Origin: Candidatus Manganitrophus noduliformans
Lineage (GTDB): Bacteria > Nitrospirota > Nitrospiria > SBBL01 > Manganitrophaceae
Assembly (NCBI RefSeq): GCF_012184425.1
Contig: NZ_VTOW01000002.1
Location: forward strand, 806,001 to 870,000
DNA length: 64,000 bases
Reading direction: 5' to 3'
How positions within the stretch are numbered: the stretch's first letter is position 1; every line of letters starts with the position of its first letter. The translations under genes and the position numbers were made by a program. Positions 1 to 64,000 of the stretch are shown here, piece by piece. The notes beneath the pieces were generated by a model. The model saw only the letters and a program-made list of their open reading frames with translations, ran no database searches and was not told the DNA's origin.

Positions 1-1158
1 CAGGATGATGGCATCATAGTAGCCCTCATGGAGGGCCTCGTCCAGCTTGAGACCATATTCATGCTCCACTTCGTTCGTGTCGGCCCAGGGATCATAGATG
101 TGCACATTGGCATTGTACTGCTTTAACTCTTGAATAATGTCGACAACGCGGGTATTTCGGATGTCGGGACAGTTCTCTTTGAACGTCAGCCCGAGGATGA
201 GGATGTCGCTCCCGACCACCGGAATTCCCTTTTTCGTCATCAACTTCACGACCTGCCCCGCGACATGGCTTCCCATACCGTCATTGATCCGCCGTCCGGC
301 GAGGATCACCTCGGGGTGATAGCCGACCTCTTGTGCTTTGTGCGTCAAATAATACGGATCGACGCCGATGCAATGCCCGCCGACCAGTCCCGGAGAGAAC
401 TTGAGAAAATTCCATTTCGTTCCGGCGGCCCTCAACACCGCCTCCGTGTCGATCCCCAAACGACTGAAGAGAAGAGCCAGCTCATTGATGAGTGCGATAT
501 TCACATCGCGCTGCGTGTTTTCGATGACTTTCGCCGCCTCGGCCACGCGGATCGATTCCGCGCGGTGGGTCCCGGCAACGATAATTGACTTATAGACGGC
601 ATCCACCATCTCCAAGGTTTCCGGTGTCGAGCCGGAGACGACCTTAAGAATCTTGGTGACGGTATGTTCTTTATCTCCCGGATTGATCCGCTCCGGAGAG
701 TAACCTGCAAAGAAGTCGCGGTTGAATTTCAGACCCGACTTCTGCTCCAGAATCGGCACACAGATCTCCTCGGTCACCCCGGGATAAACGGTCGATTCAT
801 AAACGACAACGTCCCCTTTTTTTAAAACCGCTCCGACACTCTCCGTCGCTTTGACCACGGGTGTGAGATCGGGACGCTTATGTGCATCAATCGGTGTAGG
901 AACGGTCACGATAAAAAAATTGCACTCTTTGATCCCTTGCCGGTCAGTCGTATAGACAAGCTTTTTTGCTGCGCGAAGGGCTTCTTCCGACACCTCCAGG
1001 GTGGCATCGAATCCTTTCTGGAGCGCTTCAACCCGTTTCGAATTGATATCAAAACCGACCGTCTTAAATTTTTTCCCGAATTCAACCGCCAGCGGGAGTC
1101 CGACGTACCCCAAGCCGATAATTGCGATCTTGATCCGGTCTTCCAATTTTTCCGTCAT
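1..1158 (-). CDS. nucleotide-sugar 6-dehydrogenase (TviB/WbpO type), C-terminus cut by window edge
   Basis: Oxidises a UDP-N-acetylhexosamine to its uronic acid with two NAD+ turnovers, a cytoplasmic step in surface polysaccharide synthesis. Translating the minus strand from ATG at 1158 gives 386 codons without a stop. The N-terminal Rossmann motif is [20 protein letters not shown] (about residues 10-29). The middle has [12 protein letters not shown] and [15 protein letters not shown], and the catalytic cysteine lies in [15 protein letters not shown]. The C-terminal UDP-binding part begins at [18 protein letters not shown]. The wording of the Cys segment resembles UDP-GlcNAc/GalNAc dehydrogenases (TviB, WbpO) more than UDP-glucose dehydrogenase, but the substrate is inferred. 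About 40 residues are missing beyond position 1. An AGAGGGGAATCG Shine-Dalgarno segment precedes the ATG. Confidence 0.93.
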
Positions 1159-1174
1159 CGATTCCCCTCTTTAT

Positions 1175-1203
1175 TTTCTAGGAGAAGTGTAACAAACTTT
1201 CAA
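1175..1203 (-). promoter_or_regulatory. putative sigma-70 promoter for the nucleotide-sugar dehydrogenase
   Basis: On the minus strand TTGAAA (1203-1198) is followed after 17 bases by TAGAAA (1180-1175), about 16 bases upstream of the ATG at 1158. The match is moderate and by eye only. An overlapping alternative is TTGGAC with TTACAC further upstream. Confidence 0.45.
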
Positions 1204-1253
1204 AACCTTGTCCAAGAATAAGTCGAACGAAAGGCGCTCTCTCCCGATGCAAG

Positions 1254-3062
1254 CTAGCTTAATTTGGCAGAGACCGTTGGAGCAAGACGCTCGGCCTCTT
1301 CCAGCATTTGCTCCAGGAAACGGAGTCCTCCTTGCCAGAAATCACGCTTCGTAATATCCAGCCCAATTTTTTCCCGGATCAGTTGATTAGGCGATTGCGA
1401 GCCCCCGGCCGAGAGAAGCTCGAGATATTTCGGGACGAAACCGGCGCCCTCTTCCAGGTATTTTTGATACAAAGCGAGGACAAGGAGATGTCCGAAAGCG
1501 TAGGCGTAGGTATAAAAAGGGGAGTGAATAAAATGGGAGATGTACATCCACCACCATCGATAATCATCGGTCAGGGTCAACGCGTCGCCGAACATCGCAC
1601 GGTTCTCTGAAAGCCAAAGTTGATTGATTCGATCCGGGCTGAGTTCCCCCTCCGTCCGCCGCGCCGCATGCACCCTCTGCTCAAATCGGCAGAGAACCAC
1701 CTGCCGGAAGATCGTTGCGAAACTCTCCTCGAGCTTTTCCATCAGAAGGGCCAATCTCTGCTTCGGATCCTGTTCCTCCGTTCGTAAACGATGAAAGACA
1801 AGCATCTCGGCAAAGACGCTGGCGGTCTCTGCAGTGGTGAGCGGCGTATCAAAGTTGAAGTAATTTTGCTTGCGGGACACCCACTGATGCACCCCATGTC
1901 CGAGCTCGTGCGCCAGGGTCATCACGTCACGGGGGTTCCCGAGATAATTGACGAAGACATACGGATGGACGCTCGGAACGGTGCCGTGACTGAAGGCCCC
2001 TCCCCGCTTACCGGGGCGAACGGGGGCATCGATCCAGTTTTTTTCGAAGAAAAGCGCGGCGATCTCGGCCACCTGCGGCGAGAAGTCGGTAAAAGCCGAG
2101 AGGACCTGCCCCTTTGCCTTATCGAAAGGGATCGGCTCCGTTCTGGCAGTCATCGGAGCATAACGGTCGTAGTCGTAGAGTTGATCCAGACCGAGTTGCG
2201 CTTTCTTCAATCGATAATAGCGAGCGACCAAGCCGTAGTAGGATTCGCAGGCGGCGAGAAGCGCATCGACCGCGGCAGGCTCGATTTCGTTCGATAAATT
2301 CCGGGAGGCCATCGGGTCCGGAAAATGGCGCAGCCGGTCATCGCTGGCATGATCGGCCACAATTTGATTGAAGATGAATGTAAAAAGCGGGGCGTTCCGC
2401 TCCAACCCTTCGGTCAGTCCTTTGGCCGCCGCCCGCCGGACCTCGCGCTGCGGCTCATAAAGCAAAGCGAGCGCCTCCTGCTCGGTGAGTGAACGGCGCT
2501 CTCCGTCGATATCAACTTGAAATTGAATCTGATTGATCGTTTCATCAAAGAGCCGTTGGAAGGCGCGGATGCCGGTGTTCGCCTTTTCCTCCAAGATTTT
2601 TTCTTCGGCCTCCGAAAGCCGATGCGGCGCCCATTTTCGGATCGAATCCAAGAAATGACGATATCTCGACAGCTCGGGCGCTTGCATCCATTCCTCGGCC
2701 TTTTTCTCCGGAACCGCGGTCCATTCCAATTCAAAAAAGAGAAGATGCCGCTGGAGTTCGGTAAAACGCTCCTGCGTTCGCTGAAGGAGCGCCCCATGTT
2801 TTGGATTCTGCGTATCGGCGGCGAAAACAAGGTAAGCGTAAGCAAGAACCCGATCGACCCCCTCCCGGATCGATTCCAACTCTTCCAGCGCTTCGAAAAA
2901 ACGCTTTCCGGTCAGCTCGCCCGAAAGAATGCGGCCCCGATATTGTTGCTCGAACCGTTCGGCCCGTTGAAGCGAATCGCGGAGATCGGCCTCGATTTTG
3001 GGATCATCGATCCCTTGATACAAATCGCTCAAATTCCAAGTCGGCAATCCGGACGCTTTCAA
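1254..3062 (-). CDS. pepF: oligoendopeptidase F (M3 family metallopeptidase)
   Basis: A cytoplasmic zinc peptidase that cleaves short peptides (about 7-17 residues) and recycles peptide fragments. The 602-residue product has the M3 signature MTLAHELGHGVHQW (HExxH zinc ligands and catalytic Glu), with the third ligand in the following ETASVFAEML segment, and the family-typical N-terminus (LPTWNLSDLYQG). Length matches PepF (about 600). The best start is TTG at 3062: it has GAGGAGAAGGAA six bases upstream and no in-frame ATG lies close by. It is monocistronic as far as can be seen, with the sugar dehydrogenase about 100 bases downstream on the same strand. Confidence 0.95.
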   Translation of the reverse strand: MKASGLPTWNLSDLYQGIDDPKIEADLRDSLQRAERFEQQYRGRILSGELTGKRFFEALEELESIREGVDRVLAYAYLVFAADTQNPKHGALLQRTQERFTELQRHLLFFELEWTAVPEKKAEEWMQAPELSRYRHFLDSIRKWAPHRLSEAEEKILEEKANTGIRAFQRLFDETINQIQFQVDIDGERRSLTEQEALALLYEPQREVRRAAAKGLTEGLERNAPLFTFIFNQIVADHASDDRLRHFPDPMASRNLSNEIEPAAVDALLAACESYYGLVARYYRLKKAQLGLDQLYDYDRYAPMTARTEPIPFDKAKGQVLSAFTDFSPQVAEIAALFFEKNWIDAPVRPGKRGGAFSHGTVPSVHPYVFVNYLGNPRDVMTLAHELGHGVHQWVSRKQNYFNFDTPLTTAETASVFAEMLVFHRLRTEEQDPKQRLALLMEKLEESFATIFRQVVLCRFEQRVHAARRTEGELSPDRINQLWLSENRAMFGDALTLTDDYRWWWMYISHFIHSPFYTYAYAFGHLLVLALYQKYLEEGAGFVPKYLELLSAGGSQSPNQLIREKIGLDITKRDFWQGGLRFLEQMLEEAERLAPTVSAKLS

Positions 3063-3210
3063 TTCCTTCTCCTCATCCGTGGGTACGCTCTCAAATCCAT
3101 CAGAATTACAATATCATAAACGATGAATTCCCTGGAACATAAAAATATCGGTCGGCTCAACGGACCGACAATCCGACCTTCTTCTTCAGAGCCGATCATC
3201 TTACAGCAAT

Positions 3211-3239
3211 TTGACAGATTTCCGGTCGAGAGATAGTCT
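3211..3239 (+). promoter_or_regulatory. putative sigma-70 promoter for the FG-GAP lipoprotein
   Basis: A perfect -35 TTGACA (3211-3216), a 17-base spacer and TAGTCT (3234-3239) sit just before the ATG at 3251. The -10 is weak, and the short distance to the start would give a nearly leaderless transcript, so the call is tentative. Confidence 0.4.
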
Positions 3240-3250
3240 TTTAAATACCG

Positions 3251-4699
3251 ATGGAACTCGCATTTTTCATACCGGATCGGTTATTTCTCCGATCTATCTT
3301 TGCTCGAATTCCCCTCTGTTTAGGGGTATTCTTATCCGTCTTCGTCGCCGCTTGCGGCGGCGGTGGCGGCGGAGGAGGGGGCGGCACGGATCCTCCGCCG
3401 CCTGTCATCGCCGAGATTGAAGTCTCCCCGACGGCCGTGACCATCTCAAAAACAGGTTCCCTACAGTTCAGTGCAACCGCACGGGATGCGGACGGAACAT
3501 CGATCTCCAGTGTGACGTTTACCTGGTCTTCGAACAATCCGGATATTGTCAGCATCGACGCCAACGGCCTCGCCTCCGGCATCGCGGAAGGGACGGCGAT
3601 CATCACCGCCTCCGCGGATGGGGTCTCCGGAACAACGGCGGTGGAAGTGACTTTCCGTCTCTTCTCTAGCCCGACCACCCATCTTGTGGGAACCACCCCT
3701 TCAGTAGTGACTGCCGGCGATTTTAACAATGACAGTTTCGTGGACTTAGTCACCGCAAATGTAGACGACAACTCCATTTCACTCTTGAAAGGGACGGGGA
3801 ACGGACTATTCTCGGCCGCCGAGACTTTCTCGGTCGGCGTTTTTCCTCAATCGCTTGCTTCAGGACGTTTTGGGCCCGATTCATTTGACGATCTGGCCGT
3901 TGTGAATTTCGGAGATTCATCCATCTCTCTTTTCCTGGGGATTCATACCGGAATCGGCCCAACCACGGGAATTCCTTCCTCCGGCAACGGTCCCATCGCA
4001 ATCGTGACGGCCGACTTCGACAACGACGACAACCAAGACCTCGCCACCGCCAATCTTTCCACAAGCGATATTTCTCTATTCCTCGGAAACGGAGACGGAA
4101 CTTTCCAATCTCCGCTTCCTTTTCCGAGCGAAGGGAGCGGGCCCATCGCGCTTCTTGCCGCTGACCTGGATAAAGATGGAAGAACCGATCTGGCCGTCGT
4201 ACTCGGATCAGACGACAAAGTTGCGATTTTGCTCAATGACGGCGCGGGCGGTTTTGACAGCCCGGAGCCGCCGATTTCCGTCGGAACGGGTCCCAATGCA
4301 ATGATCTCCGGAGATTGGGACAGTGATGGGAATATCGATCTGGCCGTGGTCAACAGTGCCAGCGCCGATCTCACTCTGTTGTTTGGAGACGGCGCCGGAA
4401 ATTTTTCAGCTCAAACGTTACCGCTCGCCGGGGGCGAACACCCCGAGTTTGCCGCGACGGGAGACTTCGATAATGATGGAAAACCGGACATCGCGGTTTC
4501 CGACAGCGCCAATAATACCCTCTCCGTTTTGCTCAATATCGGCGGCGGTCTCTTCTCCGATCCGATTCAACAATCGACCGGTGACGGCCCCCTGGCCATC
4601 TCGGCCGAAGATCTGAACGGAGACGCAAAAGACGACCTGGTCGTCACCAATGCCGGCGACAACACCCTCTCCGTCTTTTTTAATGCAGATCCCAACTAA
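3251..4699 (+). CDS. lipoprotein with Ig-like (BIG2) domain and FG-GAP/VCBS repeats
   Basis: Predicted exported lipoprotein of 482 residues. A hydrophobic signal ends in a lipobox (VFVAAC, Cys about residue 35), followed at once by a run of ten glycines and TDPPPP, a flexible tether. Residues ~50-135 form a bacterial Ig-like BIG2 domain (IEVSPTAVTISKTGSLQFSA ... GLASGIAEGTAIITA). Residues ~145-480 contain about seven repeats of the integrin-alpha-like FG-GAP/VCBS type, each with a Ca-binding-like DFNNDSFVDL / DLDKDGRTDL core. These families serve in cell-surface adhesion or matrix binding; the ligand here is unknown. It lies upstream of the riboswitch-controlled secretion block but has its own promoter. 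Confidence 0.88.
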   Translation: MELAFFIPDRLFLRSIFARIPLCLGVFLSVFVAACGGGGGGGGGGTDPPPPVIAEIEVSPTAVTISKTGSLQFSATARDADGTSISSVTFTWSSNNPDIVSIDANGLASGIAEGTAIITASADGVSGTTAVEVTFRLFSSPTTHLVGTTPSVVTAGDFNNDSFVDLVTANVDDNSISLLKGTGNGLFSAAETFSVGVFPQSLASGRFGPDSFDDLAVVNFGDSSISLFLGIHTGIGPTTGIPSSGNGPIAIVTADFDNDDNQDLATANLSTSDISLFLGNGDGTFQSPLPFPSEGSGPIALLAADLDKDGRTDLAVVLGSDDKVAILLNDGAGGFDSPEPPISVGTGPNAMISGDWDSDGNIDLAVVNSASADLTLLFGDGAGNFSAQTLPLAGGEHPEFAATGDFDNDGKPDIAVSDSANNTLSVLLNIGGGLFSDPIQQSTGDGPLAISAEDLNGDAKDDLVVTNAGDNTLSVFFNADPN

Positions 4700-4740
4700 T
4701 TTACCGTTCCACATAATACAATGTTGGGATACTATTTATA

Positions 4741-4769
4741 TTGACGTAACGACATCCCCGCCGTATATT
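4741..4769 (+). promoter_or_regulatory. sigma-70 promoter driving the riboswitch transcript
   Basis: TTGACG (4741-4746), a 17-base spacer and TATATT (4764-4769) give near-consensus -35 and -10 boxes. Transcription would start about 4776, just ahead of the aptamer that begins at 4793, as expected for a riboswitch leader. Confidence 0.75.
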
Positions 4770-4792
4770 AAAAGTTACATAAAGACACCCAT

Positions 4793-4895
4793 GATGCCAC
4801 CGACAAGAGCTACCCTCCTCGAAAGAGACGGGGCGCAAAGTCCTTGACCTAAGTCCCATAAGGATATGGTTGCAAGGATTACCGAAGCGGCAATC
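4793..4895 (+). promoter_or_regulatory. GEMM-I cyclic dinucleotide riboswitch aptamer (c-di-GMP-I family, A at the specificity position)
   Basis: The aptamer shows the hallmarks of the GEMM-I class. P1 pairs GATGCC (4793-4798) with GGCAATC (4889-4895). A hairpin carries a GAAA tetraloop (4821-4824), followed by the conserved GGCGCAAAG (4832-4840). A second helix pairs TCCTTG (4841-4846) with CAAGGA (4873-4878). It carries the classical 11-nt tetraloop receptor CCTAAG (4848-4853) / TATGG (4865-4869), and ends in TTACCGA. Alignment by eye with the Vibrio Vc2 aptamer places CGACAAGAGCTACCC over CGCACAGGGCAAACC. The Vc2 base G20 that contacts the ligand is then A here, the change that marks GEMM-Ib aptamers binding 3',3'-cGAMP. 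A terminator follows directly, so control is probably transcriptional. Confidence 0.88.
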
Positions 4896-4899
4896 GCTC

Positions 4900-4935
4900 G
4901 AAGCTCATCCACAAAGGTGGTATGAGCTTTTTTTA
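4900..4935 (+). terminator. Rho-independent terminator, expression platform of the riboswitch
   Basis: AAGCTCATCCAC pairs with GTGGTATGAGCTT (one bulged T) around an AAAG loop, followed by a run of seven T. It begins five bases after the aptamer P1 helix, the usual position for a GEMM-I expression platform. Whether ligand binding turns expression on or off cannot be read from the sequence alone. Confidence 0.85.
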
Positions 4936-5177
4936 GTACGAAACTGAAAAATGAGGGGTCGCTTGCGATGAGTTCAGGTCAACCAGGAATGTCGAAACGG
5001 CACAACCGACATCATTGTGCGGTCGTTCCTGTTGACTGTGAGCGGTGTGACGATATACTTGACTCAGGATATACCGATAGTAAATTTTATTCATCCGGCG
5101 GGGAGGACCCGAAAACGGGAAAACCGGCCTGTCGGCAAGTAAGCTCGGCGAGAATTTTCCAAGAGGAAGGGCACTTC
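4936..5177 (+). other. long 5' leader between riboswitch terminator and the giant gene
   Basis: About 240 bases without a convincing gene. The reading frame of the giant protein is open upstream to 4968, but that segment (for example CHC- and Cys-rich HNRHHCAVV, ERCDD) precedes a proper signal peptide and is unlikely to be translated. It contains small inverted repeats, such as CCCG AAAA CGGG near 5108-5120 and GGCACAA/TTGTGC near 4998-5022, so further RNA structure is possible. Confidence 0.5.
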
Positions 5178-8100
5178 GTGAGGAAACGATCACCGTTCGG
5201 TAAAAGACCCTCATCTCTGCGCCTTTTTCCTGTTATTGCCGGCTTGCTTGCGATTCTTCTCAATGCCGCATCCAGTCTTGCTGAAACCCTCACTTTGCAT
5301 CCGAGCGGCCAAAACTCCAATTTCAGCGCATCGGGAACTTGGACGGTCGTCGGGGGCGGGTTCACCTATGCAAACGTCTGGGACGCCAACGACAGTGATG
5401 CGAGCTACATCGAAAATACGGCTTTAGGCAATAAAATCTACATGGATTTGGACGACACGACGCTTGTCGGATTCGTGATCAACGATGTTCAAGTTTTTGC
5501 CATGGCCCGCGCTGCGGGGTCGTCGAGCACCGGCATTCAGTTGGGATTTCGGGCCGGGCCGACCGACACAACCGACCGTCTCGGCAGCACCAGAACGGTC
5601 CGAAGCAGCTCTTACCGAAGTTATTCCGGGAACCTCTATACAACCAATCCGAGAACCAGCGCCCCCTGGACCTGGGACGACATCAACTCATTGATTCCGA
5701 TCGTGCAGCATTCAACCGACTCCGACGCCCTTCGGGTCACCGAACTTTTTGTGAGAGTCAATTTTACAAAGGCCCTCTCCCCTTCCGGGAAGAATGCGCT
5801 CTCCACAGGATGGACCTTCACTCCCGGCGGGTCAGAGGCCACCGCTCTTGACACCTCCAACGGCGACACTTCCTACGCGGCAAGCACCGTACTTGACGAA
5901 ACGCTCTATATGGACCTGGACGATTTCCCCGCTTCAACGACCATGATCACCGGCGTCCGGCTGAACGTGGTAGCGCGCTGTGCCACCATTCCGTGCAATC
6001 TGCAGATCGGGATCCGGACCAACGGCGTCGATTTTCTTAAAAGCTTTGATGAGGTGCCGGGCGCCGGTACCATCTACTCCATCGGGGCCACCAGCATCCA
6101 TGGAAACGCCACCAGCTTTACATCCCAGCTGGCGGCCGGAAGTCAGATTACGGCGATGGGACAAACCCGAACGGTCGCTTCCGTCAGCGATCGGAACGAT
6201 CTTACGGTCAGCTCCGCCTTCAGCCCGCAGTTGCCGAACGATGACGATTTGGCGGTGCCGTTCACCTTCCTCGGCGGAACGACGAGTTATCAAACATTTA
6301 GCGGCGATTTCTTCACCCGCAATCCGGCGACGCTCGCCCCCTGGAGCTGGGACGACATCAATAACATGATGGGGGTCGTCAAACATGTCACCAATGCAAA
6401 CGGTCTTCGGGTCACCCAGATGTATCTCTCGATCAATTACATCGCCCCGGTGGCGCTCTCCTATAGTCCGGATACCGGTTTTGGATCGACCGGCGGCGTC
6501 TTTCCCAAAGGGGGCGGGGCCGCCACCCCGTTTACGTATAAAGTCGTCTATACCAATTTAAACAACAATGCACCGACCTCCATCAAAGTTCATATCGACG
6601 GCGACGGCGGACACGACATGGTCCGGGATACCAGCGCGGAACAGCCCGAATTTAGGGATGGAGACTTTGAAAACGGCGAGCAGTACACCTACACGGCTGC
6701 TTCCCTCTCCTCCGGCCAGCATACCTATTACTTCGCCGCCTCGGACGGATCGGACAGCACCCAGAAACCGACCGCCGGAACGCTCGCGGGCCCGGGGGTC
6801 GAGATCCCCGCGGGGACGAGCACGATCCTTCCTTCCGGCGAAAATGCACTGAGCATCGGAGACTGGGGCTTTAACGGGGCGGATGCATCGACCGCCCTCG
6901 ACACCAGCGACGGGAACACCTCCTATGCCGACCTCAACGCCTCAGACAGGGGAGAGGTCCTCTATATCGACATGGACGACTCCGCCCTGACCGGTTCGAT
7001 CACCTCGGTTCAGGTTTCGGCGGTGATGTGCTCGGTGACCACCTCGCTGGCAAACGTTCGGATCGGCCTCCGGTTGAACGGGACCGACTACGTCAGCACC
7101 GCCTTCAACGTGGCGAATAGCTCGAGTTGCGGGACCTATACGACTTATACCCCGGCCAGCGCCCTCTACGCGATCAATCCCGACACGGGAAAAGGGTGGA
7201 CCTGGGACGACCTCAACGAGATGATCGGGGTGGTCCTCAATGAAAGCAGAGAGGACCTCCGGATCACCCGATTCAGCGTTGCGGTCGTCCATACGCCGGT
7301 CATCCTCTCCTTCGCGGAAGATCCCGGCTACAATTCTCTCGACGGGGTCAGTCCCGACTCCGGAAAAAGCACCACCGCTTTCACCTATAAAGTCATTTAT
7401 AGCCAAGCCAACGGCACGGCACCGGCCGCCAACAACCCCAAGGTCCATATCGACGGCAACGCGACCGGCGTCGCCATGACCCTCGACACCGGCGCCTCCG
7501 ACCCATCGCTCTATAACGGGGATTACCTCGACGGTGAACAATACACCTACACCGCCCCTGCCGGCTACTCCACCGGAACACATAACTATTATTTCAGCGT
7601 CTCCGACGGCACCAACAGTGTCCTCTTCCCGGTCTCCGGAAACTTCAGCGGCCCCGCCGTTTCCCTTCCGGCCGGGAGCTTCACCCTCTTTCCAACCGAT
7701 GTGGCCGATGGAACCGCCGGGTTCAGCTTCTGCAATTCCGGATTTAGGCGCTCCGACTGCTTCAATTCCGAGACCGCCCTCGACACCAACGACGGGGATT
7801 CGAGCTACGCTCGGGGGAGACGCAGCAGCGACCTTCTATTTATGACGATGGATGACGCGCAGGACAACGGCCAATTCATCACGCAGGTCCAGGTCAGCGC
7901 GGTGGTCCGGAGCGAGTCGGGCACGATCAACTTTACCCTCGGGCTCTCCTCCGCCGACAACCACATCGAAGGATCGGTCCTGAGCACCTCTTCAACGAGT
8001 TATGTCACGTTATCGGGGACCGCTTATGGATTCAATCCCCTGACCGGCGCCCCCTGGACCTGGGTCGATATCAAAAACCTGGTCGCGGTCGTGAATCACA

Positions 8101-11100
8101 CCAATAACACCCGGATGCGGATCACACAACTCTATGTCGTCGTCAGCTACGGCCCGGTCCGTTTGCAAAACTCCATCGAGGCCGGTTACATCAGCGACGG
8201 GGTCAGCCCGAACCTTGGAAATACGACAACGTCATTTAAGTTCAAAACGGTTTATTATCAGGTGAATAACGCCGCCCCCGCCGCAGGCAACCCCAAGATC
8301 CATCTCGACGGCAATGCCACCGGAGTCGCCATGACTCTCGATGCAACCGCCGATGCGGCCCTCCGTGACGGCGACTACGCGAATGGCGAACAATACATCT
8401 ACACGACCACCCTTGCGCAGGGAACCCATAATTACTACTTTTCCGCCACCGATGGAACCAACACCGCCCGGCTGCCGGCCGGCACAGCAACCTTCAGCGG
8501 ACCCGATGTCGCCCTCAACGGCGCCGCCCCCAACCTGGCTCCATCCGGAAAAGCGACGATCGTGACCTCTACCGGATGGACCTTCTGCAATGCGACCCCG
8601 ACTTGCAGCACCAACGGTACCAGCACCTACGCCCATACCGTCGCGCTTGACACCAATGATGGGGACACCTCTTTTGCCAGAAGCACCGTCAACGGCGACC
8701 GGCTCTATATGGAGCTCGACGATCCGGCCGCCCTCTCCGACGCCCTTACGATTACTGCCATTCAGTTGTTTGCCGTCGCCCGGGATACCTCCAGCTCGAC
8801 GACCACTGGGTTTGATTTCGGACTGCGGCTCGGCAGCGACGATTACCTCTCGGGAACAACCAAGACCCCGCCCGACGCTTACGGAACGGCTATCGCCGGC
8901 GCCGTCTATACCACCAATCCGGCGACCGGAGAAAACTGGAGCTGGAACGACATCAAAGGGATGAGAGCGGTCATCGTGCATCAGACCAATTCGAATGAAA
9001 TTCGAGTCACGCAACTTTATCTGACCGTCACCTACTCCCCGATCCGGCTCACCTATTCAACCGATCCCAGGTACTTTGACGACGGGGTCGATCCGAACGG
9101 GGGAATTACGACGACGCAATTCAAGTATCGGATTGTCTATACGCAAGCGTACGACCTTGCCCCCGCGGCGGGCTATCCTAAAGTTCACATCGACGGCAAT
9201 GCTACCGGTGTCGCCATGACCCTTGACACGGAGGCCCCTGCAGAGTTGCAAGATGGCGATTATACCAACGGCGAGCAGTATCTCTACGCCACGACGCTTG
9301 GTGCACAGGGAACGCCGCACGACTACTATTTCGACGTCTCGGACGGCACGAATATCGTGCGAACGCCCCTCTCCGGAACCTTGATCGGCCCGGTCGTCTC
9401 CGCCAACGCGCCGACCCTCTCTTTTGCAAGCCAGACGGGATATGCCCTTACGTCGGCAGGCACCGGCACCCTGACAACCTCGGGAACCAGCACCGTCACC
9501 GGAACAGGCACCAGCTTCACGACCCAACTCCAGGTCGGCACAACGATCACCTCGGCCAGCGGACAAACGCGAACGGTCACGGCCATTACAAACGATACAA
9601 GCCTGACGGTAGATACCCCCTTCTCCCCCAATCTCTCCGGGGCCGCGTTCACCTATTCCGTCTGGTCGGGCACCGGCACCTTGACAACCTCGGGGACAAC
9701 AACCGTCACCGGCAGCGGGACCAGCTTCACGAACCAGCTCCAGGTCGGAAGCACGATCACCGCCTCCGGCCAAACCCGGACAGTGACGGCCATCGCGAGC
9801 GATACCTCATTGACGGTCGATACGGCCTTCTCCCCTAATCTCTCCGGCGCATCGTTCACCTTCGTGAACGGCCTCCCCCTCCGAGGGGTGGAGCCGAACA
9901 GCGGAACGGTCAATTCGCAGTTCACCTATAAAATTATCTACACCGACGCCGACAACAATCCCCCCGTGACCGGTTATCCCCGGCTCCTCCTCGATTACAA
10001 TACGGTCGTCCATGCCATGTCGCTCGATACCGGCGCCGCGGCGAGCCTGCGGGATGGAAACTACACGAACGGCGAGCAATATACCGTGACCGTGTACCTC
10101 GATTATCCCGGCACCCACGCCTACTCCTTCGATGCAACCGACGGCGTCACGGCGGTCTTCTGGCCGCTCGACGGCGACGGCTTCCTGGCCCCCTCCGTCA
10201 CCGATTCGGTCAGCTCCGGAATCGTCATTTATCCGGCGAGCCGGAACTCACAGACTACGGGATTCACCTTCTTGGGGACCGATCAGGATCCTTCCACCGC
10301 GCTGGATCCCGGTTATGACGGGAATGGAACCCTCTCAAACGCCTTGTCCTCGACGACGGTCACCGGGGTCGGAAGCAATTTCTCCGCCATGGGCGAGGGT
10401 AGCATTCTCACCGCCGGTTCCCCTCACCAGAAACGGAGGGTCACCGCCATTGCGAACGACACCTCGCTAACCACCGACACCGCTTTTTCCCCCAATTTAA
10501 GCAGCGTCCCCTGGCGCTATGACGGAGATGTCTCCTACGCGCGAGGAACCCGAAACACCCACAGGCTCTACATGAACATGGACGACGTCAGCCGAGGCAC
10601 ATCGGCGATTACTTCGGTTCAACTCTTTGCCATTATCCGGGACAACGGGACCACCGATGTGGACTTCTCGGTCGGGCTCCAGGTCGGCGGGACCGACTAC
10701 ATGACCAGCTACGGCACCCCCGGAACCAGCACTTACACGACCTACGCCGGCGCCCTCCACAACACGAATCCCAAGACCGGCGCGACCTGGACGTGGGACG
10801 ACGTCGAGAGCCTCCTCGGCGTGGTCAAGCATCACGAGGGTTGCAGCCGCTCCTCAAACTGCAGAGAAATCCGGGTCACGCAAATGTATATCCAGGTCAA
10901 TTACAACAGCCTTCCGACCCTCTCCTACTCGCCGGAAGGGGGATACTTCGGCGCCGACGGCATCGATCCCGACGGATGGAACCCGAACCATATTTTCACC
11001 TACAAGGTCGTCTATGCCAGCGGATCGAACTTCGCCCCCACCTCGCTAAAGGTCTTCATCGACGGCGACGGCGGGCACGAGATGATCCATGACGGCGAAT

Positions 11101-12629
11101 TCATCACCAACGATCCGTTGAGGAACGGCGACTACACCGACGGAGAGCAATTCTATTACAGCACCGCGGTGAATGGGCTGGCGGTCGGGCCGCACAATTA
11201 CTACTTCCTCGCCAACGACGGGAGCAATACCTATCGGCTCCCGACCAGCGGAACCCTCTCCGGACCGAACGTCTCCGTCAACGAGCCGTTCCTTCAGTTC
11301 TCATCGGAGAGCGGGTACGGAACCGATGGGATCAACCCCAATGACGGCGAGAGCGGATCGACACAATTTACGTATAAAGTGATCTACACCCACCCCGACA
11401 ACAACCGCCCGCTGTATGTAAAAGTTCATATCGATGGCGCTCAGGAGGGATTGTTGGCCGTCGACAGCAGCGCCGCGGCGGCGCTCAAAGACGGCAACTA
11501 TGTCAATGGGGAGCAATACAGCTATACCACGAACCTCGGCGTGGGAAGCCACACCTATCTCTTCGAGGCCACCGACGGGGCGAAACAGGTCTTCTTGCCG
11601 GTCGTCCCCTCTTTGGGCCTTCTCTCCGGTCCGACGGTGACCGATCTTGTTGCCCCGAATGCAGTAACCGATTTGGCAATCAGCGCGCGCACTTCTACCT
11701 CGACGACATTAACTTGGACCGCGCCGGGAGACGCCGGAACCGGCACCGGCTGTCCGTGCGGAACCGTCGCCTCTTACAACATCCGTTATTCGACACTGAA
11801 GATCGTTGATGACGTCGCCACCCCGGGAGCCGGAGAGATCCGATTCTCGGATGCAACGGCGGCAAACGTCTCCCTGACGCCGAAGGCGGCGGGCACGACG
11901 GAAACCGTGACCGTCACGGGACTGAATCCGAATACACCTTATTATTTTGCGATGACCGGCACCGACGCAAAACCGTGGACCTCTCCAATGTCCAACGTAG
12001 TCAACGCGTCGGCCGATCCGCCGGTTCCGTCAACGAATCTGATGAACAGCTGGAACATGGTCTCCGTTCCGATGACCCCGAGCCCGGCCGACGTGGCGAC
12101 CGTTTTCGGATCGAGTGTCGGGGTTCCCGTCAATATCAGAAAATGGGTCTCAACCGGAACAACCAGCCAAACCGGATCGTTCGCCACCCTTACTGCAACC
12201 GATACAGTCCAAGCGGGGATCGGATATTTCCTCGAATCCCCCGACGCGACGCGGTTCCTGAGCCCGGCCGGGTCGGCCAATGCGGCCGCCACCTTCTCCA
12301 TCCCGCTGATGCAAGGGTATAACATCATTGGAAATCCATACACGAAAGATATCGCGCTCGATGCCACCTGCGTGAGTCGGAACGGCGGGAGTGGAACCTG
12401 CACTTCCTCGGTCAACGATGCCGATTTCAAATCCTACGCCAATGCCGCCGCCGCAGGATGGGTTGGAAATGCCCTTTATCGATGGGACGGCGCCGCTTAC
12501 ACGTTCCGGACTTACAATGATCCCGATCCTGCGATGAAGGCGTCCCTCCAGCTCTGGCAGGGATACTGGCTGCAGGTGACCGACGCAAACGCGGCAAATA
12601 CATATAGCCTCATTGTTGTGAAGCCGTAA
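5178..12629 (+). CDS. giant modular secreted protein (2483 aa), repeat-built, with FN3 and C-terminal domain
   Basis: Start chosen at GTG 5178: AGAGGAAGGG lies about 8 bases upstream and the product opens with a classical signal peptide (RKRSPFGKRPSSLRLF, a hydrophobic stretch, then AASSLAE). By eye the mature chain is built from two alternating modules. Six A units run from an opening like PSGKNALSTGWTF through ALDTNDGDTSYA, LYMDLDD and WTWDDIN to LRVTQLYVxVNY. Seven B units run from LSYSPDTGF through FTYKVVYT, KVHIDGNATGVAMTLD and DGDYTNGEQYTYT to HNYYFxxSDGTN. Four shorter inserts of the type TVTGTGTSF ... TRTVTAITNDTSLTVDT are spliced in. A fibronectin type III domain (about residues 2155-2290) and a unique tail (NSWNMVSVPM ... 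LQLWQGYWLQVTD) end it. No enzyme motif, sorting signal or membrane anchor was seen. A role in adhesion or matrix formation under cyclic dinucleotide control is inference. Confidence 0.85.
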   Translation: MRKRSPFGKRPSSLRLFPVIAGLLAILLNAASSLAETLTLHPSGQNSNFSASGTWTVVGGGFTYANVWDANDSDASYIENTALGNKIYMDLDDTTLVGFVINDVQVFAMARAAGSSSTGIQLGFRAGPTDTTDRLGSTRTVRSSSYRSYSGNLYTTNPRTSAPWTWDDINSLIPIVQHSTDSDALRVTELFVRVNFTKALSPSGKNALSTGWTFTPGGSEATALDTSNGDTSYAASTVLDETLYMDLDDFPASTTMITGVRLNVVARCATIPCNLQIGIRTNGVDFLKSFDEVPGAGTIYSIGATSIHGNATSFTSQLAAGSQITAMGQTRTVASVSDRNDLTVSSAFSPQLPNDDDLAVPFTFLGGTTSYQTFSGDFFTRNPATLAPWSWDDINNMMGVVKHVTNANGLRVTQMYLSINYIAPVALSYSPDTGFGSTGGVFPKGGGAATPFTYKVVYTNLNNNAPTSIKVHIDGDGGHDMVRDTSAEQPEFRDGDFENGEQYTYTAASLSSGQHTYYFAASDGSDSTQKPTAGTLAGPGVEIPAGTSTILPSGENALSIGDWGFNGADASTALDTSDGNTSYADLNASDRGEVLYIDMDDSALTGSITSVQVSAVMCSVTTSLANVRIGLRLNGTDYVSTAFNVANSSSCGTYTTYTPASALYAINPDTGKGWTWDDLNEMIGVVLNESREDLRITRFSVAVVHTPVILSFAEDPGYNSLDGVSPDSGKSTTAFTYKVIYSQANGTAPAANNPKVHIDGNATGVAMTLDTGASDPSLYNGDYLDGEQYTYTAPAGYSTGTHNYYFSVSDGTNSVLFPVSGNFSGPAVSLPAGSFTLFPTDVADGTAGFSFCNSGFRRSDCFNSETALDTNDGDSSYARGRRSSDLLFMTMDDAQDNGQFITQVQVSAVVRSESGTINFTLGLSSADNHIEGSVLSTSSTSYVTLSGTAYGFNPLTGAPWTWVDIKNLVAVVNHTNNTRMRITQLYVVVSYGPVRLQNSIEAGYISDGVSPNLGNTTTSFKFKTVYYQVNNAAPAAGNPKIHLDGNATGVAMTLDATADAALRDGDYANGEQYIYTTTLAQGTHNYYFSATDGTNTARLPAGTATFSGPDVALNGAAPNLAPSGKATIVTSTGWTFCNATPTCSTNGTSTYAHTVALDTNDGDTSFARSTVNGDRLYMELDDPAALSDALTITAIQLFAVARDTSSSTTTGFDFGLRLGSDDYLSGTTKTPPDAYGTAIAGAVYTTNPATGENWSWNDIKGMRAVIVHQTNSNEIRVTQLYLTVTYSPIRLTYSTDPRYFDDGVDPNGGITTTQFKYRIVYTQAYDLAPAAGYPKVHIDGNATGVAMTLDTEAPAELQDGDYTNGEQYLYATTLGAQGTPHDYYFDVSDGTNIVRTPLSGTLIGPVVSANAPTLSFASQTGYALTSAGTGTLTTSGTSTVTGTGTSFTTQLQVGTTITSASGQTRTVTAITNDTSLTVDTPFSPNLSGAAFTYSVWSGTGTLTTSGTTTVTGSGTSFTNQLQVGSTITASGQTRTVTAIASDTSLTVDTAFSPNLSGASFTFVNGLPLRGVEPNSGTVNSQFTYKIIYTDADNNPPVTGYPRLLLDYNTVVHAMSLDTGAAASLRDGNYTNGEQYTVTVYLDYPGTHAYSFDATDGVTAVFWPLDGDGFLAPSVTDSVSSGIVIYPASRNSQTTGFTFLGTDQDPSTALDPGYDGNGTLSNALSSTTVTGVGSNFSAMGEGSILTAGSPHQKRRVTAIANDTSLTTDTAFSPNLSSVPWRYDGDVSYARGTRNTHRLYMNMDDVSRGTSAITSVQLFAIIRDNGTTDVDFSVGLQVGGTDYMTSYGTPGTSTYTTYAGALHNTNPKTGATWTWDDVESLLGVVKHHEGCSRSSNCREIRVTQMYIQVNYNSLPTLSYSPEGGYFGADGIDPDGWNPNHIFTYKVVYASGSNFAPTSLKVFIDGDGGHEMIHDGEFITNDPLRNGDYTDGEQFYYSTAVNGLAVGPHNYYFLANDGSNTYRLPTSGTLSGPNVSVNEPFLQFSSESGYGTDGINPNDGESGSTQFTYKVIYTHPDNNRPLYVKVHIDGAQEGLLAVDSSAAAALKDGNYVNGEQYSYTTNLGVGSHTYLFEATDGAKQVFLPVVPSLGLLSGPTVTDLVAPNAVTDLAISARTSTSTTLTWTAPGDAGTGTGCPCGTVASYNIRYSTLKIVDDVATPGAGEIRFSDATAANVSLTPKAAGTTETVTVTGLNPNTPYYFAMTGTDAKPWTSPMSNVVNASADPPVPSTNLMNSWNMVSVPMTPSPADVATVFGSSVGVPVNIRKWVSTGTTSQTGSFATLTATDTVQAGIGYFLESPDATRFLSPAGSANAAATFSIPLMQGYNIIGNPYTKDIALDATCVSRNGGSGTCTSSVNDADFKSYANAAAAGWVGNALYRWDGAAYTFRTYNDPDPAMKASLQLWQGYWLQVTDANAANTYSLIVVKP
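9459..9863 (+). repeat. tandem ~210-bp repeat inside the giant gene
   Basis: Two adjacent copies (9459-9668 and 9669-9863) share long identical stretches, for example GGCACCGGCACC, GACAACCTCGGG and CCAACTCCAGGTCGG/CCAGCTCCAGGTCGG. They encode consecutive copies of the short insert module. They indicate recent duplication within the gene; copy number may vary between strains. Confidence 0.75.
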
Positions 12630-12643
12630 CAAAGGGGAAATCG

Positions 12644-13477
12644 ATGAAACGATTCTTCTCAATCCTAATGATCTTGATCGGCACGATGGGAACCGCCTCC
12701 ATCGGCTGGGCCCTCGATTGGTATATGGTCCTCAATTTCTCGATTCCCGATCCCTTCGCAACAAACGGAGCCCTTCAAAACAGACTGATCCTGGGGGTCG
12801 ATCCCGCCGCCGACGACGGCTTCAACAATCAGTGGGACACGATCGCCTTCCCGACCGGGCCGCTCCAGGCGACATTTCCCCATCCGGAATATCCGAGCCA
12901 CCCCGGCTACATCGCCGGAAGCGAATGGCTCTGGCAAGATATCCGGAGCAACGACCAGCCGTCTCACACATGGAATATCGATGTCTCTTCCGACCGCCCC
13001 GGAGCCAATATTATCCTCTCCTGGACATTCAAAACCGCCGGCAATCTCTGCCAACGCCCGGTCGTTCGATTGATCGATGCAACCCGCGGCGTGACGACCG
13101 AGATCTCGCCCGGCGGCGGCTCATATGCTTTTCCGAATGGGGACCAACCGACGCGGCTGGTGGTCGACTTTACGGAAGGGGTCTCCGCGCCTCCTCCCCC
13201 GCCGCCGACGAACCTCTGGAGCCCGCGACAGGGAAAAGAGAGCATCCTTCTTTCGTGGTCCGGTCTCATCGAGTCGGATCTTTTGGGGTATCATCTCTTT
13301 CGCCGCGCCTCCGGCCAGACGGCATACACCCGGATCACGTCGCAGCCGGTGACCTCGCTGAGCTTTCTGGACGGGAACCTCTCTCCCGGAGAGACCTACT
13401 TTTACAAAGTGACGGCGGTAAACCCCGACGGCTGCGCCAGCGGAGACTCCAATGAAATTTCGGTCGCGTTAAATTGA
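12644..13477 (+). CDS. secreted protein with a C-terminal fibronectin type III domain
   Basis: 277 residues with a clear signal peptide (MKRFFSILMILIGTMGTASI, cleavage near GWA-LD). Residues ~25-180 form an unrecognised domain rich in aromatic and Asp/Pro residues. A PPPPPP hinge (about 185-192) leads to a fibronectin type III domain (ILLSWSGLIESDLLGYHLFR ... YFYKVTAVNPDG). It starts 14 bases after the giant gene with AAAGGGGAAATCG upstream, so it is probably co-transcribed and under the same riboswitch. Function unknown; FN3 domains in exported bacterial proteins usually act as spacers or binding modules. Confidence 0.82.
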   Translation: MKRFFSILMILIGTMGTASIGWALDWYMVLNFSIPDPFATNGALQNRLILGVDPAADDGFNNQWDTIAFPTGPLQATFPHPEYPSHPGYIAGSEWLWQDIRSNDQPSHTWNIDVSSDRPGANIILSWTFKTAGNLCQRPVVRLIDATRGVTTEISPGGGSYAFPNGDQPTRLVVDFTEGVSAPPPPPPTNLWSPRQGKESILLSWSGLIESDLLGYHLFRRASGQTAYTRITSQPVTSLSFLDGNLSPGETYFYKVTAVNPDGCASGDSNEISVALN

Positions 13478-13528
13478 CAAAATCGCCGACCGGTGGTTTA
13501 GTGGTTTAGAAGGAAGGTAAGGAGGCTT

Positions 13529-14398
13529 ATGAAACCGATTCTTCTTATTTCAATCCTCTTTTTTCTCGCCGTTCCGGATTTTACCTGGGGGGCCGGAAAT
13601 CAGGTCAGCAAGACCCTCACCATCAACACTGGGATGGGGGTCAACAACAACGGCAATAAAAACCTCTCTACTTCAGACAATGCCGGAACCGCCTGTGCCG
13701 GGGGAAATACCGGGAGCTGCGATGGGGGACCCTTCGCCGACACAAGCGACCCATTCAACATCAATGACGACTGCTCCCCCTCCTCCTTCGACGATTTCTG
13801 CTCTTCACAGTTTGATCCCCAGCTTCCCGGTGGATTCAATTTGATCGATAACCGCTTTGGAAGGGGCGCTCCTTGTGGTCCGAATGACCAAAGCGGCCCC
13901 CCTTTCCCTTATCCTTGCCAGACCAAAGGATCGGTCAACCAAATCATTCCCCTTGGAATTGACGATCCCAACTCTCCTTCTATCATTTTAGCTCCCCCCA
14001 GCCTGGGAGGGGTTGGCCAGCCGTTCTACCAATTCCGCTCCGACACCTTTGGCACCCTCAGGGTCCACCACATCGAATATGGTTTTGATCTGGACCTGGT
14101 CGGCACCGACCAAACGCTTAAAGTCTTCTACACGATCGATTCTACAACCGACGCCAATGGACAAATGGTCGGAAACGCCGTCGGTACGTATAAAATACAA
14201 TTAGACGAAAGCTTCAGTGGATTCGGCGGCTCTAGCTGCTCTGTCACTGCAAGCAGTAACCAATCAGAGGGACGGTTTGAATCGGGGATGACTGGGGTGA
14301 TCACCTGTGTCGATCGGGCCGGAAATCTTTGCCAAGGCTCCCAATTTGATCCAGGGAAGTTTAGTAGAACTTCATTCGATAACAGTTTGGGATGCTGA
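13529..14398 (+). CDS. secreted protein of unknown function
   Basis: 289 residues, signal peptide MKPILLISILFFLAVPDFTWGA, RBS AAGGAGG seven bases upstream. The mature part is Asn/Gly- and Cys-rich (for example GVNNNGNKNLSTSDN, CAGGNTGSCDGG) with no family I recognise. It follows the FN3 gene by 51 bases and likely belongs to the same transcription unit. The 3' end is uncertain: downstream of about 14345 the next frame reads HSITVWDAEADGTGDDSSSG, which looks like real protein, so a frameshift (natural or consensus error) may have changed the C-terminus. Confidence 0.7.
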   Translation: MKPILLISILFFLAVPDFTWGAGNQVSKTLTINTGMGVNNNGNKNLSTSDNAGTACAGGNTGSCDGGPFADTSDPFNINDDCSPSSFDDFCSSQFDPQLPGGFNLIDNRFGRGAPCGPNDQSGPPFPYPCQTKGSVNQIIPLGIDDPNSPSIILAPPSLGGVGQPFYQFRSDTFGTLRVHHIEYGFDLDLVGTDQTLKVFYTIDSTTDANGQMVGNAVGTYKIQLDESFSGFGGSSCSVTASSNQSEGRFESGMTGVITCVDRAGNLCQGSQFDPGKFSRTSFDNSLGC

Positions 14399-14457
14399 AG
14401 CAGATGGTACCGGCGACGATTCATCTTCAGGGAATTGGGTCATTCCGAAGGATTTTT

Positions 14458-15459
14458 ATGTCTCTTTTAAATTCGGAAGTGCAGACGAAATGGGTAGATT
14501 ATTCATCGATTCTTTTTTGGGGCTTCGCATTCTGCGGAATGCTCCTGTTCTCCCCTCTTGAAAGCAGCGCCGATTGCGTCGTCACCGGCGGAGCCGGACC
14601 GGAGGAGAGCGCGACCAAAACGGAATGCACCGGTCTCTTTGCCAATCCGCAGTGCCCCAACTGTCCCGGTTATAGTCCGGCCCTAATGCTCCGGCATATC
14701 GATCCGGCGCTCTGCCCCGTCGGTCCCTGTGTCGGCCCCTACTTTAACCGCTCCGGCCCCGGGGCATTGACCGATAATATGTTCGGGATCGTCTCTTCGG
14801 ACGACCCCGGGCCCGATACGGTCCTAGGAACGGGTGACGATCGAGCCACCTATAAATGCGGGCGGACGGTCAGCTCGACGGCGAATAACCTGGCCGGCCT
14901 CAACTGCGGCGACATCCGGTTCGATCCAACAAGTCAGGGGATGTCGGTCCCCACAGGCGGCAACTCGCTTCTTCCCTTCACCAGCTCCTTCCCGACCGAA
15001 GCCGATTTCTGCGCGGAGGGAGGGACCGACTGTCTCTCCGCGGGGAGCCAAGTCTCCGACCTGCATATGGGCTACCTTGCGGAAAACATCTTTCACTGGG
15101 CCTCTTGCGCCAGCGCCGGAGGGCCTCCGGCCCCGCCCGGCTGCACCACCAGCGATCAGCGGGAGCGCCAGGTGGTCAATTATATCTTGGGCGGGTCGGG
15201 GACCCTCGACTCGCCAGGCTCAGGCGATCAGATCATGGATATCACCTCCAGCTGGCAGACAAACAATTCCGGCCCGACCACGTTCGATGCCCCTACGGTC
15301 GATTGGACTCAGTATGTCTTTTCTCCAGGCGCCTATCCATCCCAAGGCGACATGGAGCAAAACGACAGCGGAACCCTTCAATACAGCGGGAACAGCTCGG
15401 TCTTACCCTCGGTCACCTACTCTTCGGGGCCGCTAGGTATCTCATCCAACTCGCCTTAG
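14458..15459 (+). CDS. secreted Cys-rich protein of unknown function
   Basis: 333 residues from ATG 14458 (AAGGA upstream). The open frame extends up to 14392, but the N-terminal signal-like stretch YSSILFWGFAFCGMLLF with cleavage near SSA-DC favours the later start. The mature domain has many Cys and Pro (CTGLFANPQCPNCPGY, CPVGPCVGPYF) and no known enzymatic motif. It is the last of four consecutive exported proteins downstream of the riboswitch and overlaps the possible frameshifted end of its neighbour. Function unknown. Confidence 0.65.
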   Translation: MSLLNSEVQTKWVDYSSILFWGFAFCGMLLFSPLESSADCVVTGGAGPEESATKTECTGLFANPQCPNCPGYSPALMLRHIDPALCPVGPCVGPYFNRSGPGALTDNMFGIVSSDDPGPDTVLGTGDDRATYKCGRTVSSTANNLAGLNCGDIRFDPTSQGMSVPTGGNSLLPFTSSFPTEADFCAEGGTDCLSAGSQVSDLHMGYLAENIFHWASCASAGGPPAPPGCTTSDQRERQVVNYILGGSGTLDSPGSGDQIMDITSSWQTNNSGPTTFDAPTVDWTQYVFSPGAYPSQGDMEQNDSGTLQYSGNSSVLPSVTYSSGPLGISSNSP

Positions 15460-15462
15460 AAA

Positions 15463-15573
15463 TCAGGCCGTTTCCATCCCCATCGAGCGCGGAAAAAGGT
15501 ACCCTGGCGGCATCCCCTGCTCCTCGCAACAGGCGCCGCAGCCGTCGCACGACACACCGGTAAGTTCAGTCAT
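15463..15573 (-). pseudogene. N-terminal fragment of a YkgJ-type cysteine-cluster protein
   Basis: ATG at 15573 on the minus strand encodes 36 residues containing CDGCGACCEEQGMPPGYL, the opening of the YkgJ family (putative Fe-S or zinc Cys-cluster proteins, usually 90-250 residues). Translation ends at TGA 15463, and no continuation is seen in other frames because the convergent plus-strand gene ends at 15459. It looks like a truncated remnant. It lies just downstream of the minus-strand membrane protein at 15604 and may once have been co-transcribed with it. Confidence 0.55.
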
Positions 15574-15603
15574 CGATCACATCCAAAGGCGTCTGGTTTT
15601 CCA

Positions 15604-16407
15604 TTAAATCCCCTCTAAAGGGATCAGTCGCATCAATCGTCCGATCACCAACAAAACCCGATAGAAAACGATCGGAACGACGACCAAGAGGCCCATCGTG
15701 AAGAGGGCCCTCCCCCATTCCGATCGTATTTTGAAAATCCTTCCGGTCAGTATTTTATAAACGACATGGAGAAGTGCGCTCATCCCTAAAAAAGGAAGGA
15801 GAGTGTATATCAGGGAGAGCAGGTGGAGAAGCGTTTCGGAGAGACTCGCGCCCAGCCCATTGTGAAAGAGAGCATCTACAAGATAGGGAAGCCAAGCGGC
15901 CGTCATCATCGAATAGACAAAAAGGGGAAACACCATCCAGATAAAATGATAAGGATAAATTCCAAAAATCGTCGTATCGGAATAGTATTCCCGCTGCATC
16001 CGTTCGCCGACGTTCCCCCAATAGGAGGAGAACAAGATCGTGAGGGGAACGGCCGCAAGGGAGACGGCTCCGGAAGCGAGGGTCCCGGTAAAAAGAGAAA
16101 CGAAAAAAATCTCGATCCACACAATCGTGATCGGGATGGCGCTCTTCGCGGCGACCACCCCGCCCCGGCTCTTTACGATCGCACCGGTCAGAACGGCCGC
16201 GATCGATGTCGCCAGGAGGCTCAGGAGGAGAAAAGGAAGGCGCCTAAAATCCCATTGGGGAGTTTCAAAGTACGGGTCGGGCAATAAAGGGGACAGAGAA
16301 GAACGAAAGTTCAGGTGAAAAAGCTCGGGAAGCGCATTATAAAATGCAATGAGGATACAGAATAAATAGGCATTGAATGCAACAAAGGCCGCGATCTTCC
16401 TCTGCAT
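15604..16407 (-). CDS. polytopic membrane protein, possibly Yip1-like
   Basis: 267 residues with about five to six hydrophobic segments (residues ~5-25, 55-80, 95-130, 150-175, 190-220, 235-260) and charged loops. The arrangement (IFGIYPYHFIWMVFPLFVYS; LSETLLHLLSLIYTLLPFLG) recalls Yip1/YIPF-type bacterial inner-membrane proteins, but I cannot assign it firmly. A good sigma-70 promoter lies 70 bases upstream at 16478-16506. No enzymatic residue pattern is evident. Confidence 0.75.
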   Translation of the reverse strand: MQRKIAAFVAFNAYLFCILIAFYNALPELFHLNFRSSLSPLLPDPYFETPQWDFRRLPFLLLSLLATSIAAVLTGAIVKSRGGVVAAKSAIPITIVWIEIFFVSLFTGTLASGAVSLAAVPLTILFSSYWGNVGERMQREYYSDTTIFGIYPYHFIWMVFPLFVYSMMTAAWLPYLVDALFHNGLGASLSETLLHLLSLIYTLLPFLGMSALLHVVYKILTGRIFKIRSEWGRALFTMGLLVVVPIVFYRVLLVIGRLMRLIPLEGI

Positions 16408-16477
16408 TTTGTCTCAGAGCCGTCTCTTTGAACACATGTGGGTCGCAGAAGGGGTCCTTCTTCACCCCCGGTTCTCC

Positions 16478-16506
16478 TGTATAGTCCAGTCGAATGAGGA
16501 AGTCAA
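16478..16506 (-). promoter_or_regulatory. sigma-70 promoter for the 15604-16407 membrane protein
   Basis: Minus strand: TTGACT (16506-16501), 17-base spacer, TATACA (16483-16478). Near consensus. Two other minus-strand promoters in this window (18213-18242, 41807-41836) have the same TTGAC and TATAC pair. Confidence 0.75.
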
Positions 16507-16524
16507 CCGCTCTCTCCAAGACAG

Positions 16525-17364
16525 CTACTTAGACGCCCCCCGCGCCGGCTCCTGCGCGCGGCGCGGCATCGGCAGGTACTCCACCGAAGGCTGCCGCCGG
16601 ACCGGCTGCGGGTAGAGGCTCATCAGCTGCAAGATCTCGGGGAGCATCTCCGAGCGGACATGGAGGCCGAGCCGCTGGGCCTCCTCAAACCGAATCGGAT
16701 AGTCATGGGTCCATGTCCCCGTGGAGAGAAGGCCGGCCAACTCGGCCGACTTGTCCGGCGGCAGGGTGCGCAGCAGCAGTTCGCCGACGCTCTCGCGGAC
16801 CTGGTTGATCGCCTTTTCACCGATGTCGGCGAAAATGAGGGTTTGGTCGTCCACTTCGGAGATCGGTTTTTTTGAGACCACCTTCAGCAGGGAGGCGGCG
16901 GGATATTGCCCGAGCTGCGGATCGACCGGCCCGAGCACCGCGTCGCGCGCCATTACGATTTCATCGGCGGCAAGGGCGATGAGCGTCCCCCCCGACATGG
17001 CATAGTGCGGCACGAAGACCGTCACCTTCCCCTTCCGATGGCGCACGGCATGGGCGATCTGGAGCGCGGCCAAAACCAGTCCGCCCGGGGTATGCAATAC
17101 GATGTCGATCGGCACCTCCGGATCGGTCAGCTCGCAGGCGCGCAGGAGATCCTCGGAATCGTTAATGTCGATATACCGCATGATCGGAAAGCCGAGCACG
17201 TTCATCGTCTCCTGCCGGTGGACCAGCAGGATAAGGCGCGAGCCGCGCTTGTGCTCGATCTGCGCGATGAGCCGCCGGCGCGAGCCTTCAAGAAGGCGTT
17301 GCTGCAGGACCGGCTGGAGCGCCGTGAAAATGAAGAAGAAAAAAAAGAGATCGCCGACTCCCAT
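16525..17364 (-). CDS. SDH-family (ClpP/SppA-fold) serine protease with N-terminal membrane segment
   Basis: 279 residues. A short N-terminal hydrophobic stretch (DLFFFFFIFTALQPVL) anchors it to the membrane. The rest matches the serine dehydrogenase proteinase family (SDH_sah, ClpP fold): an oxyanion-type HTPGGLVLAALQIAHA segment (about 91-106) and the nucleophile in PHYAMSGGTLIALAADEI (Ser124), followed by DAVLGPVDPQLG. Such proteins are probably membrane-protein quality control proteases of the NfeD/SppA group. The rhomboid protease gene lies 17 bases upstream on the same strand, so the two are probably co-transcribed. Confidence 0.88.
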   Translation of the reverse strand: MGVGDLFFFFFIFTALQPVLQQRLLEGSRRRLIAQIEHKRGSRLILLVHRQETMNVLGFPIMRYIDINDSEDLLRACELTDPEVPIDIVLHTPGGLVLAALQIAHAVRHRKGKVTVFVPHYAMSGGTLIALAADEIVMARDAVLGPVDPQLGQYPAASLLKVVSKKPISEVDDQTLIFADIGEKAINQVRESVGELLLRTLPPDKSAELAGLLSTGTWTHDYPIRFEEAQRLGLHVRSEMLPEILQLMSLYPQPVRRQPSVEYLPMPRRAQEPARGASK

Positions 17365-17381
17365 GGTTTCCTCCTAATCGG

Positions 17382-18119
17382 TTAACGGGCCCAGGCCCCT
17401 TCGATGCCGACCTCGTCCTGCTCGAATCGCCGGGGACCGTCGCGCGGACGAAGGATGAAGAGCCGATAAAGCAACATCCCCGAAACAAAGCCGCCGACGT
17501 GCGCCCACCAAGCCACCCCCCCCACGTCTGCGGCGGCAAGCGTTGAAAGGGTCCCGCTAAAGACCTGGCTGAGCCCCCAGAACAAAAGATAAACCCCCGC
17601 CGGCAGCTCGAAAAAGAACGGAAAGAAGAAAACCGGGAAGATCGCGATGATGCGGGCGTGCGGAAACAAGATGAAATAAGCCCCCAGCACCCCTGCAATG
17701 GCCCCCGAAGCCCCGACCGTCGGGACGATGGAGTCGATATTCGTGAGCCAGTGCGTCAACCCCGCCGCAAGGCCGGTCAGCAGGTAGAAGGCCAGAAACC
17801 GGGCGTGTCCCATCCGGTCCTCGACATTGTCGCCGAAGATCCAAAGGGTCCACATGTTTCCGATCAGGTGCAGCCACCCCCCGTGAAGGAACATGCTTGT
17901 CAAAAAAGGCAAGTAATCGTCGGGAGGGAGCCCGACCGTCAGCGCCCACTCGGGGTAGCTGTAGCGGGCGGGAACGAGGCCGAACCAATAAAAGAGCTGT
18001 TCGACGCCGATCGGGCCGAGGCTGAGCTCATAAAAAAAGACGGCCGTGTTGACGGCAATCAGCGACCCAGTGACGACGGGGGCACTCCTGCTTGGGATGG
18101 TATCGCGAATCGGAATCAT
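17382..18119 (-). CDS. rhomboid-family intramembrane serine protease
   Basis: 245 residues with six predicted membrane segments. The catalytic Ser138 lies in VGASGAIAGVLGAY and the catalytic His207 in AWWAHVGGFVSG; the L1 signature HGGWLHLIGNMWTLWIFGDN (79-98) is also present. It cleaves membrane proteins within or next to their transmembrane helices. First gene of a two-gene unit with the SDH-type protease, preceded by a sigma-70 promoter at 18213-18242. Confidence 0.94.
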   Translation of the reverse strand: MIPIRDTIPSRSAPVVTGSLIAVNTAVFFYELSLGPIGVEQLFYWFGLVPARYSYPEWALTVGLPPDDYLPFLTSMFLHGGWLHLIGNMWTLWIFGDNVEDRMGHARFLAFYLLTGLAAGLTHWLTNIDSIVPTVGASGAIAGVLGAYFILFPHARIIAIFPVFFFPFFFELPAGVYLLFWGLSQVFSGTLSTLAAADVGGVAWWAHVGGFVSGMLLYRLFILRPRDGPRRFEQDEVGIEGAWAR

Positions 18120-18212
18120 CTTTTCCGGTTTCCTGGCAGACGAATCACGGGCAACAATTTGTCAACGTTACCTACGCGTTTCGTAAGACGTTATTTCTCG
18201 ACTTCTTTCTCC

Positions 18213-18242
18213 TGTATAGCCGGGTCGTACAAATCAAGTCAA
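18213..18242 (-). promoter_or_regulatory. sigma-70 promoter for the rhomboid/SDH protease unit
   Basis: Minus strand: TTGACT (18242-18237), 18-base spacer, TATACA (18218-18213), about 95 bases upstream of the rhomboid ATG at 18119. The rest of the interval 18120-18412 holds nothing else I can identify. Confidence 0.65.
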
Positions 18243-18412
18243 CATCCCCTTTCCGAGCAAGACGATTCCTCCTCCGCTTGGCATGGGAGATACACTCTGC
18301 ATTGTAAGTATCTCCCCCCTCTTCCAAAGGGTTATAGACACATGTTCAAAGCCGGGGCTAGGATGGGAACATGCGCCGGAGGCTTTAAACCGGAAAAGGA
18401 ACCGCCGCCGTT

Positions 18413-18595
18413 ATGAACAATGTGGATGAGAACCTGGAGGTGATTCGGCGCGCCGACCGCGCCTGGAACGCAAGGGACTGGAGCACTTTTGAGCCGCTTC
18501 ATAGGGTTGAAAAGATTTTCTATTACGACAGCCTGAGCGTCATGACACAACTCGGTCTCGTCCAAATCCCCGGAGGCGGAGCGAAGACGGCGTAA
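18413..18595 (+). pseudogene. internally deleted SnoaL-like (NTF2-fold) gene
   Basis: A 60-residue open frame. Its first ~30 residues (NLEVIRRADRAWNARDWSTF) match the start of SnoaL-like ester-cyclase proteins, and its last ~28 (EKIFYYDSLSVMTQLGLVQI) match their end. The normal 130-140 residue protein has about 75 more residues between these parts. The join at about 18508 therefore looks like an in-frame internal deletion, leaving a protein too short for the NTF2 fold. It lies immediately upstream of an intact NTF2-like gene. Confidence 0.6.
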
Positions 18596-18615
18596 GGACC
18601 TTGTGGAGTGAAGAG

Positions 18616-19002
18616 ATGACTCAATCATTAGAAGCAAACAAAAAAGTCGTCCGGGAATTTTATGATCTCGCCTTCAATCAAAAGAAGCCCGAGGAAGCGG
18701 TCGCAAAATACATGGGCCCCTACTACCGGCAGCACAATCCGATGGCGCCGGACGGTCCGGACGCGTTTATCGCCTTTGTCCGCGAATTTACAAAAGCCTT
18801 TCCTTCTCTGCGGGTTGATTTCAAGAGAGAGATCGCCGAAGGGGATCGGGTGGCGCTCCACAGCCATATGGTCCGAAAGCCGGACGACCGCGGCCTGGCG
18901 GTGGTCGATATTTTCCGGCTGGAAAACGGAAAGGTCGTCGAGCATTGGGACGTGATCCAAGAGGTTCCGGAGAAATCGGCGAACAACAACACCATGTTCT
19001 AG
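18616..19002 (+). CDS. SnoaL-like / nuclear transport factor 2 family protein
   Basis: 128 residues from ATG 18616 (GGAGTGAAGAG upstream; the open frame extends to TTG 18601 without a better RBS). It has the SnoaL-like pattern: VVREFYDLAFNQKKPEEAV, YRQHNPMAPDGPDAFIAFV, and the C-terminal GLAVVDIFRLENGKVVEHWD. These cone-shaped alpha+beta proteins bind or isomerise small hydrophobic substrates; the substrate is not predictable. The downstream reductase starts 27 bases later, so an operon is likely. Confidence 0.88.
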   Translation: MTQSLEANKKVVREFYDLAFNQKKPEEAVAKYMGPYYRQHNPMAPDGPDAFIAFVREFTKAFPSLRVDFKREIAEGDRVALHSHMVRKPDDRGLAVVDIFRLENGKVVEHWDVIQEVPEKSANNNTMF

Positions 19003-19028
19003 TCCGTCTTGAAAAATGGGAGAAACCT

Positions 19029-19610
19029 ATGAAACCCAAAATCGGAATTATCGGAAAAGGGAATGTCGGGCACGCGCTCCTGCGGGGATGTGAGCGGGCG
19101 GGGTACGAGGCGAAGGCGGTGGGACACTACCTGAAAGGGGTGCAGGAGACCTCCGCTTGGGGAGAGGTGATCATTCTCGCCGTCCCCTTTGCCGCCCTCG
19201 ACGAGACGCTGCGTGAAATGGGAGAAAATGTCAACGGGAAGCCGCTGGTCGACGTCACCAATGTCGTCACCGCCGACTTTCAGCTCGCCCTCGGCTGCAC
19301 CACCAGCGGCGCGGAGGAATTGCAAAAGAAAGTCCCCTCGGCAAAAGTGATCAAAGCGTTCAATACTGTCTTTGCCGAACATATGTATCTCGGAAAGGTG
19401 AAGGACGAGCCGATCACCCTCTTCGCCGCGGGAGACGACGGGGAAGCGAAGGCGGCGGTCCTTCAATTGGGACGGGAGATCGGTTTCGACGCCGTCGACG
19501 CCGGCCCGCTTCAAAACGCCCGCTGGCTGGAGACCCTCGGCTACTTTCACATCCAACTCGGCTACGCTCTTAAAATGGGATCGGACGTCGAATTCAAGTT
19601 GATAAGGTAA
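19029..19610 (+). CDS. NADPH-dependent F420 reductase-like NAD(P)-binding oxidoreductase
   Basis: 193 residues from ATG 19029 (GGGAGAA RBS). Rossmann motif IGIIGKGNVGHALLRGCERA at residues 4-23, then VIILAVPFAALDETL and VIKAFNTVFAEHM, typical of the F420-dependent NADP reductase / NAD(P)-binding family. The pattern DAGPLQNARWLETLGYFHIQ near the C-terminus agrees. Most bacterial members act without F420 on unknown substrates. It is followed after 6 bases by glucose dehydrogenase. Confidence 0.88.
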   Translation: MKPKIGIIGKGNVGHALLRGCERAGYEAKAVGHYLKGVQETSAWGEVIILAVPFAALDETLREMGENVNGKPLVDVTNVVTADFQLALGCTTSGAEELQKKVPSAKVIKAFNTVFAEHMYLGKVKDEPITLFAAGDDGEAKAAVLQLGREIGFDAVDAGPLQNARWLETLGYFHIQLGYALKMGSDVEFKLIR

Positions 19611-19616
19611 ATCATC

Positions 19617-20720
19617 ATGAAAGCGGTCGCAGTTTATCCCGGAAAACCGAATTCGGCCCATCTCACCGAGGCCCCTCGGCCCGACCTCGAAAGTGTTCCG
19701 AACGGCCGGGGGGTCCTCGTGAAGGTCCTCCGGGTCGGCGTCGACGGCACCGACCGGGAAATCAATGAAGCGCTCTACGGCGCCCCGCCGCCGGGGGACG
19801 ACTTCCTCATCATCGGACATGAGAGTTTTGGACAGGTCGAGGCGGTCGGGCCGAACGTCGCTGGCCTGAAACCGGGCGATTACGTCGTCGCCACGGTACG
19901 GCGGCCGGGCCGGAGCATTTACGACCGGATCGGTCTTTACGACTTCACTACCGACGAGGTCTACTACGAACGGGGGATCAACCTCCTTCATGGATATCTG
20001 GCCGAGTATTATGTCGATGATATGGACTACCTGATCGAAGTTCCTCCCTCGTTAAAAGAGGTCGGTGTGCTGCTGGAGCCGAGCACGGTGATGGAGAAGG
20101 GCTGGTCCCAGGCGACGGAGATCCAGCACCGCCTGAAGACCTGGCGGCCGCAGCGGGCGGCGGTCCTGGGGGCCGGAACGATCGGCCTGCTCGCCACCTT
20201 GATCCTCCGGCTGCGGGGGGTGGAGGTGACGACCTTCGCGCGAAAAAAGAAGCCCTACCTGAATGCCGATCTCGTCGAAGCGGTCGGGGCCCGGTATCTC
20301 TCGACCCGGGAGATCTCCCTCCGGGATGCGGCGGGACGGAATGGGCCGTTCGATCTTATGTTGGAGGCGACCGGTTATTCTCCCCTTGCTTTCGAGGCGA
20401 TGGAGGCGCTGGGGAAAAACGGGGTATTGATTCTCTCCAGCGTGACCGGCGGGGAGCGGAAAAGCGAGGTCCCGGCCGATCGGATCAACCTGGGGTTCGT
20501 CCTGGGAAACAAGGTCGCCGTCGGGACCGTCAGCGCCAATCGCGAGCACTTCAAAACCGGCGTGCGCGACCTCGCTTGCGCCGAAGCGGCCTATCCCGGC
20601 TGGCTGGAACGCCTTCTGACCCACCCGGTGAAGGGGCTGGAAAACTACGGCCGCCTGTTTCAACTCCTGATCGAAGGGAAAGAGACGATCAAAATCTACT
20701 GCGACGTGGCGGATTTCTAG
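19617..20720 (+). CDS. glucose 1-dehydrogenase, archaeal-type MDR family
   Basis: 367 residues. Medium-chain dehydrogenase with the glucose-dehydrogenase arrangement of the Thermoplasma/Haloferax type: the zinc site uses an acidic residue in [10 protein letters not shown] plus GHES rather than the common GHE-Cys pattern, and the coenzyme motif is [15 protein letters not shown]. The segments [25 protein letters not shown] (split) and [14 protein letters not shown] are characteristic. It oxidises glucose to gluconolactone with NAD(P)+. The adjoining GH15 gene would release glucose from an alpha-glucan or trehalose, so the pair may form a short glucose-oxidising route. Confidence 0.9.
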
Positions 20721-22568
20721 ATGCCCTATCAACCGATTGAGAATTACGGCCTGATCGGCGACATGCACACCGCCGCGCTGGTCGGGATCGACGGATCGAT
20801 CGACTGGTACTGCTTCCCCCACTTCGACTCCCCCTCCGTCTTCGCGGCGATCCTCGACGACCGGATCGGGGGGCGCTTCAAGATCGCCCCGGCCGAGCCG
20901 TCGGAGAAGATCCGGCCGCGGCAGGCCTATTGGCCCGACACCAACATTCTGGTGACCCGCTTCTACTCTCCCGATGGGGTCGGCGAGGTCACCGATTATA
21001 TGCCGGTCGATTTGGATTGGGAAGGACACGGAACCCATCAGCTCGTTCGCCGCGTCCGGGTCGTCCGGGGAAGCATGCCCTTCCGGATGGAGTGCCGGCC
21101 CGCCTTCAATTACGCCCGGGACGAACACCGGACACATCTTCTCCCGGGGGGGGTCTGCTTCGAGTCCCCTCTGCTGACGCTGGGGCTGGCGACCGCCGTT
21201 CCGCTCACGCCCGACGGAAAAGGGGTCATCGCCGAGTTCCGCCTCCGGGAGGAAGAGAGCGTCACCTTTCTCCTGCAGGATACCGAGCTGGGACAGGGGT
21301 GCGGGATCGGGCTCTCCGAAAAAGAAGCGACGGCCCTTTTCAAGAAAACGGTCGACTACTGGCGGCGTTGGCTCTCCAAGTGCACCTACAGCGGCCGTTG
21401 GCGGGAGACCGTCCACCGCTCGGCGCTCGCCTTGAAGCTGATGACCTTCCGGCCGACCGGGGCGATCGTCGCGGCGCCGAGCTGCTCTCTGCCGGAAGTG
21501 ATCGGAGGAAAACGGAATTGGGACTACCGGTACACCTGGATTCGGGACGCCGCCTTCACCCTCTACGCCCTGATGCGGATCGGCCTCACGGAGGAGGCGA
21601 CGGCGTTCATGGGCTGGGTGGAGGCGCGCTGCGCAGAGCTGAAGCCCGACGGATCGCTCCAGATCATGTATGGAATCGACGGCCGCCATCACCTGATCGA
21701 AGAACATCTCGACCACCTCGAAGGGTACCGCGGGTCCCGCCCGGTCCGGATCGGCAACGGCGCCTACAACCAGATCCAGCTCGACATCTACGGGGAGCTG
21801 ATGGATTCGGTCTATCTCTACAACAAATACGGCGCGCCGATCTCGTACGATTTCTGGCGGAGCCTCTGCCGATTGATGGATTATTTGGCCGAAAATTGGG
21901 ACCAACCCGACGAGGGGATCTGGGAGGTCCGCGCCGGCCGGTACCACTTCGTCTACTCGAAGCTGATGTCGTGGGTGGCGTTCGACCGGGCGCACCGGCT
22001 TGCCGAGAAGCGCTCTTTTCCGGCCGACCGCTTGCGGTGGCTCACCTGCCGCGACACGATCTATCAAGAGATCATGACCCGCGGATGGAATGAGAAGCGG
22101 CAAACCTTCGTCCAGTATTACGGGGGAGAATCGCTCGACGCTGCGCTTCTGATGATGCCGCTTGTCTTTTTCACCTCCCCCGACGACCCGCGGATACGGA
22201 AAACACTCGACGCCATCCTCAAGTCACCCGAAGAGGGGGGGCTGGTCTCGAACAGCCTCGTCTACCGGTACAATATACGGGACCTGCCCGACGGATTCGA
22301 CGACGTCGAGGGAACCTTCAATATTTGCACTTTCTGGCTGGTGGAGGCGATGGCCCGCGCCGGTCGCTTCGATCCGAAGAAACTCGACAGCGCCCGGCTG
22401 ATTTTCGAGCAGATGCTCGGCTACGCCAACCATCTTGGGCTCTACGCCGAAGAGACCGGACCGGTCGGGGAAGCGCTCGGAAACTTTCCGCAGGCGTTCA
22501 CCCATCTCGGCCTGATCAGCGCCGCGTTCAACCTTGACCGGGCGCTCGGAAGCGCCGATCGATCGTAG
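20721..22568 (+). CDS. glycoside hydrolase family 15 (glucoamylase/trehalase-like)
   Basis: 615 residues. The N-terminal beta-sandwich begins with the GH15 hallmark [20 protein letters not shown] and [19 protein letters not shown]. The (alpha/alpha)6 barrel carries [38 protein letters not shown] and [17 protein letters not shown], and the C-terminus the catalytic-base region [19 protein letters not shown]. Members hydrolyse terminal alpha-1,4, alpha-1,6 or trehalose linkages; the exact substrate is not decidable here. No signal peptide, so it acts in the cytoplasm, probably on storage glucan or trehalose. It starts directly after the glucose dehydrogenase stop codon. Its own stop codon TAG is the first part of a palindromic repeat. 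Confidence 0.92.
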
Positions 22569-22592
22569 GGGCGTATTGCGATACGCCCCTAC
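22565..22592. repeat. GTAGGGGCG palindromic repeat, copy 1
   Basis: GTAGGGGCGTAT and ATACGCCCCTAC form 12-bp arms around TGCG. The TAG at 22566-22568 is the stop codon of the GH15 gene. Other copies are at 28496, 38117, 54153 (variant) and 57782. Confidence 0.85.
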
Positions 22593-22708
22593 AAAAAAAG
22601 GTTCACCGCGCGAATGTCCGTTCACCCCCCCTTGAATCGGGATTGAACTTTCTCCTCCAAAAGTGTTACGCTTGATTTTGCGCTTTTGAATTGGAGTTGG
22701 AGGCGGAG

Positions 22709-22990
22709 ATGTCTATCAAAGAAAAACTGAGCGAAGCGATCGATGAATTGAATCAGGCATCCGCGGCGGTCGAGAAACAGACGCAGATGGATTCGGAAGA
22801 AGCAGCGGATACGGAATGGCGAATCAGCTGTCTTCAGACGATGGTGCGTTATCTCTTGGCGAACTGCCGCGTGGAGAGCCTGCTTCGCGAGAGCCTGGGA
22901 GAGCGCGTTCGGACCCTTGAAAACGAGATGAAGTTCCTGCGCGAGCTCTCCGGACAGCCCTTCGATCCCCCTTCCGATCTCCCTTCGTAG
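22709..22990 (+). CDS. small hypothetical protein, coiled-coil like
   Basis: 93 residues from ATG 22709, with GGAGGCGGAG immediately upstream. Glu/Lys/Leu-rich helical protein (EKLSEAIDELNQASAAVEKQ ... RTLENEMKFLRELSG) without membrane segment or signal. I recognise no family. It stands alone between the GH15 gene and the convergent acetyltransferase gene. Confidence 0.7.
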   Translation: MSIKEKLSEAIDELNQASAAVEKQTQMDSEEAADTEWRISCLQTMVRYLLANCRVESLLRESLGERVRTLENEMKFLRELSGQPFDPPSDLPS

Positions 22991-23007
22991 CTTCAGCGGA
23001 CCCCGCT

Positions 23008-24018
23008 TCAATCGGCGATGCCGGCTTCGGACGTCGGGACATCCAGGTTGAAGCGGTAACCCTTCACCGTCACCGCTTCAGACAGACGGAAGTCGAGTTC
23101 AGGATCCCGCACAAACCCCATTCGCTCATACATCCGCATCGCCACCCGCATCACGTCGCTTGTGTGCAGCGTCAGCGCCTGACTCCCCGACCGGCGCGCG
23201 CGCCGGATACACTCGCGCACAAGCGCAGCCCCGATCCCCGACCCCCTTGCCGCCGGCGCGACGGCCAACAAGCGCATCTCCGGCCACGCTCGCGTCATCG
23301 GGGGATTGTTCGGCGGAGAATAGACACTCCCGGCCGGGTACAATAGAATGGCGCCGACAATCATACCCTCGCGCTCCGCAACGATCTGCTCGGCCGGTTC
23401 GACGTTCGCAAGGGTGGCCGATATGCCCTGCCGGTAGCCTTCCCAATGGACCGGCATCTGCGCCGCGTACTCCTGAAAAGCGGCCAGCGTCACCTCCCGA
23501 ATCGCCTCCCGGTCGCTCTCCTTTGCATCTCGAATGTGGAGTCTTTCGTCCTTCCGACCGACCCTCAAGTCCAGCATCATCGGCACGTAAACGATCCCCG
23601 ATTTGCGGACCGGTTCAGATTGCCTGACAAAACCGAGCTTTTCATACACGCCGACAGCCGCAAGGGAGGCGTTCACGGTGAACCGTCTCGGATTCCCGGC
23701 GGCGAGACTCGCCCCCTTGGCCGTTTCCCAGAGCGCCCTTGCGATGCCGCGGCCCTGAAAATCTTTCGACACGAAGAGATGGAAGAGATGGCCGTTCTCT
23801 TTCACCGCAACCGCGCCGATGATCTTCCCACCCTCTTCGGCGACGTGATAACGACAGCCGGACGCAATGTACTTCCGGATCGATGCGGTATCCATCTCTT
23901 CGAGCAGCCGCTTGGCCGCCGCTTCGGTGAAGTCGGGTACAATGAACTCCCGCGCCAGCGCGCTGACAAGCGCGCTGATCGCGGGGGCGTCGTCAATGAC
24001 GGCGGGTCGAATTTTCAT
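23008..24018 (-). CDS. protein with two tandem GNAT acetyltransferase domains
   Basis: 336 residues from ATG 24018 (GAGGG RBS; GTG at 24030 is an alternative). The first GNAT domain (residues ~1-150) has the acetyl-CoA loop LFVSKDFQGRGIARALWE; the second (~160-325) has LLAVAPAARGSGIGAALVRE. Both keep the Q/RxxGxG/A motif and should bind acetyl-CoA. The domains are typical of small-molecule or N-terminal acetyltransferases; the acceptor is unknown. Divergent from the peroxiredoxin gene. Confidence 0.9.
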   Translation of the reverse strand: MKIRPAVIDDAPAISALVSALAREFIVPDFTEAAAKRLLEEMDTASIRKYIASGCRYHVAEEGGKIIGAVAVKENGHLFHLFVSKDFQGRGIARALWETAKGASLAAGNPRRFTVNASLAAVGVYEKLGFVRQSEPVRKSGIVYVPMMLDLRVGRKDERLHIRDAKESDREAIREVTLAAFQEYAAQMPVHWEGYRQGISATLANVEPAEQIVAEREGMIVGAILLYPAGSVYSPPNNPPMTRAWPEMRLLAVAPAARGSGIGAALVRECIRRARRSGSQALTLHTSDVMRVAMRMYERMGFVRDPELDFRLSEAVTVKGYRFNLDVPTSEAGIAD

Positions 24019-24068
24019 TAAAGCCCTCACGAAGGGTATGCCGCCGCGCTCGGGTCGCTCCCCAAGTA

Positions 24069-24097
24069 TTGTCCCGTAGAACCCATCGGCGTAGAAT
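24069..24097 (+). promoter_or_regulatory. putative sigma-70 promoter for the peroxiredoxin operon
   Basis: TTGTCC (24069-24074), 17-base spacer, TAGAAT (24092-24097), about 60 bases ahead of the ATG at 24158. Confidence 0.55.
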
Positions 24098-24157
24098 AAA
24101 TATATACGGCATAAAAAATAAGATCCAGAATAAATTCAGGAAGCAAAGGAGGATACC

Positions 24158-24655
24158 ATGGCTTCCCTCTCTTATCCTAACAAACCGGCCGTCGATTTCA
24201 CCTTGCCGAACGGCGAGGCGCAGCCGGTCAAGCTGAGCGGCTATCGCGGCAAAAATGTCGTCCTCTCGTTCTACCCGGCCGACTGGTCCCCCGTCTGCAC
24301 CAGCGAGCTGTCGCTCATACAAGAGGTTCTCGACGACATCCGCGGCTACAACGCCGAGGTCCTGGGGGTCAGCGTCGACAACACCTACTCGCATCGCGCC
24401 TGGGCCGAGCGCCAGCACTTGACCTTTCCGTTGCTGAGCGATTTCTGGCCCCACGGCGAGGTGGCCCGCCAATATGAGGTCTTTCGCGAAAAAGACGGGA
24501 TTAGCGAGCGCGCCCTTTTCTTTATCGACGAAACGGGGATGCTCCGCGAGCGCTGGGTTTCCGAAGATCCCGCGATCGCCCCCGGCTTGAATATCATTTT
24601 CGATGCGCTCGAACGGATCCAGGGAGCGCGCCCGAAGGAGGCCCGTTATGCTTGA
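24158..24655 (+). CDS. peroxiredoxin (AhpC/TSA-Bcp type)
   Basis: 165 residues. Reduces hydrogen peroxide and organic peroxides. The peroxidatic Cys47 is in YPADWSPVCTSELSL; the usual Thr (PxxxT/SxxC) is replaced by Ser at SPVC, which the family tolerates. AAAGGAGG lies upstream. No second Cys is evident in the C-terminal part, so it may be a 1-Cys type relying on an external reductant. The downstream DsbA-like gene overlaps its stop codon by 8 bases and could supply thiol chemistry. Confidence 0.92.
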   Translation: MASLSYPNKPAVDFTLPNGEAQPVKLSGYRGKNVVLSFYPADWSPVCTSELSLIQEVLDDIRGYNAEVLGVSVDNTYSHRAWAERQHLTFPLLSDFWPHGEVARQYEVFREKDGISERALFFIDETGMLRERWVSEDPAIAPGLNIIFDALERIQGARPKEARYA

Positions 24656-25208
24656 CGACCAAATACAAAAGACGCCGATCACCGACGACGATTGGATTCT
24701 CGGCTCGCCCGACGCGCCGGTCACCCTTCTCGAATACGGCGATTTCGAATGCCCTTACTGCGGGATGGCCCATCCCGTGCTGCAAGCGCTGGTGGCCGAC
24801 AACCCCGATGCGGTCCGGCTCGTCTACCGGCATTTCCCGATCACGAACATTCACCCCCACGCCCTGCCGGCGGCCGAGGCGGCCGAAGCGGCCGGCGCGC
24901 AAGGAAAATTCTGGGAGATGCACGACATGCTCTTCACCCATCAGGATCGGCTTGAAGATGAGGACCTGCTCGACTATGCCGACGCGATCGGCCTCGACCT
25001 CCACCGCTTCGACCGGGAGATGAAGACACATGCGCATCGGGAAGAGGTCAAGCAGGACTTCCGCCGGGGAATCCGAGACGGCGTCAACGGCACGCCGACT
25101 CTCTTCATCAATCGCCTCCGCTACGACGGGCCCCGAGACTACGAATCGATGACGGCCGCGATCGCCGCCGTCAGAGCGGCGATGCAGGACCGAAGGCGCG
25201 CGGCGTAG
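24648..25208 (+). CDS. DsbA-family thiol-disulfide oxidoreductase
   Basis: 186 residues from ATG 24648 (GAAGGAGG seven bases upstream, inside the peroxiredoxin gene). Thioredoxin fold with the active site YGDFECPYCGMAHPVL (CPYC, Cys35 and Cys38), the helical insert, and the cis-Pro loop VNGTPTLFINRLRY. There is no signal peptide, so it is probably cytoplasmic, resembling FrnE-like or DSBA-like proteins. Translational coupling to the peroxiredoxin suggests a joint peroxide-detoxifying role; this is inference. Confidence 0.9.
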   Translation: MLDDQIQKTPITDDDWILGSPDAPVTLLEYGDFECPYCGMAHPVLQALVADNPDAVRLVYRHFPITNIHPHALPAAEAAEAAGAQGKFWEMHDMLFTHQDRLEDEDLLDYADAIGLDLHRFDREMKTHAHREEVKQDFRRGIRDGVNGTPTLFINRLRYDGPRDYESMTAAIAAVRAAMQDRRRAA

Positions 25209-25336
25209 CCGGGACCGGCACATCCCCCGGCGTCTTGAGGTTGGTCTCATACAGGTGGATGATGAGATCAATCTGCGTCCGGAAACGAACGGCTCGGTGG
25301 GCCCTTACGGCCGCACCGAGATCAATGAGGTGCGTC

Positions 25337-26344
25337 ATGATAAAAAAGAAAACAACGTTCAGAACACCCCGCATTCCTGAAACAATGCAGGCCGCCGCCA
25401 TCGACCGGTTCGGTCCGCCGTCGGTCTTGACGCTGCATACCCTTCCGGTCCCGGAGCCGGGTCCGCATGAAGTGTTGATCGCGCTGCACGCCGCCGGCGT
25501 CGGCATCTGGGACGCGCGGATGCGGGACGGCGCCTGGTGGCCGACGGAAGATCCGGCTTTTCCGATCGTGCCGGGGACCGACGGCGCCGGGTTCATCGCG
25601 GCAAAGGGGGGGCGCGTCCGGCGTTTTGAGATCGGCGACCGGGTCTGGGCCTATGCGTATGCCAATCCGAAAGGAGGGTTCTACGCCGAATACGTGGCGG
25701 TCGACGCCGACGCCGTCGGGCATGCGCCGGAACGCTTGGATCTTCTGAAGGCCGGCGCGGCGGCGGTGACCGGCTTGACGGCGCTCCAGGGAATCGACGA
25801 CGTCCTTCGCGTCCGCCCGGGAAAAACCGTGTTGATCTTCGGGGCCTCCGGCGCGGTCGGAACACTCGCCGTCCAGTTCGCGAAATACCGGGGCGCAACC
25901 GTTTTCGGCACGGCGACCGGACGTGATGCGACGCTGCTCGTCCGCCACCTCGGCGCCGACGGCGTGATCGATGCCCGAAGCGACGATGCCGTCGAGCGGC
26001 TTCGATCGCTGGCGCCCGAGGGGCTCGACGCCGTCCTGGGCCTCGCGGGAAGCCGGGCGCTCGATCGCTTTCTCGATCTCGTCCGCGCCGGGGGATGGGT
26101 CGCCTACCCCAACGGGGTGGAGCCTGAACCGAGGCCGCGCCCCAGCGTCCGCATCCGCGCCTATGACGCGGCGGCCGGTCCGCGTGAATTCGCGCGGCTG
26201 GCATCCGCCGTGGAAGAGGCCACGCTTCGCGTGCCGGTCTCGGAAGTCTATCCGCTGGCGCAGGCCGCCCAGGCGCATGAACGGCTCGAGAAGGGACATG
26301 TGCTGGGGAGGATTGCGCTGCGGATTCGCGGGGGACGTCGGTAA
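25337..26344 (+). CDS. NADPH:quinone reductase-like MDR oxidoreductase
   Basis: 335 residues from ATG 25337 (GAGG RBS); ATG 25385 (MQAAAIDRFGPPSVLTL) is an equally good start. Zinc-free medium-chain reductase of the QOR/enoyl reductase type: PFPIVPGTDGAGFI in the catalytic domain (seen as FPIVPGTDGAG), coenzyme motif VLIFGASGAVGTLAVQFAKY, and C-terminal AQAHERLEKGHVLGRIALR. It transfers hydride from NADPH to quinones or activated alkenes. About 130 bases separate it from the DsbA-like gene. Confidence 0.88.
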   Translation: MIKKKTTFRTPRIPETMQAAAIDRFGPPSVLTLHTLPVPEPGPHEVLIALHAAGVGIWDARMRDGAWWPTEDPAFPIVPGTDGAGFIAAKGGRVRRFEIGDRVWAYAYANPKGGFYAEYVAVDADAVGHAPERLDLLKAGAAAVTGLTALQGIDDVLRVRPGKTVLIFGASGAVGTLAVQFAKYRGATVFGTATGRDATLLVRHLGADGVIDARSDDAVERLRSLAPEGLDAVLGLAGSRALDRFLDLVRAGGWVAYPNGVEPEPRPRPSVRIRAYDAAAGPREFARLASAVEEATLRVPVSEVYPLAQAAQAHERLEKGHVLGRIALRIRGGRR

Positions 26345-26357
26345 CAGGGCAACAGAA

Positions 26358-26591
26358 TCAAGAGCTCGTACTCTTCCAAAGGAGTTGGAACTCCAACTCA
26401 TTCTCCGCCCCCTCGCGTTCGTGCTCGATGTTAAAAACGGCGTCGGCCGGGATGTGAAGTCGCTCGCCGGCGACTTGTATTGTGAAAGGCCGCTCCTTTT
26501 CCAAAGCATCCGCCAGGCGGCGAAGCTTTTCTACAAATTGCCGGCGGGTGTAGGTGCGTTCCAAGTCTCGAGATTTACGTCGCGGCATCAT
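26358..26591 (-). CDS. amphi-Trp domain-containing protein
   Basis: 77 residues. The pattern TYTRRQFVEKLRRLADALE, followed by IPADAVFNIEHEREGAENEL and a closing ELEFQLLW, is that of the small amphi-Trp domain family, whose members end in a Glu/Leu-rich strand with Trp. Function of the family is unknown. TAAGGAG precedes the tandem ATGATG start at 26591. Minus strand, 78 bases downstream of nothing co-directional; it stands between two convergent or unrelated genes. Confidence 0.75.
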   Translation of the reverse strand: MMPRRKSRDLERTYTRRQFVEKLRRLADALEKERPFTIQVAGERLHIPADAVFNIEHEREGAENELEFQLLWKSTSS

Positions 26592-26670
26592 GAAGCTCCT
26601 TATTTACTATGTTTTCCGTTTTTCCGAAAGCGCCGTCCGCTCCCCCTTCTGTTTGCGGGCTGTTTGCGGG

Positions 26671-27693
26671 TCATCCGGCCGCGATCATGATCAGCAGCGT
26701 CGCCGCGTAGACCGAGAGGATCAGAAAGCTCTCGAACCCGATCTTGCCGATGCCGTAGGTCTCCCTGCGAACCATCCCGAGCAGCAGAATGGCGGTCATC
26801 CATATCGCAACCAGTCCCCACAAGAGCTGAAGCGACGAAATGTCGTGGTAGATCGATCCCCCGCGGTAGCCGAGATCGGCGGCGGCGATCACCAGCATGT
26901 TGAAGCAGTTCGTGCCGATGATGTTGCTGACCGCCAACGTGAGCGCCCCTTGGCGGATCGCCGCGATGGTCGTGACGAGTTCGGGGGAGGAGGTGGAAAC
27001 GGCGGTGAGCACCCCCCCCGCCACGCTTTCTGAGAGCGCCGTTCGATCGGCGATCGTCTTCGCCGCTTCCATCAGGACCCACCCCGAGGCGGCGGTGATC
27101 GCCGTCAGTCCGGCGAATTTCAGCCACAGCGCCGACAATCCACCCCCGCCTCGCCCCGTCGCCGGCACATCCTCGATGGTCTGCCGCGTCATTCTGGGAG
27201 ACCACATCGGCGCCCTCTGGGACCGCCGGACTAAGCGAAGCCCGAAGAGATACGCGATGACGATCAGCGGCGTCGCCGGATGAATCCTCCCGAAAGTGAC
27301 GGAAGGAGCGGTCATCGCGATGAGCGGGATGGCCAGCAGCGCGATCGAGAGAGCGGCCTGCGTCAGGTTTGCCGCCGAGGCGGCTGCATGCTCCAGATTC
27401 GCCTTTCTGTAGATGATGTCTCCGACGCCGAGGAAGGCCAGGTTGACCGCAATGCTACCGAAGATATTGCTCATCGCAAGCTCGGGCCGTCCGTCGACCG
27501 CCGCGCTGAGGGTCGCGGCGAAGTCGGGAAGAGAGGTCGCGCCGGCGAGCAGGAGGGTGCCGATCATCGCCTCGCCGAGACCGGTTTTGTCGGCAAGCTC
27601 ATCGGCGGTCCGGGAGAGAAATGTCCCGGCCATGGCGATGACGATCGCGGCGATTGAAAAGAGAGCGACGCCGGATGTCAGCGAATCGAGCAT
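26671..27693 (-). CDS. sodium/calcium exchanger family membrane protein (CaCA)
   Basis: 340 residues from ATG 27693 (GAGG RBS). Two inverted alpha-repeat halves each of about five helices. The alpha motifs are LLLAGATSLPDFAATLSAAV (first half) and LTAVSTSSPELVTTIAAIRQ (second half), each followed by the conserved SNIFGS / SNIIGTNCFNM segment. These motifs form the cation-binding site of YrbG-like Ca2+/Na+ or cation/H+ antiporters. The first motif has Asp in place of the usual Glu (LPDF versus LPE), a conservative change that may affect ion choice. Confidence 0.93.
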   Translation of the reverse strand: MLDSLTSGVALFSIAAIVIAMAGTFLSRTADELADKTGLGEAMIGTLLLAGATSLPDFAATLSAAVDGRPELAMSNIFGSIAVNLAFLGVGDIIYRKANLEHAAASAANLTQAALSIALLAIPLIAMTAPSVTFGRIHPATPLIVIAYLFGLRLVRRSQRAPMWSPRMTRQTIEDVPATGRGGGGLSALWLKFAGLTAITAASGWVLMEAAKTIADRTALSESVAGGVLTAVSTSSPELVTTIAAIRQGALTLAVSNIIGTNCFNMLVIAAADLGYRGGSIYHDISSLQLLWGLVAIWMTAILLLGMVRRETYGIGKIGFESFLILSVYAATLLIMIAAG

Positions 27694-27766
27694 AGGTCCT
27701 CTCACGGTCGGGTGCGGCCACGTCGTTGCTCGATCTCAGAATCCGAGCCGCCCAAAGGCTTTCGGA

Positions 27767-28357
27767 TCAAAACAGGTGATAAACGGCCAATCCGAAGGTG
27801 GCGGCCGTAAACAGGAAAGCAAGCAGCGCCAGGAGCCCGTCACGGGCGATCAGCGATAAACCGAAGGCGGTCAGGGCGGCGCCGGCGCCGTTGGCGCTGA
27901 AGGGGACCAGCTCCATGACCGGCATCGCGGCGGCGATGACGATGCATCCGATGGCGACGGCGTAGATTCCGGCCCCTTGGGTGAAGATCGTGAGGCGCGG
28001 CCGTAACAGGCGGTCGACGAACCGCGCCGGGCGCCGCAGCCACCCGAGCGCTTTGCAGAGCTTGTTCCGCGCCACGGACCGTTTCAGCAGCCAGCGCGGC
28101 AGCCAAATGTGTTCCCTGCGGAACAGCAATTGTCCCGCGGTCAATAAGACGAACACCGCCACGATCGTCGGCACCCCCGGAATATCGCCGATGATCGGTG
28201 CAAGGGTGACCAGGCCCGCCACAAGCAACAAGGGACCGAACGAACTCCGTCCCACCACATCCAAAATCGCGTCAAGAGAGACCCGATCATCATCCGCAGC
28301 CTTTTCGATCCGATCGAGCAGCTGCTCCAAATTCGTGAGTTTCCGATCTTTGCCCAT
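27767..28357 (-). CDS. ExoD-family exopolysaccharide synthesis membrane protein
   Basis: 196 residues from ATG 28357 (open frame extends to GTG 28414). The ExoD pattern is clear: LEQLLDRIEKAADDDRVSLD, GPLLLVAGLVTLAPIIGDIP, a Gly/Pro-rich loop, then RRPARFVDRLLRPRLT and a hydrophobic C-terminal half. ExoD was first linked to exopolysaccharide production in rhizobia; its biochemical role is unsettled. Transcribed toward the exchanger gene 73 bases downstream. Confidence 0.88.
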   Translation of the reverse strand: MGKDRKLTNLEQLLDRIEKAADDDRVSLDAILDVVGRSSFGPLLLVAGLVTLAPIIGDIPGVPTIVAVFVLLTAGQLLFRREHIWLPRWLLKRSVARNKLCKALGWLRRPARFVDRLLRPRLTIFTQGAGIYAVAIGCIVIAAAMPVMELVPFSANGAGAALTAFGLSLIARDGLLALLAFLFTAATFGLAVYHLF

Positions 28358-28495
28358 GCGCTCCGGAAGACAACGCAATTCGAGGATCAGACAGTGCGTC
28401 GAGCATAAGATCACACCGCTGATTTCTATGTTAGCATTGATTTCCAGGAGGGATCAATTCCAGGCGGTGAAGAGAGCCGACGCGCCGGCCGGCAA

Positions 28496-28529
28496 TTTGT
28501 AGGGGCGTATTGCAATACGCCCCTACAAA
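28496..28529. repeat. GTAGGGGCG palindromic repeat, copy 2 (perfect 34-bp palindrome)
   Basis: TTTGTAGGGGCGTATTG is the exact reverse complement of CAATACGCCCCTACAAA. Downstream (28531-28558) is a GAACCGTACGACGCGCG... segment that recurs near 54106 close to another palindrome. Confidence 0.9.
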
Positions 28530-28567
28530 CGAACCGTACGACGCGCGATGCGTGTTCATTAACGTCT

Positions 28568-28613
28568 AAAAAGGACTGTGGGGAACCGCTCCCCCAAATG
28601 GGACAGGGTCCTT
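28568..28613 (-). terminator. putative terminator of the FKBP gene
   Basis: On the minus strand AAGGA pairs with TCCTT, inside which CTGT/ACAG and GGGG/CCCC pair around a GAGCGGTT loop, followed by a short T run (28572-28568). The stem begins within the FKBP stop codon. The bulges make it moderate rather than strong. Confidence 0.6.
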
Positions 28614-29319
28614 ATTGGGGTGTTTTTCCCGCTTCCTGAATCGAGAGCAGCTCCACTTCGAAAACCAGCGTCGCGTTCGGTCCGATCGCCTGTCCGGCGC
28701 CCCGGGGGCCGTAAGCCAGAGAGGGCGGAACCACGAGCTGCCACTTCGAGCCGACCGGCATCAGCTGCAGCGCCTCGGTCCAGCCGGGGATCACCCCTTC
28801 CACAGGAAAGCTGGCCGGCTCCCCCCGCTTGTGCGAACTGTCGAATTCGGTCCCGTCAATGAGCGTCCCTCGATAGTGGGTGACGACGGTATCGGTGGCC
28901 TTGGGCTTCTTCCCTTTACCGGCGGTGATGATTTTATACTGTAGGCCGCTGGGGAGGGTCACGACCCCCTTTTTCTTCTTGTTCTCATCAAGGAAGGCAT
29001 TCCCTTCTTTCAGGTTTTTATCCCCGATCACTTTGGCCTGCGCGGCGACCTTGGCCTGCATCTCCTGTTGAAACGTCGCCATGACCTTCTGGATTTCCTC
29101 GTCGGTCAGAAGATGTTTTCCGGAGATCGCATCCTGGATCCCTTGCGACAGTAGTTTCGGGTCGACCTCGATCGACTGGTCTTTTAAATTTCTCCCGATA
29201 TCCAATCCGATGCTGTAGCTGACTTTGTCCTTTTGCGTTTTAAGATCCGATTTATCGGCCGCGTAAACCGAAACGGACAGAAGTCCCAAACCAACAATTG
29301 CGATGAATCGAAATAACAT
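28612..29319 (-). CDS. FKBP-type peptidyl-prolyl cis-trans isomerase, periplasmic (FkpA/Mip type)
   Basis: 235 residues with a signal peptide (MLFRFIAIVGLGLLSVSVYA). The N-terminal helical dimerisation domain (~25-125; VSYSIGLDIGRNLKDQSIEV) is followed by the FKBP domain (~130-230) with VVTHYRGTLIDGTEFDSS, EGVIPGWTEALQLMPVGSKW and PPSLAYG, all conserved active-site positions. It helps fold periplasmic and outer-membrane proteins. A terminator follows its stop codon. Confidence 0.94.
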   Translation of the reverse strand: MLFRFIAIVGLGLLSVSVYAADKSDLKTQKDKVSYSIGLDIGRNLKDQSIEVDPKLLSQGIQDAISGKHLLTDEEIQKVMATFQQEMQAKVAAQAKVIGDKNLKEGNAFLDENKKKKGVVTLPSGLQYKIITAGKGKKPKATDTVVTHYRGTLIDGTEFDSSHKRGEPASFPVEGVIPGWTEALQLMPVGSKWQLVVPPSLAYGPRGAGQAIGPNATLVFEVELLSIQEAGKTPQ

Positions 29320-29483
29320 ACATGCTCCTTTGATTTGAATATTGATCCAGATGGCTTTTCTTTCATTTGCGCTCGTCTCGTAACCTGCGAATGCCGCATA
29401 AGCCGTAGGAATCCGGGCGCAACGGCCACTAGAATACTCCTTCTGAGCAAAATTAACAATTCCCTCCCTCCCCCAGTCCGGCC

Positions 29484-30737
29484 TCAGTCCGGCAGCTCCT
29501 CCAGCCGCCGTTGGAGAAACCGCCGTTCCGGCGCTTGCTGCGTGAGGGCAAGGGCCCGTTCGTAGGAGGCGCGGGCTTCCGCTGTTCTCCCCAGCCGGCG
29601 GCAGAGATCGGCCCGCGCCGAGTGCGCCAGGTGGTACTCCTCCAGCTCGCCGCTTGCAAGGAGAGCGTCGATGAGGGGGAGACCGGCCGATGGGCCGTCG
29701 CGCATCGCCACCGCCACGGCGCGGTTCAATTCAATGACGGGGGAGGGCTCCACCCGCAGCAGCACGTCGTAGAGTCCGACGATCTGGGCCCAGTCGGTCG
29801 CCGCGGCGGTCGGCGCCTCGGCATGGACCGCCGCGATCGCCGCTTGGAGCGTGTAGGGGCCGAACCGGCGCGACGACAAAGCCCGCTCCACCAGCGCCGT
29901 CCCCTCCGCAATTTGATCCCGGTTCCAGAGCGAGCGGTCCTGGTTGTCGAGCAGGATCAAATCCCCTTCCGGGGAGGCGCGCGCGGCGCGCCGCGACTCC
30001 TGAATCAGCATCAGCGCCAGAAGCCCCATCGCCTCGGGCTCCGGGAGCAACTCGATGAGAAGCCTTCCGAGCCGGATCGCCTCGCCCGAAAGGTCGTGCC
30101 GCGTCAGCGAACTCCCCGACGACGCCGAATAACCCTCGTTGAAAACCAGGTAGATGACACGAAGGACGGCGTCGAGCCGGTCGGGAAGATCGCGCTGCGA
30201 CGGCACCTGATAGGGAATGCCCGCGTCCTTGATTTTTCTCTTGGCGCGGACGATCCGCTGCGCCACCGTGGGAGGGGCGGTCAGGAAGGCGCGGGCGATC
30301 TCTTCCGTCGTGAGGCCGCAGACTTCGCGCAGCGTCAGCGCGATCCGGGCGTCGGGGGGGAGGGCGGGATGGCTGCAGGTGAAAATCAGGCGGAGGCGGT
30401 CGTCCTCGACACTTTCATTTTCCCATCCGGACGTATCACTCGCGGCGGCCTCCAGACTCCTGGCGATCTCCCCGAGCGACGCGTCGAACCGGGCGCGCCG
30501 GCGCATCCCGTCGATCGCTTTGAAGCGGCCGGTCGAAATGAGCCACGCCGCCGGATTCTTCGGCACCCCCTCCCGCCGCCACTGCTCCACCGCCGCGGCG
30601 AAGGCGTCGTGCATCGCCTCCTCGGCCAAATCAAAATCGCCGAGCAGCCGGATCAGGGTGGCGAGGACGCGACGCGAGTCGGAGCGGTAAACACCGTCCA
30701 CGACCTCGCGCATTTTTTCGGCTGCATCTTGACCCAT
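29484..30737 (-). CDS. ECF sigma factor, ECF42 (DGPF-associated) type with C-terminal TPR-like extension
   Basis: 417 residues from ATG 30737. Region sigma2 (~10-75, LIRLLGDFDLAEEAMHDAFA, then WLISTGRFKAIDGMRRR) and sigma4 (~115-175, LREVCGLTTEEIARAFLTAP and VAQRIVRAKRKIKDAG) are followed by a ~230-residue helical extension (LFNEGYSASSG-like LVFNEGYSAS; AIAAVHAEAPTAAATDW; LNRAVAVAMRDGP). This layout is the ECF42 family, which lacks a classical anti-sigma factor and sits with DGPF/YciI genes. The gene is the last of a minus-strand run: adaptor, RND pump, sigma factor. A cluster of DGPF/YciI genes lies upstream at 35.7-38 kb. The open frame continues to 32390, but only as a shadow of the RND gene. 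Confidence 0.92.
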   Translation of the reverse strand: MGQDAAEKMREVVDGVYRSDSRRVLATLIRLLGDFDLAEEAMHDAFAAAVEQWRREGVPKNPAAWLISTGRFKAIDGMRRRARFDASLGEIARSLEAAASDTSGWENESVEDDRLRLIFTCSHPALPPDARIALTLREVCGLTTEEIARAFLTAPPTVAQRIVRAKRKIKDAGIPYQVPSQRDLPDRLDAVLRVIYLVFNEGYSASSGSSLTRHDLSGEAIRLGRLLIELLPEPEAMGLLALMLIQESRRAARASPEGDLILLDNQDRSLWNRDQIAEGTALVERALSSRRFGPYTLQAAIAAVHAEAPTAAATDWAQIVGLYDVLLRVEPSPVIELNRAVAVAMRDGPSAGLPLIDALLASGELEEYHLAHSARADLCRRLGRTAEARASYERALALTQQAPERRFLQRRLEELPD

Positions 30738-30757
30738 CCGAATTCCAAACAGGCCGG

Positions 30758-33700
30758 TCAGGACTTCGCCGCCTCGACCGGTTGGAGCTGCGGCGCGGCG
30801 GTGCGGTCGGCGTGGTGCTGCTTGGCCATGAGCATGTAGAGCGACGGCACCACAAAGAGGGTAAAGATCGTCCCGATGATCATCCCGCCGACCAGGACCA
30901 GGCCGATCGAATTGCGCGCCGCGGCGCCCGGACCGCTGACCAGCGTCAGCGGGAAGTGGCCCGCGACGGTCGCCACAGAGGTCATCAAGACGGGGCGCAA
31001 ACGGGTCATCGCCGCTTCTTTGACGGCCGACCGCTTGTCGGCGCCCCCCTCTTGAAGCTTGTTGGCGAATTCGACGATGAGGATGCCGTTTTTCGCGACC
31101 AGCCCGACGAGGGTCACCAGCCCGACCTGCGCGTAGATGTTCATCGTCGTGGTCCAACCGTCGGTCCAGTAGGGAAGATCGGGGTTGGGCATCTTCAGGA
31201 CGGTGAAGATCAAGGCACCGAACATCGCCAACGGCACCGACCCCAGAAGGATCACCAGCGGGTCGCGGAACGAGTTGAACTGCACCGCGAGCACCAGGAA
31301 GATCAACAGAATCGCAAGCCCCAGCGCCGGAAGGAACTTCCCCCCTTCGGTGCGAAGCTGCCGCGATTCGCCGGTGTAGTTGATCGTGTAGCCGGGGGGC
31401 AAAATGTCGCGCGCGGCATTTTCGAGAACCTTCAGCCCTTCGTCGAGCTGGGCGGTCATTCCGGAAAGCTTGATCGCATTCATCTGCTGGAAGCGGTTGA
31501 GCGAGCGCGGCACCGTGCCGTCGCGGATGGTCGCGATCGCACTCAGCGGAATGAGCCGGTTGTCCGGTCCGGTGACGTAGATCTCTTTCAGTTGATCGGG
31601 ATTGAGCCGATCGGCGCGCGCGATCTGCGGGATCACCTTGTAGGCGCGTCCCGCGATGTTGAAGCGGTTGACGTAGTCGCCGCCGAGCGCGGCGCCCAGA
31701 TCGGCGCCGATCTGGGCGTTGTTCAGACCGAGGGTTGCGACCTTCTGATGGTCGATGACGATTTCCGACTGCGGCTGGTCGTATTTCAGGTCGATCTCCG
31801 GCGGGAAATAAAAAAGGCCGCTTTCCATCGCTTTCATCTGAAGCTGCTGCGCCGCTTCCAGCATCCGCTCCGGCTCGGCGGTCGACGCGATGATGAATTC
31901 GACCGGGAAGTTGCCGCCGCCCGGCAGCGCGGGGGGTCTGGCGGCGAAGATCTGCAAGCCGGGAATGGCGGAGAGCTTGCCCTGCACCTCGGGCAAGATC
32001 TGCGAGATGGAACGGTCGCGCTGCTCCCACGGTTTCACGACCATCCCGCTGAATCCGCCGACCCCCATCGCCGCGGCGAATGGATCCGAGGGGGACATGA
32101 GGATCTGAAAGGTCACATCCCGCTCGGGTGTCGAGAGAAACGCCTGCTCGGCGGCGCGGCCGAAATGGCTCTTCTGGTCCGCCGACGCGTTCGCCGCGTT
32201 GTTGATGATGCCGAACATGAACCCTTGGTCCTCCACCGGCGCCAGCTCTTTGGGTGAAAAGAGATACATCGGGACCGTCAGCAGGCTGAGGGCGATCCAG
32301 ACGGTATAGACCGCGGGACGGGCCCGCATCGTCCGGTCGAGCATCCCCCCATACCCCCGGCGCAGACGGTCGAAGCGGTGATTGATCCAACCGGTGAAGC
32401 CGCGCTCTTCCCGGTCCGCGCCGCGGAGCAGTTTCGCCGCCATCATCGGCGAGAGCGTCAGCGCCACGATGCCGGAAATCGTGACGGCCCCCGCGAGGGT
32501 GAGGGCGAATTCGCGAAAGAGCGCCCCCGTGAAGCCCCCTTGCAGGCCGATCGGCGTGTAGACCGCGGCGAGGGTGATCGTCATCGCGATGACCGGCCCG
32601 ATCAGCTCGCGCGCTCCGACCAGCGCGGCCTGGAACGGCGTGCGCCCTTCGCGCAGGTGGCGTTCGACATTCTCGACCACGACGATGGCGTCGTCCACGA
32701 CCAGACCGACCGAGAGCACGATGGCGAGCAGCGTGAGCAGGTTGAGGGTGAAACCGAACGACTGCATCAAAAAGACGCTGCCGATGAGAGAGACAGGGAT
32801 GGCGAGGATCGGCACCAGCGCCGATCGGAAGGAGCCGAGAAAGAAAAAGATGACGATGACGACAATGATCAACGTTTCGGTGAGGGTGCCGAGCACTTCG
32901 TGAATGGCGCTGCTGATGTACTCGGAAGCATCATAGGCGACCCTCCCCTCGAGACCCTTCGGCAGATCGCGCCGGATCGAATCGAGCTCCGCGCGGACCC
33001 GTTCGACCACGTCGATGGTGTTGGCGTGGGGGAGCGGAAAAATTCCGATGAAAATCGCCGTCTGTCCGGTAAAACGGACCTCCGTGTCGTAATCCTCCGC
33101 CCCCATCTCGACGTCGGCGACGTCCTGCAGCCGGACGATGGTATCGTTCTCCCGCCGGATGACAAGCTGTTTGAACTCCTCCACCGTGTGCAAGTCGGTG
33201 TTGGCGGTCAGATTGACCTGAACGAACGCCCCTTTCGTATTGCCGACGGCGGCGAGAAAGTTATTCGCCGCCAGCGCCGCGCGGATCTGCGCGGGGCTGA
33301 CGTTCAACGCCGCCATCTGCGCCGGCTTCAACCAGACCCGCATCGCGAAGGTGCGGGCGCCGATGATCTCCGCCTTCTGCACCCCCGCGAGCGAAGCGAG
33401 GCGGGGCTGAATCGCGCGCACCACGTAATCGGTGATTTCACTCTGCGTCAGGGCGTCGGACGCAAAGCTCAGGTAAGCGGCCGCGAACTCCGAGTCGGCC
33501 GACTGCACGCTGATGGAAGGGACCTCCGCCTCCGCGGGCAGCTCGTTTCGAACCTGATTCACCTTCGCGGTGATGTCGGCGAGCGCGCGGGTGGCGTCGT
33601 AGTTGAGCTTCAGGCGCGCGGTGACGAGGGAGAGGCCGAGGAGACTTTTCGATTCGACGTAATCGATGCCGTCCGCGGAGGCGATCGAACGCTCGATCGC

Positions 33701-33898
33701 GGTGGTGATGAAACCGCGCACCACGTCGGCGCTGGCGCCGATGTAGACGGTCGCGATCGTCACCGAGGCGTTTTCGCTTCGGGGATATTGGCGGACGCTC
33801 AGCGTCTTCCAGGCTTGCAGGCCGGCGATGATGATCAGCACATTGACCACGATCGCGAGGACCGGACGGCGCACGAATATGTCGGTAAAGCCTTTCAT
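30758..33898 (-). CDS. RND efflux transporter permease (AcrB/MexB family)
   Basis: 1046 residues, full length for a hydrophobe/amphiphile RND pump. N-terminus IFVRRPVLAIVVNVLIIIAG; TM4 carries the proton-relay pair in GLVVDDAIVVVENVERHLRE; a second large periplasmic loop lies between TM7 and TM8; the C-terminal half repeats the fold (LVGLVAKNGILIVEFANKLQ). It exports drugs, solvents or metals in antiport with protons, as a trimer with an adaptor and an outer-membrane channel. The adaptor is the next gene upstream; no outer-membrane factor is present nearby. Confidence 0.95.
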   Translation of the reverse strand: MKGFTDIFVRRPVLAIVVNVLIIIAGLQAWKTLSVRQYPRSENASVTIATVYIGASADVVRGFITTAIERSIASADGIDYVESKSLLGLSLVTARLKLNYDATRALADITAKVNQVRNELPAEAEVPSISVQSADSEFAAAYLSFASDALTQSEITDYVVRAIQPRLASLAGVQKAEIIGARTFAMRVWLKPAQMAALNVSPAQIRAALAANNFLAAVGNTKGAFVQVNLTANTDLHTVEEFKQLVIRRENDTIVRLQDVADVEMGAEDYDTEVRFTGQTAIFIGIFPLPHANTIDVVERVRAELDSIRRDLPKGLEGRVAYDASEYISSAIHEVLGTLTETLIIVVIVIFFFLGSFRSALVPILAIPVSLIGSVFLMQSFGFTLNLLTLLAIVLSVGLVVDDAIVVVENVERHLREGRTPFQAALVGARELIGPVIAMTITLAAVYTPIGLQGGFTGALFREFALTLAGAVTISGIVALTLSPMMAAKLLRGADREERGFTGWINHRFDRLRRGYGGMLDRTMRARPAVYTVWIALSLLTVPMYLFSPKELAPVEDQGFMFGIINNAANASADQKSHFGRAAEQAFLSTPERDVTFQILMSPSDPFAAAMGVGGFSGMVVKPWEQRDRSISQILPEVQGKLSAIPGLQIFAARPPALPGGGNFPVEFIIASTAEPERMLEAAQQLQMKAMESGLFYFPPEIDLKYDQPQSEIVIDHQKVATLGLNNAQIGADLGAALGGDYVNRFNIAGRAYKVIPQIARADRLNPDQLKEIYVTGPDNRLIPLSAIATIRDGTVPRSLNRFQQMNAIKLSGMTAQLDEGLKVLENAARDILPPGYTINYTGESRQLRTEGGKFLPALGLAILLIFLVLAVQFNSFRDPLVILLGSVPLAMFGALIFTVLKMPNPDLPYWTDGWTTTMNIYAQVGLVTLVGLVAKNGILIVEFANKLQEGGADKRSAVKEAAMTRLRPVLMTSVATVAGHFPLTLVSGPGAAARNSIGLVLVGGMIIGTIFTLFVVPSLYMLMAKQHHADRTAAPQLQPVEAAKS

Positions 33899-33993
33899 AA
33901 ATCGATCCTCTTAAAAGCGGGGGCCGGGGTCCGGTTAAAAGATTTTATTTAAAAATTCTTCTCCCCGACCCCTGACACCCGGCCCCTGTTTTC

Positions 33994-35175
33994 TTAGCTG
34001 TTGCCGGGCTTCGGCGTTAATGTGAAGGGGGGGGCCAGCGTGTTGTCGATGACCACCGACATCTCCGGCCGAAGCTTGAAAACGCCGGTGGAGACGACTC
34101 TCTCCCCGATTTTAAGGCCTTCGGTCACGACGACAAAGTCCCCCTGTCGCGCGCCGAGGCGGACGAACTGCTGCCGGACAACGAGCGGTTTCGCTCCGCC
34201 CGGACCGGCCGGTCCCTCTTCAATGACAAAAACAGAGTCGCCGAAGGGGGCGTGAACCACCGCGGTCGCCGGAATGAGCAACACCTTTTCCGACCGCGCG
34301 AGAATCATCTCGACCGAGACGAACATGCCGGGCCGCAGCCGGCCGCCGGGATTGGCCAAGGTCGCCTGGACCCGGACGTTTCTCGTCGCGGGATCGATCT
34401 CCGGATTCACCGCCGTGATCTTCCCCTCGAACGATTGCTTTGGAAAAGCGTCGGACGCCACGGCCACCTTCAGCCCTTCGACCGGATCGCCCAATTGCTG
34501 CTGCGGCAATGAGAAATCGACGTAAACCGGATCGAGGGAGTGAAGCGACACCACCGGGCTCCCTCTCTGGAGAAGCTGCCCGACGCTGATCTGCCGGATG
34601 CCGAGCTTGCCGGAGAAGGGGGCGCGCACCGTCTTCTTGGCGATGACCGCCCGGATGTTGTCCAATTGGGCGTCGGCCTGCTTGAGGTTGCTGGCGGCCG
34701 AATCATACTGGGCCTGGGAGATGCCGTCGCTTTCGATAAGCTCTTTGGCCCGTTTGAAGGAGAGGCGCGCCAATTCGGCCGCCGCTTCGGCCGCGCGCAG
34801 CTGCGTCTGCTCGATGTCGACGTCGAGCTGCGCCAGCAGATCACCGGCCTTCACCACGGCGCCCGCATCGAACGCGATCTCGCGGACGATCCCCTCGGAT
34901 TCGGCCCGGACCACCGTTCCCTGAACGGCCATGACCGTTCCGACCGAGGAAACGCGCGGCTGCCACTGCTCTTCGCGCACCTCGGCGGCATTAACCCGCT
35001 CGGGCGGCATGACCTGTTGGGCGGCGGCGTCCCCCATCGCCTTGAACTGGAGCGCCTTCATCCCGATGAGGCCGCCGGCAATCGGCAGGACGATCACCAC
35101 GCCGAGAATGACCCAACGGAGTCGCTTCAGGCTCCCTTCCCGGTCGCCGCGCCCTCCGTTTCTTGTATCCATCAT
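33994..35175 (-). CDS. RND efflux periplasmic adaptor (membrane fusion protein)
   Basis: 393 residues from ATG 35175 (AAAGGAG RBS; the open frame runs to 35244). An N-terminal membrane anchor (LKRLRWVILGVVIVLPIAGG) precedes the lipoyl half-motif (VVRAESEGIVREIAFDAGAV), an alpha-hairpin (LSFKRAKELIESDGISQAQY), and the beta-barrel and membrane-proximal domains (KITAVNPEIDPATRNVRVQA). It links the RND pump to an outer-membrane channel. The pump gene lies 95 bases downstream. Confidence 0.94.
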   Translation of the reverse strand: MMDTRNGGRGDREGSLKRLRWVILGVVIVLPIAGGLIGMKALQFKAMGDAAAQQVMPPERVNAAEVREEQWQPRVSSVGTVMAVQGTVVRAESEGIVREIAFDAGAVVKAGDLLAQLDVDIEQTQLRAAEAAAELARLSFKRAKELIESDGISQAQYDSAASNLKQADAQLDNIRAVIAKKTVRAPFSGKLGIRQISVGQLLQRGSPVVSLHSLDPVYVDFSLPQQQLGDPVEGLKVAVASDAFPKQSFEGKITAVNPEIDPATRNVRVQATLANPGGRLRPGMFVSVEMILARSEKVLLIPATAVVHAPFGDSVFVIEEGPAGPGGAKPLVVRQQFVRLGARQGDFVVVTEGLKIGERVVSTGVFKLRPEMSVVIDNTLAPPFTLTPKPGNS

Positions 35176-35336
35176 CGATGTTCTCCTTTGCTTGTTGCAC
35201 GCCGCCGCTCGCTTTCGCGGATCATGTCGGACGTTGTTTCCCACCTCATCTCATTGTTTCTACATTCTATCATCGTTCTGCGACGACCGGAATGAATATT
35301 AAATTTCATCCCAGGGGAATTCACCCTTTCGCCTTC

Positions 35337-35693
35337 TCAGAGGTCGACCAAGGCCTTAAACCCGCCGTAGGTCATCCGTTTGAAATCAAAAGGCATCGCC
35401 TTGGGGTCCATATGTAGGCGCGGGTCTTTCATCACTTTGGCGTTGACGCTGTCGCGATGCGCGCGCGATTTGTAAACGATCCACGCGAAGACCACCGTCT
35501 CACCCGGCTTCAGCTTGACCAGACGGGTGAACGGCACCCCCATCTGCACCTTCAGGTCGTCTCCGGCGCATTCCCGGTATTCCAGAGCGCCGTACTCCCG
35601 CCAGATCTTCCCCGCCTTCTGAGCGATCCGGCGGTAAGCTTGCAGGTTTTTCTTCGGGATCGGTATGACAAAACCGTCGACATACTTCGCCAT
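35337..35693 (-). CDS. DUF1428 family protein
   Basis: 118 residues, RBS AAGGAG. Matches the small ferredoxin-like DUF1428 family (YVDGFVIPIPKKNLQAYRRI at the start; VVFAWIVYKSRAHRDSVNAK; the closing MPFDFKRMTYGGFKALVDL). Function unknown. In many genomes it sits among YciI/DGPF, VOC and SRPBCC genes near ECF42 sigma factors, as here. Confidence 0.88.
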   Translation of the reverse strand: MAKYVDGFVIPIPKKNLQAYRRIAQKAGKIWREYGALEYRECAGDDLKVQMGVPFTRLVKLKPGETVVFAWIVYKSRAHRDSVNAKVMKDPRLHMDPKAMPFDFKRMTYGGFKALVDL

Positions 35694-35723
35694 ATGCGTT
35701 TCTCCTTTAATGGGTTATAGAGG

Positions 35724-36080
35724 TTATTCCGTCGGCAAGCCCGGCATCTCGATCACCGGCCGGACCTCGACCGTCCCTTTGCGCGCCATCGGAATCCGCT
35801 CGGCGATGGCGATCGCTTCGTCGAGATCCTTTGCGTCGACGAGGAAGTAGCCGCCCAGCTGTTCGCGCGTCTCGGCGAACGGCCCATCGGTCACCAGACG
35901 TTTTCCGTCGCGGACCCGGACGCTGGTCGCCATCGAGATCGGATGCAACGGATTGGCGGAGAGGTATCGCCCGTTCGATTTTAAATCGTGCGCGAGTTGC
36001 GTCGATTCCTTGTAACACGCCTCCCGCTCGGTCTCGCTCAACGTTTTTTCCTCAAGGTAAATCAGCAACATGTATTTCAT
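35724..36080 (-). CDS. YciI/DGPF-domain protein
   Basis: 118 residues. Starts with the YciI-like strand MKYMLLIYLEEKTLSETERE and carries VTDGPFAETREQLGGYFLVD, the DGPF motif that names the family. It ends in KGTVEVRPVIEM. These dimeric alpha-beta-barrel proteins have no established reaction; an Asp-His chemistry is proposed for YciI relatives. Its start overlaps the stop of the upstream VOC gene by four bases (ATGA), showing co-translation. Confidence 0.9.
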   Translation of the reverse strand: MKYMLLIYLEEKTLSETEREACYKESTQLAHDLKSNGRYLSANPLHPISMATSVRVRDGKRLVTDGPFAETREQLGGYFLVDAKDLDEAIAIAERIPMARKGTVEVRPVIEMPGLPTE

Positions 36081-36499
36081 CTCGATCCCTCGTTAGCCTG
36101 GTTGATCGCGCTCGGCTCCATGAAGAACGGCTCCCAGATGTGGCCGTCGAGATCTTGAAACCCATGCGCGTACATAAAGCCGTGGTCTTGCGGCTCCTTG
36201 TAAGTCGTTCCCCCGGCGGCGACCGCCCTGCGGACGATTTCATCGACTTTCTCCCGGCTCTCCAACGATAAAGCGAGGAGCACTTCGGTGCTTTTGGTCG
36301 CATCGCAAACCGGTTTCGGCGTAAAGCTCTTAAACTTCTCTTCGGTCAAGAGCATCACGAAGTTCTCCTCGCTCACGATCATGCAGGTCGCCGTCTCGTC
36401 GGTGAATTGGGGGTTGAAGGTGAAGCCGAGGTGGGTAAAAAAGTCAATCGACTTCTTGAGATCTTTGACCGGTAGATTCACGAAAATTTTCGTCGCCAT
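36077..36499 (-). CDS. VOC (glyoxalase/bleomycin resistance) superfamily protein
   Basis: 140 residues from ATG 36499 (AAAGGAGAG upstream; longer frame to 36682 lacks support). Paired beta-alpha-beta-beta-beta modules begin with IFVNLPVKDLKKSIDFFTHL and end with HGFQDLDGHIWEPFFM. This subgroup (PhnB/YaeR-like 'extradiol dioxygenase' relatives) often sits with YciI genes; substrate unknown. Middle gene of a four-gene unit under the ECF-like promoter at 37043-37070. Confidence 0.9.
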   Translation of the reverse strand: MATKIFVNLPVKDLKKSIDFFTHLGFTFNPQFTDETATCMIVSEENFVMLLTEEKFKSFTPKPVCDATKSTEVLLALSLESREKVDEIVRRAVAAGGTTYKEPQDHGFMYAHGFQDLDGHIWEPFFMEPSAINQANEGSR

Positions 36500-36534
36500 C
36501 TTCTCTCCTTTCGATCCCTTCTTCATCTCCCCGG

Positions 36535-36957
36535 TTACTTCTTCCGCGGAAGAACCGTCTTTATTTTCCGATGCCGCTCCACCGCCTCGCTCGGCTCGAA
36601 GTCCTCCAGCTCGAAGAACCGGCGAACCTCGATCTCCGTCTCCGCCCCTTCGCCGTGCGGGTTGGGGAAGCGCTTGGCCCATTCGACCGCCTCTTCCCGC
36701 GACTTTACATTGATGATCGTGTAGCCGGCGATCATCTCTTTTGTTTCGGTAAAGGGGCCGTCGACCACGGTCCGTTTGTTTCCGGAATATTTGATTTTGA
36801 ACCCCTTCGCGCTTGCCTGCAAGCCGGCGCCGTCGACCAGGACGCCGGCCTTCGCCAGCTCCTCGTGGTAGGTCGCCATCTCGGCGATGAGCTTCTCCTC
36901 CGGCATCACGCCGGCCTCCGAGTCTTTGCTCGCCTTGACGATGATCATGTATCGCAT
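36535..36957 (-). CDS. YciI/DGPF-domain protein
   Basis: 140 residues from ATG 36957 (AAGGAG seven bases upstream; ATG 36963 is too close to that RBS). DGPF motif in VVDGPFTETKEMIAGYTIIN; the C-terminus is extended compared with the other two copies (RRFFELEDFEPSEAVERHRK). First gene of the unit YciI, VOC, YciI, DUF1428 downstream of the promoter at 37043-37070. Confidence 0.9.
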   Translation of the reverse strand: MRYMIIVKASKDSEAGVMPEEKLIAEMATYHEELAKAGVLVDGAGLQASAKGFKIKYSGNKRTVVDGPFTETKEMIAGYTIINVKSREEAVEWAKRFPNPHGEGAETEIEVRRFFELEDFEPSEAVERHRKIKTVLPRKK

Positions 36958-37042
36958 CTTCATTCTCCTTTTGGGTTAGAGTTTGAACCCGGCTCTTGGA
37001 TGGTTCCGTCCGGAAGAAGCCTACGCTTCATGTTTCATTATC

Positions 37043-37070
37043 TAGTCGTTGGGCGGGGCCAAAATCGACA
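37043..37070 (-). promoter_or_regulatory. putative ECF sigma promoter, copy 2 (TGTCGA-N16-CGACTA)
   Basis: Minus strand: TGTCGA (37070-37065), TTTTGGCCCCGCCCAA, CGACTA (37048-37043), about 80 bases upstream of the YciI gene at 36957. It matches the second copy at 38017-38044 in both boxes, spacing and flanking TTTT..GCCCC. Proposed as the target of the ECF42-type sigma factor encoded at 29484-30737. Confidence 0.75.
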
Positions 37071-37206
37071 ATTTTCCTCTTCTAAGTTATTCAAGCTTTC
37101 CGCGAGTTTATCGATACCGTTAAAATACAGAGGCTCCGGCTCGCTGTCCAGCATAAAGATCATTCCATCCCTCAGACCGCTTCGGGACGGCTCCGCGCCG
37201 GATTGC

Positions 37207-37604
37207 TTACAGGTGCCGGGTCTCCGCCGGGGGGGAGTGGTAGTTGTCGTGCCGTCCGTCGAAGTAGATGATCGGCGCATTGACCAGCTCATCGATATCG
37301 ACGTCATCGAGGCAATAGACCCGGGCGACGTAGAACTTGCCGCCGCGTTCGGGAGCGTCTCCCCACGCGAAAGGACGGACGCCGCAATGTTTGCAGAAAA
37401 CATGGTGAATGTTGTCGGGTTGATAGTCGATGAGATCGGCTTCTCCCGCGAGCAGCCGAAGGTGCCCGGTTTCACCTCCGCCCCCCACAACCGCGTTTTG
37501 GTGCACATCTCGCAGTTGCACTTGAAGGTCCCCTCGCTCAGATCGATTTCCGCTTCGAAACGGACCGCGCCGCAGTGGCAGCTTCCGGTGTATTTCTTTT
37601 TCAT
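37207..37604 (-). pseudogene. GFA-family (glutathione-dependent formaldehyde-activating-like) gene with a single-base frameshift
   Basis: From ATG 37604 (TTGGAG RBS) the frame reads [20 protein letters not shown] and [20 protein letters not shown], the N-terminal half of a GFA zinc protein (CxC, CxxC ligands). At about 37457-37460 the family continuation moves to the next frame: [27 protein letters not shown] and DGRHDN, ending at 37207. Restoring one base gives 132 residues, the normal length. The lesion is not in a long homopolymer. It is either a real inactivating deletion or a consensus error. Next to a YciI gene and under the ECF-like promoter at 38017-38044. Confidence 0.82.
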
Positions 37605-37606
37605 TC

Positions 37607-37975
37607 TCACGCTCCAAGCAACGTGTGGTTTGATTCGCCGATCGGCCGGACTTCGACGCTCCCCAGGCGCGCCGGCGGAATTTTCGAGGCGACCTGGATC
37701 GCCTCGTTCAGGTCCCGGGCATTGATGAGGACGAACCCGCCGAGCTGTTCCTTTGTTTCGGCGAAGGGGCCGTCCATGATCGACACCCTTCCCTTCCGGA
37801 CCCGGACGGTGGTGGCGGACTGAATCGGTTCGAGGACTTGGCAGGCAATGGCATGCCCGCTCTTCTTGAGTTGCACGTCGCAGGCCAGGCACTCCTCCAT
37901 AAAGGCGTCCAATTCGCTTTTGGACATCGCTTCCAGTTTCTTTTCATCGAAATAGATCAGGCAGATATATTTCAT
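37607..37975 (-). CDS. YciI/DGPF-domain protein
   Basis: 122 residues from ATG 37975 (TTGGAG seven bases upstream). Starts [20 protein letters not shown], with [20 protein letters not shown] in the middle and SVEVRPIGE near the end. Third DGPF copy in this cluster. Two bases separate its stop from the start of the GFA gene. A proposed ECF promoter lies 42-69 bases upstream. Confidence 0.9.
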
Positions 37976-38016
37976 GGCTTGCTCCAAATTGTGACGTATC
38001 GTCTATGAACATTCAA

Positions 38017-38044
38017 TAGTCGTCGGAGGGGCTGAAAATCGACA
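38017..38044 (-). promoter_or_regulatory. putative ECF sigma promoter, copy 1 (TGTCGA-N16-CGACTA)
   Basis: Minus strand: TGTCGA (38044-38039), TTTTCAGCCCCTCCGA, CGACTA (38022-38017). Transcription would begin near 38010, ahead of the YciI gene at 37975. Same boxes and spacing as 37043-37070. Confidence 0.75.
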
Positions 38045-38116
38045 AATGGGCTATGTGTTGAGGGATTTTTAAATGGATCATCGAAAAGCTGGGGACTGTC
38101 AGGTCGGTTCGGTCTG

Positions 38117-38195
38117 GTAGGGGCGGCCCTCTGTGGCCGCCCGCATTGATTGAATCTGGATGAAGACAAGGGCAGGCACGGAGGCCTGCCCCTAC
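38117..38195. repeat. composite GTAGGGGC...GCCCCTAC repeat with two inner hairpins
   Basis: GTAGGGG at 38117 and CCCCTAC at 38189-38195 flank two hairpins: GGGCGGCC/GGCCGCCC and GGGCAGGC/GCCTGCCC. It has the same build as the element after the E2 gene at 57782. Lies in the gap between the DGPF cluster and the YgiT-like gene. Confidence 0.75.
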
Positions 38196-38214
38196 AAAGC
38201 CAAGGGGAACAGAT

Positions 38215-38436
38215 TTATAGTGTCACGACTTCCACTTCGATACGCTCCTTTACCTCATGTGAGGTTTCAAGAAGCCGATCGATTTCATCCAGGGTCTTTG
38301 CGTGAAAGTATCGCTCTCCGCATTCGGAGCAGACCTCTGCTTCCACATTTTCAACGATATACAATCTGCCGTGAAGCCAGTGCTGTTTTTTTACTTTCTT
38401 CTTTGCTGTTTGTCCGCCACAAAATTCGCAAGTCAT
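38215..38436 (-). CDS. YgiT-type zinc-finger protein (antitoxin-like)
   Basis: 73 residues. Two CxxC pairs (MTCEFCGG and EVCSECGERYF) form the MqsA/YgiT N-terminal zinc finger; the C-terminal helix (KTLDEIDRLLETSHEVKERI) has no HTH, as in many small YgiT-type proteins. It overlaps the upstream DUF4258 gene by four bases (ATGA). By analogy it is the antitoxin-like partner of the DUF4258 protein. Confidence 0.88.
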   Translation of the reverse strand: MTCEFCGGQTAKKKVKKQHWLHGRLYIVENVEAEVCSECGERYFHAKTLDEIDRLLETSHEVKERIEVEVVTL

Positions 38437-38717
38437 GTTTCTTCCCCTAATGCATATGTTGTTATTATAACAAGGTTTCCCTCTTCATTGAACCTACAAA
38501 TAACATGAATGGGTCTTCCGTCCTTCGACGGCCCTCCGATCCGGTATCTTGTTCCTCTCTGATCCTTTGTGAATCTTTTCTCAACCCTTCCTTTTTGGAT
38601 GGCATTCTCGACATCGTCCCGTCCCAACCGATCATCCAGCATTTCATCTTCGGCATGGGATGAGAGATAATATTCCCTATCAATGACCTTCTGTCGGATT
38701 CTCTGTATTGTCGTCAT
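38433..38717 (-). CDS. DUF4258 family protein (toxin-like, RelE/MqsR-type fold suspected)
   Basis: 94 residues. The DUF4258 pattern is clear: YLSSHAEDEMLDDRLGRDDV, then AIQKGRVEKRFTKDQRGTRY and a closing VICRFNEEGNLVIITTYA. Members pair with YgiT-type zinc-finger proteins in toxin-antitoxin-like operons; the fold is thought to resemble mRNA interferases, but activity of this family is largely unproven. No strong RBS precedes the ATG at 38717. Confidence 0.85.
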   Translation of the reverse strand: MTTIQRIRQKVIDREYYLSSHAEDEMLDDRLGRDDVENAIQKGRVEKRFTKDQRGTRYRIGGPSKDGRPIHVICRFNEEGNLVIITTYALGEET

Positions 38718-38814
38718 TCGTTGGTGCCTAACCCCTAAGAATAAGGGTTTTCTGATTAATAGGGTAGGAAAGGGGACAGATTTATTTCTTGCTCTCTATC
38801 GACTGTTAATGCTA

Positions 38815-39789
38815 TCAGGTCTTCACACCAGGCACAATGACAACTGCCGCAACAGGATCAAGAGACTCGAGTGCACGTACAAACGATGAATCAATAAGTC
38901 GATTTGCTTTATTGTATAAAAAGTAAACCAAATGTCGGTAATTAGTCATTGTTGCGAAGTACCCTACAAAATCGATCATGAGTTGCTCTTGTAGAGCTTT
39001 GAGATTGGTTGAACTCGTAATGACTTTGACTTCTATGATAGTTGAAAGAGAAGGGATGCCGAAGTCATTCTGATAGTGTTTGAGGCCAAATCTTCCCAAT
39101 ATTTCTTCATCTACCAGATCTGAATAGTGAGAACGAAGAATAGTCCATAAAACACGTTGTACGTCTTTCTCATCTTGGAGTTCGCGTTTCAAATATGTGT
39201 TGTCACGTTTCAGTGTATAGGGAAAAGTTTCCAAAATACGGAGTAAACCTTCGATAGCAGGAATTTCATATGCTCGCAGATGAGAAAATTCAACCTTGGT
39301 TTGTCCGTACGTTTCGAGACCAATATGTCCCTCATCAAACCAATTATCTCTAGCTTGAAGGACAGTAACCCCCGAGCTTTTAAGAGTAATGGTGTCACCA
39401 ATGAATTCGACTCGGAGGTGGTATGGCTCCTCATAGCGAATATCTCTTCGAAGCCCGGCAAGTGCAATAGCAACGGAAACGGCTCTATCAATCGACTGGA
39501 CATACTTGACTATCGCAAAGTGACGGCTGTAACCTCCAACGCCTGCGTAATAACAACCGCTCGGACCGTATCTAAAAACTAGCCTCCCACTATCATCACC
39601 CCCTTGGGCAACTCGTACTGTACCCTCAATTGCACCGTCTCGCACTTGCTTATCACATATAAAAAAATTAAATGAGTTAGGGGAAACATCTGTTGGGCGA
39701 TGAATAAAGTCAGCCTCACGTTTGCTCCAGTTACCGGAAATGGAGGTCCATTGAGATGAGGTCAGATCAATCCCGCTAAACTTTGCCAT
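38815..39789 (-). CDS. LamG/DUF1080-like domain fused to a DpnII/MboI-like PD-(D/E)XK nuclease domain
   Basis: 324 residues; the gene is visibly more AT-rich than its neighbours. N-terminal ~175 residues resemble the jelly-roll LamG / 3-keto-disaccharide hydrolase (DUF1080) fold: RLVFRYGPSGCYYAGVGGYS, YHLRVEFIGDTITLKSSG, GHIGLETYGQTKVEFSHLRA. C-terminal ~120 residues (EKDVQRVLWTILRSHYSDLV, NDFGIPSLSTIIEVKVI, YRHLVYFLYNK) match the DpnII/MboI-like restriction nuclease domain. The catalytic pattern is Asp242 ... Glu253-x-Lys255. This nuclease type occurs in bacterial conflict and defence proteins. No methylase or other partner is adjacent. RBS GGAAAGAG upstream of ATG 39789. Confidence 0.72.
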   Translation of the reverse strand: MAKFSGIDLTSSQWTSISGNWSKREADFIHRPTDVSPNSFNFFICDKQVRDGAIEGTVRVAQGGDDSGRLVFRYGPSGCYYAGVGGYSRHFAIVKYVQSIDRAVSVAIALAGLRRDIRYEEPYHLRVEFIGDTITLKSSGVTVLQARDNWFDEGHIGLETYGQTKVEFSHLRAYEIPAIEGLLRILETFPYTLKRDNTYLKRELQDEKDVQRVLWTILRSHYSDLVDEEILGRFGLKHYQNDFGIPSLSTIIEVKVITSSTNLKALQEQLMIDFVGYFATMTNYRHLVYFLYNKANRLIDSSFVRALESLDPVAAVVIVPGVKT

Positions 39790-39814
39790 GAAGTCTCTTT
39801 CCTAATTAAATGTT

Positions 39815-40303
39815 TCATTCCTCGCCAGCATAGTAGTCTAACTTCTCAGCACCCTCCGGCTGAATCACCCTATGCTCCGGCGAGCGCACCAGCCACTTCC
39901 CGCTGTCGGGATAGTGGCATGACTCGCCGATCGGGTTGTCCGCGACAACATAGAGAACCAGATCCTCAGAACCGTTATTGATTAGCTGATGCGGCTGGCC
40001 CGGCTCGAAGAGAAAGGCGTCGCCCGCTTCGATGGGAGTCATCCCTTCCTGATGCCGGACCTGTCCCGCGCCGGAGATCACATGATAAAATTCCCACTGC
40101 GCGCTGTGCGAGTGATAAGGAGAGTGGATCTTTCCAGGAGGAAGGCGGCACAACTCCACATCGAAGGGATGCCGCTCCTTCAAATCCGTAGATGATGGCT
40201 TGCGCCCCAACGCGATCGAAATTTCTTTGCTCGCCCCGCCGAACTTCCCTCTCGGCGACGACCAGGTTTCATCAGGAATATCTTTCAGATTCACCTTACG
40301 CAT
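39815..40303 (-). CDS. cupin-domain protein
   Basis: 162 residues with one cupin barrel: the first metal motif in SPYHSHSAQWEFYHVISGAG (His, His, Glu) and the second in DAFLFEPGQPHQLINNGSED (His). Families with the start VNLKDIPDETWSSPRGKFGG are annotated as cupins of unknown substrate. It follows the 2OG-Fe(II) oxygenase by 20 bases on the minus strand and probably shares its transcript. Confidence 0.9.
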   Translation of the reverse strand: MRKVNLKDIPDETWSSPRGKFGGASKEISIALGRKPSSTDLKERHPFDVELCRLPPGKIHSPYHSHSAQWEFYHVISGAGQVRHQEGMTPIEAGDAFLFEPGQPHQLINNGSEDLVLYVVADNPIGESCHYPDSGKWLVRSPEHRVIQPEGAEKLDYYAGEE

Positions 40304-40323
40304 CGTTTCTCACCAAGTGAACG

Positions 40324-41304
40324 TTAAAGCACCTTCCGGCGCAGCTCCGGAAAAACCTTCGACACCTTGCTCAAGAGATAATCCCCATAGGTGCCGCGAA
40401 ACGCGTGGACGCTGGCGCGGTCCCAACGCGCTTCTTTATTATCATTCACCACACCCGTTTCGATCGGCTTCACTTCGGCATTAAAATTGGGGTCGAAGAA
40501 GAACGGAAAAGACAAACGGTCCTGTCCCGCCGGATTCCACACCCGATGCGGGGTGGACAAATAGCGCCCCGCCGTCAGGCGGTCGAGCATGTCTCCGATA
40601 TTGCAGACAAAAGCATTGGGGATCGGCGGGGCGTCGATCCATTGAGATTTTATTTTTACCTGCAAGCCGCCCGACAGATCTTGCTTGAGGATCGTCAGCA
40701 ATCCATAGTCGGTATGCTCGCCGACCCCGTAGCCGGATTCCTCGGGGCTGCCTGAAGGGGCGGGATAGTTGAAGATGCGGAACAGGACCAGCGGATCGGC
40801 CGTATAACGGTCGGCAAAGTACGACTCCTCCAGACCGAGGCTGAGGGAGAGGCCGGCCATCAACGCATGTCCAACCCGCGTCATGGCGGCCATATAGTCG
40901 AGAACGGTCTCTTTAAATTCCGGCCACCCGGACGGAAAGAGGTTGGGGCCGTGCAGCGGGGTGCCCGCCTTCACCGGGGGATGGTCCTCCGGAAGCTCGG
41001 CCCCGAAATAAATTCCCTCCTTGAGATCAGGCCGGCCGGAGGTCAGCTCGCCGCCGACGGGGAAGTATCCCCGCCAGGCCCGGCCTCCCCGCGCCATGGC
41101 GATTGCAAGCTTTGTCTGAAGATCCTGCGAAAAGAACTGCCGGCTGACCGCTTCCAGCCGCTGCTGCAGGGGTTCGTCTACCCCATGACCGACGATGTAA
41201 AAGAAGCCGAAGTCGCGGCACGCCCGGCCGATTTTCTCCGCGACAGCATGACGCGCTTCCGTTCCGGAAACCAACCCGGCGATATCGACGACAGGAATTT
41301 CCAT
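40324..41304 (-). CDS. 2-oxoglutarate/Fe(II)-dependent oxygenase, isopenicillin N synthase family
   Basis: 326 residues. The N-terminal DIOX_N segment (IPVVDIAGLVSG; CRDFGFFYIVGHGVDEPLQQ) precedes the 2OG-FeII_Oxy core. The iron ligands are His and Asp in VGEHTDYGLLTILKQD and His in LSTPHRVWNP; the 2OG-binding Arg is in DRLSFPFFFDPN. The substrate is unknown; relatives act on gibberellin-, flavonoid- or peptide-like molecules. It is preceded by the VOC gene (7 bases) and followed by the cupin. Confidence 0.92.
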   Translation of the reverse strand: MEIPVVDIAGLVSGTEARHAVAEKIGRACRDFGFFYIVGHGVDEPLQQRLEAVSRQFFSQDLQTKLAIAMARGGRAWRGYFPVGGELTSGRPDLKEGIYFGAELPEDHPPVKAGTPLHGPNLFPSGWPEFKETVLDYMAAMTRVGHALMAGLSLSLGLEESYFADRYTADPLVLFRIFNYPAPSGSPEESGYGVGEHTDYGLLTILKQDLSGGLQVKIKSQWIDAPPIPNAFVCNIGDMLDRLTAGRYLSTPHRVWNPAGQDRLSFPFFFDPNFNAEVKPIETGVVNDNKEARWDRASVHAFRGTYGDYLLSKVSKVFPELRRKVL

Positions 41305-41310
41305 CCAACC

Positions 41311-41732
41311 TCACTCCTCGACAACCCACTGGGGATTCCAGGCGATTTCCCACAGGTGCCCGTCCAAATCCTGGAAGTATCCGGCATACCCCCCCAAAAG
41401 CGGTCGTGCGGCGGATCGGTGACGATAGCGCCGGCCCGCTCCGCCTGCCGGACCACCGCATCGACCTCTTCTTTGGAGTGGACATTGTGGCCGATGGAGA
41501 ATTCGGAGGGGCTGGCCGGGGTGACCGGAATCTTGGCATCCTTCGCCAACGACGTCTTCGGCCAGAGCGCCAGGATGAGACCGTCGTTCATTTCAAAGAA
41601 GGCGACCGCCCCGTCCTCAAATTCGGTGCCGACGATCCCTTCCGTCGGCAATCCCATCCCGTCACGGTAAAAGGCCATCGACTTCTCCAAATCGCGGACG
41701 GCCAACGTGATGATCTTGATCCGTGGTTTCAT
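41311..41732 (-). pseudogene. VOC superfamily gene frameshifted in a G7 tract
   Basis: From ATG 41732 the frame gives IKIITLAVRDLEKSMAFYRD, IALWP-like LILALWPKTSLAKDA and VTDPPHDRFWGG, a typical VOC protein. At the run TTTTGGGGGGG (minus strand, around 41390-41399) the natural ending GYFQDLDGHLWEIAWNPQWV moves one frame and ends at TGA 41311, just before the oxygenase ATG. Adding one base restores a 140-residue protein. The homopolymer makes sequencing error, or slippage-based phase variation, both likely. As written, the out-of-frame product would run on to 41178. Confidence 0.82.
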
Positions 41733-41806
41733 CTTCTCGCCTCACTCATTCACAAGTAGGCATCACTTATTTGGAAGCGGAGACCCTTTTTACGGTTGGT
41801 CCCCCT

Positions 41807-41836
41807 GGTATAGTCCAGATCACCAATTAATGTCAA
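41807..41836 (-). promoter_or_regulatory. sigma-70 promoter for the VOC/2OG-oxygenase/cupin operon
   Basis: Minus strand: TTGACA (41836-41831), 18-base spacer, TATACC (41812-41807), 75 bases upstream of ATG 41732. Near consensus. Confidence 0.75.
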
Positions 41837-41882
41837 TGGCTCAATTTCAGAGAGGAGTTACGACTCTAGGGCTGGGTCGCTT

Positions 41883-42605
41883 TCAATTTTTAACCGCTTG
41901 AGCGGCCTCTTTGCGGAGCTCGTCGCATTCGGTCGTTGTCGCTGTTTTGCGACAATGGCGATAGGCGTCATCGCTCGAAAGTTCTTTGAGGCGGGCCCGG
42001 ATCGACGGGGGAAGACCCCCTTTATAACGTCCCAGCGCCTGCGCCGCATACCACCGGCTGTCCCACGCCGAATCGTTGAGACCGGAGGCCAAAGCTTGAA
42101 GGGAGTCGGAATCGACCACCAGAGGGGTGGCCGGTCCGGCCCGGATCTCCCACCGAAAGGTGAAATCGGTCTCCCTGGTAAAAACGATGCGGTAGGGGGT
42201 CAGCTCATTTTCGGTGATACGGATATGCATACTCCCGGCATGGTCGTTCTCCAAAAAAGCATACGGCAACAACCGAATCGAATAGAGATGGACGCCCGGC
42301 TCCTGGGCGATCCAAAGCCGTTTTATTCTCACCGGGTTCTCGATCGACGCCTCGATTTTCACCCCCAACGGCTGCTGGCCGACAGGGACCTCTTTGCCAT
42401 TCTCAATCCGGAAGACCCCCCACCCCGCGATACACTCGGTACAATAGAACTCCAGATAGCCCCGCGGGCTCTCGGGAGGGAGGTCGTCTTGGATCATCGC
42501 CTCGAACGGCGCGGCGCAGGCCGTCAGGAGCAGTGCGATCGCCAAGAAGAATCCCGCGATAGAAGCGGTTCGGATGTGTCTCGCAGTCGGTGACATTCCC
42601 CTCAT
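41883..42605 (-). CDS. lipoprotein of unknown function
   Basis: 240 residues from ATG 42605 (ATG 42596 is an alternative). Signal with lipobox: IAGFFLAIALLLTACAAPFE. The central part has beta-rich segments (YLEFYCTECIAGWGVFRIEN; PYRIVFTRETDFTFRWEIRA); the C-terminal ~60 residues look like a HEAT-like helical pair (SAWDSRWYAAQALGRYKGGL). No family recognised. Separated from the upstream gene by a strong inverted repeat. Confidence 0.75.
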   Translation of the reverse strand: MRGMSPTARHIRTASIAGFFLAIALLLTACAAPFEAMIQDDLPPESPRGYLEFYCTECIAGWGVFRIENGKEVPVGQQPLGVKIEASIENPVRIKRLWIAQEPGVHLYSIRLLPYAFLENDHAGSMHIRITENELTPYRIVFTRETDFTFRWEIRAGPATPLVVDSDSLQALASGLNDSAWDSRWYAAQALGRYKGGLPPSIRARLKELSSDDAYRHCRKTATTTECDELRKEAAQAVKN

Positions 42606-42626
42606 CCTTCCTCTGAATCCGCGATG

Positions 42627-42660
42627 GAAGATCCCCCGTCGCGAACGACGGGGGATCTTC
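42627..42660. terminator. strong inverted repeat between two minus-strand genes, possible terminator
   Basis: GAAGATCCCCCGTCG and CGACGGGGGATCTTC form a perfect 15-bp stem around CGAA. No long T tract follows on either strand, so it may be a Rho-independent-like attenuator or mRNA-stabilising hairpin of the 42671-43390 gene rather than a classical terminator. Confidence 0.5.
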
Positions 42661-42670
42661 GTTTCCACAG

Positions 42671-43390
42671 TTAAGGAGAAAAGGTCTCGATGTTCGTGCA
42701 GGTGACGCTGACAATGCCCCTGAACTTGAAATCGGAAACCCCGCCGTTGGTCCCGTTCGCGCGAATGGTATAAGCAAAGGTCCAGAAGCCGTTCGGCTGC
42801 AGCGTGGAATCGTCCTCCGCGTCGAACTGGCCGATGAGAACGTAGGGACTCAGGATGTCCGGCATCTCGCCGACCGAGCTGTGGAACTCCACCGGGAAAA
42901 CCGGCGTGCTGCCGCAGCCGTCCTCGACCAATGCATCATAAATCCCGTTCGCGTGCGGAACCGGCCATATTTCGCCCGGCCCCGGCGCCGGCAGGCTGAA
43001 CGGCCCTCCGTCTCCAAACTCTTCCGTGGCGGCGGAGCCGTGCGTTTCCCATCGCGCCCAACAAGGGATATCGACGCCGCTTCCGGAGACCACCTCATTT
43101 TCCATCTGCTGCAGGATAAAAGTCACGCGCAGGTGCGCCGGCAAGATCGCCGCCACATCATCGATCGGCGGAACTCCCCCCTGAGGCCCGCCGAAGCGGC
43201 CGACGATAGAGCCGTTTTCGGCGGTGGACGCCGGACATCGAACCGATCGGCCGATGCTCTTGCAGAAACGTGCGAACAATGGGTCGGGCTCGGATCGCAC
43301 CATCGGAAGCCTGAGCGGAAAAAGGAAATTAGCCTTTGGAGCCTTCTTTTTATCGGCCGGATACCGCCGGCCTTCACCTTTTTTTGCCAT
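42671..43390 (-). CDS. hypothetical protein
   Basis: 239 residues from ATG 43390 (GAGGAGG RBS). Basic N-terminus (AKKGEGRRYPADKKKAPKAN) without a signal peptide. The body is a beta-rich protein with DDVAAILPAHLRVTFILQQM, VPHANGIYDALVEDGCG and a closing KFRGIVSVTCTNIETFSP. I recognise no family. The Cys-Gly/Pro content would suit a structural protein or bacteriocin-like secreted product, but this is a guess. Confidence 0.6.
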   Translation of the reverse strand: MAKKGEGRRYPADKKKAPKANFLFPLRLPMVRSEPDPLFARFCKSIGRSVRCPASTAENGSIVGRFGGPQGGVPPIDDVAAILPAHLRVTFILQQMENEVVSGSGVDIPCWARWETHGSAATEEFGDGGPFSLPAPGPGEIWPVPHANGIYDALVEDGCGSTPVFPVEFHSSVGEMPDILSPYVLIGQFDAEDDSTLQPNGFWTFAYTIRANGTNGGVSDFKFRGIVSVTCTNIETFSP

Positions 43391-43446
43391 CGTGCTCCTC
43401 CTCGTGATGATTGTCTCTTTGACTGTTTTTCTCTGATATTGGATCG

Positions 43447-44460
43447 CTACGACCCTTTCTTCCACGGAGGCCGCGGCCGCGGCGTTTTAAAAGGTCTCCC
43501 CCCCTTCATGCTGAAGAGCAGCTCCCGCAGGGTGAGGATACGCACCTCGGGGTAGCGCCGCTGTTCGGTCTGGGCATAGGCGCTGAATGCGAACAGCATC
43601 ACGCCGCCGACGGTATTGCCGAGCAATACCGGAAGCCAGAACCGATGAACCAAACTGATGAGTCCGGGACCGGGCGCCTGAAGAAAGACGAAGAAAAAGA
43701 GGTCGGCGGCGGCGGTGATCACGTGAAAGAGATCCGCGACGGCAACCATGTAGAAGACAATATAGACGATCACCAGGCGTGAGATCGTGTCCCGCGCCGC
43801 GACGTTGATCCATACCACGCCGGCGACGAGCCAGCCGGCGAAAACGGCCTTGAAGAAGGCATCCCACCACCTTCCCGTCTCGAAACCCTGCTGAGCGAAG
43901 GTGGCGCCGGCCTTTATCGCGTCGGGTGAGAGAACGTGCGTGTGGGCGAGAATGTACGCGCCGAGCGCGGCGCCGGCGATATTCGCGATCAGAACGACCC
44001 CCCACAAGCGGAGCAGCAGCGGGAGGCTGGCCAATCGGGTCATCACTAGCTTCACGGGAGGCAGCGTGTTCTCGGTAAAGAGCTGGTATCGGCCCAAGAT
44101 GATATAGAGAAATCCGATCGGATAGAGCAGGGCGGCGAGGAACCGGTTCTCCGGAAACTGCACGCGGCCGACCGCGTAGGCGACGAAGGTCAGCGCAATC
44201 GCAAACCCGGCGGTGAAACCGCTGAAAAACATCTCCCGGACGCTGGAGGAGATCTCCTCGTCGGCACTCGCCAGCAGCCGCTGGTGGATCTCCTCCCACG
44301 AGAAGCGATCGCCGATCGCCCAGCCGGCGCGCGGCCCCCCGGACGCGGCCCGATCCACGTCGCGAATTTCAGGGGCGGGCTGCTCTTCCTCATCACTCAA
44401 CGCGTTTCTCCGTTCGGAATGCTGGATCTGCGGAAGAGGACGCGATCCATGGCGGGCCAT
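43447..44460 (-). CDS. formate/nitrite transporter (FNT) family channel
   Basis: 337 residues from ATG 44460. A hydrophilic N-terminal tail of ~60 residues is followed by six transmembrane helices: FFSGFTAGFAIALTFVAYAV, FPENRFLAALLYPIGFLYII, and LFTENTLPPVKLVM in the place of the usual FNT first hydrophobic loop. WDAFFKAVFAGWLVAGVVWI and LFHVITAAADLFFFVF complete the FNT pattern. The channel passes formate, nitrite or related monovalent anions. YfdC-like members with long N-tails are of unproven substrate. Confidence 0.9.
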   Translation of the reverse strand: MARHGSRPLPQIQHSERRNALSDEEEQPAPEIRDVDRAASGGPRAGWAIGDRFSWEEIHQRLLASADEEISSSVREMFFSGFTAGFAIALTFVAYAVGRVQFPENRFLAALLYPIGFLYIILGRYQLFTENTLPPVKLVMTRLASLPLLLRLWGVVLIANIAGAALGAYILAHTHVLSPDAIKAGATFAQQGFETGRWWDAFFKAVFAGWLVAGVVWINVAARDTISRLVIVYIVFYMVAVADLFHVITAAADLFFFVFLQAPGPGLISLVHRFWLPVLLGNTVGGVMLFAFSAYAQTEQRRYPEVRILTLRELLFSMKGGRPFKTPRPRPPWKKGS

Positions 44461-44597
44461 TGGGCGACCCCTTGCCGACACTAATCATCTTACAAAAAAT
44501 TGGTGATCGGCGGCTGGCGGCGCGCTTACCTTGGCGCCTCCGAAGAAGAGAGTGCAAGAGAGTGATGATCAGGTGTTTTTTCAGGCGTGGTAAGGCG

Positions 44598-45605
44598 TTA
44601 ATGCAGGATAACCAACGCGACGGCCACCAGCGCGGCCACCAATGCGGCGCCGGAAAGACCGATCGCCACAAGAATCGTCGTCTGCCAGCGGGCCTGCATC
44701 TTGAGCCATGCGCTCACCGGATCGGAGGCGGCGCCCTCCTCCTCGGTAAAAAGCGATTGCTGCATGATCCCCCTGGCCGAGCGGACCGCTTCCGCGGCCG
44801 ATTCGAAATGGCGCTGATGGATCCGCTTGCCGAGGTCCGCGCCCGGCTCGGCCGCCGCGCCGGAGGCCGCCTTAATAACGGCATTCTTGATGTCGCCGCC
44901 GCTCAGCTCATAACGTTCTGCGAGGCGGCGGAAATCGACGTCGGGCGCCAGCGGGGTCTTCTTCGGATGAATCTGCAATTCCCAGATCCGCGCGCGCTCT
45001 TCCACCCCCGGCATTTCAAACAGCACATGGGTCCGGATGCGGCGCTCGAAAGCGGGGTCGAAGTTGGCCGCAAGGTTGGTCGCGAAGATCACGATGCCGT
45101 TGAACGACTCCAGCTCGCGAAGAAGCACGTTCACCGTCAAATTCATCTCGCGGGAATGGGGCGTCGGGGCGCCGGCCGAGCGGCGGGTCGCAATGGCATC
45201 GGCCTCGTCGAAAAAAAGAACGGCATTCTGCTCCGCCGCCGCCTGAAAGGTCGCGACGATATTTTTCGGCGTCTGGCCGACCCACATCGACTCCGCCTCG
45301 GCATAGTTGACGATCAGAAGCTTCAGGCCGAGCGCATGCGCGATCGCCTCGGCGCAGACCGTCTTTCCGGTTCCGGGCGGCCCGGCAAAGCTGAAGACCA
45401 AGCCGCGTCCCGCCGTATGGCGCTCGCCGAGGCCCCAGCGGCCGAAGATCAGGGCGTGATTCCGAACTTGGGCCAGCGCCTGCTCCAGCGTGCGCCGGGT
45501 TTGAGGCGGAAGGACGACTTCTTCCAACGTGCGCCTCGGAAGAACGGTCTCGACGACACGCCGCGACCCAAGACCGGTTAAAAACGAAATCAGCGGATTA
45601 CTCAT
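44598..45605 (-). CDS. AAA ATPase with C-terminal membrane anchor
   Basis: 335 residues. The AAA module carries Walker A AGPPGTGKTVCAEAIAHALG, Walker B AVLFFDEADAIATRR, sensor 1 IVIFATNLAANFDPAFERRI and an arginine finger in FERRIRTHVLF. A single C-terminal hydrophobic helix (TILVAIGLSGAALVAALVAV) ends the protein, giving a tail-anchored topology with the ATPase in the cytoplasm. The fold is of the FtsH/Vps4/ClpX-like single-domain type. The partner is unknown. It lies on the same strand upstream of the FNT channel, 137 bases away. Confidence 0.9.
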   Translation of the reverse strand: MSNPLISFLTGLGSRRVVETVLPRRTLEEVVLPPQTRRTLEQALAQVRNHALIFGRWGLGERHTAGRGLVFSFAGPPGTGKTVCAEAIAHALGLKLLIVNYAEAESMWVGQTPKNIVATFQAAAEQNAVLFFDEADAIATRRSAGAPTPHSREMNLTVNVLLRELESFNGIVIFATNLAANFDPAFERRIRTHVLFEMPGVEERARIWELQIHPKKTPLAPDVDFRRLAERYELSGGDIKNAVIKAASGAAAEPGADLGKRIHQRHFESAAEAVRSARGIMQQSLFTEEEGAASDPVSAWLKMQARWQTTILVAIGLSGAALVAALVAVALVILH

Positions 45606-45648
45606 ATCGACTCTTTGTATCCTACCCGTGGTCCAATCACTGCCATAG

Positions 45649-45677
45649 TTGACCCGATTTCGGATGTCCGTTAAACT
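45649..45677 (+). promoter_or_regulatory. putative sigma-70 promoter for the SGNH hydrolase gene
   Basis: TTGACC (45649-45654), 17-base spacer, TAAACT (45672-45677), about 75 bases upstream of the ATG at 45751. Confidence 0.55.
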
Positions 45678-45750
45678 TCTATTCGTCCCGCTTCACTTTC
45701 GATGATCGACCCCGATAAAATCGCGGCCCAATCCGACCCAAAATGAGTCG

Positions 45751-46863
45751 ATGAAACGGTTTCTAAACTTTTGCAAAAACATTGCGCTTGTCACCTTTCC
45801 GACAATGGTCGGTTTGCTCGTCTTGCTGGAATTGCTCGCACGAACGGCCCTGCCGGTGAGCGACGTTCCCGATACTTTTTTTCACCCGACCCTTGGGAAT
45901 CATTTTGTACCCAATCAAAAAGGGGTCATTACCAGAGGACCCGGCGGGGTTGAAAGGTCGGAGTATCGGATCAACACCAGCGGGTGGAATTCTCCCTATG
46001 ACTATACAACAGATAAACAAGACGACGTTTTTAGAATCGCCGTCATCGGGGATTCTTATGTCGAGGCGTTTCAAGTCGATTACCAACGGTCATTCCCATA
46101 CCTGGCCGAAGCCAAATTAAATGCAAAAGCCGATAAGCCCGTTTTCCAGACCTACAGCTTCGGACATTCCGGCGCAAATATGGTCCAGTACCTTCATGTT
46201 TTCAAAGAAGCCATTCAATATAAACCGGACATGGTGATTTTTAATCTCGTTCACAACGATCTCGATGAAGCATTATACGGCTATGGCAGAAAAGATAATT
46301 GGACCCTTACGAAAAGCGGAGATCAATTCGTTGAAGTGCCGCCCCATCCTGCATCCAATCTGAACCTGAAAAAAGCGGCAAGAAACTCCGCTTTGATTCG
46401 ATTTATGGTGCTCAATCTGGAATTGCCGGCGAAAGTAAATTTGCTCAAACAACTCTTATACGGCGATGTAAGACAGTATGAAGCGAATGTCGATACAAAC
46501 TCCGCCGTCCTATCGAACGATCGGTTGCTGAATGAACTGCTCGACCACCTCCTTCACGAAATTCAAAAACTTTCCGTGCTGCATCGGATAAAAGTTCTCG
46601 TCCTGATCGACGGCAACAGGCAGGCGATCTATGACAATCTCGATTCTAAGAACACGAAAACATACCAAATTAATAGAGCGCTTTTAGAAACATGCAGGAC
46701 GCTGTCCCTCCATGCGGTAGACCTCACCGACCGACTCAACGAGATTTGGGAAAAAGATCATAAAAAATTCAACTCCGAAACCGATTACCACTGGAATCAA
46801 TACGGACACGAAGTCGTCAGCGATGTTGTCGTTGAGGAGATTCTAAGGCAACATCCGCTTTGA
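45751..46863 (+). CDS. SGNH/GDSL hydrolase-fold protein, membrane anchored
   Basis: 370 residues. A single N-terminal transmembrane helix (VTFPTMVGLLVLLELLARTA) anchors it. The hydrolase domain has block I FRIAVIGDSYVEAFQVD (nucleophile Ser), block III near FNLVHNDLDEAL and block V DYHWNQYGHEVVSDV (Asp, His). Relatives act in acetylation or deacetylation of exopolysaccharide (AlgJ/AlgX, SGNH acyltransferases). The divergent AAA ATPase and an isolated position give no pathway clue. Gene is more AT-rich than its neighbours. Confidence 0.88.
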   Translation: MKRFLNFCKNIALVTFPTMVGLLVLLELLARTALPVSDVPDTFFHPTLGNHFVPNQKGVITRGPGGVERSEYRINTSGWNSPYDYTTDKQDDVFRIAVIGDSYVEAFQVDYQRSFPYLAEAKLNAKADKPVFQTYSFGHSGANMVQYLHVFKEAIQYKPDMVIFNLVHNDLDEALYGYGRKDNWTLTKSGDQFVEVPPHPASNLNLKKAARNSALIRFMVLNLELPAKVNLLKQLLYGDVRQYEANVDTNSAVLSNDRLLNELLDHLLHEIQKLSVLHRIKVLVLIDGNRQAIYDNLDSKNTKTYQINRALLETCRTLSLHAVDLTDRLNEIWEKDHKKFNSETDYHWNQYGHEVVSDVVVEEILRQHPL

Positions 46864-46908
46864 CGGCGAAACGATTTCCTTCAATTATTGCGTTCTCTTC
46901 CGTCCCCT

Positions 46909-48870
46909 TTACCCCTCCTCCGACAAGACCCACGGCTCCAAAATCTCCTCCGGCACCGGTTCAATAAATCGGGAAGGTTTCGTGAGAACGGCATGGCTGG
47001 CGCGATGAAAGACCCGGATCGGGTAAGAAAGATAAAGCTGCTCCTTGGCCCGGGTGATGGCGACATACATCAGCCGGCGCTCCTCCTCCAGCTCCGCCTC
47101 ATGGGTGAAGGAGTAGATCGACGGGAAATAGCCGTCGAGCGCCCAGAGAATGAAGACCACCCGCCATTCGAGCCCCTTGGCCGAGTGGATCGTGGAGAGG
47201 ACCAGCTTTTCTTGATCTGCGTCGGCCGGCGCCACGTCGACGATCGACGCGTCCGGCTCCAGGGCCAGGTCCGAGAGAAACCGGGAAAGATTCCGATACC
47301 GCTCTGAAATGAGCAGCAGGTGCTCCAGATCTTTCGTCCGCTTGGGGTGGTCGTCATATTTGTTTTTCATCAGCGGGAGATAATATTCCATCACCCGCTC
47401 GATCCGGCCGGTCACCGAATCGGCTCCTTCGGCCTGCGTCAACATCTCCAGCAGGCGTTGGATCGGTTCGGCCTGCGCGCCCCGCGCGAACCCCCGCAGC
47501 GCCTCCCTCCCCTCCTGTAGCATCTTCGCGATCATCTTTTGGCTCGTCCGCGGCCCGATCCCCGGAATCAACAGCAGAAGCCGGTTCCAGCTGACCGCGT
47601 CGGAAGGATTCGCCAGGATGCGAAGATGGCTCATCACATCTTTGACATGCGCCGTCTCCACCAGCTTGAAACCGCCCCGCTTCTCGAAGGGAAGATTGCG
47701 ACGGGCCAGCTCGATCTCCAGATCGAATGAATGGAAGCTCGATCTGAAAAGGACGGCGATTTCGGAAAGGGGGATTCCTTCCTCCCGCAGTTCCAAGATC
47801 TTCTGGGCGACGAACCGCGACTGCTCCGACTCTTCCTGGGCCCGCACCAGCGCCGGCTTCATCCCCCCTTGCTTCCGGGTAAAGAGGCGCTTCGGGTATT
47901 GCTGCTTCGACTCGGCGATCACGGTATTGGCCAGATCGAGGACCGCCTGGGTCGACCGGTAATTCTCCTCGAGCTTGTAAACTTGTGTTCCCGGAAAAAA
48001 CTGCGGGAAGCGAAGAATGTTTTGGAAATCGGCCCCGCGAAAAGAGTAGATGCTTTGGGCGTCATCCCCCACCGCCATCACCCGGCCGTCCCGGCCGAGA
48101 AGACGGACGATCTCCCCCTGGATCTTGTTGGTGTCCTGATATTCATCGACCAAGAGATGTTTATACTGCTCGGCCAGCGCTTCTCGGATCGACGCGTGCT
48201 CCGAAAGAAGCGCATAAAGATCGACGAGAAGATCGTCATAATCGACCAGGTGGCGGTCGGTCTTGTATTTTTGGTAACGTATAAAGAGGGAGCGGATCAG
48301 CTCGATCTGATCGGTGAAGTGGTAATACTCCGCTTCGACGGCTTCATCGAGGGTCAGCAGTTTGTTCTGCACCTTGCTGAAGAGATCGGAGAGGGTTCCC
48401 TTTTTCGGAAAGCGCTTCCCCTTCTCCGACAATCCTAGTTCGCCGCGGAGGAGCTGAATCACATCCTCGGCGTCGGAGCGGTCGAGAATGGTGAACGAGG
48501 AAGAGAGACCGAGCGCTTTGCCGTATCTGCGGAGGATGGCGGCGGCGACCGAATGGAACGTCCCCCCGGAGACCCGCCGGCATCGTTCATCCAGCAATTC
48601 CGCCGCCCGCTTGAGCATCTCCTGGGCGGCGCGGCGGGTGAAGGTCAGCAGGAGGATCGATTCCGGTTTGACCCCGCAGTGGACCAGCCAGGCGAGCCGG
48701 TAAATCAAGGTCCGGGTCTTGCCGCTCCCCGCTCCGGCGATCACCAAGGCGGGACCGTCGGGGGCGGTGGCGACTTGAAATTGCTGTTCATTGAGGGAAG
48801 ATTGGTAGGCCGCCCGAAAGGAATCGAGCGCGGCCTGCTTCGGTGGCTCCCTCAAGATATACTTCTTCAT
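46909..48870 (-). CDS. ATP-dependent DNA helicase, UvrD/PcrA/Rep family
   Basis: 653 residues from ATG 48870 (open frame to 48981). Superfamily 1A helicase with motif I VIAGAGSGKTRTLIYRLAWL, motif II LLVDEYQDTNKIQ, motif III VGDDAQSIYSFRGADFQNIL, motif IV region LEENYRSTQAVLDLAN, motif V STIHSAKGLEWRVVFILWAL and motif VI ERRLMYVAITRAKEQLYLSY. Acts in DNA repair or replication restart as a 3'-5' helicase. About 70 residues shorter than PcrA, mostly at the C-terminus. Confidence 0.94.
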   Translation of the reverse strand: MKKYILREPPKQAALDSFRAAYQSSLNEQQFQVATAPDGPALVIAGAGSGKTRTLIYRLAWLVHCGVKPESILLLTFTRRAAQEMLKRAAELLDERCRRVSGGTFHSVAAAILRRYGKALGLSSSFTILDRSDAEDVIQLLRGELGLSEKGKRFPKKGTLSDLFSKVQNKLLTLDEAVEAEYYHFTDQIELIRSLFIRYQKYKTDRHLVDYDDLLVDLYALLSEHASIREALAEQYKHLLVDEYQDTNKIQGEIVRLLGRDGRVMAVGDDAQSIYSFRGADFQNILRFPQFFPGTQVYKLEENYRSTQAVLDLANTVIAESKQQYPKRLFTRKQGGMKPALVRAQEESEQSRFVAQKILELREEGIPLSEIAVLFRSSFHSFDLEIELARRNLPFEKRGGFKLVETAHVKDVMSHLRILANPSDAVSWNRLLLLIPGIGPRTSQKMIAKMLQEGREALRGFARGAQAEPIQRLLEMLTQAEGADSVTGRIERVMEYYLPLMKNKYDDHPKRTKDLEHLLLISERYRNLSRFLSDLALEPDASIVDVAPADADQEKLVLSTIHSAKGLEWRVVFILWALDGYFPSIYSFTHEAELEEERRLMYVAITRAKEQLYLSYPIRVFHRASHAVLTKPSRFIEPVPEEILEPWVLSEEG

Positions 48871-49002
48871 CCCCCGATTATAGGGGCCTTTATAGATGAG
48901 AGCAAGAAGGTATTGCCGCCGCAGAGACCTCCGGCGGGGCCCCAAGGGTGAACCGGTTTGCGATCTGTCATAGCGCCGCACGGGATCTCAAGCATATAAT
49001 GA

Positions 49003-49032
49003 TTGAATTTTGTATTTGCTCTTTGCTACTAT
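49003..49032 (+). promoter_or_regulatory. putative sigma-70 promoter for the NtrC-type regulator
   Basis: TTGAAT (49003-49008), 18-base spacer, TACTAT (49027-49032), in a locally AT-rich stretch about 80 bases upstream of the start. Confidence 0.5.
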
Positions 49033-49112
49033 TTTCGCTTAATGTCTATTGTGTTCTTCGAAAATCCGAAGATCTTACCGTAACCGCACCACGCGCCGGT
49101 GCGTCTCCAAGG

Positions 49113-50498
49113 ATGGGGGGGAACGTGCAAAAGATATTGGTGATCGACGACGATCCGTCCAACTGCGAGCTTTTGTCTCTCCACTTTCAGTATCAAAAAT
49201 ACGAGGTCCAAACCGCATTGACGGGACGCGAGGGTCTCGACAAGGTGAAGACGTTCGCTCCCCAAATCATCCTGCTCGACAACCGGCTCCCCGACATGAC
49301 GGGACTGTCGGTCCTCAAAGAGATCCGCTCCATCGACGACAACACCTTCATCATTATCATGACCGCCTTTATCGATATGGACACGACGATCCAGGCGATG
49401 AAGTCGGGCGCGTTCGAATACATCAATAAGCCGATCAATATCGATGAGCTGAACGCCGTCATCGGAAAGATCAAGGGGATCATCGCCCTGAAACGGTCAT
49501 CGCTCGGACCGATGTCGGACGAATTCTCCTCGATGAAAATCGGCAACATCATCGGAAAAACGCCGCAGATGCTCCAGATCTTCAAAACCATCGCCATCGC
49601 TTCGGAGAACAACGCGACCGTTCTGATCGAGGGGGAAAGCGGAACCGGAAAGGAGCTGATCGCCCGGGCCATCCACTATCATGCCAATTACAACACCCCC
49701 TTCCTCGGGATCAACTGCTCGGCGCTGGTCGAGACCCTTCTGGAAAGCGAGCTGTTCGGCCACGAAAAGGGAGCGTTCACCGGGGCGATCCAAAAGAAAG
49801 AGGGGAAGTTTGAAATGGCCGAGGGAGGGACCCTCCTTCTCGACGAAATCGGAGATATGTCGATTCACCTTCAAGCGAAATTGCTCCGGGTGCTTCAGGA
49901 GCGGGAGTTCGAGCGGGTCGGCGGGAAAGAGAAGATCAAGGCGAACGTGCGGGTGATTGCGGCGACCAACAAAAACCTGGAGGAGCTGATCAAGGTCGGA
50001 AAATTCAGGAAAGACCTCTATTATCGATTGAAGGTCATCAGCATCAAAGTTCCCCCCCTCCGGGAGCGGATGCAAGACATTCCGCACCTCGTTCAGTATC
50101 TTCTCAATAAGATCAGCACGAACCTCCATAAGAATATCAACGGCGTCTCCCCCAAGGTCATGGATGTCTTGATGAACTATCCCTGGCCCGGCAATATCCG
50201 GGAGCTCGAAAACGTCCTCACCCGGGCGGTCGTCCTCACCCGGGGCAACGTGATTCTGGAAGAGTCCCTCTCGCTTCTCCCCCTTACCCAGCAACCGGCC
50301 TCTACCCAGCCCCGAAATATCATCGCCTCTCTTTCCGAGATTGAAAAGCTGCATATCCAAAACATTCTTGGCCACACCGGGGGACACAAAGGAAAAGCCT
50401 GCGAGATTTTAGGAATATCAAGACCCGCCCTCGACCGAAAGATCAAGAAATATCATCTCACCGAATTCTTCCGAAAGACCTTCACCGTAGAATACTAA
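49113..50498 (+). CDS. NtrC-family response regulator, sigma-54 activator
   Basis: 461 residues from ATG 49113; GTG 49125, with GGGGGG ahead of it, is an alternative. An intact receiver domain (~1-120) has the acidic pair in [10 protein letters not shown], the phospho-Asp in [13 protein letters not shown] and Lys in [11 protein letters not shown]. The AAA+ core (~145-380) has Walker [18 protein letters not shown] and the sigma-54 contact loop [14 protein letters not shown], with Walker [13 protein letters not shown] Fis-type HTH ends it ([20 protein letters not shown]). A strong sigma-54 promoter lies 125 bases downstream at 50624-50639, so its most likely target is the Crp/Fnr gene. No histidine kinase is nearby. 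Confidence 0.94.
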
Positions 50499-50551
50499 AC
50501 ACTCCGTTCATTTTTTCAATTTGATTGAACGATACATTACACTCCCACCAC

Positions 50552-50571
50552 ATATCCACACCTTATCCACA
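50552..50571 (+). other. two DnaA-box-like nonamers
   Basis: ATATCCACA (50552-50560) and the perfect consensus TTATCCACA (50563-50571) are two bases apart in an AT-rich intergenic stretch. They may bind DnaA for regulation or titration. No further boxes, dnaA or dnaN are seen here, so it is not a recognisable oriC. Confidence 0.5.
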
Positions 50572-50623
50572 GAAAAGGTGTCATCTAGATAACCCTTTTG
50601 CCAAAAAACAGCATTTTTCCTAC

Positions 50624-50642
50624 TGGCATTGATCTTGCTCAA
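50624..50642 (+). promoter_or_regulatory. sigma-54 promoter overlapped by an FNR-type operator
   Basis: TGGCATTGATCTTGCT (50624-50639) fits the sigma-54 consensus TGGCACG-N4-TTGCW with one real mismatch and correct GG-GC spacing. TTGATCTTGCTCAA (50629-50642) fits TTGAT-N4-ATCAA with one mismatch and covers the -12 element. It lies between a sigma-54 activator gene and a Crp/Fnr regulator gene. The transcript would start near 50651, leaving a ~120-base leader. The rest of 50499-50772 holds nothing else I can identify. Confidence 0.7.
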
Positions 50643-50772
50643 TAGCATTACTAGTTTTTCATAAAAGTCTGGTTTCTTCACAATTTCCTAAACTTTTAAG
50701 CAATTCATTAGTTGAGGGTTGCCTGAACATAGGAAATGTTTTTCAGGCATAACGCATATTTTTGCGCATCTT

Positions 50773-51555
50773 ATGAAACCACTTTCATCCCAGGTAAATA
50801 TGGAAAAGGCAGATTTGCTTCCGTTTATTCAGAGCTGTGACCCCTATTCAGTCCTATCCCATCATGAATTGGAAACAATTCATTCCAAGTCTAAGATCCT
50901 TGTTTTTGAGAAGGGTAAGTCTATCTACCTCCCGGGGCATCCGAGCGATCAGGTTTATCTGGTTCATTCCGGGTCGATTCGGATCGCAACCCTGATGGAG
51001 AGTGGAAAAGAATTTACCTCGTCCCTTTATCATGTCGGAGAGACCTTCGGCGAATTGAGCATGGCCGGGGAGATGGCGCGCGTTGAAATGGCCGTGGCCT
51101 ACGAGAGATCGGTCTTAATCAGCCTCAAGACCGATCTGTTGTCCGAACCGCTGAAGCAGAATCCCCTCTTCACGCTCGGCATCATGCGGTTGATCGGAAC
51201 GAGGAGATGTGAATCGGAGAACCGGCTGCTTCAATTCTTTTACGCGCCGGTTCATTCCCGGTTGGCCAAAGTGCTGATTCACTTCGCGACAAAACAGGCG
51301 AAATCTCCCGCCGCTCCTCCCTCTTCCATCCAGCTCCGACTGACTCATGAGATTCTGGCCAGCCTCGCGGGAACCACCCGGGAGACGACGACCATGATTC
51401 TCAACCGTTTCCAAAAATTGGGAATTATCCACAAGAGTAAAGGGAATATCCATATAAAGGATCTCCAATCATTGAAAACACTCAGCCTGAGCCAAAGTTC
51501 ACCGAAAGAACCGAAAGAACCGGAAAAGACGCTGACCTTAACGCATGCCGCGTAA
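50773..51555 (+). CDS. Crp/Fnr-family transcriptional regulator
   Basis: 260 residues from ATG 50773; ATG 50800 is an alternative, and neither has a strong RBS. Cyclic nucleotide-binding-type sensor domain (~30-150; IYLPGHPSDQVYLVHSGSIR, GETFGELSMAGEMAR) and a Crp-type winged helix (~165-230; LRLTHEILASLAGTTRETTT, FQKLGIIHKSKGNIHIKD). The N-terminal four-Cys cluster of FNR is absent (only one Cys near residue 22), so it is not an oxygen-sensing FNR; the effector is unknown. The C-terminal tail is Lys/Glu/Pro-rich. A sigma-54 promoter and an FNR-like operator lie upstream. Confidence 0.92.
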   Translation: MKPLSSQVNMEKADLLPFIQSCDPYSVLSHHELETIHSKSKILVFEKGKSIYLPGHPSDQVYLVHSGSIRIATLMESGKEFTSSLYHVGETFGELSMAGEMARVEMAVAYERSVLISLKTDLLSEPLKQNPLFTLGIMRLIGTRRCESENRLLQFFYAPVHSRLAKVLIHFATKQAKSPAAPPSSIQLRLTHEILASLAGTTRETTTMILNRFQKLGIIHKSKGNIHIKDLQSLKTLSLSQSSPKEPKEPEKTLTLTHAA

Positions 51556-51629
51556 GTCGGCTGTTTCGTAAACGCTATATCGGGGCGGAATGGTTTGTCC
51601 TGCGACAACGCAAAGAAGGGAGGATATTG

Positions 51630-52613
51630 ATGCGTGATGTAAATTCTGAGAAGGGAAATTTATGGGCGGTCGTATTGGCGGCGGGAGAAGGGACGCGGAT
51701 GAACCAGTTCATTCGGTCTTCGTACGGGCTCTGCTCGCCGAAGCAGTATATCGCGTTTACCGGAAAGCGCTCCATGCTCCAGCATACGCTGGATCGGGTG
51801 GCGCAGATGATCCCCCCCGAGCGCACCCGTATCGTGGTCAACCCGAGCCACATCAAGGAGATCCGCTCTCAACTGTCGAGCCTGCCGGACCGTTCCCTGG
51901 TTTTTCAGCCCTACAACCGTGAAACCGCCCCCGGCGCGCTGCTGCCGATGACCTATATCCTCAAAGAAGACCCGGAAGCCCGGATCGCCTTCTTCCCCTC
52001 CGATCATTTTATCCAGGAGGAAGATCGTTTTATGCGCTACGTGGCCGCCGCCGATCAGGTCGTGCAGCGCCACCCGGAGCAGATCGCGCTGCTCGGCATC
52101 GAGCCCGAAGGCCCCGAGGTGGAGTACGGCTGGATCGCTCCGGGCGATCCGCTGCCGAACGCCGACGAAATGGGCGCCCGGAAGGTCGGCCGTTTTCTGG
52201 AAAAACCGGACCGAGAAGCCGCCGTGGCCTTCTATGAAAGCGGCTACCTCTGGAACACCTTCGTCTCGGTGCTCAAAGCCTCCACCCTGCTGGCCCTCAC
52301 CCAGCGGTACCTGCACGGCATCTGGCAGCGCTTCGAGCGGATCAGGGGGGCGATCGGAACGGTCCATGAGCTTTCGACCATCGAGCGGGAATACCGCACG
52401 ATGGAGTCGGCGACCCTCTCGCGCGGAATCTTCGAGCGCTGTCCCGATCAGATCGCCGTATTGGAAGTGAAGGGGGTCTTTTGGAGCGACTGGGGGAGCA
52501 GCCATCGGGTCCTCCAAACGCTTCAGAAGATCGGCAAGACCCCCTTTCAGGAAGCGAAAGAGGCCGGACGGGAGGAGATCCCCTACGCCGTGGCCGAAAG
52601 CAAAGCGGTTTAG
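51630..52613 (+). CDS. mannose-1-phosphate guanylyltransferase-like sugar nucleotidyltransferase
   Basis: 327 residues from ATG 51630 (GAAGGGAGG RBS). The nucleotidyltransferase signature WAVVLAAGEGTRMNQFIRSS sits in the first 30 residues. SPKQYIAFTGKRSMLQHTL, FFPSDHFIQEEDRFM, VEYGWIAPGD, FLEKPDREAAVAFYESGYLW and VFWSDWGSSHRVL follow the type I GDP-mannose pyrophosphorylase order. It would make GDP-mannose for glycans. The usual GEGTRLxPLT is altered, with an insertion (IRSSYGLCSPKQY), so the nucleotide or sugar preference may differ. Confidence 0.88.
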   Translation: MRDVNSEKGNLWAVVLAAGEGTRMNQFIRSSYGLCSPKQYIAFTGKRSMLQHTLDRVAQMIPPERTRIVVNPSHIKEIRSQLSSLPDRSLVFQPYNRETAPGALLPMTYILKEDPEARIAFFPSDHFIQEEDRFMRYVAAADQVVQRHPEQIALLGIEPEGPEVEYGWIAPGDPLPNADEMGARKVGRFLEKPDREAAVAFYESGYLWNTFVSVLKASTLLALTQRYLHGIWQRFERIRGAIGTVHELSTIEREYRTMESATLSRGIFERCPDQIAVLEVKGVFWSDWGSSHRVLQTLQKIGKTPFQEAKEAGREEIPYAVAESKAV

Positions 52614-52653
52614 GATATTCGTCTATTCGTCCTTATTCTTTAACGCATAAAAG

Positions 52654-52696
52654 GATGGCGTCGCTCTGAAGCCATCGAGGCAATCCCAAAGGGGAT
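52654..52696 (+). other. possible structured 5' leader of the pseudo-receiver gene
   Basis: GATGGC (52654-52659) pairs with GCCATC (52671-52676) and ATCCC (52683-52687) pairs with GGGAT (52692-52696), giving two adjacent hairpins within the 110-base leader. I do not recognise a known RNA class. Confidence 0.35.
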
Positions 52697-52725
52697 CAGG
52701 CCCAACAGAGAAACGGGGTAGAGCC

Positions 52726-53088
52726 ATGATGAAGAAGAAGATCCTGGTCGTCAGCCAAGAGAACTATATCGGAGAGTTGCTTCGAGCCGAATTGATGGAA
52801 GAGGGATACGAGGCCTCCCTCGCCGATAGCAGCGAAAAAGCGTTCTCTAAATATCGGCAAGACTTCCCGGACATCGTGTTGATCGATACGGTTTTGTCGG
52901 ACATCGACAGCGCCGATGTCTTGCGCTGCTTCCGTGAAGGAAACGCCTCCCCGCCGGTCGTGATCTGGTCCGCCTACGACACCGGCGGCGATGAAAACCT
53001 CTGGTGGGTCTCGGAGGCTTATATCATGAACACCGCCAGCTTCTTCAAGATCAAAAAGAAGATCAAAGAGCTCTGCCCGTGCCGTTAG
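52726..53088 (+). CDS. degenerate receiver-domain protein (pseudo-receiver)
   Basis: 120 residues, receiver fold only: KILVVSQENYIGELLRAELM, IVLIDTVLSDIDSADVL, VVIWSAYDTGG and EAYIMNTASFFKIKKKIKEL. The phosphorylatable Asp (LIDT) is kept, but the acidic metal-binding pair is Ser-Gln instead of Asp-Asp and the conserved Lys is Asn. It probably cannot be phosphorylated normally and may act as a phosphate-independent adaptor. A Trp-Trp pair (NLWWVS) lies in the alpha4-beta5 output face. No output domain. RBS GGGGTAGAG. Confidence 0.8.
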   Translation: MMKKKILVVSQENYIGELLRAELMEEGYEASLADSSEKAFSKYRQDFPDIVLIDTVLSDIDSADVLRCFREGNASPPVVIWSAYDTGGDENLWWVSEAYIMNTASFFKIKKKIKELCPCR

Positions 53089-53138
53089 GATGGAACCCAT
53101 TCCGTTCATTCCAACCGTACTGCGAAACCAAAGGAGGG

Positions 53139-53354
53139 ATGATGAACATCAAACAAGCGAAAATCTGTTTGGATTGCGACGAGATCTACGATCGAGAAAA
53201 CCCTTTCTGCCCGATGTGCAGCGGAAGGGTCGGATGGCTGCTCAGGGATTGGATCGGCACCATCGGCAGGGAGAATCACGACCGATCATTTTCATATACA
53301 GACACAGAATCTTCATCGGAGTACGGCTACATCAAAGCCTCTCTTTCTTATTAG
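53139..53354 (+). CDS. small zinc-ribbon-like protein
   Basis: 71 residues from the first ATG of an ATGATG start, AAGGAGGG upstream. Two CxxC pairs, CLDCDEIYDRENPFCPMCSG, suggest one bound zinc. The C-terminal half is polar (Ser/Tyr-rich). Function unknown. It follows the pseudo-receiver gene by 50 bases and precedes another zinc-ribbon gene. Confidence 0.7.
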   Translation: MMNIKQAKICLDCDEIYDRENPFCPMCSGRVGWLLRDWIGTIGRENHDRSFSYTDTESSSEYGYIKASLSY

Positions 53355-53472
53355 CGCATATTCGCGCCAAGGGGCAATTCGATAAAACAGGTGCAAGGCC
53401 GCACTTTAGATCTGCCGGATGCGGCAGGAATGACGCTTAACGAATCTTGATCATCCAGCGAAGGAGGGGAGA

Positions 53473-53604
53473 ATGACTTGTAGGAAATGTGGAGGGTTGA
53501 TGTATAAGGAAGTGATTTATACGCAACAAGGATCGCTCCTTGTGTTCCGTTGCATCCACTGTGGTGAGATCATCGACCCGTTGATCGTCACCAATCGGAG
53601 ATAA
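53473..53604 (+). CDS. 43-residue zinc-ribbon protein
   Basis: ATG 53473 with AAGGAGGGGAGA upstream; stop TAA 53602-53604. Product: two CxxC knuckles, TCRKCGGLMY and FRCIHCGEIID, 21 residues apart, the compact layout of a rubredoxin-like or zinc-ribbon domain. Too short for most automated calls, but the RBS, Cys spacing and position next to another small zinc protein support it. Confidence 0.72.
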   Translation: MTCRKCGGLMYKEVIYTQQGSLLVFRCIHCGEIIDPLIVTNRR

Positions 53605-54152
53605 CCACTTTTTATCTCGATGAACACAAATATTGAATTGATAACTTACTTTTGATCGAGCAAGCCATGCTGACATCCTTTCCTGAGAAGCGGTCCAGAC
53701 AGCAAAGATCGATCCGCGATTCGATCGCGCGGGCCTTCGTACCCCGGCCTCCGTCGGAATCAAGATCCCTCTCCCGACGTCACGCCTCCAAAGGGAGGGT
53801 TTGGAAGGTCCTTCACCCTTTTATAAAGAAACCGACATTGAAAATAAATTGTATCCGTGCCCGGCCGACCGTCTCCTCAAAACAAACGGATACATGATCT
53901 TGGAGAGACCCGTTCCGTGCCGAATCCACCTTGCACGGAGCAGCCCTTTCATCCGCGGCGAGAATTCGAGCGGCGCCGGATCCGATCCGGCGCCCCCCTC
54001 GTCCGATCCCGTTCCCCTCCATTGAAACTCCCCGCAGCAAGCTGCGAGGAATGTGCCCACAGGAATGAAGCGCGAAGCGCCTCTGCTCACATCGTGAGTG
54101 AAAGCGAACCATGCGACGCGCGTGCGTGTTCAACACGTTACATACGTTCCTT

Positions 54153-54181
54153 GTAGAGACGTCCCGGCGGGACGTCTCTAC
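54153..54181. repeat. GTAGAGACG palindromic repeat, variant copy
   Basis: GTAGAGACGTCCC and GGGACGTCTCTAC form perfect 13-bp arms around GGC. It has the same GTAG...CTAC ends as the GTAGGGGCG family but different inner bases. Confidence 0.8.
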
Positions 54182-54284
54182 CGCCATTGATCTTGTTCTT
54201 TCCTACTGGCCCACCGGCAACTTCCAGAATCGATCCGACGAAGCGCCCCCGTTCGGCCCTCTCTACAAGGTCTCCACCCATTTG

Positions 54285-54293
54285 TGCTAGAAT
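54285..54293 (+). promoter_or_regulatory. possible extended -10 promoter of the pyruvate dehydrogenase genes
   Basis: TGCTAGAAT (54285-54293) is an extended -10 box ending 30 bases before ATG 54324; no good -35 is visible. Confidence 0.4.
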
Positions 54294-54323
54294 GGAGTCA
54301 CATCAAAATTTAGGGTGAATTTT

Positions 54324-55286
54324 ATGGAAAACAAGGAAGATCGGGAGCTTTATTTTTATTTGAAGCTGACGCGCGAGTTTGAAGATCGCGTCTCCAAGCT
54401 CCATCGCCAGGGGAAAATTTTGGGAGGGGTTTACTCCGGGAGGGGTCAAGAGGCGATCGTGGTCGGCGTCTGCTACGGATTGCGCCGGGAGGACTTTATC
54501 GCCCCCCTTCATCGGGACATGGGGGCTTTTCTCGTCAAAGGGGTCGATCCCAATCGCCTGATGGCGCAGCTCTTCGGGAAAAAAACCGGACTCTCGAAGG
54601 GAAAAGATTCTTTTCTTCACGCCGGGGACCTGTCGCGGGGGGTCTTCGGGGCGACCAGCATGCTCGCTTCCACCCTGCCGGTCGCCGCCGGCGCCGCGCT
54701 GAAGTTTAGAATGAAGAAAGAATCGCACGTCGCCGTGGCCTTCTTCGGCGAGGGGGCGAGCAGCCGGGGAGACTTTCACGAAGCGCTCAACTTCGCCGGC
54801 ATTCATAAATTGCCGGTCCTCTTCGTCTGCGAGAACAACTTTTACGCCTACTCGACCCCCCAGAACATGCAGATGGCGGTGGAAGATGTCGCCATCCGCG
54901 CCGAAGGATACGGTTTCAAGGGAGCGGTCTGCAGCGGGAACGACCTCCACGCCGTGATGAAGACCGCCCATGCCGCCGTCGAGCGGGCGCGCGAAGGAGA
55001 AGGGCCGACCTTGATCGAATGCAAGACCTATCGTTATCACGGCCACAGCGAGCATGACCAGCCCTTTTATCGGCCCCAAAACGAACTGATCGAATGGGAA
55101 AGCCGCGACCCGATCCAGCGCTTTGAAATTTATCTCGAGAAAAAGGGGTACAACGTCGATCAAATGAAGGCCGACACGGAGAGAGAGGTCAAAGCAATCA
55201 CCGACGAAGCGGTCCGATTCGCCGAAGAGAGCCCCTGGCCGGAGGGGAAAGAGGCGATTGAAGACCTTTATGCAAATCCATTTTAA
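54324..55286 (+). CDS. pdhA: pyruvate dehydrogenase E1 component, alpha subunit
   Basis: 320 residues from ATG 54324 (AGGGTGA RBS). TPP-dependent decarboxylase subunit: LHRQGKILGGVYSGRGQEAI, DFIAPLHRDMGAFLVKGVDP and LSKGKDSFLHAGDLSRG. The Mg-TPP motif is FFGEGASSRGDFHEALNFAG followed by VLFVCENNFYAYST. The phosphorylation-loop-like YRYHGHSEHD is also present. Forms an alpha2beta2 heterotetramer with the downstream beta subunit. Branched-chain keto acid dehydrogenase E1 is an alternative substrate class that the sequence alone does not exclude. Confidence 0.92.
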   Translation: MENKEDRELYFYLKLTREFEDRVSKLHRQGKILGGVYSGRGQEAIVVGVCYGLRREDFIAPLHRDMGAFLVKGVDPNRLMAQLFGKKTGLSKGKDSFLHAGDLSRGVFGATSMLASTLPVAAGAALKFRMKKESHVAVAFFGEGASSRGDFHEALNFAGIHKLPVLFVCENNFYAYSTPQNMQMAVEDVAIRAEGYGFKGAVCSGNDLHAVMKTAHAAVERAREGEGPTLIECKTYRYHGHSEHDQPFYRPQNELIEWESRDPIQRFEIYLEKKGYNVDQMKADTEREVKAITDEAVRFAEESPWPEGKEAIEDLYANPF

Positions 55287-55304
55287 ATCAAAGGGGCGTT
55301 ATTT

Positions 55305-55368
55305 GTTATTCGCGATTCGTTAATCGTAAAGACCTACACGATTAACGAACCACGTTTTCACGAATAAC
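55305..55368. repeat. nested inverted repeat between E1 alpha and E1 beta genes
   Basis: GTTATTCG (55305-55312) pairs with CGAATAAC (55361-55368), and inside it TTCGTTAATCGT (55316-55327) pairs with ACGATTAACGAA (55338-55349). It would form a long hairpin in the mRNA and may act as a processing site. The repeat words (ATTCG, TTAATCGT) resemble other dispersed repeats. Confidence 0.65.
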
Positions 55369-55380
55369 GATTTTCAAACA

Positions 55381-56361
55381 ATGCCAACTACTTATATCAA
55401 AGCCATTCACGATGCCATGTTCGAGGAGATGAAGCGGGACGAAAATGTCTTCGTTCTGGGGGAAGATGTCGGCATCCTCGGCGGTGCGTTCAAGGCGACC
55501 GAGGGCTTTCTACAAGAATTCGGGCCGGAGCGGGTGATCGACACGCCGATCGCCGAATCGCTCATCGTCGGCGCGGCGATCGGCGCGGCGGTCTTGGGAA
55601 TGCGGCCGATCGCGGAGATGCAATTCGCCGATTTCATCTCCTGCGCCTACGATCAGATCATCAACATGGCCGGAACCCTCCGGTACCGCCACGGCGGCGG
55701 CGCGCAGGTCCCGATCGTGATCCGGGGGCCTTCCGGGGCGGGGGTCCATGGCGGCCTTTTCCATTCCCAGAACCCCGAATCCTACTTTCTCTCCGTCCCC
55801 GGTCTGAAGATTGTCGCGCCGGCAACCGCTTATGACGCGAAGGGGCTTTTGAAGGCGTCGATCCGGGACAACGATCCGGTCCTTTTCTTCGAGCACAAAT
55901 ATCTCTATCGGCGCATTCAGGAAGAGCTTCCCGAAGAGGATTACATCGTCCCCCTCGGCCAAGCGGCGCTCCGCCGCGAAGGATCGGAGATGACCTTTAT
56001 CACCTACAGCGCCATGGTCCATCCTTCACTCGCGGCGGCGGAGCGGCTGGAGAAGGAGGATGGGCTCAGCGTGGAGGTGATCGATTTGAGATCGCTTCGG
56101 CCGCTCGATTGGGACGCGGTTTTCCGATCGGTCCGGAAGACGAGCAAGGTCGTCATTATCCATGAAGACCGGCGGACCGGCGGCATCGGCGGAGAGATCT
56201 CCGCCCGACTTTCCGAAGAGTGCTTCGAATCACTCGACGGCCCGATCATGCGGGTGACGTCGGAAGACACTCATTATGCCTTCAGCCCCCCGCTGGAAGA
56301 GTTCATTCTGCCGAACGTCGATAAGATCGTCGCGAAGGCGAGGACGCTGGCGGCTTATTAA
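55381..56361 (+). CDS. pdhB: pyruvate dehydrogenase E1 component, beta subunit
   Basis: 326 residues. TTYIKAIHDAMFEEMKRDEN at the start, FVLGEDVGILGGAFKATEGF, RVIDTPIAESLIVGAAIGAA, MQFADFISCAYDQIINMAGT and the C-terminal DLRSLRPLDWDAVFRSVRKT with VIIHEDRRTGGIGGEISARL. These are the transketolase pyrimidine-binding and C-terminal domains of E1 beta. It forms the active site with PdhA. 94 bases after PdhA, separated by a large inverted repeat. Confidence 0.94.
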   Translation: MPTTYIKAIHDAMFEEMKRDENVFVLGEDVGILGGAFKATEGFLQEFGPERVIDTPIAESLIVGAAIGAAVLGMRPIAEMQFADFISCAYDQIINMAGTLRYRHGGGAQVPIVIRGPSGAGVHGGLFHSQNPESYFLSVPGLKIVAPATAYDAKGLLKASIRDNDPVLFFEHKYLYRRIQEELPEEDYIVPLGQAALRREGSEMTFITYSAMVHPSLAAAERLEKEDGLSVEVIDLRSLRPLDWDAVFRSVRKTSKVVIIHEDRRTGGIGGEISARLSEECFESLDGPIMRVTSEDTHYAFSPPLEEFILPNVDKIVAKARTLAAY

Positions 56362-56408
56362 AGATCGGTCGGGACAGAAATGTCCCTCCCACATATTCAG
56401 AGGGTAAT

Positions 56409-57785
56409 ATGTCTACCAAAGTGATCATGCCCCAAATGGGAGAAAGTGTTGTCGAAGGGAAGGTCGCGAAGTGGCTGGTCCGGGAGGGGGAACAGGTCGA
56501 GACCGACCAGCCGATCGCGGAGATCTCGACCGATAAGGTCGACGTGGAAATCCCCTCTCCCGGCGCCGGAACCTTGACCAAAATCTACGTCCCCGAGGGA
56601 GAGACCGTCTCGATCGGGGCCGAGCTCGCCGTCATCGGAGACGGGAAAGAGGAGGGGAAGGAAGCGGCCAAGCCCCCGGAGGTGCAACGCCCTCCCGCCA
56701 CGACGCCGGGCCGTCCCCCGGAGACGGAACGCCCTCCGACGACGGCGCCTTCTCCGGAAAAACCGGCGGAAAAATCAGAGAGAGGCGAAGCGAAACGAGA
56801 AGATGCGGAGATCGGGCGGATCTCCCCGCTCGTCCGGAAGCTGGCCGAGGAACACCGGGTCGATCTCTCGCAGGTGCAGGGAACCGGTCTCGGCGGCCGG
56901 ATCACCAAGCAAGACATCCTCCGCTACGTCGGAGAGGAGGAAACCCAGCCCGCCGAGGAACAGCGCGCGCCCGCTTCTCCGGCCCCCTCTCGCCCCTCTC
57001 ACGAGGCGCCCAAACCGGCCGCGCCGCTCCCCGCCGAAACGCTCCGGTTCAAAGAGTTCAAGATCCCGCGGTACGAGCCGAAAGAAGGAGACCAGGTCAT
57101 CCCCTTCTCCCGCCTCCGGAAGATGATCGCCGAACATATGGTCTACAGCAAGCGGACCGCGCCGCACGTCGCCACCGTGGCGGAAGTCGACATGGCGAAA
57201 GTCGTCCGGCTGCGAAAAGAGAAGAAGGGGTCGATCAAAGAGCAAACCGGCGCCGATCTGACCTATCTCCCCTTCCTTATCTCGGCCGCCATTCAGGCGA
57301 TCAGCGATTATCCGACCCTCAATGCCGCCGTGGTCGATGACAGCCTCGTTATCCGGAAGGAGATCCACATGGGGATCGCCGTGGAGACCGAGAAAGGATT
57401 GATGGTTCCGGTTATCCGGCGGGCCCACGAGATGTCCCTCGCCGGGCTCTCCCGGGCCGCGGCCGAGCTGGCCGAGAAAGCGCGCAAGGGGACGCTGAGT
57501 CCCGACGAGATCACCGGCGGATCGTTTACGATCTCAAACCCAGGGAGGGAAGGGAACTTATTTGGTACGCCCATCATTTTTCAACCCCAGGTCGGGATTC
57601 TCCGGATGGGGGAGATCGTCAAGCGGCCGATGGTCATCGACGTCGACGGAAACGAGTCGATCGCCGTCCGGCCGATGATGTACCTCGCCCTCTCGTATGA
57701 CCACCGGGTGATCGACGGCGCCACCGGAAACGCCTTTCTTCACCGGGTGAAGGAGATTTTAGAGGAAGGACGGTTCCAACTGTAG
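56409..57785 (+). CDS. pdhC: dihydrolipoamide acyltransferase (E2) of the pyruvate dehydrogenase complex
   Basis: 458 residues. An N-terminal lipoyl domain (~1-78; lipoyl-Lys in [19 protein letters not shown]). A Pro/Glu/Arg-rich linker (~80-130). The E1/E3-binding domain (~135-175; [35 protein letters not shown]). A second linker, then the catalytic domain (~225-458) with [20 protein letters not shown] (DHRxxDG). It transfers the acetyl group to CoA. No E3 gene is in the window. The TAG stop codon lies inside a palindromic repeat. Confidence 0.95.
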
Positions 57786-57849
57786 GGGGCACCTGCGTGT
57801 GCGCCCTACCCGGACGGAAGACCGGGCGGACACATCGGTCCGCCCCCAC
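57782..57849. repeat. composite GTAGGGGGC repeat overlapping the E2 stop codon
   Basis: GTAGGGGGCAC/GTGCGCCCTAC (57782-57809) is followed by GGGCGGAC/GTCCGCCCCCAC (57824-57848). The first bases contain the TAG stop codon of the E2 gene (57783-57785). It resembles the composite element at 38117. Confidence 0.8.
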
Positions 57850-57873
57850 GAATCGACAACCATGGAGACCCGA

Positions 57874-58746
57874 ATGCCGGAGCCGATCCTGCAAGTCCAG
57901 CAGCTCAAGACCCACTTCTATCTGATGGAAGGGGTTGTTCCCGCCGTGGAAGAGGTGAGCTTCGATCTTCACCGGGGCGAAACCTTGGGATTGGTAGGAG
58001 AGAGCGGATCGGGAAAAAGCGTCACCGCCCTTTCGATTCTCCGGCTGGTTCCCGATCCGCCGGGGAAGATCGTCGGGGGGAAAATCCTCTTCGAAGGGAA
58101 AGACCTTCTGGCCCTTCCGGAAAAAGAGATGCGGAAGATCCGCGGGAATCGGATCTCGATGATCTTTCAAGAGCCGATGACCTCGCTCAATCCGGTCCTG
58201 ACGATCGGCGAGCAGATCGCGGAAGGGATCGTTCTTCATGAAAACGTCGGGAAAAAAGAGGCGATGAACCAGTCCATCGAGATGCTCCGCAAGGTCGAGA
58301 TCCCCGCCCCCGAGCGGCGGGTTCGGGAGTACCCGCATCAGCTCTCCGGCGGAATGAGGCAGCGGGTGATGATCGCGATGGCGCTGGCGATGCGACCGGA
58401 CCTCTTGATCGCCGACGAGCCGACGACGGCGCTCGATGTGACGATCCAGCGGCAGATCCTCGACCTCATCGGCAAATTGCAAGAGGAGATCGGGATGGCC
58501 GTATTGCTAATCACCCATAATCTCGGTATCATCGCAGAGACGGCACAACGCGTGGTGGTGATGAAAGAAGGACGGGTGGTGGAGACCTCCGATGTCTTCT
58601 CTCTCTTTGAAAAACCGCAGCATTCCTACACACGGCAGCTCCTGGCGGCGGTCCCCCGTCTGGGCGAAACGAAGAAGTGGTCCAAAAAGAGAAAGGAAGC
58701 TTTCAGCCGTCAGCCATCAGCCGTCAGCGAGGAACCGATCTTTTAA
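57874..58746 (+). CDS. peptide/nickel ABC transporter ATP-binding protein (DppD/OppD type)
   Basis: 290 residues from ATG 57874 (GGAG seven bases upstream; ATG 57862 is an alternative). Walker [22 protein letters not shown]-loop [20 protein letters not shown], signature [20 protein letters not shown], Walker [18 protein letters not shown]-loop [12 protein letters not shown]. Cytoplasmic ATPase of a dipeptide or oligopeptide importer. Its C-terminus is unusual: after the [11 protein letters not shown] segment it runs into REAF-like [15 protein letters not shown], encoded by an inverted repeat (58696-58797). DppF-like gene downstream; no permease or binding protein in the window. Confidence 0.92.
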
Positions 58747-58797
58747 TCTATCTTCTTCAACGCTTTTATTTATCTCAAGCTGACCGCTGAAAGCTTC
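58696..58797. repeat. inverted repeat at the dppD 3' end
   Basis: GAAGCTTTCAGCCGTCAGC (58696-58714) and GCTGACCGCTGAAAGCTTC (58779-58797) are complementary with one mismatch. CAGCCGTCAGCCATCAGCCG inside is a short tandem motif. The left part is translated as the last residues of the DppD-like protein. Confidence 0.75.
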
Positions 58798-58808
58798 ACC
58801 TTAAAATT

Positions 58809-59768
58809 ATGCTGCTCGAAGTCAAACGACTCAAAAAATATTTCCCGATCCACAAGGGGGGATTGTTCAAACGGCAGGAAGGGGTTCACCCCGCCGTGGA
58901 CGGGGTCGATTTGCTCCTCCGGAAGGGGGAAACCGTCGGCCTGGTCGGCGAAAGCGGCTCGGGCAAGAGCACGCTGGCCCGATCGATCCTCCGTCTGACC
59001 GAGCCGACCTCGGGAGAGGTCTACTTCAACGGAACAAACCTCTTGACCCTTCCGAAGGAGGAAATGCGGCGGATGCGCCAGAAGTTGCAGATCATCTTTC
59101 AAGACCCTTACGCCTCCCTCAATCCGCGGATGACCATTTTGGACATCGTCGCGGAACCGCTCGACATCCACTTCTCCATTTCACGGGAGGAGCGGCGGGA
59201 GCGGGTGGCGTCGATCCTCCAAAGGGTCGGGCTCGGGCCGTCCATTTTGAACCGCTACCCCCATGAATTCTCGGGAGGGCAGCGGCAGCGGATCGGGATC
59301 GCGCGGGCGATGATCCTCCACCCCGAGCTGGTGGTCGCGGATGAGCCGGTCTCCGCCCTCGACGTCTCGGTCCAGGCGCAGGTGATGGAGCTGCTCGCCG
59401 ACCTTCAGGAGACCTTCGGCCTCTCTTATCTCTTCATCGCGCACGATCTCTCTTTGGTGGAGAGTTTCGCCGACCGGACCGCCGTCATGTACTTGGGGAT
59501 CATCGTGGAGCTGGCCAAAAGCGAGGTCCTCTACAAACATCCCCTTCACCCCTACACCCGGGAGCTGCTCTCGGCCGTCCCGGTCCCCGATCCCCGCTTT
59601 CGGAAAAAACAGGAGCGGCCCGGCGCGCCGGAGACCCCCTTCAGGCCGCATTGCGATCACCGTCCGGAAGAAGCGCCCCGGCTGATCGAAGCGGAGCCGG
59701 AGCATTTTGTCGCGTGCCATCTGAGGACCGCCGAGATCAATCGGCGGTCGAGAGAAGGATTTCATTGA
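58809..59768 (+). CDS. peptide/nickel ABC transporter ATP-binding protein (DppF/OppF type)
   Basis: 319 residues. [20 protein letters not shown] at the start, Walker [41 protein letters not shown], signature [20 protein letters not shown], Walker [17 protein letters not shown], and the OppF-type C-terminus ([20 protein letters not shown]) with the usual Cys in FVACHL. Pairs with the DppD-like protein as the ATPase heterodimer of a peptide importer whose permeases must be elsewhere. Its stop codon overlaps the next ATG. Confidence 0.93.
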
Positions 59769-60745
59769 TGATAGAAGAAAAGAACGATCGAATGGAAGGA
59801 GCATTCTCCATGAAAGAGATCATCGGTAAAAGCGAGCCGATGATGGAAGTGTTCAAGATGATCCGGCTCGCCGCGGAAACCGACCTCTCCGTCATGGTCA
59901 TCGGAGAGAGCGGCACGGGGAAAGAATTGGTCGCGCGCGCCATTCACAATGCCAGCGTCCGCCGAAAAGGCCCCTTTATTCCGGTGAATATCGGCGCGCT
60001 GACCCCCGATCTGGTCTCGAACGAGCTCTTCGGGCATGAGCGGGGGGCCTTCACCGGAGCGCATGCGCAGGCCTCGGGCGCTTTCGAGCGCGCCGACGGC
60101 GGGACCCTCTTCCTCGATGAGATCGGGACGATGGATCAGAAAACGCAGGTCACCCTGCTGCGGGCGATCGAAGACAAAGCCTTCTATCGGGTGGGAGGAA
60201 AAGATCTGATCCATGTCGATGTCCGCATCCTCTGCGCCACGAATGAAGATCTGCAGGCGGCCGTTCAGAAAGAGACCTTCCGAAAAGACCTCTATTTTCG
60301 TCTGGAAGGGTTCATCATCCGCCTGCCGTCGCTCCAAGAGCGCAAGGAAGATATCCCGCTCCTGGCCCGCGAGTTCCTGCACGAGTACAATGAAAAATAC
60401 AAAAAGAGCATCACCGAGTTTTCCACCGAGGCGCTCGACCTCTTCGTCAATTATCCCTGGCCGGGGAATGTCCGCGAGTTAAAGAACGTCATCCAGCGCG
60501 CGGTGCTGCTGACCCCCCGCAACGTCATCATTCCCGAGTACCTTCCCCGGCGGTTCCAGTTAAAGAGCGTTCCCAACAATAAAATCGTCTTCGACGTGGG
60601 GACCTCCCTGGGAGACGCGGAGAAGACCCTCATCATCCGCACGCTGAAAGACCGGAAGGGGAACAAAACGGCGACGGCGAAAATTCTCGGGATCAGCCGC
60701 AGATCGCTTTATAACAAGATCCAGCAGTTGAATATCAAAGTCTGA
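59768..60745 (+). CDS. sigma-54 activator without receiver domain (PspF-like architecture)
   Basis: 325 residues from ATG 59768 (GAAGGATTT upstream; overlaps the preceding TGA). AAA+ domain almost from the N-terminus: Walker [21 protein letters not shown], sigma-54 contact loop ERGAFTGAHAQASG, Walker B GGTLFLDEIGTM, and a Fis-type HTH at the end (KTATAKILGISRRSLYNKIQ). There is no receiver or sensor domain, so control must come from another protein or from expression level. A strong sigma-54 promoter lies 181 bases downstream, in front of the pseudo-receiver and respiratory genes. Confidence 0.93.
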   Translation: MIEEKNDRMEGAFSMKEIIGKSEPMMEVFKMIRLAAETDLSVMVIGESGTGKELVARAIHNASVRRKGPFIPVNIGALTPDLVSNELFGHERGAFTGAHAQASGAFERADGGTLFLDEIGTMDQKTQVTLLRAIEDKAFYRVGGKDLIHVDVRILCATNEDLQAAVQKETFRKDLYFRLEGFIIRLPSLQERKEDIPLLAREFLHEYNEKYKKSITEFSTEALDLFVNYPWPGNVRELKNVIQRAVLLTPRNVIIPEYLPRRFQLKSVPNNKIVFDVGTSLGDAEKTLIIRTLKDRKGNKTATAKILGISRRSLYNKIQQLNIKV

Positions 60746-60925
60746 GACCCTTCGGCCCCCTCTGAAACACCCTTCTCTTTTTCATGCGTAAATTCTACAC
60801 CATCCTCCCGTCGAGAAAGGGGGGATGAGCAGTTATTTCACGACTCTTTTCCAAAGGATCGTCCCTCTCTCCTCCGTTTCTCTTTCCGCCCCCTTAATAT
60901 AGATCGGAGACCCCTCTGCCGGAAG

Positions 60926-60941
60926 GGGTACGGATATTGCT
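60926..60941 (+). promoter_or_regulatory. sigma-54 (-24/-12) promoter upstream of the respiratory operon
   Basis: GGGTACGGATATTGCT matches TGGCACG-N4-TTGCW at 9 of 11 fixed positions with exact GG-GC spacing. It lies 39 bases before the pseudo-receiver ATG at 60980 and after a sigma-54 activator gene. The remaining 60746-60979 stretch holds nothing else I recognise. Confidence 0.7.
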
Positions 60942-60979
60942 TTTCCACAATCCCAATAGATTATTTGAGGAGAGGGGCC

Positions 60980-61354
60980 ATGCATCAAAAAAATCTGATG
61001 GTGTTGGATCAAGGTTACGACGGGCTCGATCGATTCACCTATCTCGGCGCAACCTATAACATTGTGCTTATTCACGAGGCGGCGGACGCCCTCTCTTTCA
61101 TCAAGAGACTTCCGGTCGATGTCGTTCTGCTGAAAGACCAAATGTCGGGGATGGACGCCCTGGAGTTTTTGATGAATCTGCAAGACCTCCGGCCGTCGGC
61201 CACGGCGGTGGTCCTCTGCAGAGAGCGCGCCCCCCTCTCCTTTCCGGAGATGCCGAACGTCTGCTTTTTGAAAGAGCCGATCAGCAGCGGCGAGCTCTAC
61301 CGGTTCCTGACGGAATTGGAATCCTCTCCCCGACATTCGCAGAGCACCCTTTGA
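60980..61354 (+). CDS. degenerate receiver-domain protein lacking the phosphoacceptor Asp
   Basis: 124 residues from ATG 60980 (GAGGAGAGGGG RBS). Receiver-like fold with strands NLMVLDQGYDGLDRF, VDVVLLKDQMSGMDALEFLM, AVVLCRERAP and VCFLKEPISSGELYRFL. The phosphoacceptor position is Lys52 (LLKDQMSG), and the N-terminal acidic pair is reduced to one Asp. The conserved Lys98-Pro is kept. It probably works without phosphorylation. It is first in the transcript of the bd-like oxidase / Rieske / cytochrome b genes and may regulate the upstream sigma-54 activator (inference). Confidence 0.78.
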   Translation: MHQKNLMVLDQGYDGLDRFTYLGATYNIVLIHEAADALSFIKRLPVDVVLLKDQMSGMDALEFLMNLQDLRPSATAVVLCRERAPLSFPEMPNVCFLKEPISSGELYRFLTELESSPRHSQSTL

Positions 61355-61387
61355 ACGGCGCGCCCGGCGCGGCAAGAAAGAAGACCG

Positions 61388-62611
61388 ATGCCTGAAAGTG
61401 ACCTTCTCCTTCCTCCGATTCAATTCCCGGTCCTCGGCAACAGCGGGGCGATCGGATTATTCAGCCTGCTCCACATCGCGCTGGCCGGACTGACGGTGGG
61501 GTTTATCGTCCTCGCCCCGGTCTTCGAATATTTTGGGATACGGGACCCTTTCTACACCCGGCTCGGCCGGTCGCTGGTCCGGTTTGTCGCGGTGGTCTTC
61601 AGCGTCAGCGCCGTCTTCGCCGTCGTCATGGTCGAGCTGTTCATCGGGCTTTTTCCGGTGTCGACGGTCTATATCTTCCGCCTTTTCAAACCCGCCGTCT
61701 ACATCGCGATCGGCGTCTTTCTGCTTCACATCTGGTTTTTTTATACTTACTGGTATCGATGGGAAAAAACGAGGGAAAAGAGTATTCCACGGCATATCGC
61801 TCTGGGGGCCGCCGCCGCCGTTTTGATTCTGATCTGGGGGGGTCTCCTCGACGGGATCGGCTCGTACATGTTAACGCCGGGCGAGGGGGACATGGGGGGC
61901 CCGGGGACCTCCGATTTCGTTCGGCTCACCTTTCTGACGAACCCGACCTGGGCGCCGTTGGCGCTCCATCGCTTCCTCGGCGTCCTGATCATTTCCTTCT
62001 ACGCGATCGCCCTGTACGGCGGCTTGCAGCTGCTCTGGAGAAAACCCAAAGGGGAAGAAGAGGCCTACTATACGCGGGTCATGCACTTGGGGATGGTGAT
62101 CGGAACCGGCCTGCTCCTGATTCAGCCGATCGCGGGGATGCTCTATTCGTTTCAGATCCGGCGGGCCAATCCGCGGGCGTACGAGCGGATTCTCTTCGAG
62201 CTGGAGTGGCTGCTGCGGATCCAGTTTCTCTTGATCGGACTTCTTTTCTACTTGAGCAACCAATTTTTTGCGCAGATCTCCTCCCATCCCCGGCGCTCCC
62301 GCGTTCTGATCGGAACGCTCCTTCTGGCGGCTTTCTTCATGGTCCTCGCCGCGCAGCAGGTCTGGATTCGGCGGGGACTGACCCTGGTCCTGATCTTGAT
62401 TACGCTTTACCATCTCCGCCACGTTCCCCTCCGGGAAACGCCGCAGCATCGCCGGGGACCGTGGCTCGCGATCTCGGTCGGCTTTTGCGCCGTGGCGACC
62501 TTTCTGGTGATGGGGGTGATTCGGGAGCAGGCCCGGCGGCCGTATACGGTGTATGGAGAGATCCGTCTTGAAGATGAAAAACAACCGGCATCGGAGCTCG
62601 CACAACGATGA
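61388..62611 (+). CDS. bd-type oxidase subunit I-like membrane protein
   Basis: 407 residues, about nine transmembrane segments. Features shared with cytochrome bd subunit I: an N-terminal GNSGAIGLFSLLHIALAGLT with His29 (b595 ligand position), a His in WAPLALHRFLGVLIIS, and the C-terminal signature REQARRPYTVYGEI, which closely follows the ERGRQPWTVYG-type end of CydA. It is shorter than CydA (~470-520) and has no obvious Q-loop. There is no cydB partner; a Rieske protein and cytochrome b follow directly (4-base ATGA overlap). bd-like oxidases of uncertain activity are known from Nitrospirota. Probably a membrane quinol-linked or alternative complex III component. Confidence 0.82.
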   Translation: MPESDLLLPPIQFPVLGNSGAIGLFSLLHIALAGLTVGFIVLAPVFEYFGIRDPFYTRLGRSLVRFVAVVFSVSAVFAVVMVELFIGLFPVSTVYIFRLFKPAVYIAIGVFLLHIWFFYTYWYRWEKTREKSIPRHIALGAAAAVLILIWGGLLDGIGSYMLTPGEGDMGGPGTSDFVRLTFLTNPTWAPLALHRFLGVLIISFYAIALYGGLQLLWRKPKGEEEAYYTRVMHLGMVIGTGLLLIQPIAGMLYSFQIRRANPRAYERILFELEWLLRIQFLLIGLLFYLSNQFFAQISSHPRRSRVLIGTLLLAAFFMVLAAQQVWIRRGLTLVLILITLYHLRHVPLRETPQHRRGPWLAISVGFCAVATFLVMGVIREQARRPYTVYGEIRLEDEKQPASELAQR

Positions 62612-63153
62612 ATCAGACAACGGAAGAGCCGATCGGACGGCGGCATTTCATGGAACGGGCGATCCTGGGCATCTTCGGCGCTTTGGGCCTGATGCTCTCG
62701 GCGCCGATCATCGGCTACATCCTCTCGCCGATCTTCCGCGTCCGGGAGAACCTCGCCCAATCGACGCGGTGGGCGCCGATCGCCTCCCTGGCGGAAATGG
62801 AGTCGATCGGAGATCTCCCCCGGATGTTTCAGGTCCCCTATTTCGTGAAAGAGGGATGGCGGACGCGGGAGACCTCGCGGCCGGTCTTCGCGGTGAAGAA
62901 AGGGGGAAAGTTGGCCCTCTTCTCCTCTTTTTGCACCCATCTCGGCTGCCCGACCGCATGGGACGAGGCGAAGCGGATGATCATCTGCCCCTGCCACGGC
63001 GGACTCTATAACAACTTCGGGGAGGTGATCGGCGGCCCCCCGCCCCGGAACCTGGCGGAGATGGAATACAAGGTGGAGAACGGGCTGGTCTATCTGAAAG
63101 ACCCGGCGAACGTTTACGAGGTCGGATGGAAAGATCCGAGGAGGCCGGCTTGA
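62608..63153 (+). CDS. Rieske 2Fe-2S protein of a cytochrome bc-type complex
   Basis: 181 residues. An N-terminal membrane helix (AILGIFGALGLMLSAPIIGY) anchors the periplasmic domain. The cluster-binding motifs are FCTHLGCPTAWDE (C-T-H) and CPCHGGLYNNFGEVIGGPPP (C-P-C-H), with both disulfide Cys present. It transfers electrons from quinol to cytochrome c in complex III. Overlaps the bd-like gene by four bases; cytochrome b follows. Confidence 0.94.
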   Translation: MNQTTEEPIGRRHFMERAILGIFGALGLMLSAPIIGYILSPIFRVRENLAQSTRWAPIASLAEMESIGDLPRMFQVPYFVKEGWRTRETSRPVFAVKKGGKLALFSSFCTHLGCPTAWDEAKRMIICPCHGGLYNNFGEVIGGPPPRNLAEMEYKVENGLVYLKDPANVYEVGWKDPRRPA

Positions 63154-63161
63154 GACACGGC

Positions 63162-64000
63162 ATGAGACAATCGCTCCGGGATTGGTTCGACGAGCGGGTG
63201 GGGCTCGATATTTTCGAGCGGATGCTTCAGAAGCCGCTCCCGAAGCGGGGGGCCTGGTTTTATACCCTCGGGAGCGCCACCTTGTCTTTGATCACGATCC
63301 AGTTCGTCACCGGCGCCTTCTTGATGTTCTACTACGTCCCAGACGGGGAATACGCCGAGCAGTCGATCCGGTACATCACGGAGCAGGTGAGCTACGGCTG
63401 GTATCTGCGGAGCATGCACCGCTGGTCGGCGAACCTCCTCTTCGTCGTGATCGGACTCCACATGTTCCGCGTCTTCGTGAGCGGCTCGTTCAAGCGGCCG
63501 CGGGAGATGACCTGGGTCATCGGCGCGCTGATCTTTTTGACGGTGATCGGCATCGGCTTGACCGGCGGGCTTTTGCCGTGGGACGACAACGCCCATTGGA
63601 TCGGAACGGTCTTCGGGAACACCCTCTCCTATTTCCCGTTGGTCGGCCCTTTTCTTCGCAGCGCGCTCCTGGGGGGAGAACATGTCGGCACCCTCACGCT
63701 GACCCGGTTCTACGCCCTGCATGTTTGGGTTCTCCCGCTGGTGCTCGGAATTTTGATTACATTGCACCTCTACCTGATCCGGAAGCACGGCCTCTTCGGG
63801 TCGGTCATCGAGTACCGCGATCAGATCGCGGCGCTGAAGGCGAAGGGGGTCCCGCGGGAATCGATCATCGTGACGAAAATGACCCCCGACGAGACGGAGC
63901 CTTTTTATCCCGCCCAGGTTTTCCGCGACTCGATCGTCGCCTTCGGCCTGATCACCGCCGTTTCGCTTTTTTCGATCCTCTTCCCCTTCTCCCCTTATCG
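63162..64000 (+). CDS. cytochrome b (cytochrome bc/b6-type), N-terminal part, cut by window end
   Basis: At least 279 residues. ATG 63162 chosen; TTG 63150, overlapping the Rieske stop with GAGGAGG five bases upstream, is equally plausible (adds RHG). The four heme-ligand His are in SMHRWSANLLFVVIGLHMFR and RFYALHVWVLPLVLGILITL plus LHLYLIRKHG; GLTGGLLPWDDNAHWIGTVF lies in the Qo side. The length past residue 210, with an extra segment (YRDQIAALKAKGVPRESIIV), suggests a fusion or long-tail form. Couples quinol oxidation to the Rieske protein. The rest lies beyond 64000. Confidence 0.92.
   Translation, partial: MRQSLRDWFDERVGLDIFERMLQKPLPKRGAWFYTLGSATLSLITIQFVTGAFLMFYYVPDGEYAEQSIRYITEQVSYGWYLRSMHRWSANLLFVVIGLHMFRVFVSGSFKRPREMTWVIGALIFLTVIGIGLTGGLLPWDDNAHWIGTVFGNTLSYFPLVGPFLRSALLGGEHVGTLTLTRFYALHVWVLPLVLGILITLHLYLIRKHGLFGSVIEYRDQIAALKAKGVPRESIIVTKMTPDETEPFYPAQVFRDSIVAFGLITAVSLFSILFPFSPY

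Follow-up and report, generated by a model that had tools for sequence, protein, structure and literature searches.

Two TGTCGA-N16-CGACTA elements in a DGPF gene cluster of Candidatus Manganitrophus noduliformans as probable ECF42 promoters

The window analyzed here is a stretch of 64,000 nucleotides from Candidatus Manganitrophus noduliformans (contig NZ_VTOW01000002.1, positions 806,001 to 870,000), in which two near-identical elements precede genes of the YciI/DGPF family in a minus-strand run that also encodes an ECF sigma factor. The question raised by this locus is whether these elements are promoters recognized by that sigma factor. The features of the run are given below in their order on the minus strand.

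38044..38017, minus strand: candidate ECF42-type promoter 1, TGTCGATTTTCAGCCCCTCCGACGACTA; -35 TGTCGA at 38044-38039, 16-bp spacer, -10 CGACTA at 38022-38017
37607..37969, minus strand: YciI/DGPF gene (MDGPF) after promoter 1; PF03795, 2.6e-22
37207..37605, minus strand: GFA-family gene (PF04828), frameshifted near 37450
37070..37043, minus strand: candidate ECF42-type promoter 2, TGTCGATTTTGGCCCCGCCCAACGACTA; -35 TGTCGA at 37070-37065, 16-bp spacer, -10 CGACTA at 37048-37043
36535..36963, minus strand: YciI/DGPF gene (VDGPF), first of the promoter-2 operon; PF03795, 4.4e-19
36077..36601, minus strand: glyoxalase/VOC gene, start codon unsettled, overlapping the end of the preceding gene; PF00903, 5.2e-10
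35724..36080, minus strand: YciI/DGPF gene (TDGPF); PF03795, 1.4e-24
35337..35693, minus strand: DUF1428 gene; PF07237, 4.7e-41
33994..35244, minus strand: HlyD-type adaptor of an RND efflux pump; TIGR01730, 2.1e-78
30758..33898, minus strand: RND efflux permease; PF00873, 1.4e-249
29484..30737, minus strand: ECF42 sigma factor, 417 aa, with sigma regions 2 and 4, DUF6596 and a TPR-like C-terminus

The first-pass annotation had described two copies of TGTCGA-N16-CGACTA with identical spacing, each ahead of a YciI/DGPF gene, and this description is accurate: both copies lie on the minus strand, and the genes that follow them, 37969-37607 and 36963-36535, both match PF03795. By chance, 0.04 occurrences would be expected in the window, and none of the shuffled sequences reached two. 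The annotation also pointed to a common spacer word, GCCCC. This word is present in both spacers, but its position is shifted by one base from one copy to the other. What the copies truly have in common is TGTCGATTTT, the 16-bp spacing and CGACTA alone, and GCCCC is probably not meaningful.

The assignment of the sigma gene to the ECF42 type and to the same minus-strand run was also borne out. Its product matches PF04542 (1e-8) and PF08281 (6e-12) within residues 17-169 of 417 and carries no other sigma-70 regions, followed by DUF6596 at residues 187-286 (1.1e-37) and a weak TPR_2 match under the Pfam cut-off at residues 370-399 (7e-6). It is the only DUF6596 gene in the genome, and this run holds three of the five YCII genes found there, each of the three with a literal DGPF tetrapeptide. 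No anti-sigma domain was found among the cluster proteins scanned, and a sigma-70 promoter scan of 28400-38300 returned 4 sites against 1.8 expected, none of them compelling. The arrangement recurs elsewhere, as a YCII gene lies near the ECF42 gene in 74 of 80 named relatives. The nearest named ECF42 locus belongs to a Candidatus Manganitrophaceae bacterium (L095; 88% sigma identity). The DUF6596 match is split between frames in genome G003, and no sigma match above the filter was found at locus L050.

Some parts of the cluster vary between genomes. The frameshifted gene 37207-37605 is likely a decaying gene, the second of the promoter-1 operon; its counterpart in G005 resembles it only in the first part of the gene. 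The distance between the two promoters is shorter in G003 than in the window. The HlyD-RND pair (30758-35244) is located between the DGPF genes and the sigma gene in the window and in G005, lies before the sigma position in G003 and is absent there in G001, G002 and G004; its placement is a lineage-specific gain or loss.

A motif that is widespread with no link to the cluster, which would speak against an ECF42 regulon, did not materialize in the genome-wide scan, and the reading stands unrefuted. The strict form, TGTCGATTT-N13-CGACTA, has exactly three exact matches in the 5.17 Mb genome, i.e., the two window promoters and one unlinked site. When two mismatches were allowed, the genome gave 10 matches against 8 for the pattern read backward, which is background level. 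The form TGTCGA-N14-18-CGACTA has six exact matches, three of them intergenic, all with a spacer of 16 and with TTT after TGTCGA. The other three, inside a pnp-like gene (L001), an FG-GAP-like repeat gene (L002) and a SelO-like gene (L006), were discounted as chance matches in coding sequence, and a site with two mismatches at C3:213101 (L045) lacks a clear context. The SelO-like coding sequence carries TGTCGAT-N15-CGACTA in many genomes and is a recurrent decoy in motif scans.

The third exact copy is located as follows.

G000:C3:234684-234711: third candidate promoter, TGTCGATTTC, outside the cluster, ahead of gene 7587-6400 (minus strand) of locus L183

This site, unlinked to the sigma gene, lies 97 bp upstream of a gene for a 395-aa BNR-repeat protein, which is followed by a MoaD/ThiS-like ORF (recognized by eye, with no Pfam match), an AHSA1 gene and a PhnB/3-dmu-9_3-mt gene. 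It is kept within the genus (G002, G003, G004 and G005, with a spacer of 17 in G003) and also in the Nitrospira-type genome G029. Additionally, close homologues of the BNR protein (67-84% identity) adjoin ECF42 genes in many further genomes, Chloroflexota among them. Conservation of the site and the position of these homologues beside ECF42 elsewhere argue that the BNR-MoaD-AHSA1-PhnB operon belongs, as judged from sequence, to the ECF42 regulon.

Across genomes, the motif follows the sigma factor. Among 58 relatives, TGTCGATTT-N12-14-CGACTA gave 53 matches and the backward control none; motif and DUF6596 occurred together in 24 genomes, DUF6596 alone in 2, the motif alone in 1 and neither in 31 (Fisher p=6e-13, a value that overstates independence since the genomes are related). 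The sole motif-only genome is 69% complete. The two genomes with DUF6596 alone are G025, in which the sigma gene is on a 7-kb contig, and G028, which has a divergent ECF42 and, in place of the motif, sites of the form TGTCGATT...CGTCTA, which read TGTCGATT...TTCGTCTA before and after its sigma gene. With a looser pattern over 296 Nitrospirota, 57 of 61 ECF42-positive genomes had matches, compared with 24 of the 235 others (p=1e-36, from counts taken by hand from two tables), and the excess in ECF42-negative genomes consists of single matches, several of them in the SelO-like coding sequence. Sites near a second ECF42 in G038 and the divergent one in G028 (L189, L190) have a -10 of CGTC, not CGAC, which suggests a matched change of sigma factor and promoter.

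The motif also emerged from an unsupervised test, in which all pentamer dyads with gaps of 14-20 were counted in 163 distinct regions upstream of YciI genes from 80 named ECF42 loci of many phyla; shuffles were the control, and the reversed-sequence control was ignored as it mirrors the count. The top dyads were TGTCG-N18-CGACT, found in 45 regions, and its shifts, and the best shuffled dyad reached 4. Within these loci, over gaps of 5-40, TGTCGA and CGACTA are separated by only 16 (22 cases) or 17 (68 cases), and sites in the YciI upstream regions face the gene 56:1. The proposed ECF42 regulon is therefore well supported, as the motif tracks ECF42 across relatives, is recovered unsupervised and has fixed spacing and orientation.

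The element could instead serve a dimeric transcription factor as its operator, since the half-sites of GTCG-N18-CGAC form an inverted repeat and are spaced by about two turns of the helix. However, the element is asymmetric, with TTT after the first half and TA after the second, and faces the gene 56:1. Lineages with a divergent ECF42 have CGTC as the second half, which breaks the repeat, and the same TGTCG...CGTC layout is seen in those S. meliloti ECF42 promoters whose starts have been mapped (PMC6180224). Among the compact loci that were compared, and for those loci only, the sigma factor is the DNA-binding protein common to all. An operator is therefore very improbable. We consider it very probable, from sequence comparison, that the ECF42 sigma factor encoded at 29484-30737 uses the two sites as its promoters, although co-occurrence as such does not prove binding.

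The length of the spacer further connects these promoters to ECF42. On a sigma tree of 79 rows, the majority spacer (16 or 17) changes 4 times, compared with 24 times on average and never fewer than 16 in 200 shuffles. The 16-bp spacer is found in the Manganitrophus clade, in Nitrospiraceae clades and in one acidobacterial MAG, and 17 in most others. Two Nitrospiria families (f10 and f11) have the 17-bp spacer, and their sigma factors group with betaproteobacterial ones; as they use 17 like their sigma kin, spacing goes with the sigma factor and not with the host. A contig labelled Nitrosospira (L106) has a sigma factor and spacer of Nitrospira type, and is probably a binning error or a recent transfer. 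The column most associated with the spacer is residue 93, in the sigma2-sigma4 linker, which is basic or N in 22 of 25 pure-16 users and acidic or Q in 38 of 50 pure-17 users, with L143 (16, E) and L098 and L141 (17, K) as misfits. Since about 440 columns were screened and independent events are few, this association is a lead and not a result. Spacer length might thus be a heritable property of the ECF42 lineage (16 in Manganitrophus/Nitrospiraceae, 17 in their kin), possibly set by the sigma2-sigma4 linker, a tentative proposal to which we give less than even credence.

That spacer length tracks the ECF42 tree also bears on whether another ECF sigma factor could read the sites. Further ECF sigma factors are probably present in the genome, but the motif tracks DUF6596 genes over both the 58 and the 296 genomes, and this explanation is even harder to credit than an operator. 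Least plausible of all is a recent duplication of a cluster segment that left the sites alike by descent and functionless: both sites do precede paralogous YciI genes, but the boxes are identical while spacer interiors and flanks differ, the third copy precedes a non-homologous gene, and relatives from other families and phyla retain the two boxes.

If the sites are ECF42 promoters, their start sites can be predicted. In S. meliloti, the start of SMc01149, mapped by two methods, falls on a G; in this promoter, which has a spacer of 17, the distance to the T of TGTCGG is 35 nt (PMC6180224). In the named ECF42 loci, a G is conserved 34 nt (N16) or 35 nt (N17) from the first T of TGTCGA, as are TTT after TGTCGA and CC before the -10. 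All three sites of the genome have a G at 34, matching the mapped S. meliloti position. From the mapped start and this conserved G, transcription would be predicted to begin at the G at 38010 for promoter 1 and at 37036 for promoter 2.

We infer recognition by sigma 29484-30737, start sites, read-through and the nature of the signal in the following way. RNA polymerase with the ECF42 sigma factor would read TGTCGA(TTT) as -35 and CGAC(TA) as -10, 16 bp apart, and start about 9 nt past CGAC. The YciI/DGPF genes, the VOC protein and DUF1428 would be transcribed, with probable read-through into the HlyD-RND pump and the sigma factor's own gene, giving positive feedback, and the third promoter would drive the BNR-MoaD-AHSA1-PhnB operon. 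If the sigma factor behaves like the ECF42 proteins studied so far, its activity may be set by the protein's own C-terminal extension and not by an anti-sigma factor, with the DGPF proteins perhaps as partners acting on this extension. A YciI gene lies directly before the sigma gene in G001, G002 and G004, and L097 has site, YciI and sigma gene in that order within 0.45 kb, which supports the feedback. Positive feedback by read-through is likely ancestral. In the genome studied here, some 6-7 kb separate the sigma gene from the promoters upstream of it, with the RND pump in between, and autoregulation is therefore uncertain. In S. meliloti, the ECF42 factor RpoE10 fails to activate the operon upstream of its own gene (PMC6180224).

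In Candidatus Manganitrophaceae and Nitrospira, a lineage for which hardly any experimental genetics exists, these results offer a firm, if sequence-based, assignment of a sigma factor to its promoters, and widen the ECF42 regulon there to the unlinked BNR-MoaD-AHSA1-PhnB operon. One promoter word is kept over many phyla with exactly two spacings allowed, and this natural 16/17 series lends itself to the question of how spacer length is measured by a two-domain sigma factor. A search of the available literature for ECF work on Manganitrophus or Nitrospira found nothing on point.

Streptomyces ECF42 promoters reportedly have a -35 of TGTCGA and a -10 of CGA/TC, a likeness to the sites described here. 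The three genomic sites, phylogenetically conserved, fit this family consensus, which also rests on the S. meliloti promoters (PMC6180224). ECF42 sigma factors with a C-terminal TPR extension, DGPF/YCII neighbours and no anti-sigma factor have been described in Streptomyces, Pseudomonas and Sinorhizobium (PMC8999054, PMC6180224). In Streptomyces venezuelae they are Sven_0747, Sven_4377 and Sven_7131 (Liu et al. 2018 J Bacteriol), which, as described in PMC8999054, resemble the present sigma factor in a TPR-rich C-terminal extension of about 200 residues, the lack of an anti-sigma factor and DGPF neighbours. The system described here differs in phylum, in its -10 of CGACTA and 16-bp spacer, in an operon that includes the RND pump, VOC and DUF1428 genes, and in its second, unlinked operon. 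Pseudomonas putida ECF-10 is of the same group and has a similar gene context; its knockout phenotype concerns sensitivity to oxidative stress and to antibiotics, and biofilm, as cited in PMC8999054 and PMC6180224. S. meliloti RpoE10, encoded like the present sigma factor downstream of a YCII gene, likewise has a small regulon of a few operons, with TSS-mapped TGTCGG-N17-CGTC promoters, in contrast to TGTCGA/CGACTA and 16 bp here (PMC6180224). The present sigma-target assignment is therefore not the first in a non-actinobacterium, and as the promoter type is known from Streptomyces and RpoE10, what is new lies in the details: the third, unlinked operon, and a 16-bp spacer in Manganitrophus and Nitrospiraceae that follows the sigma lineage.
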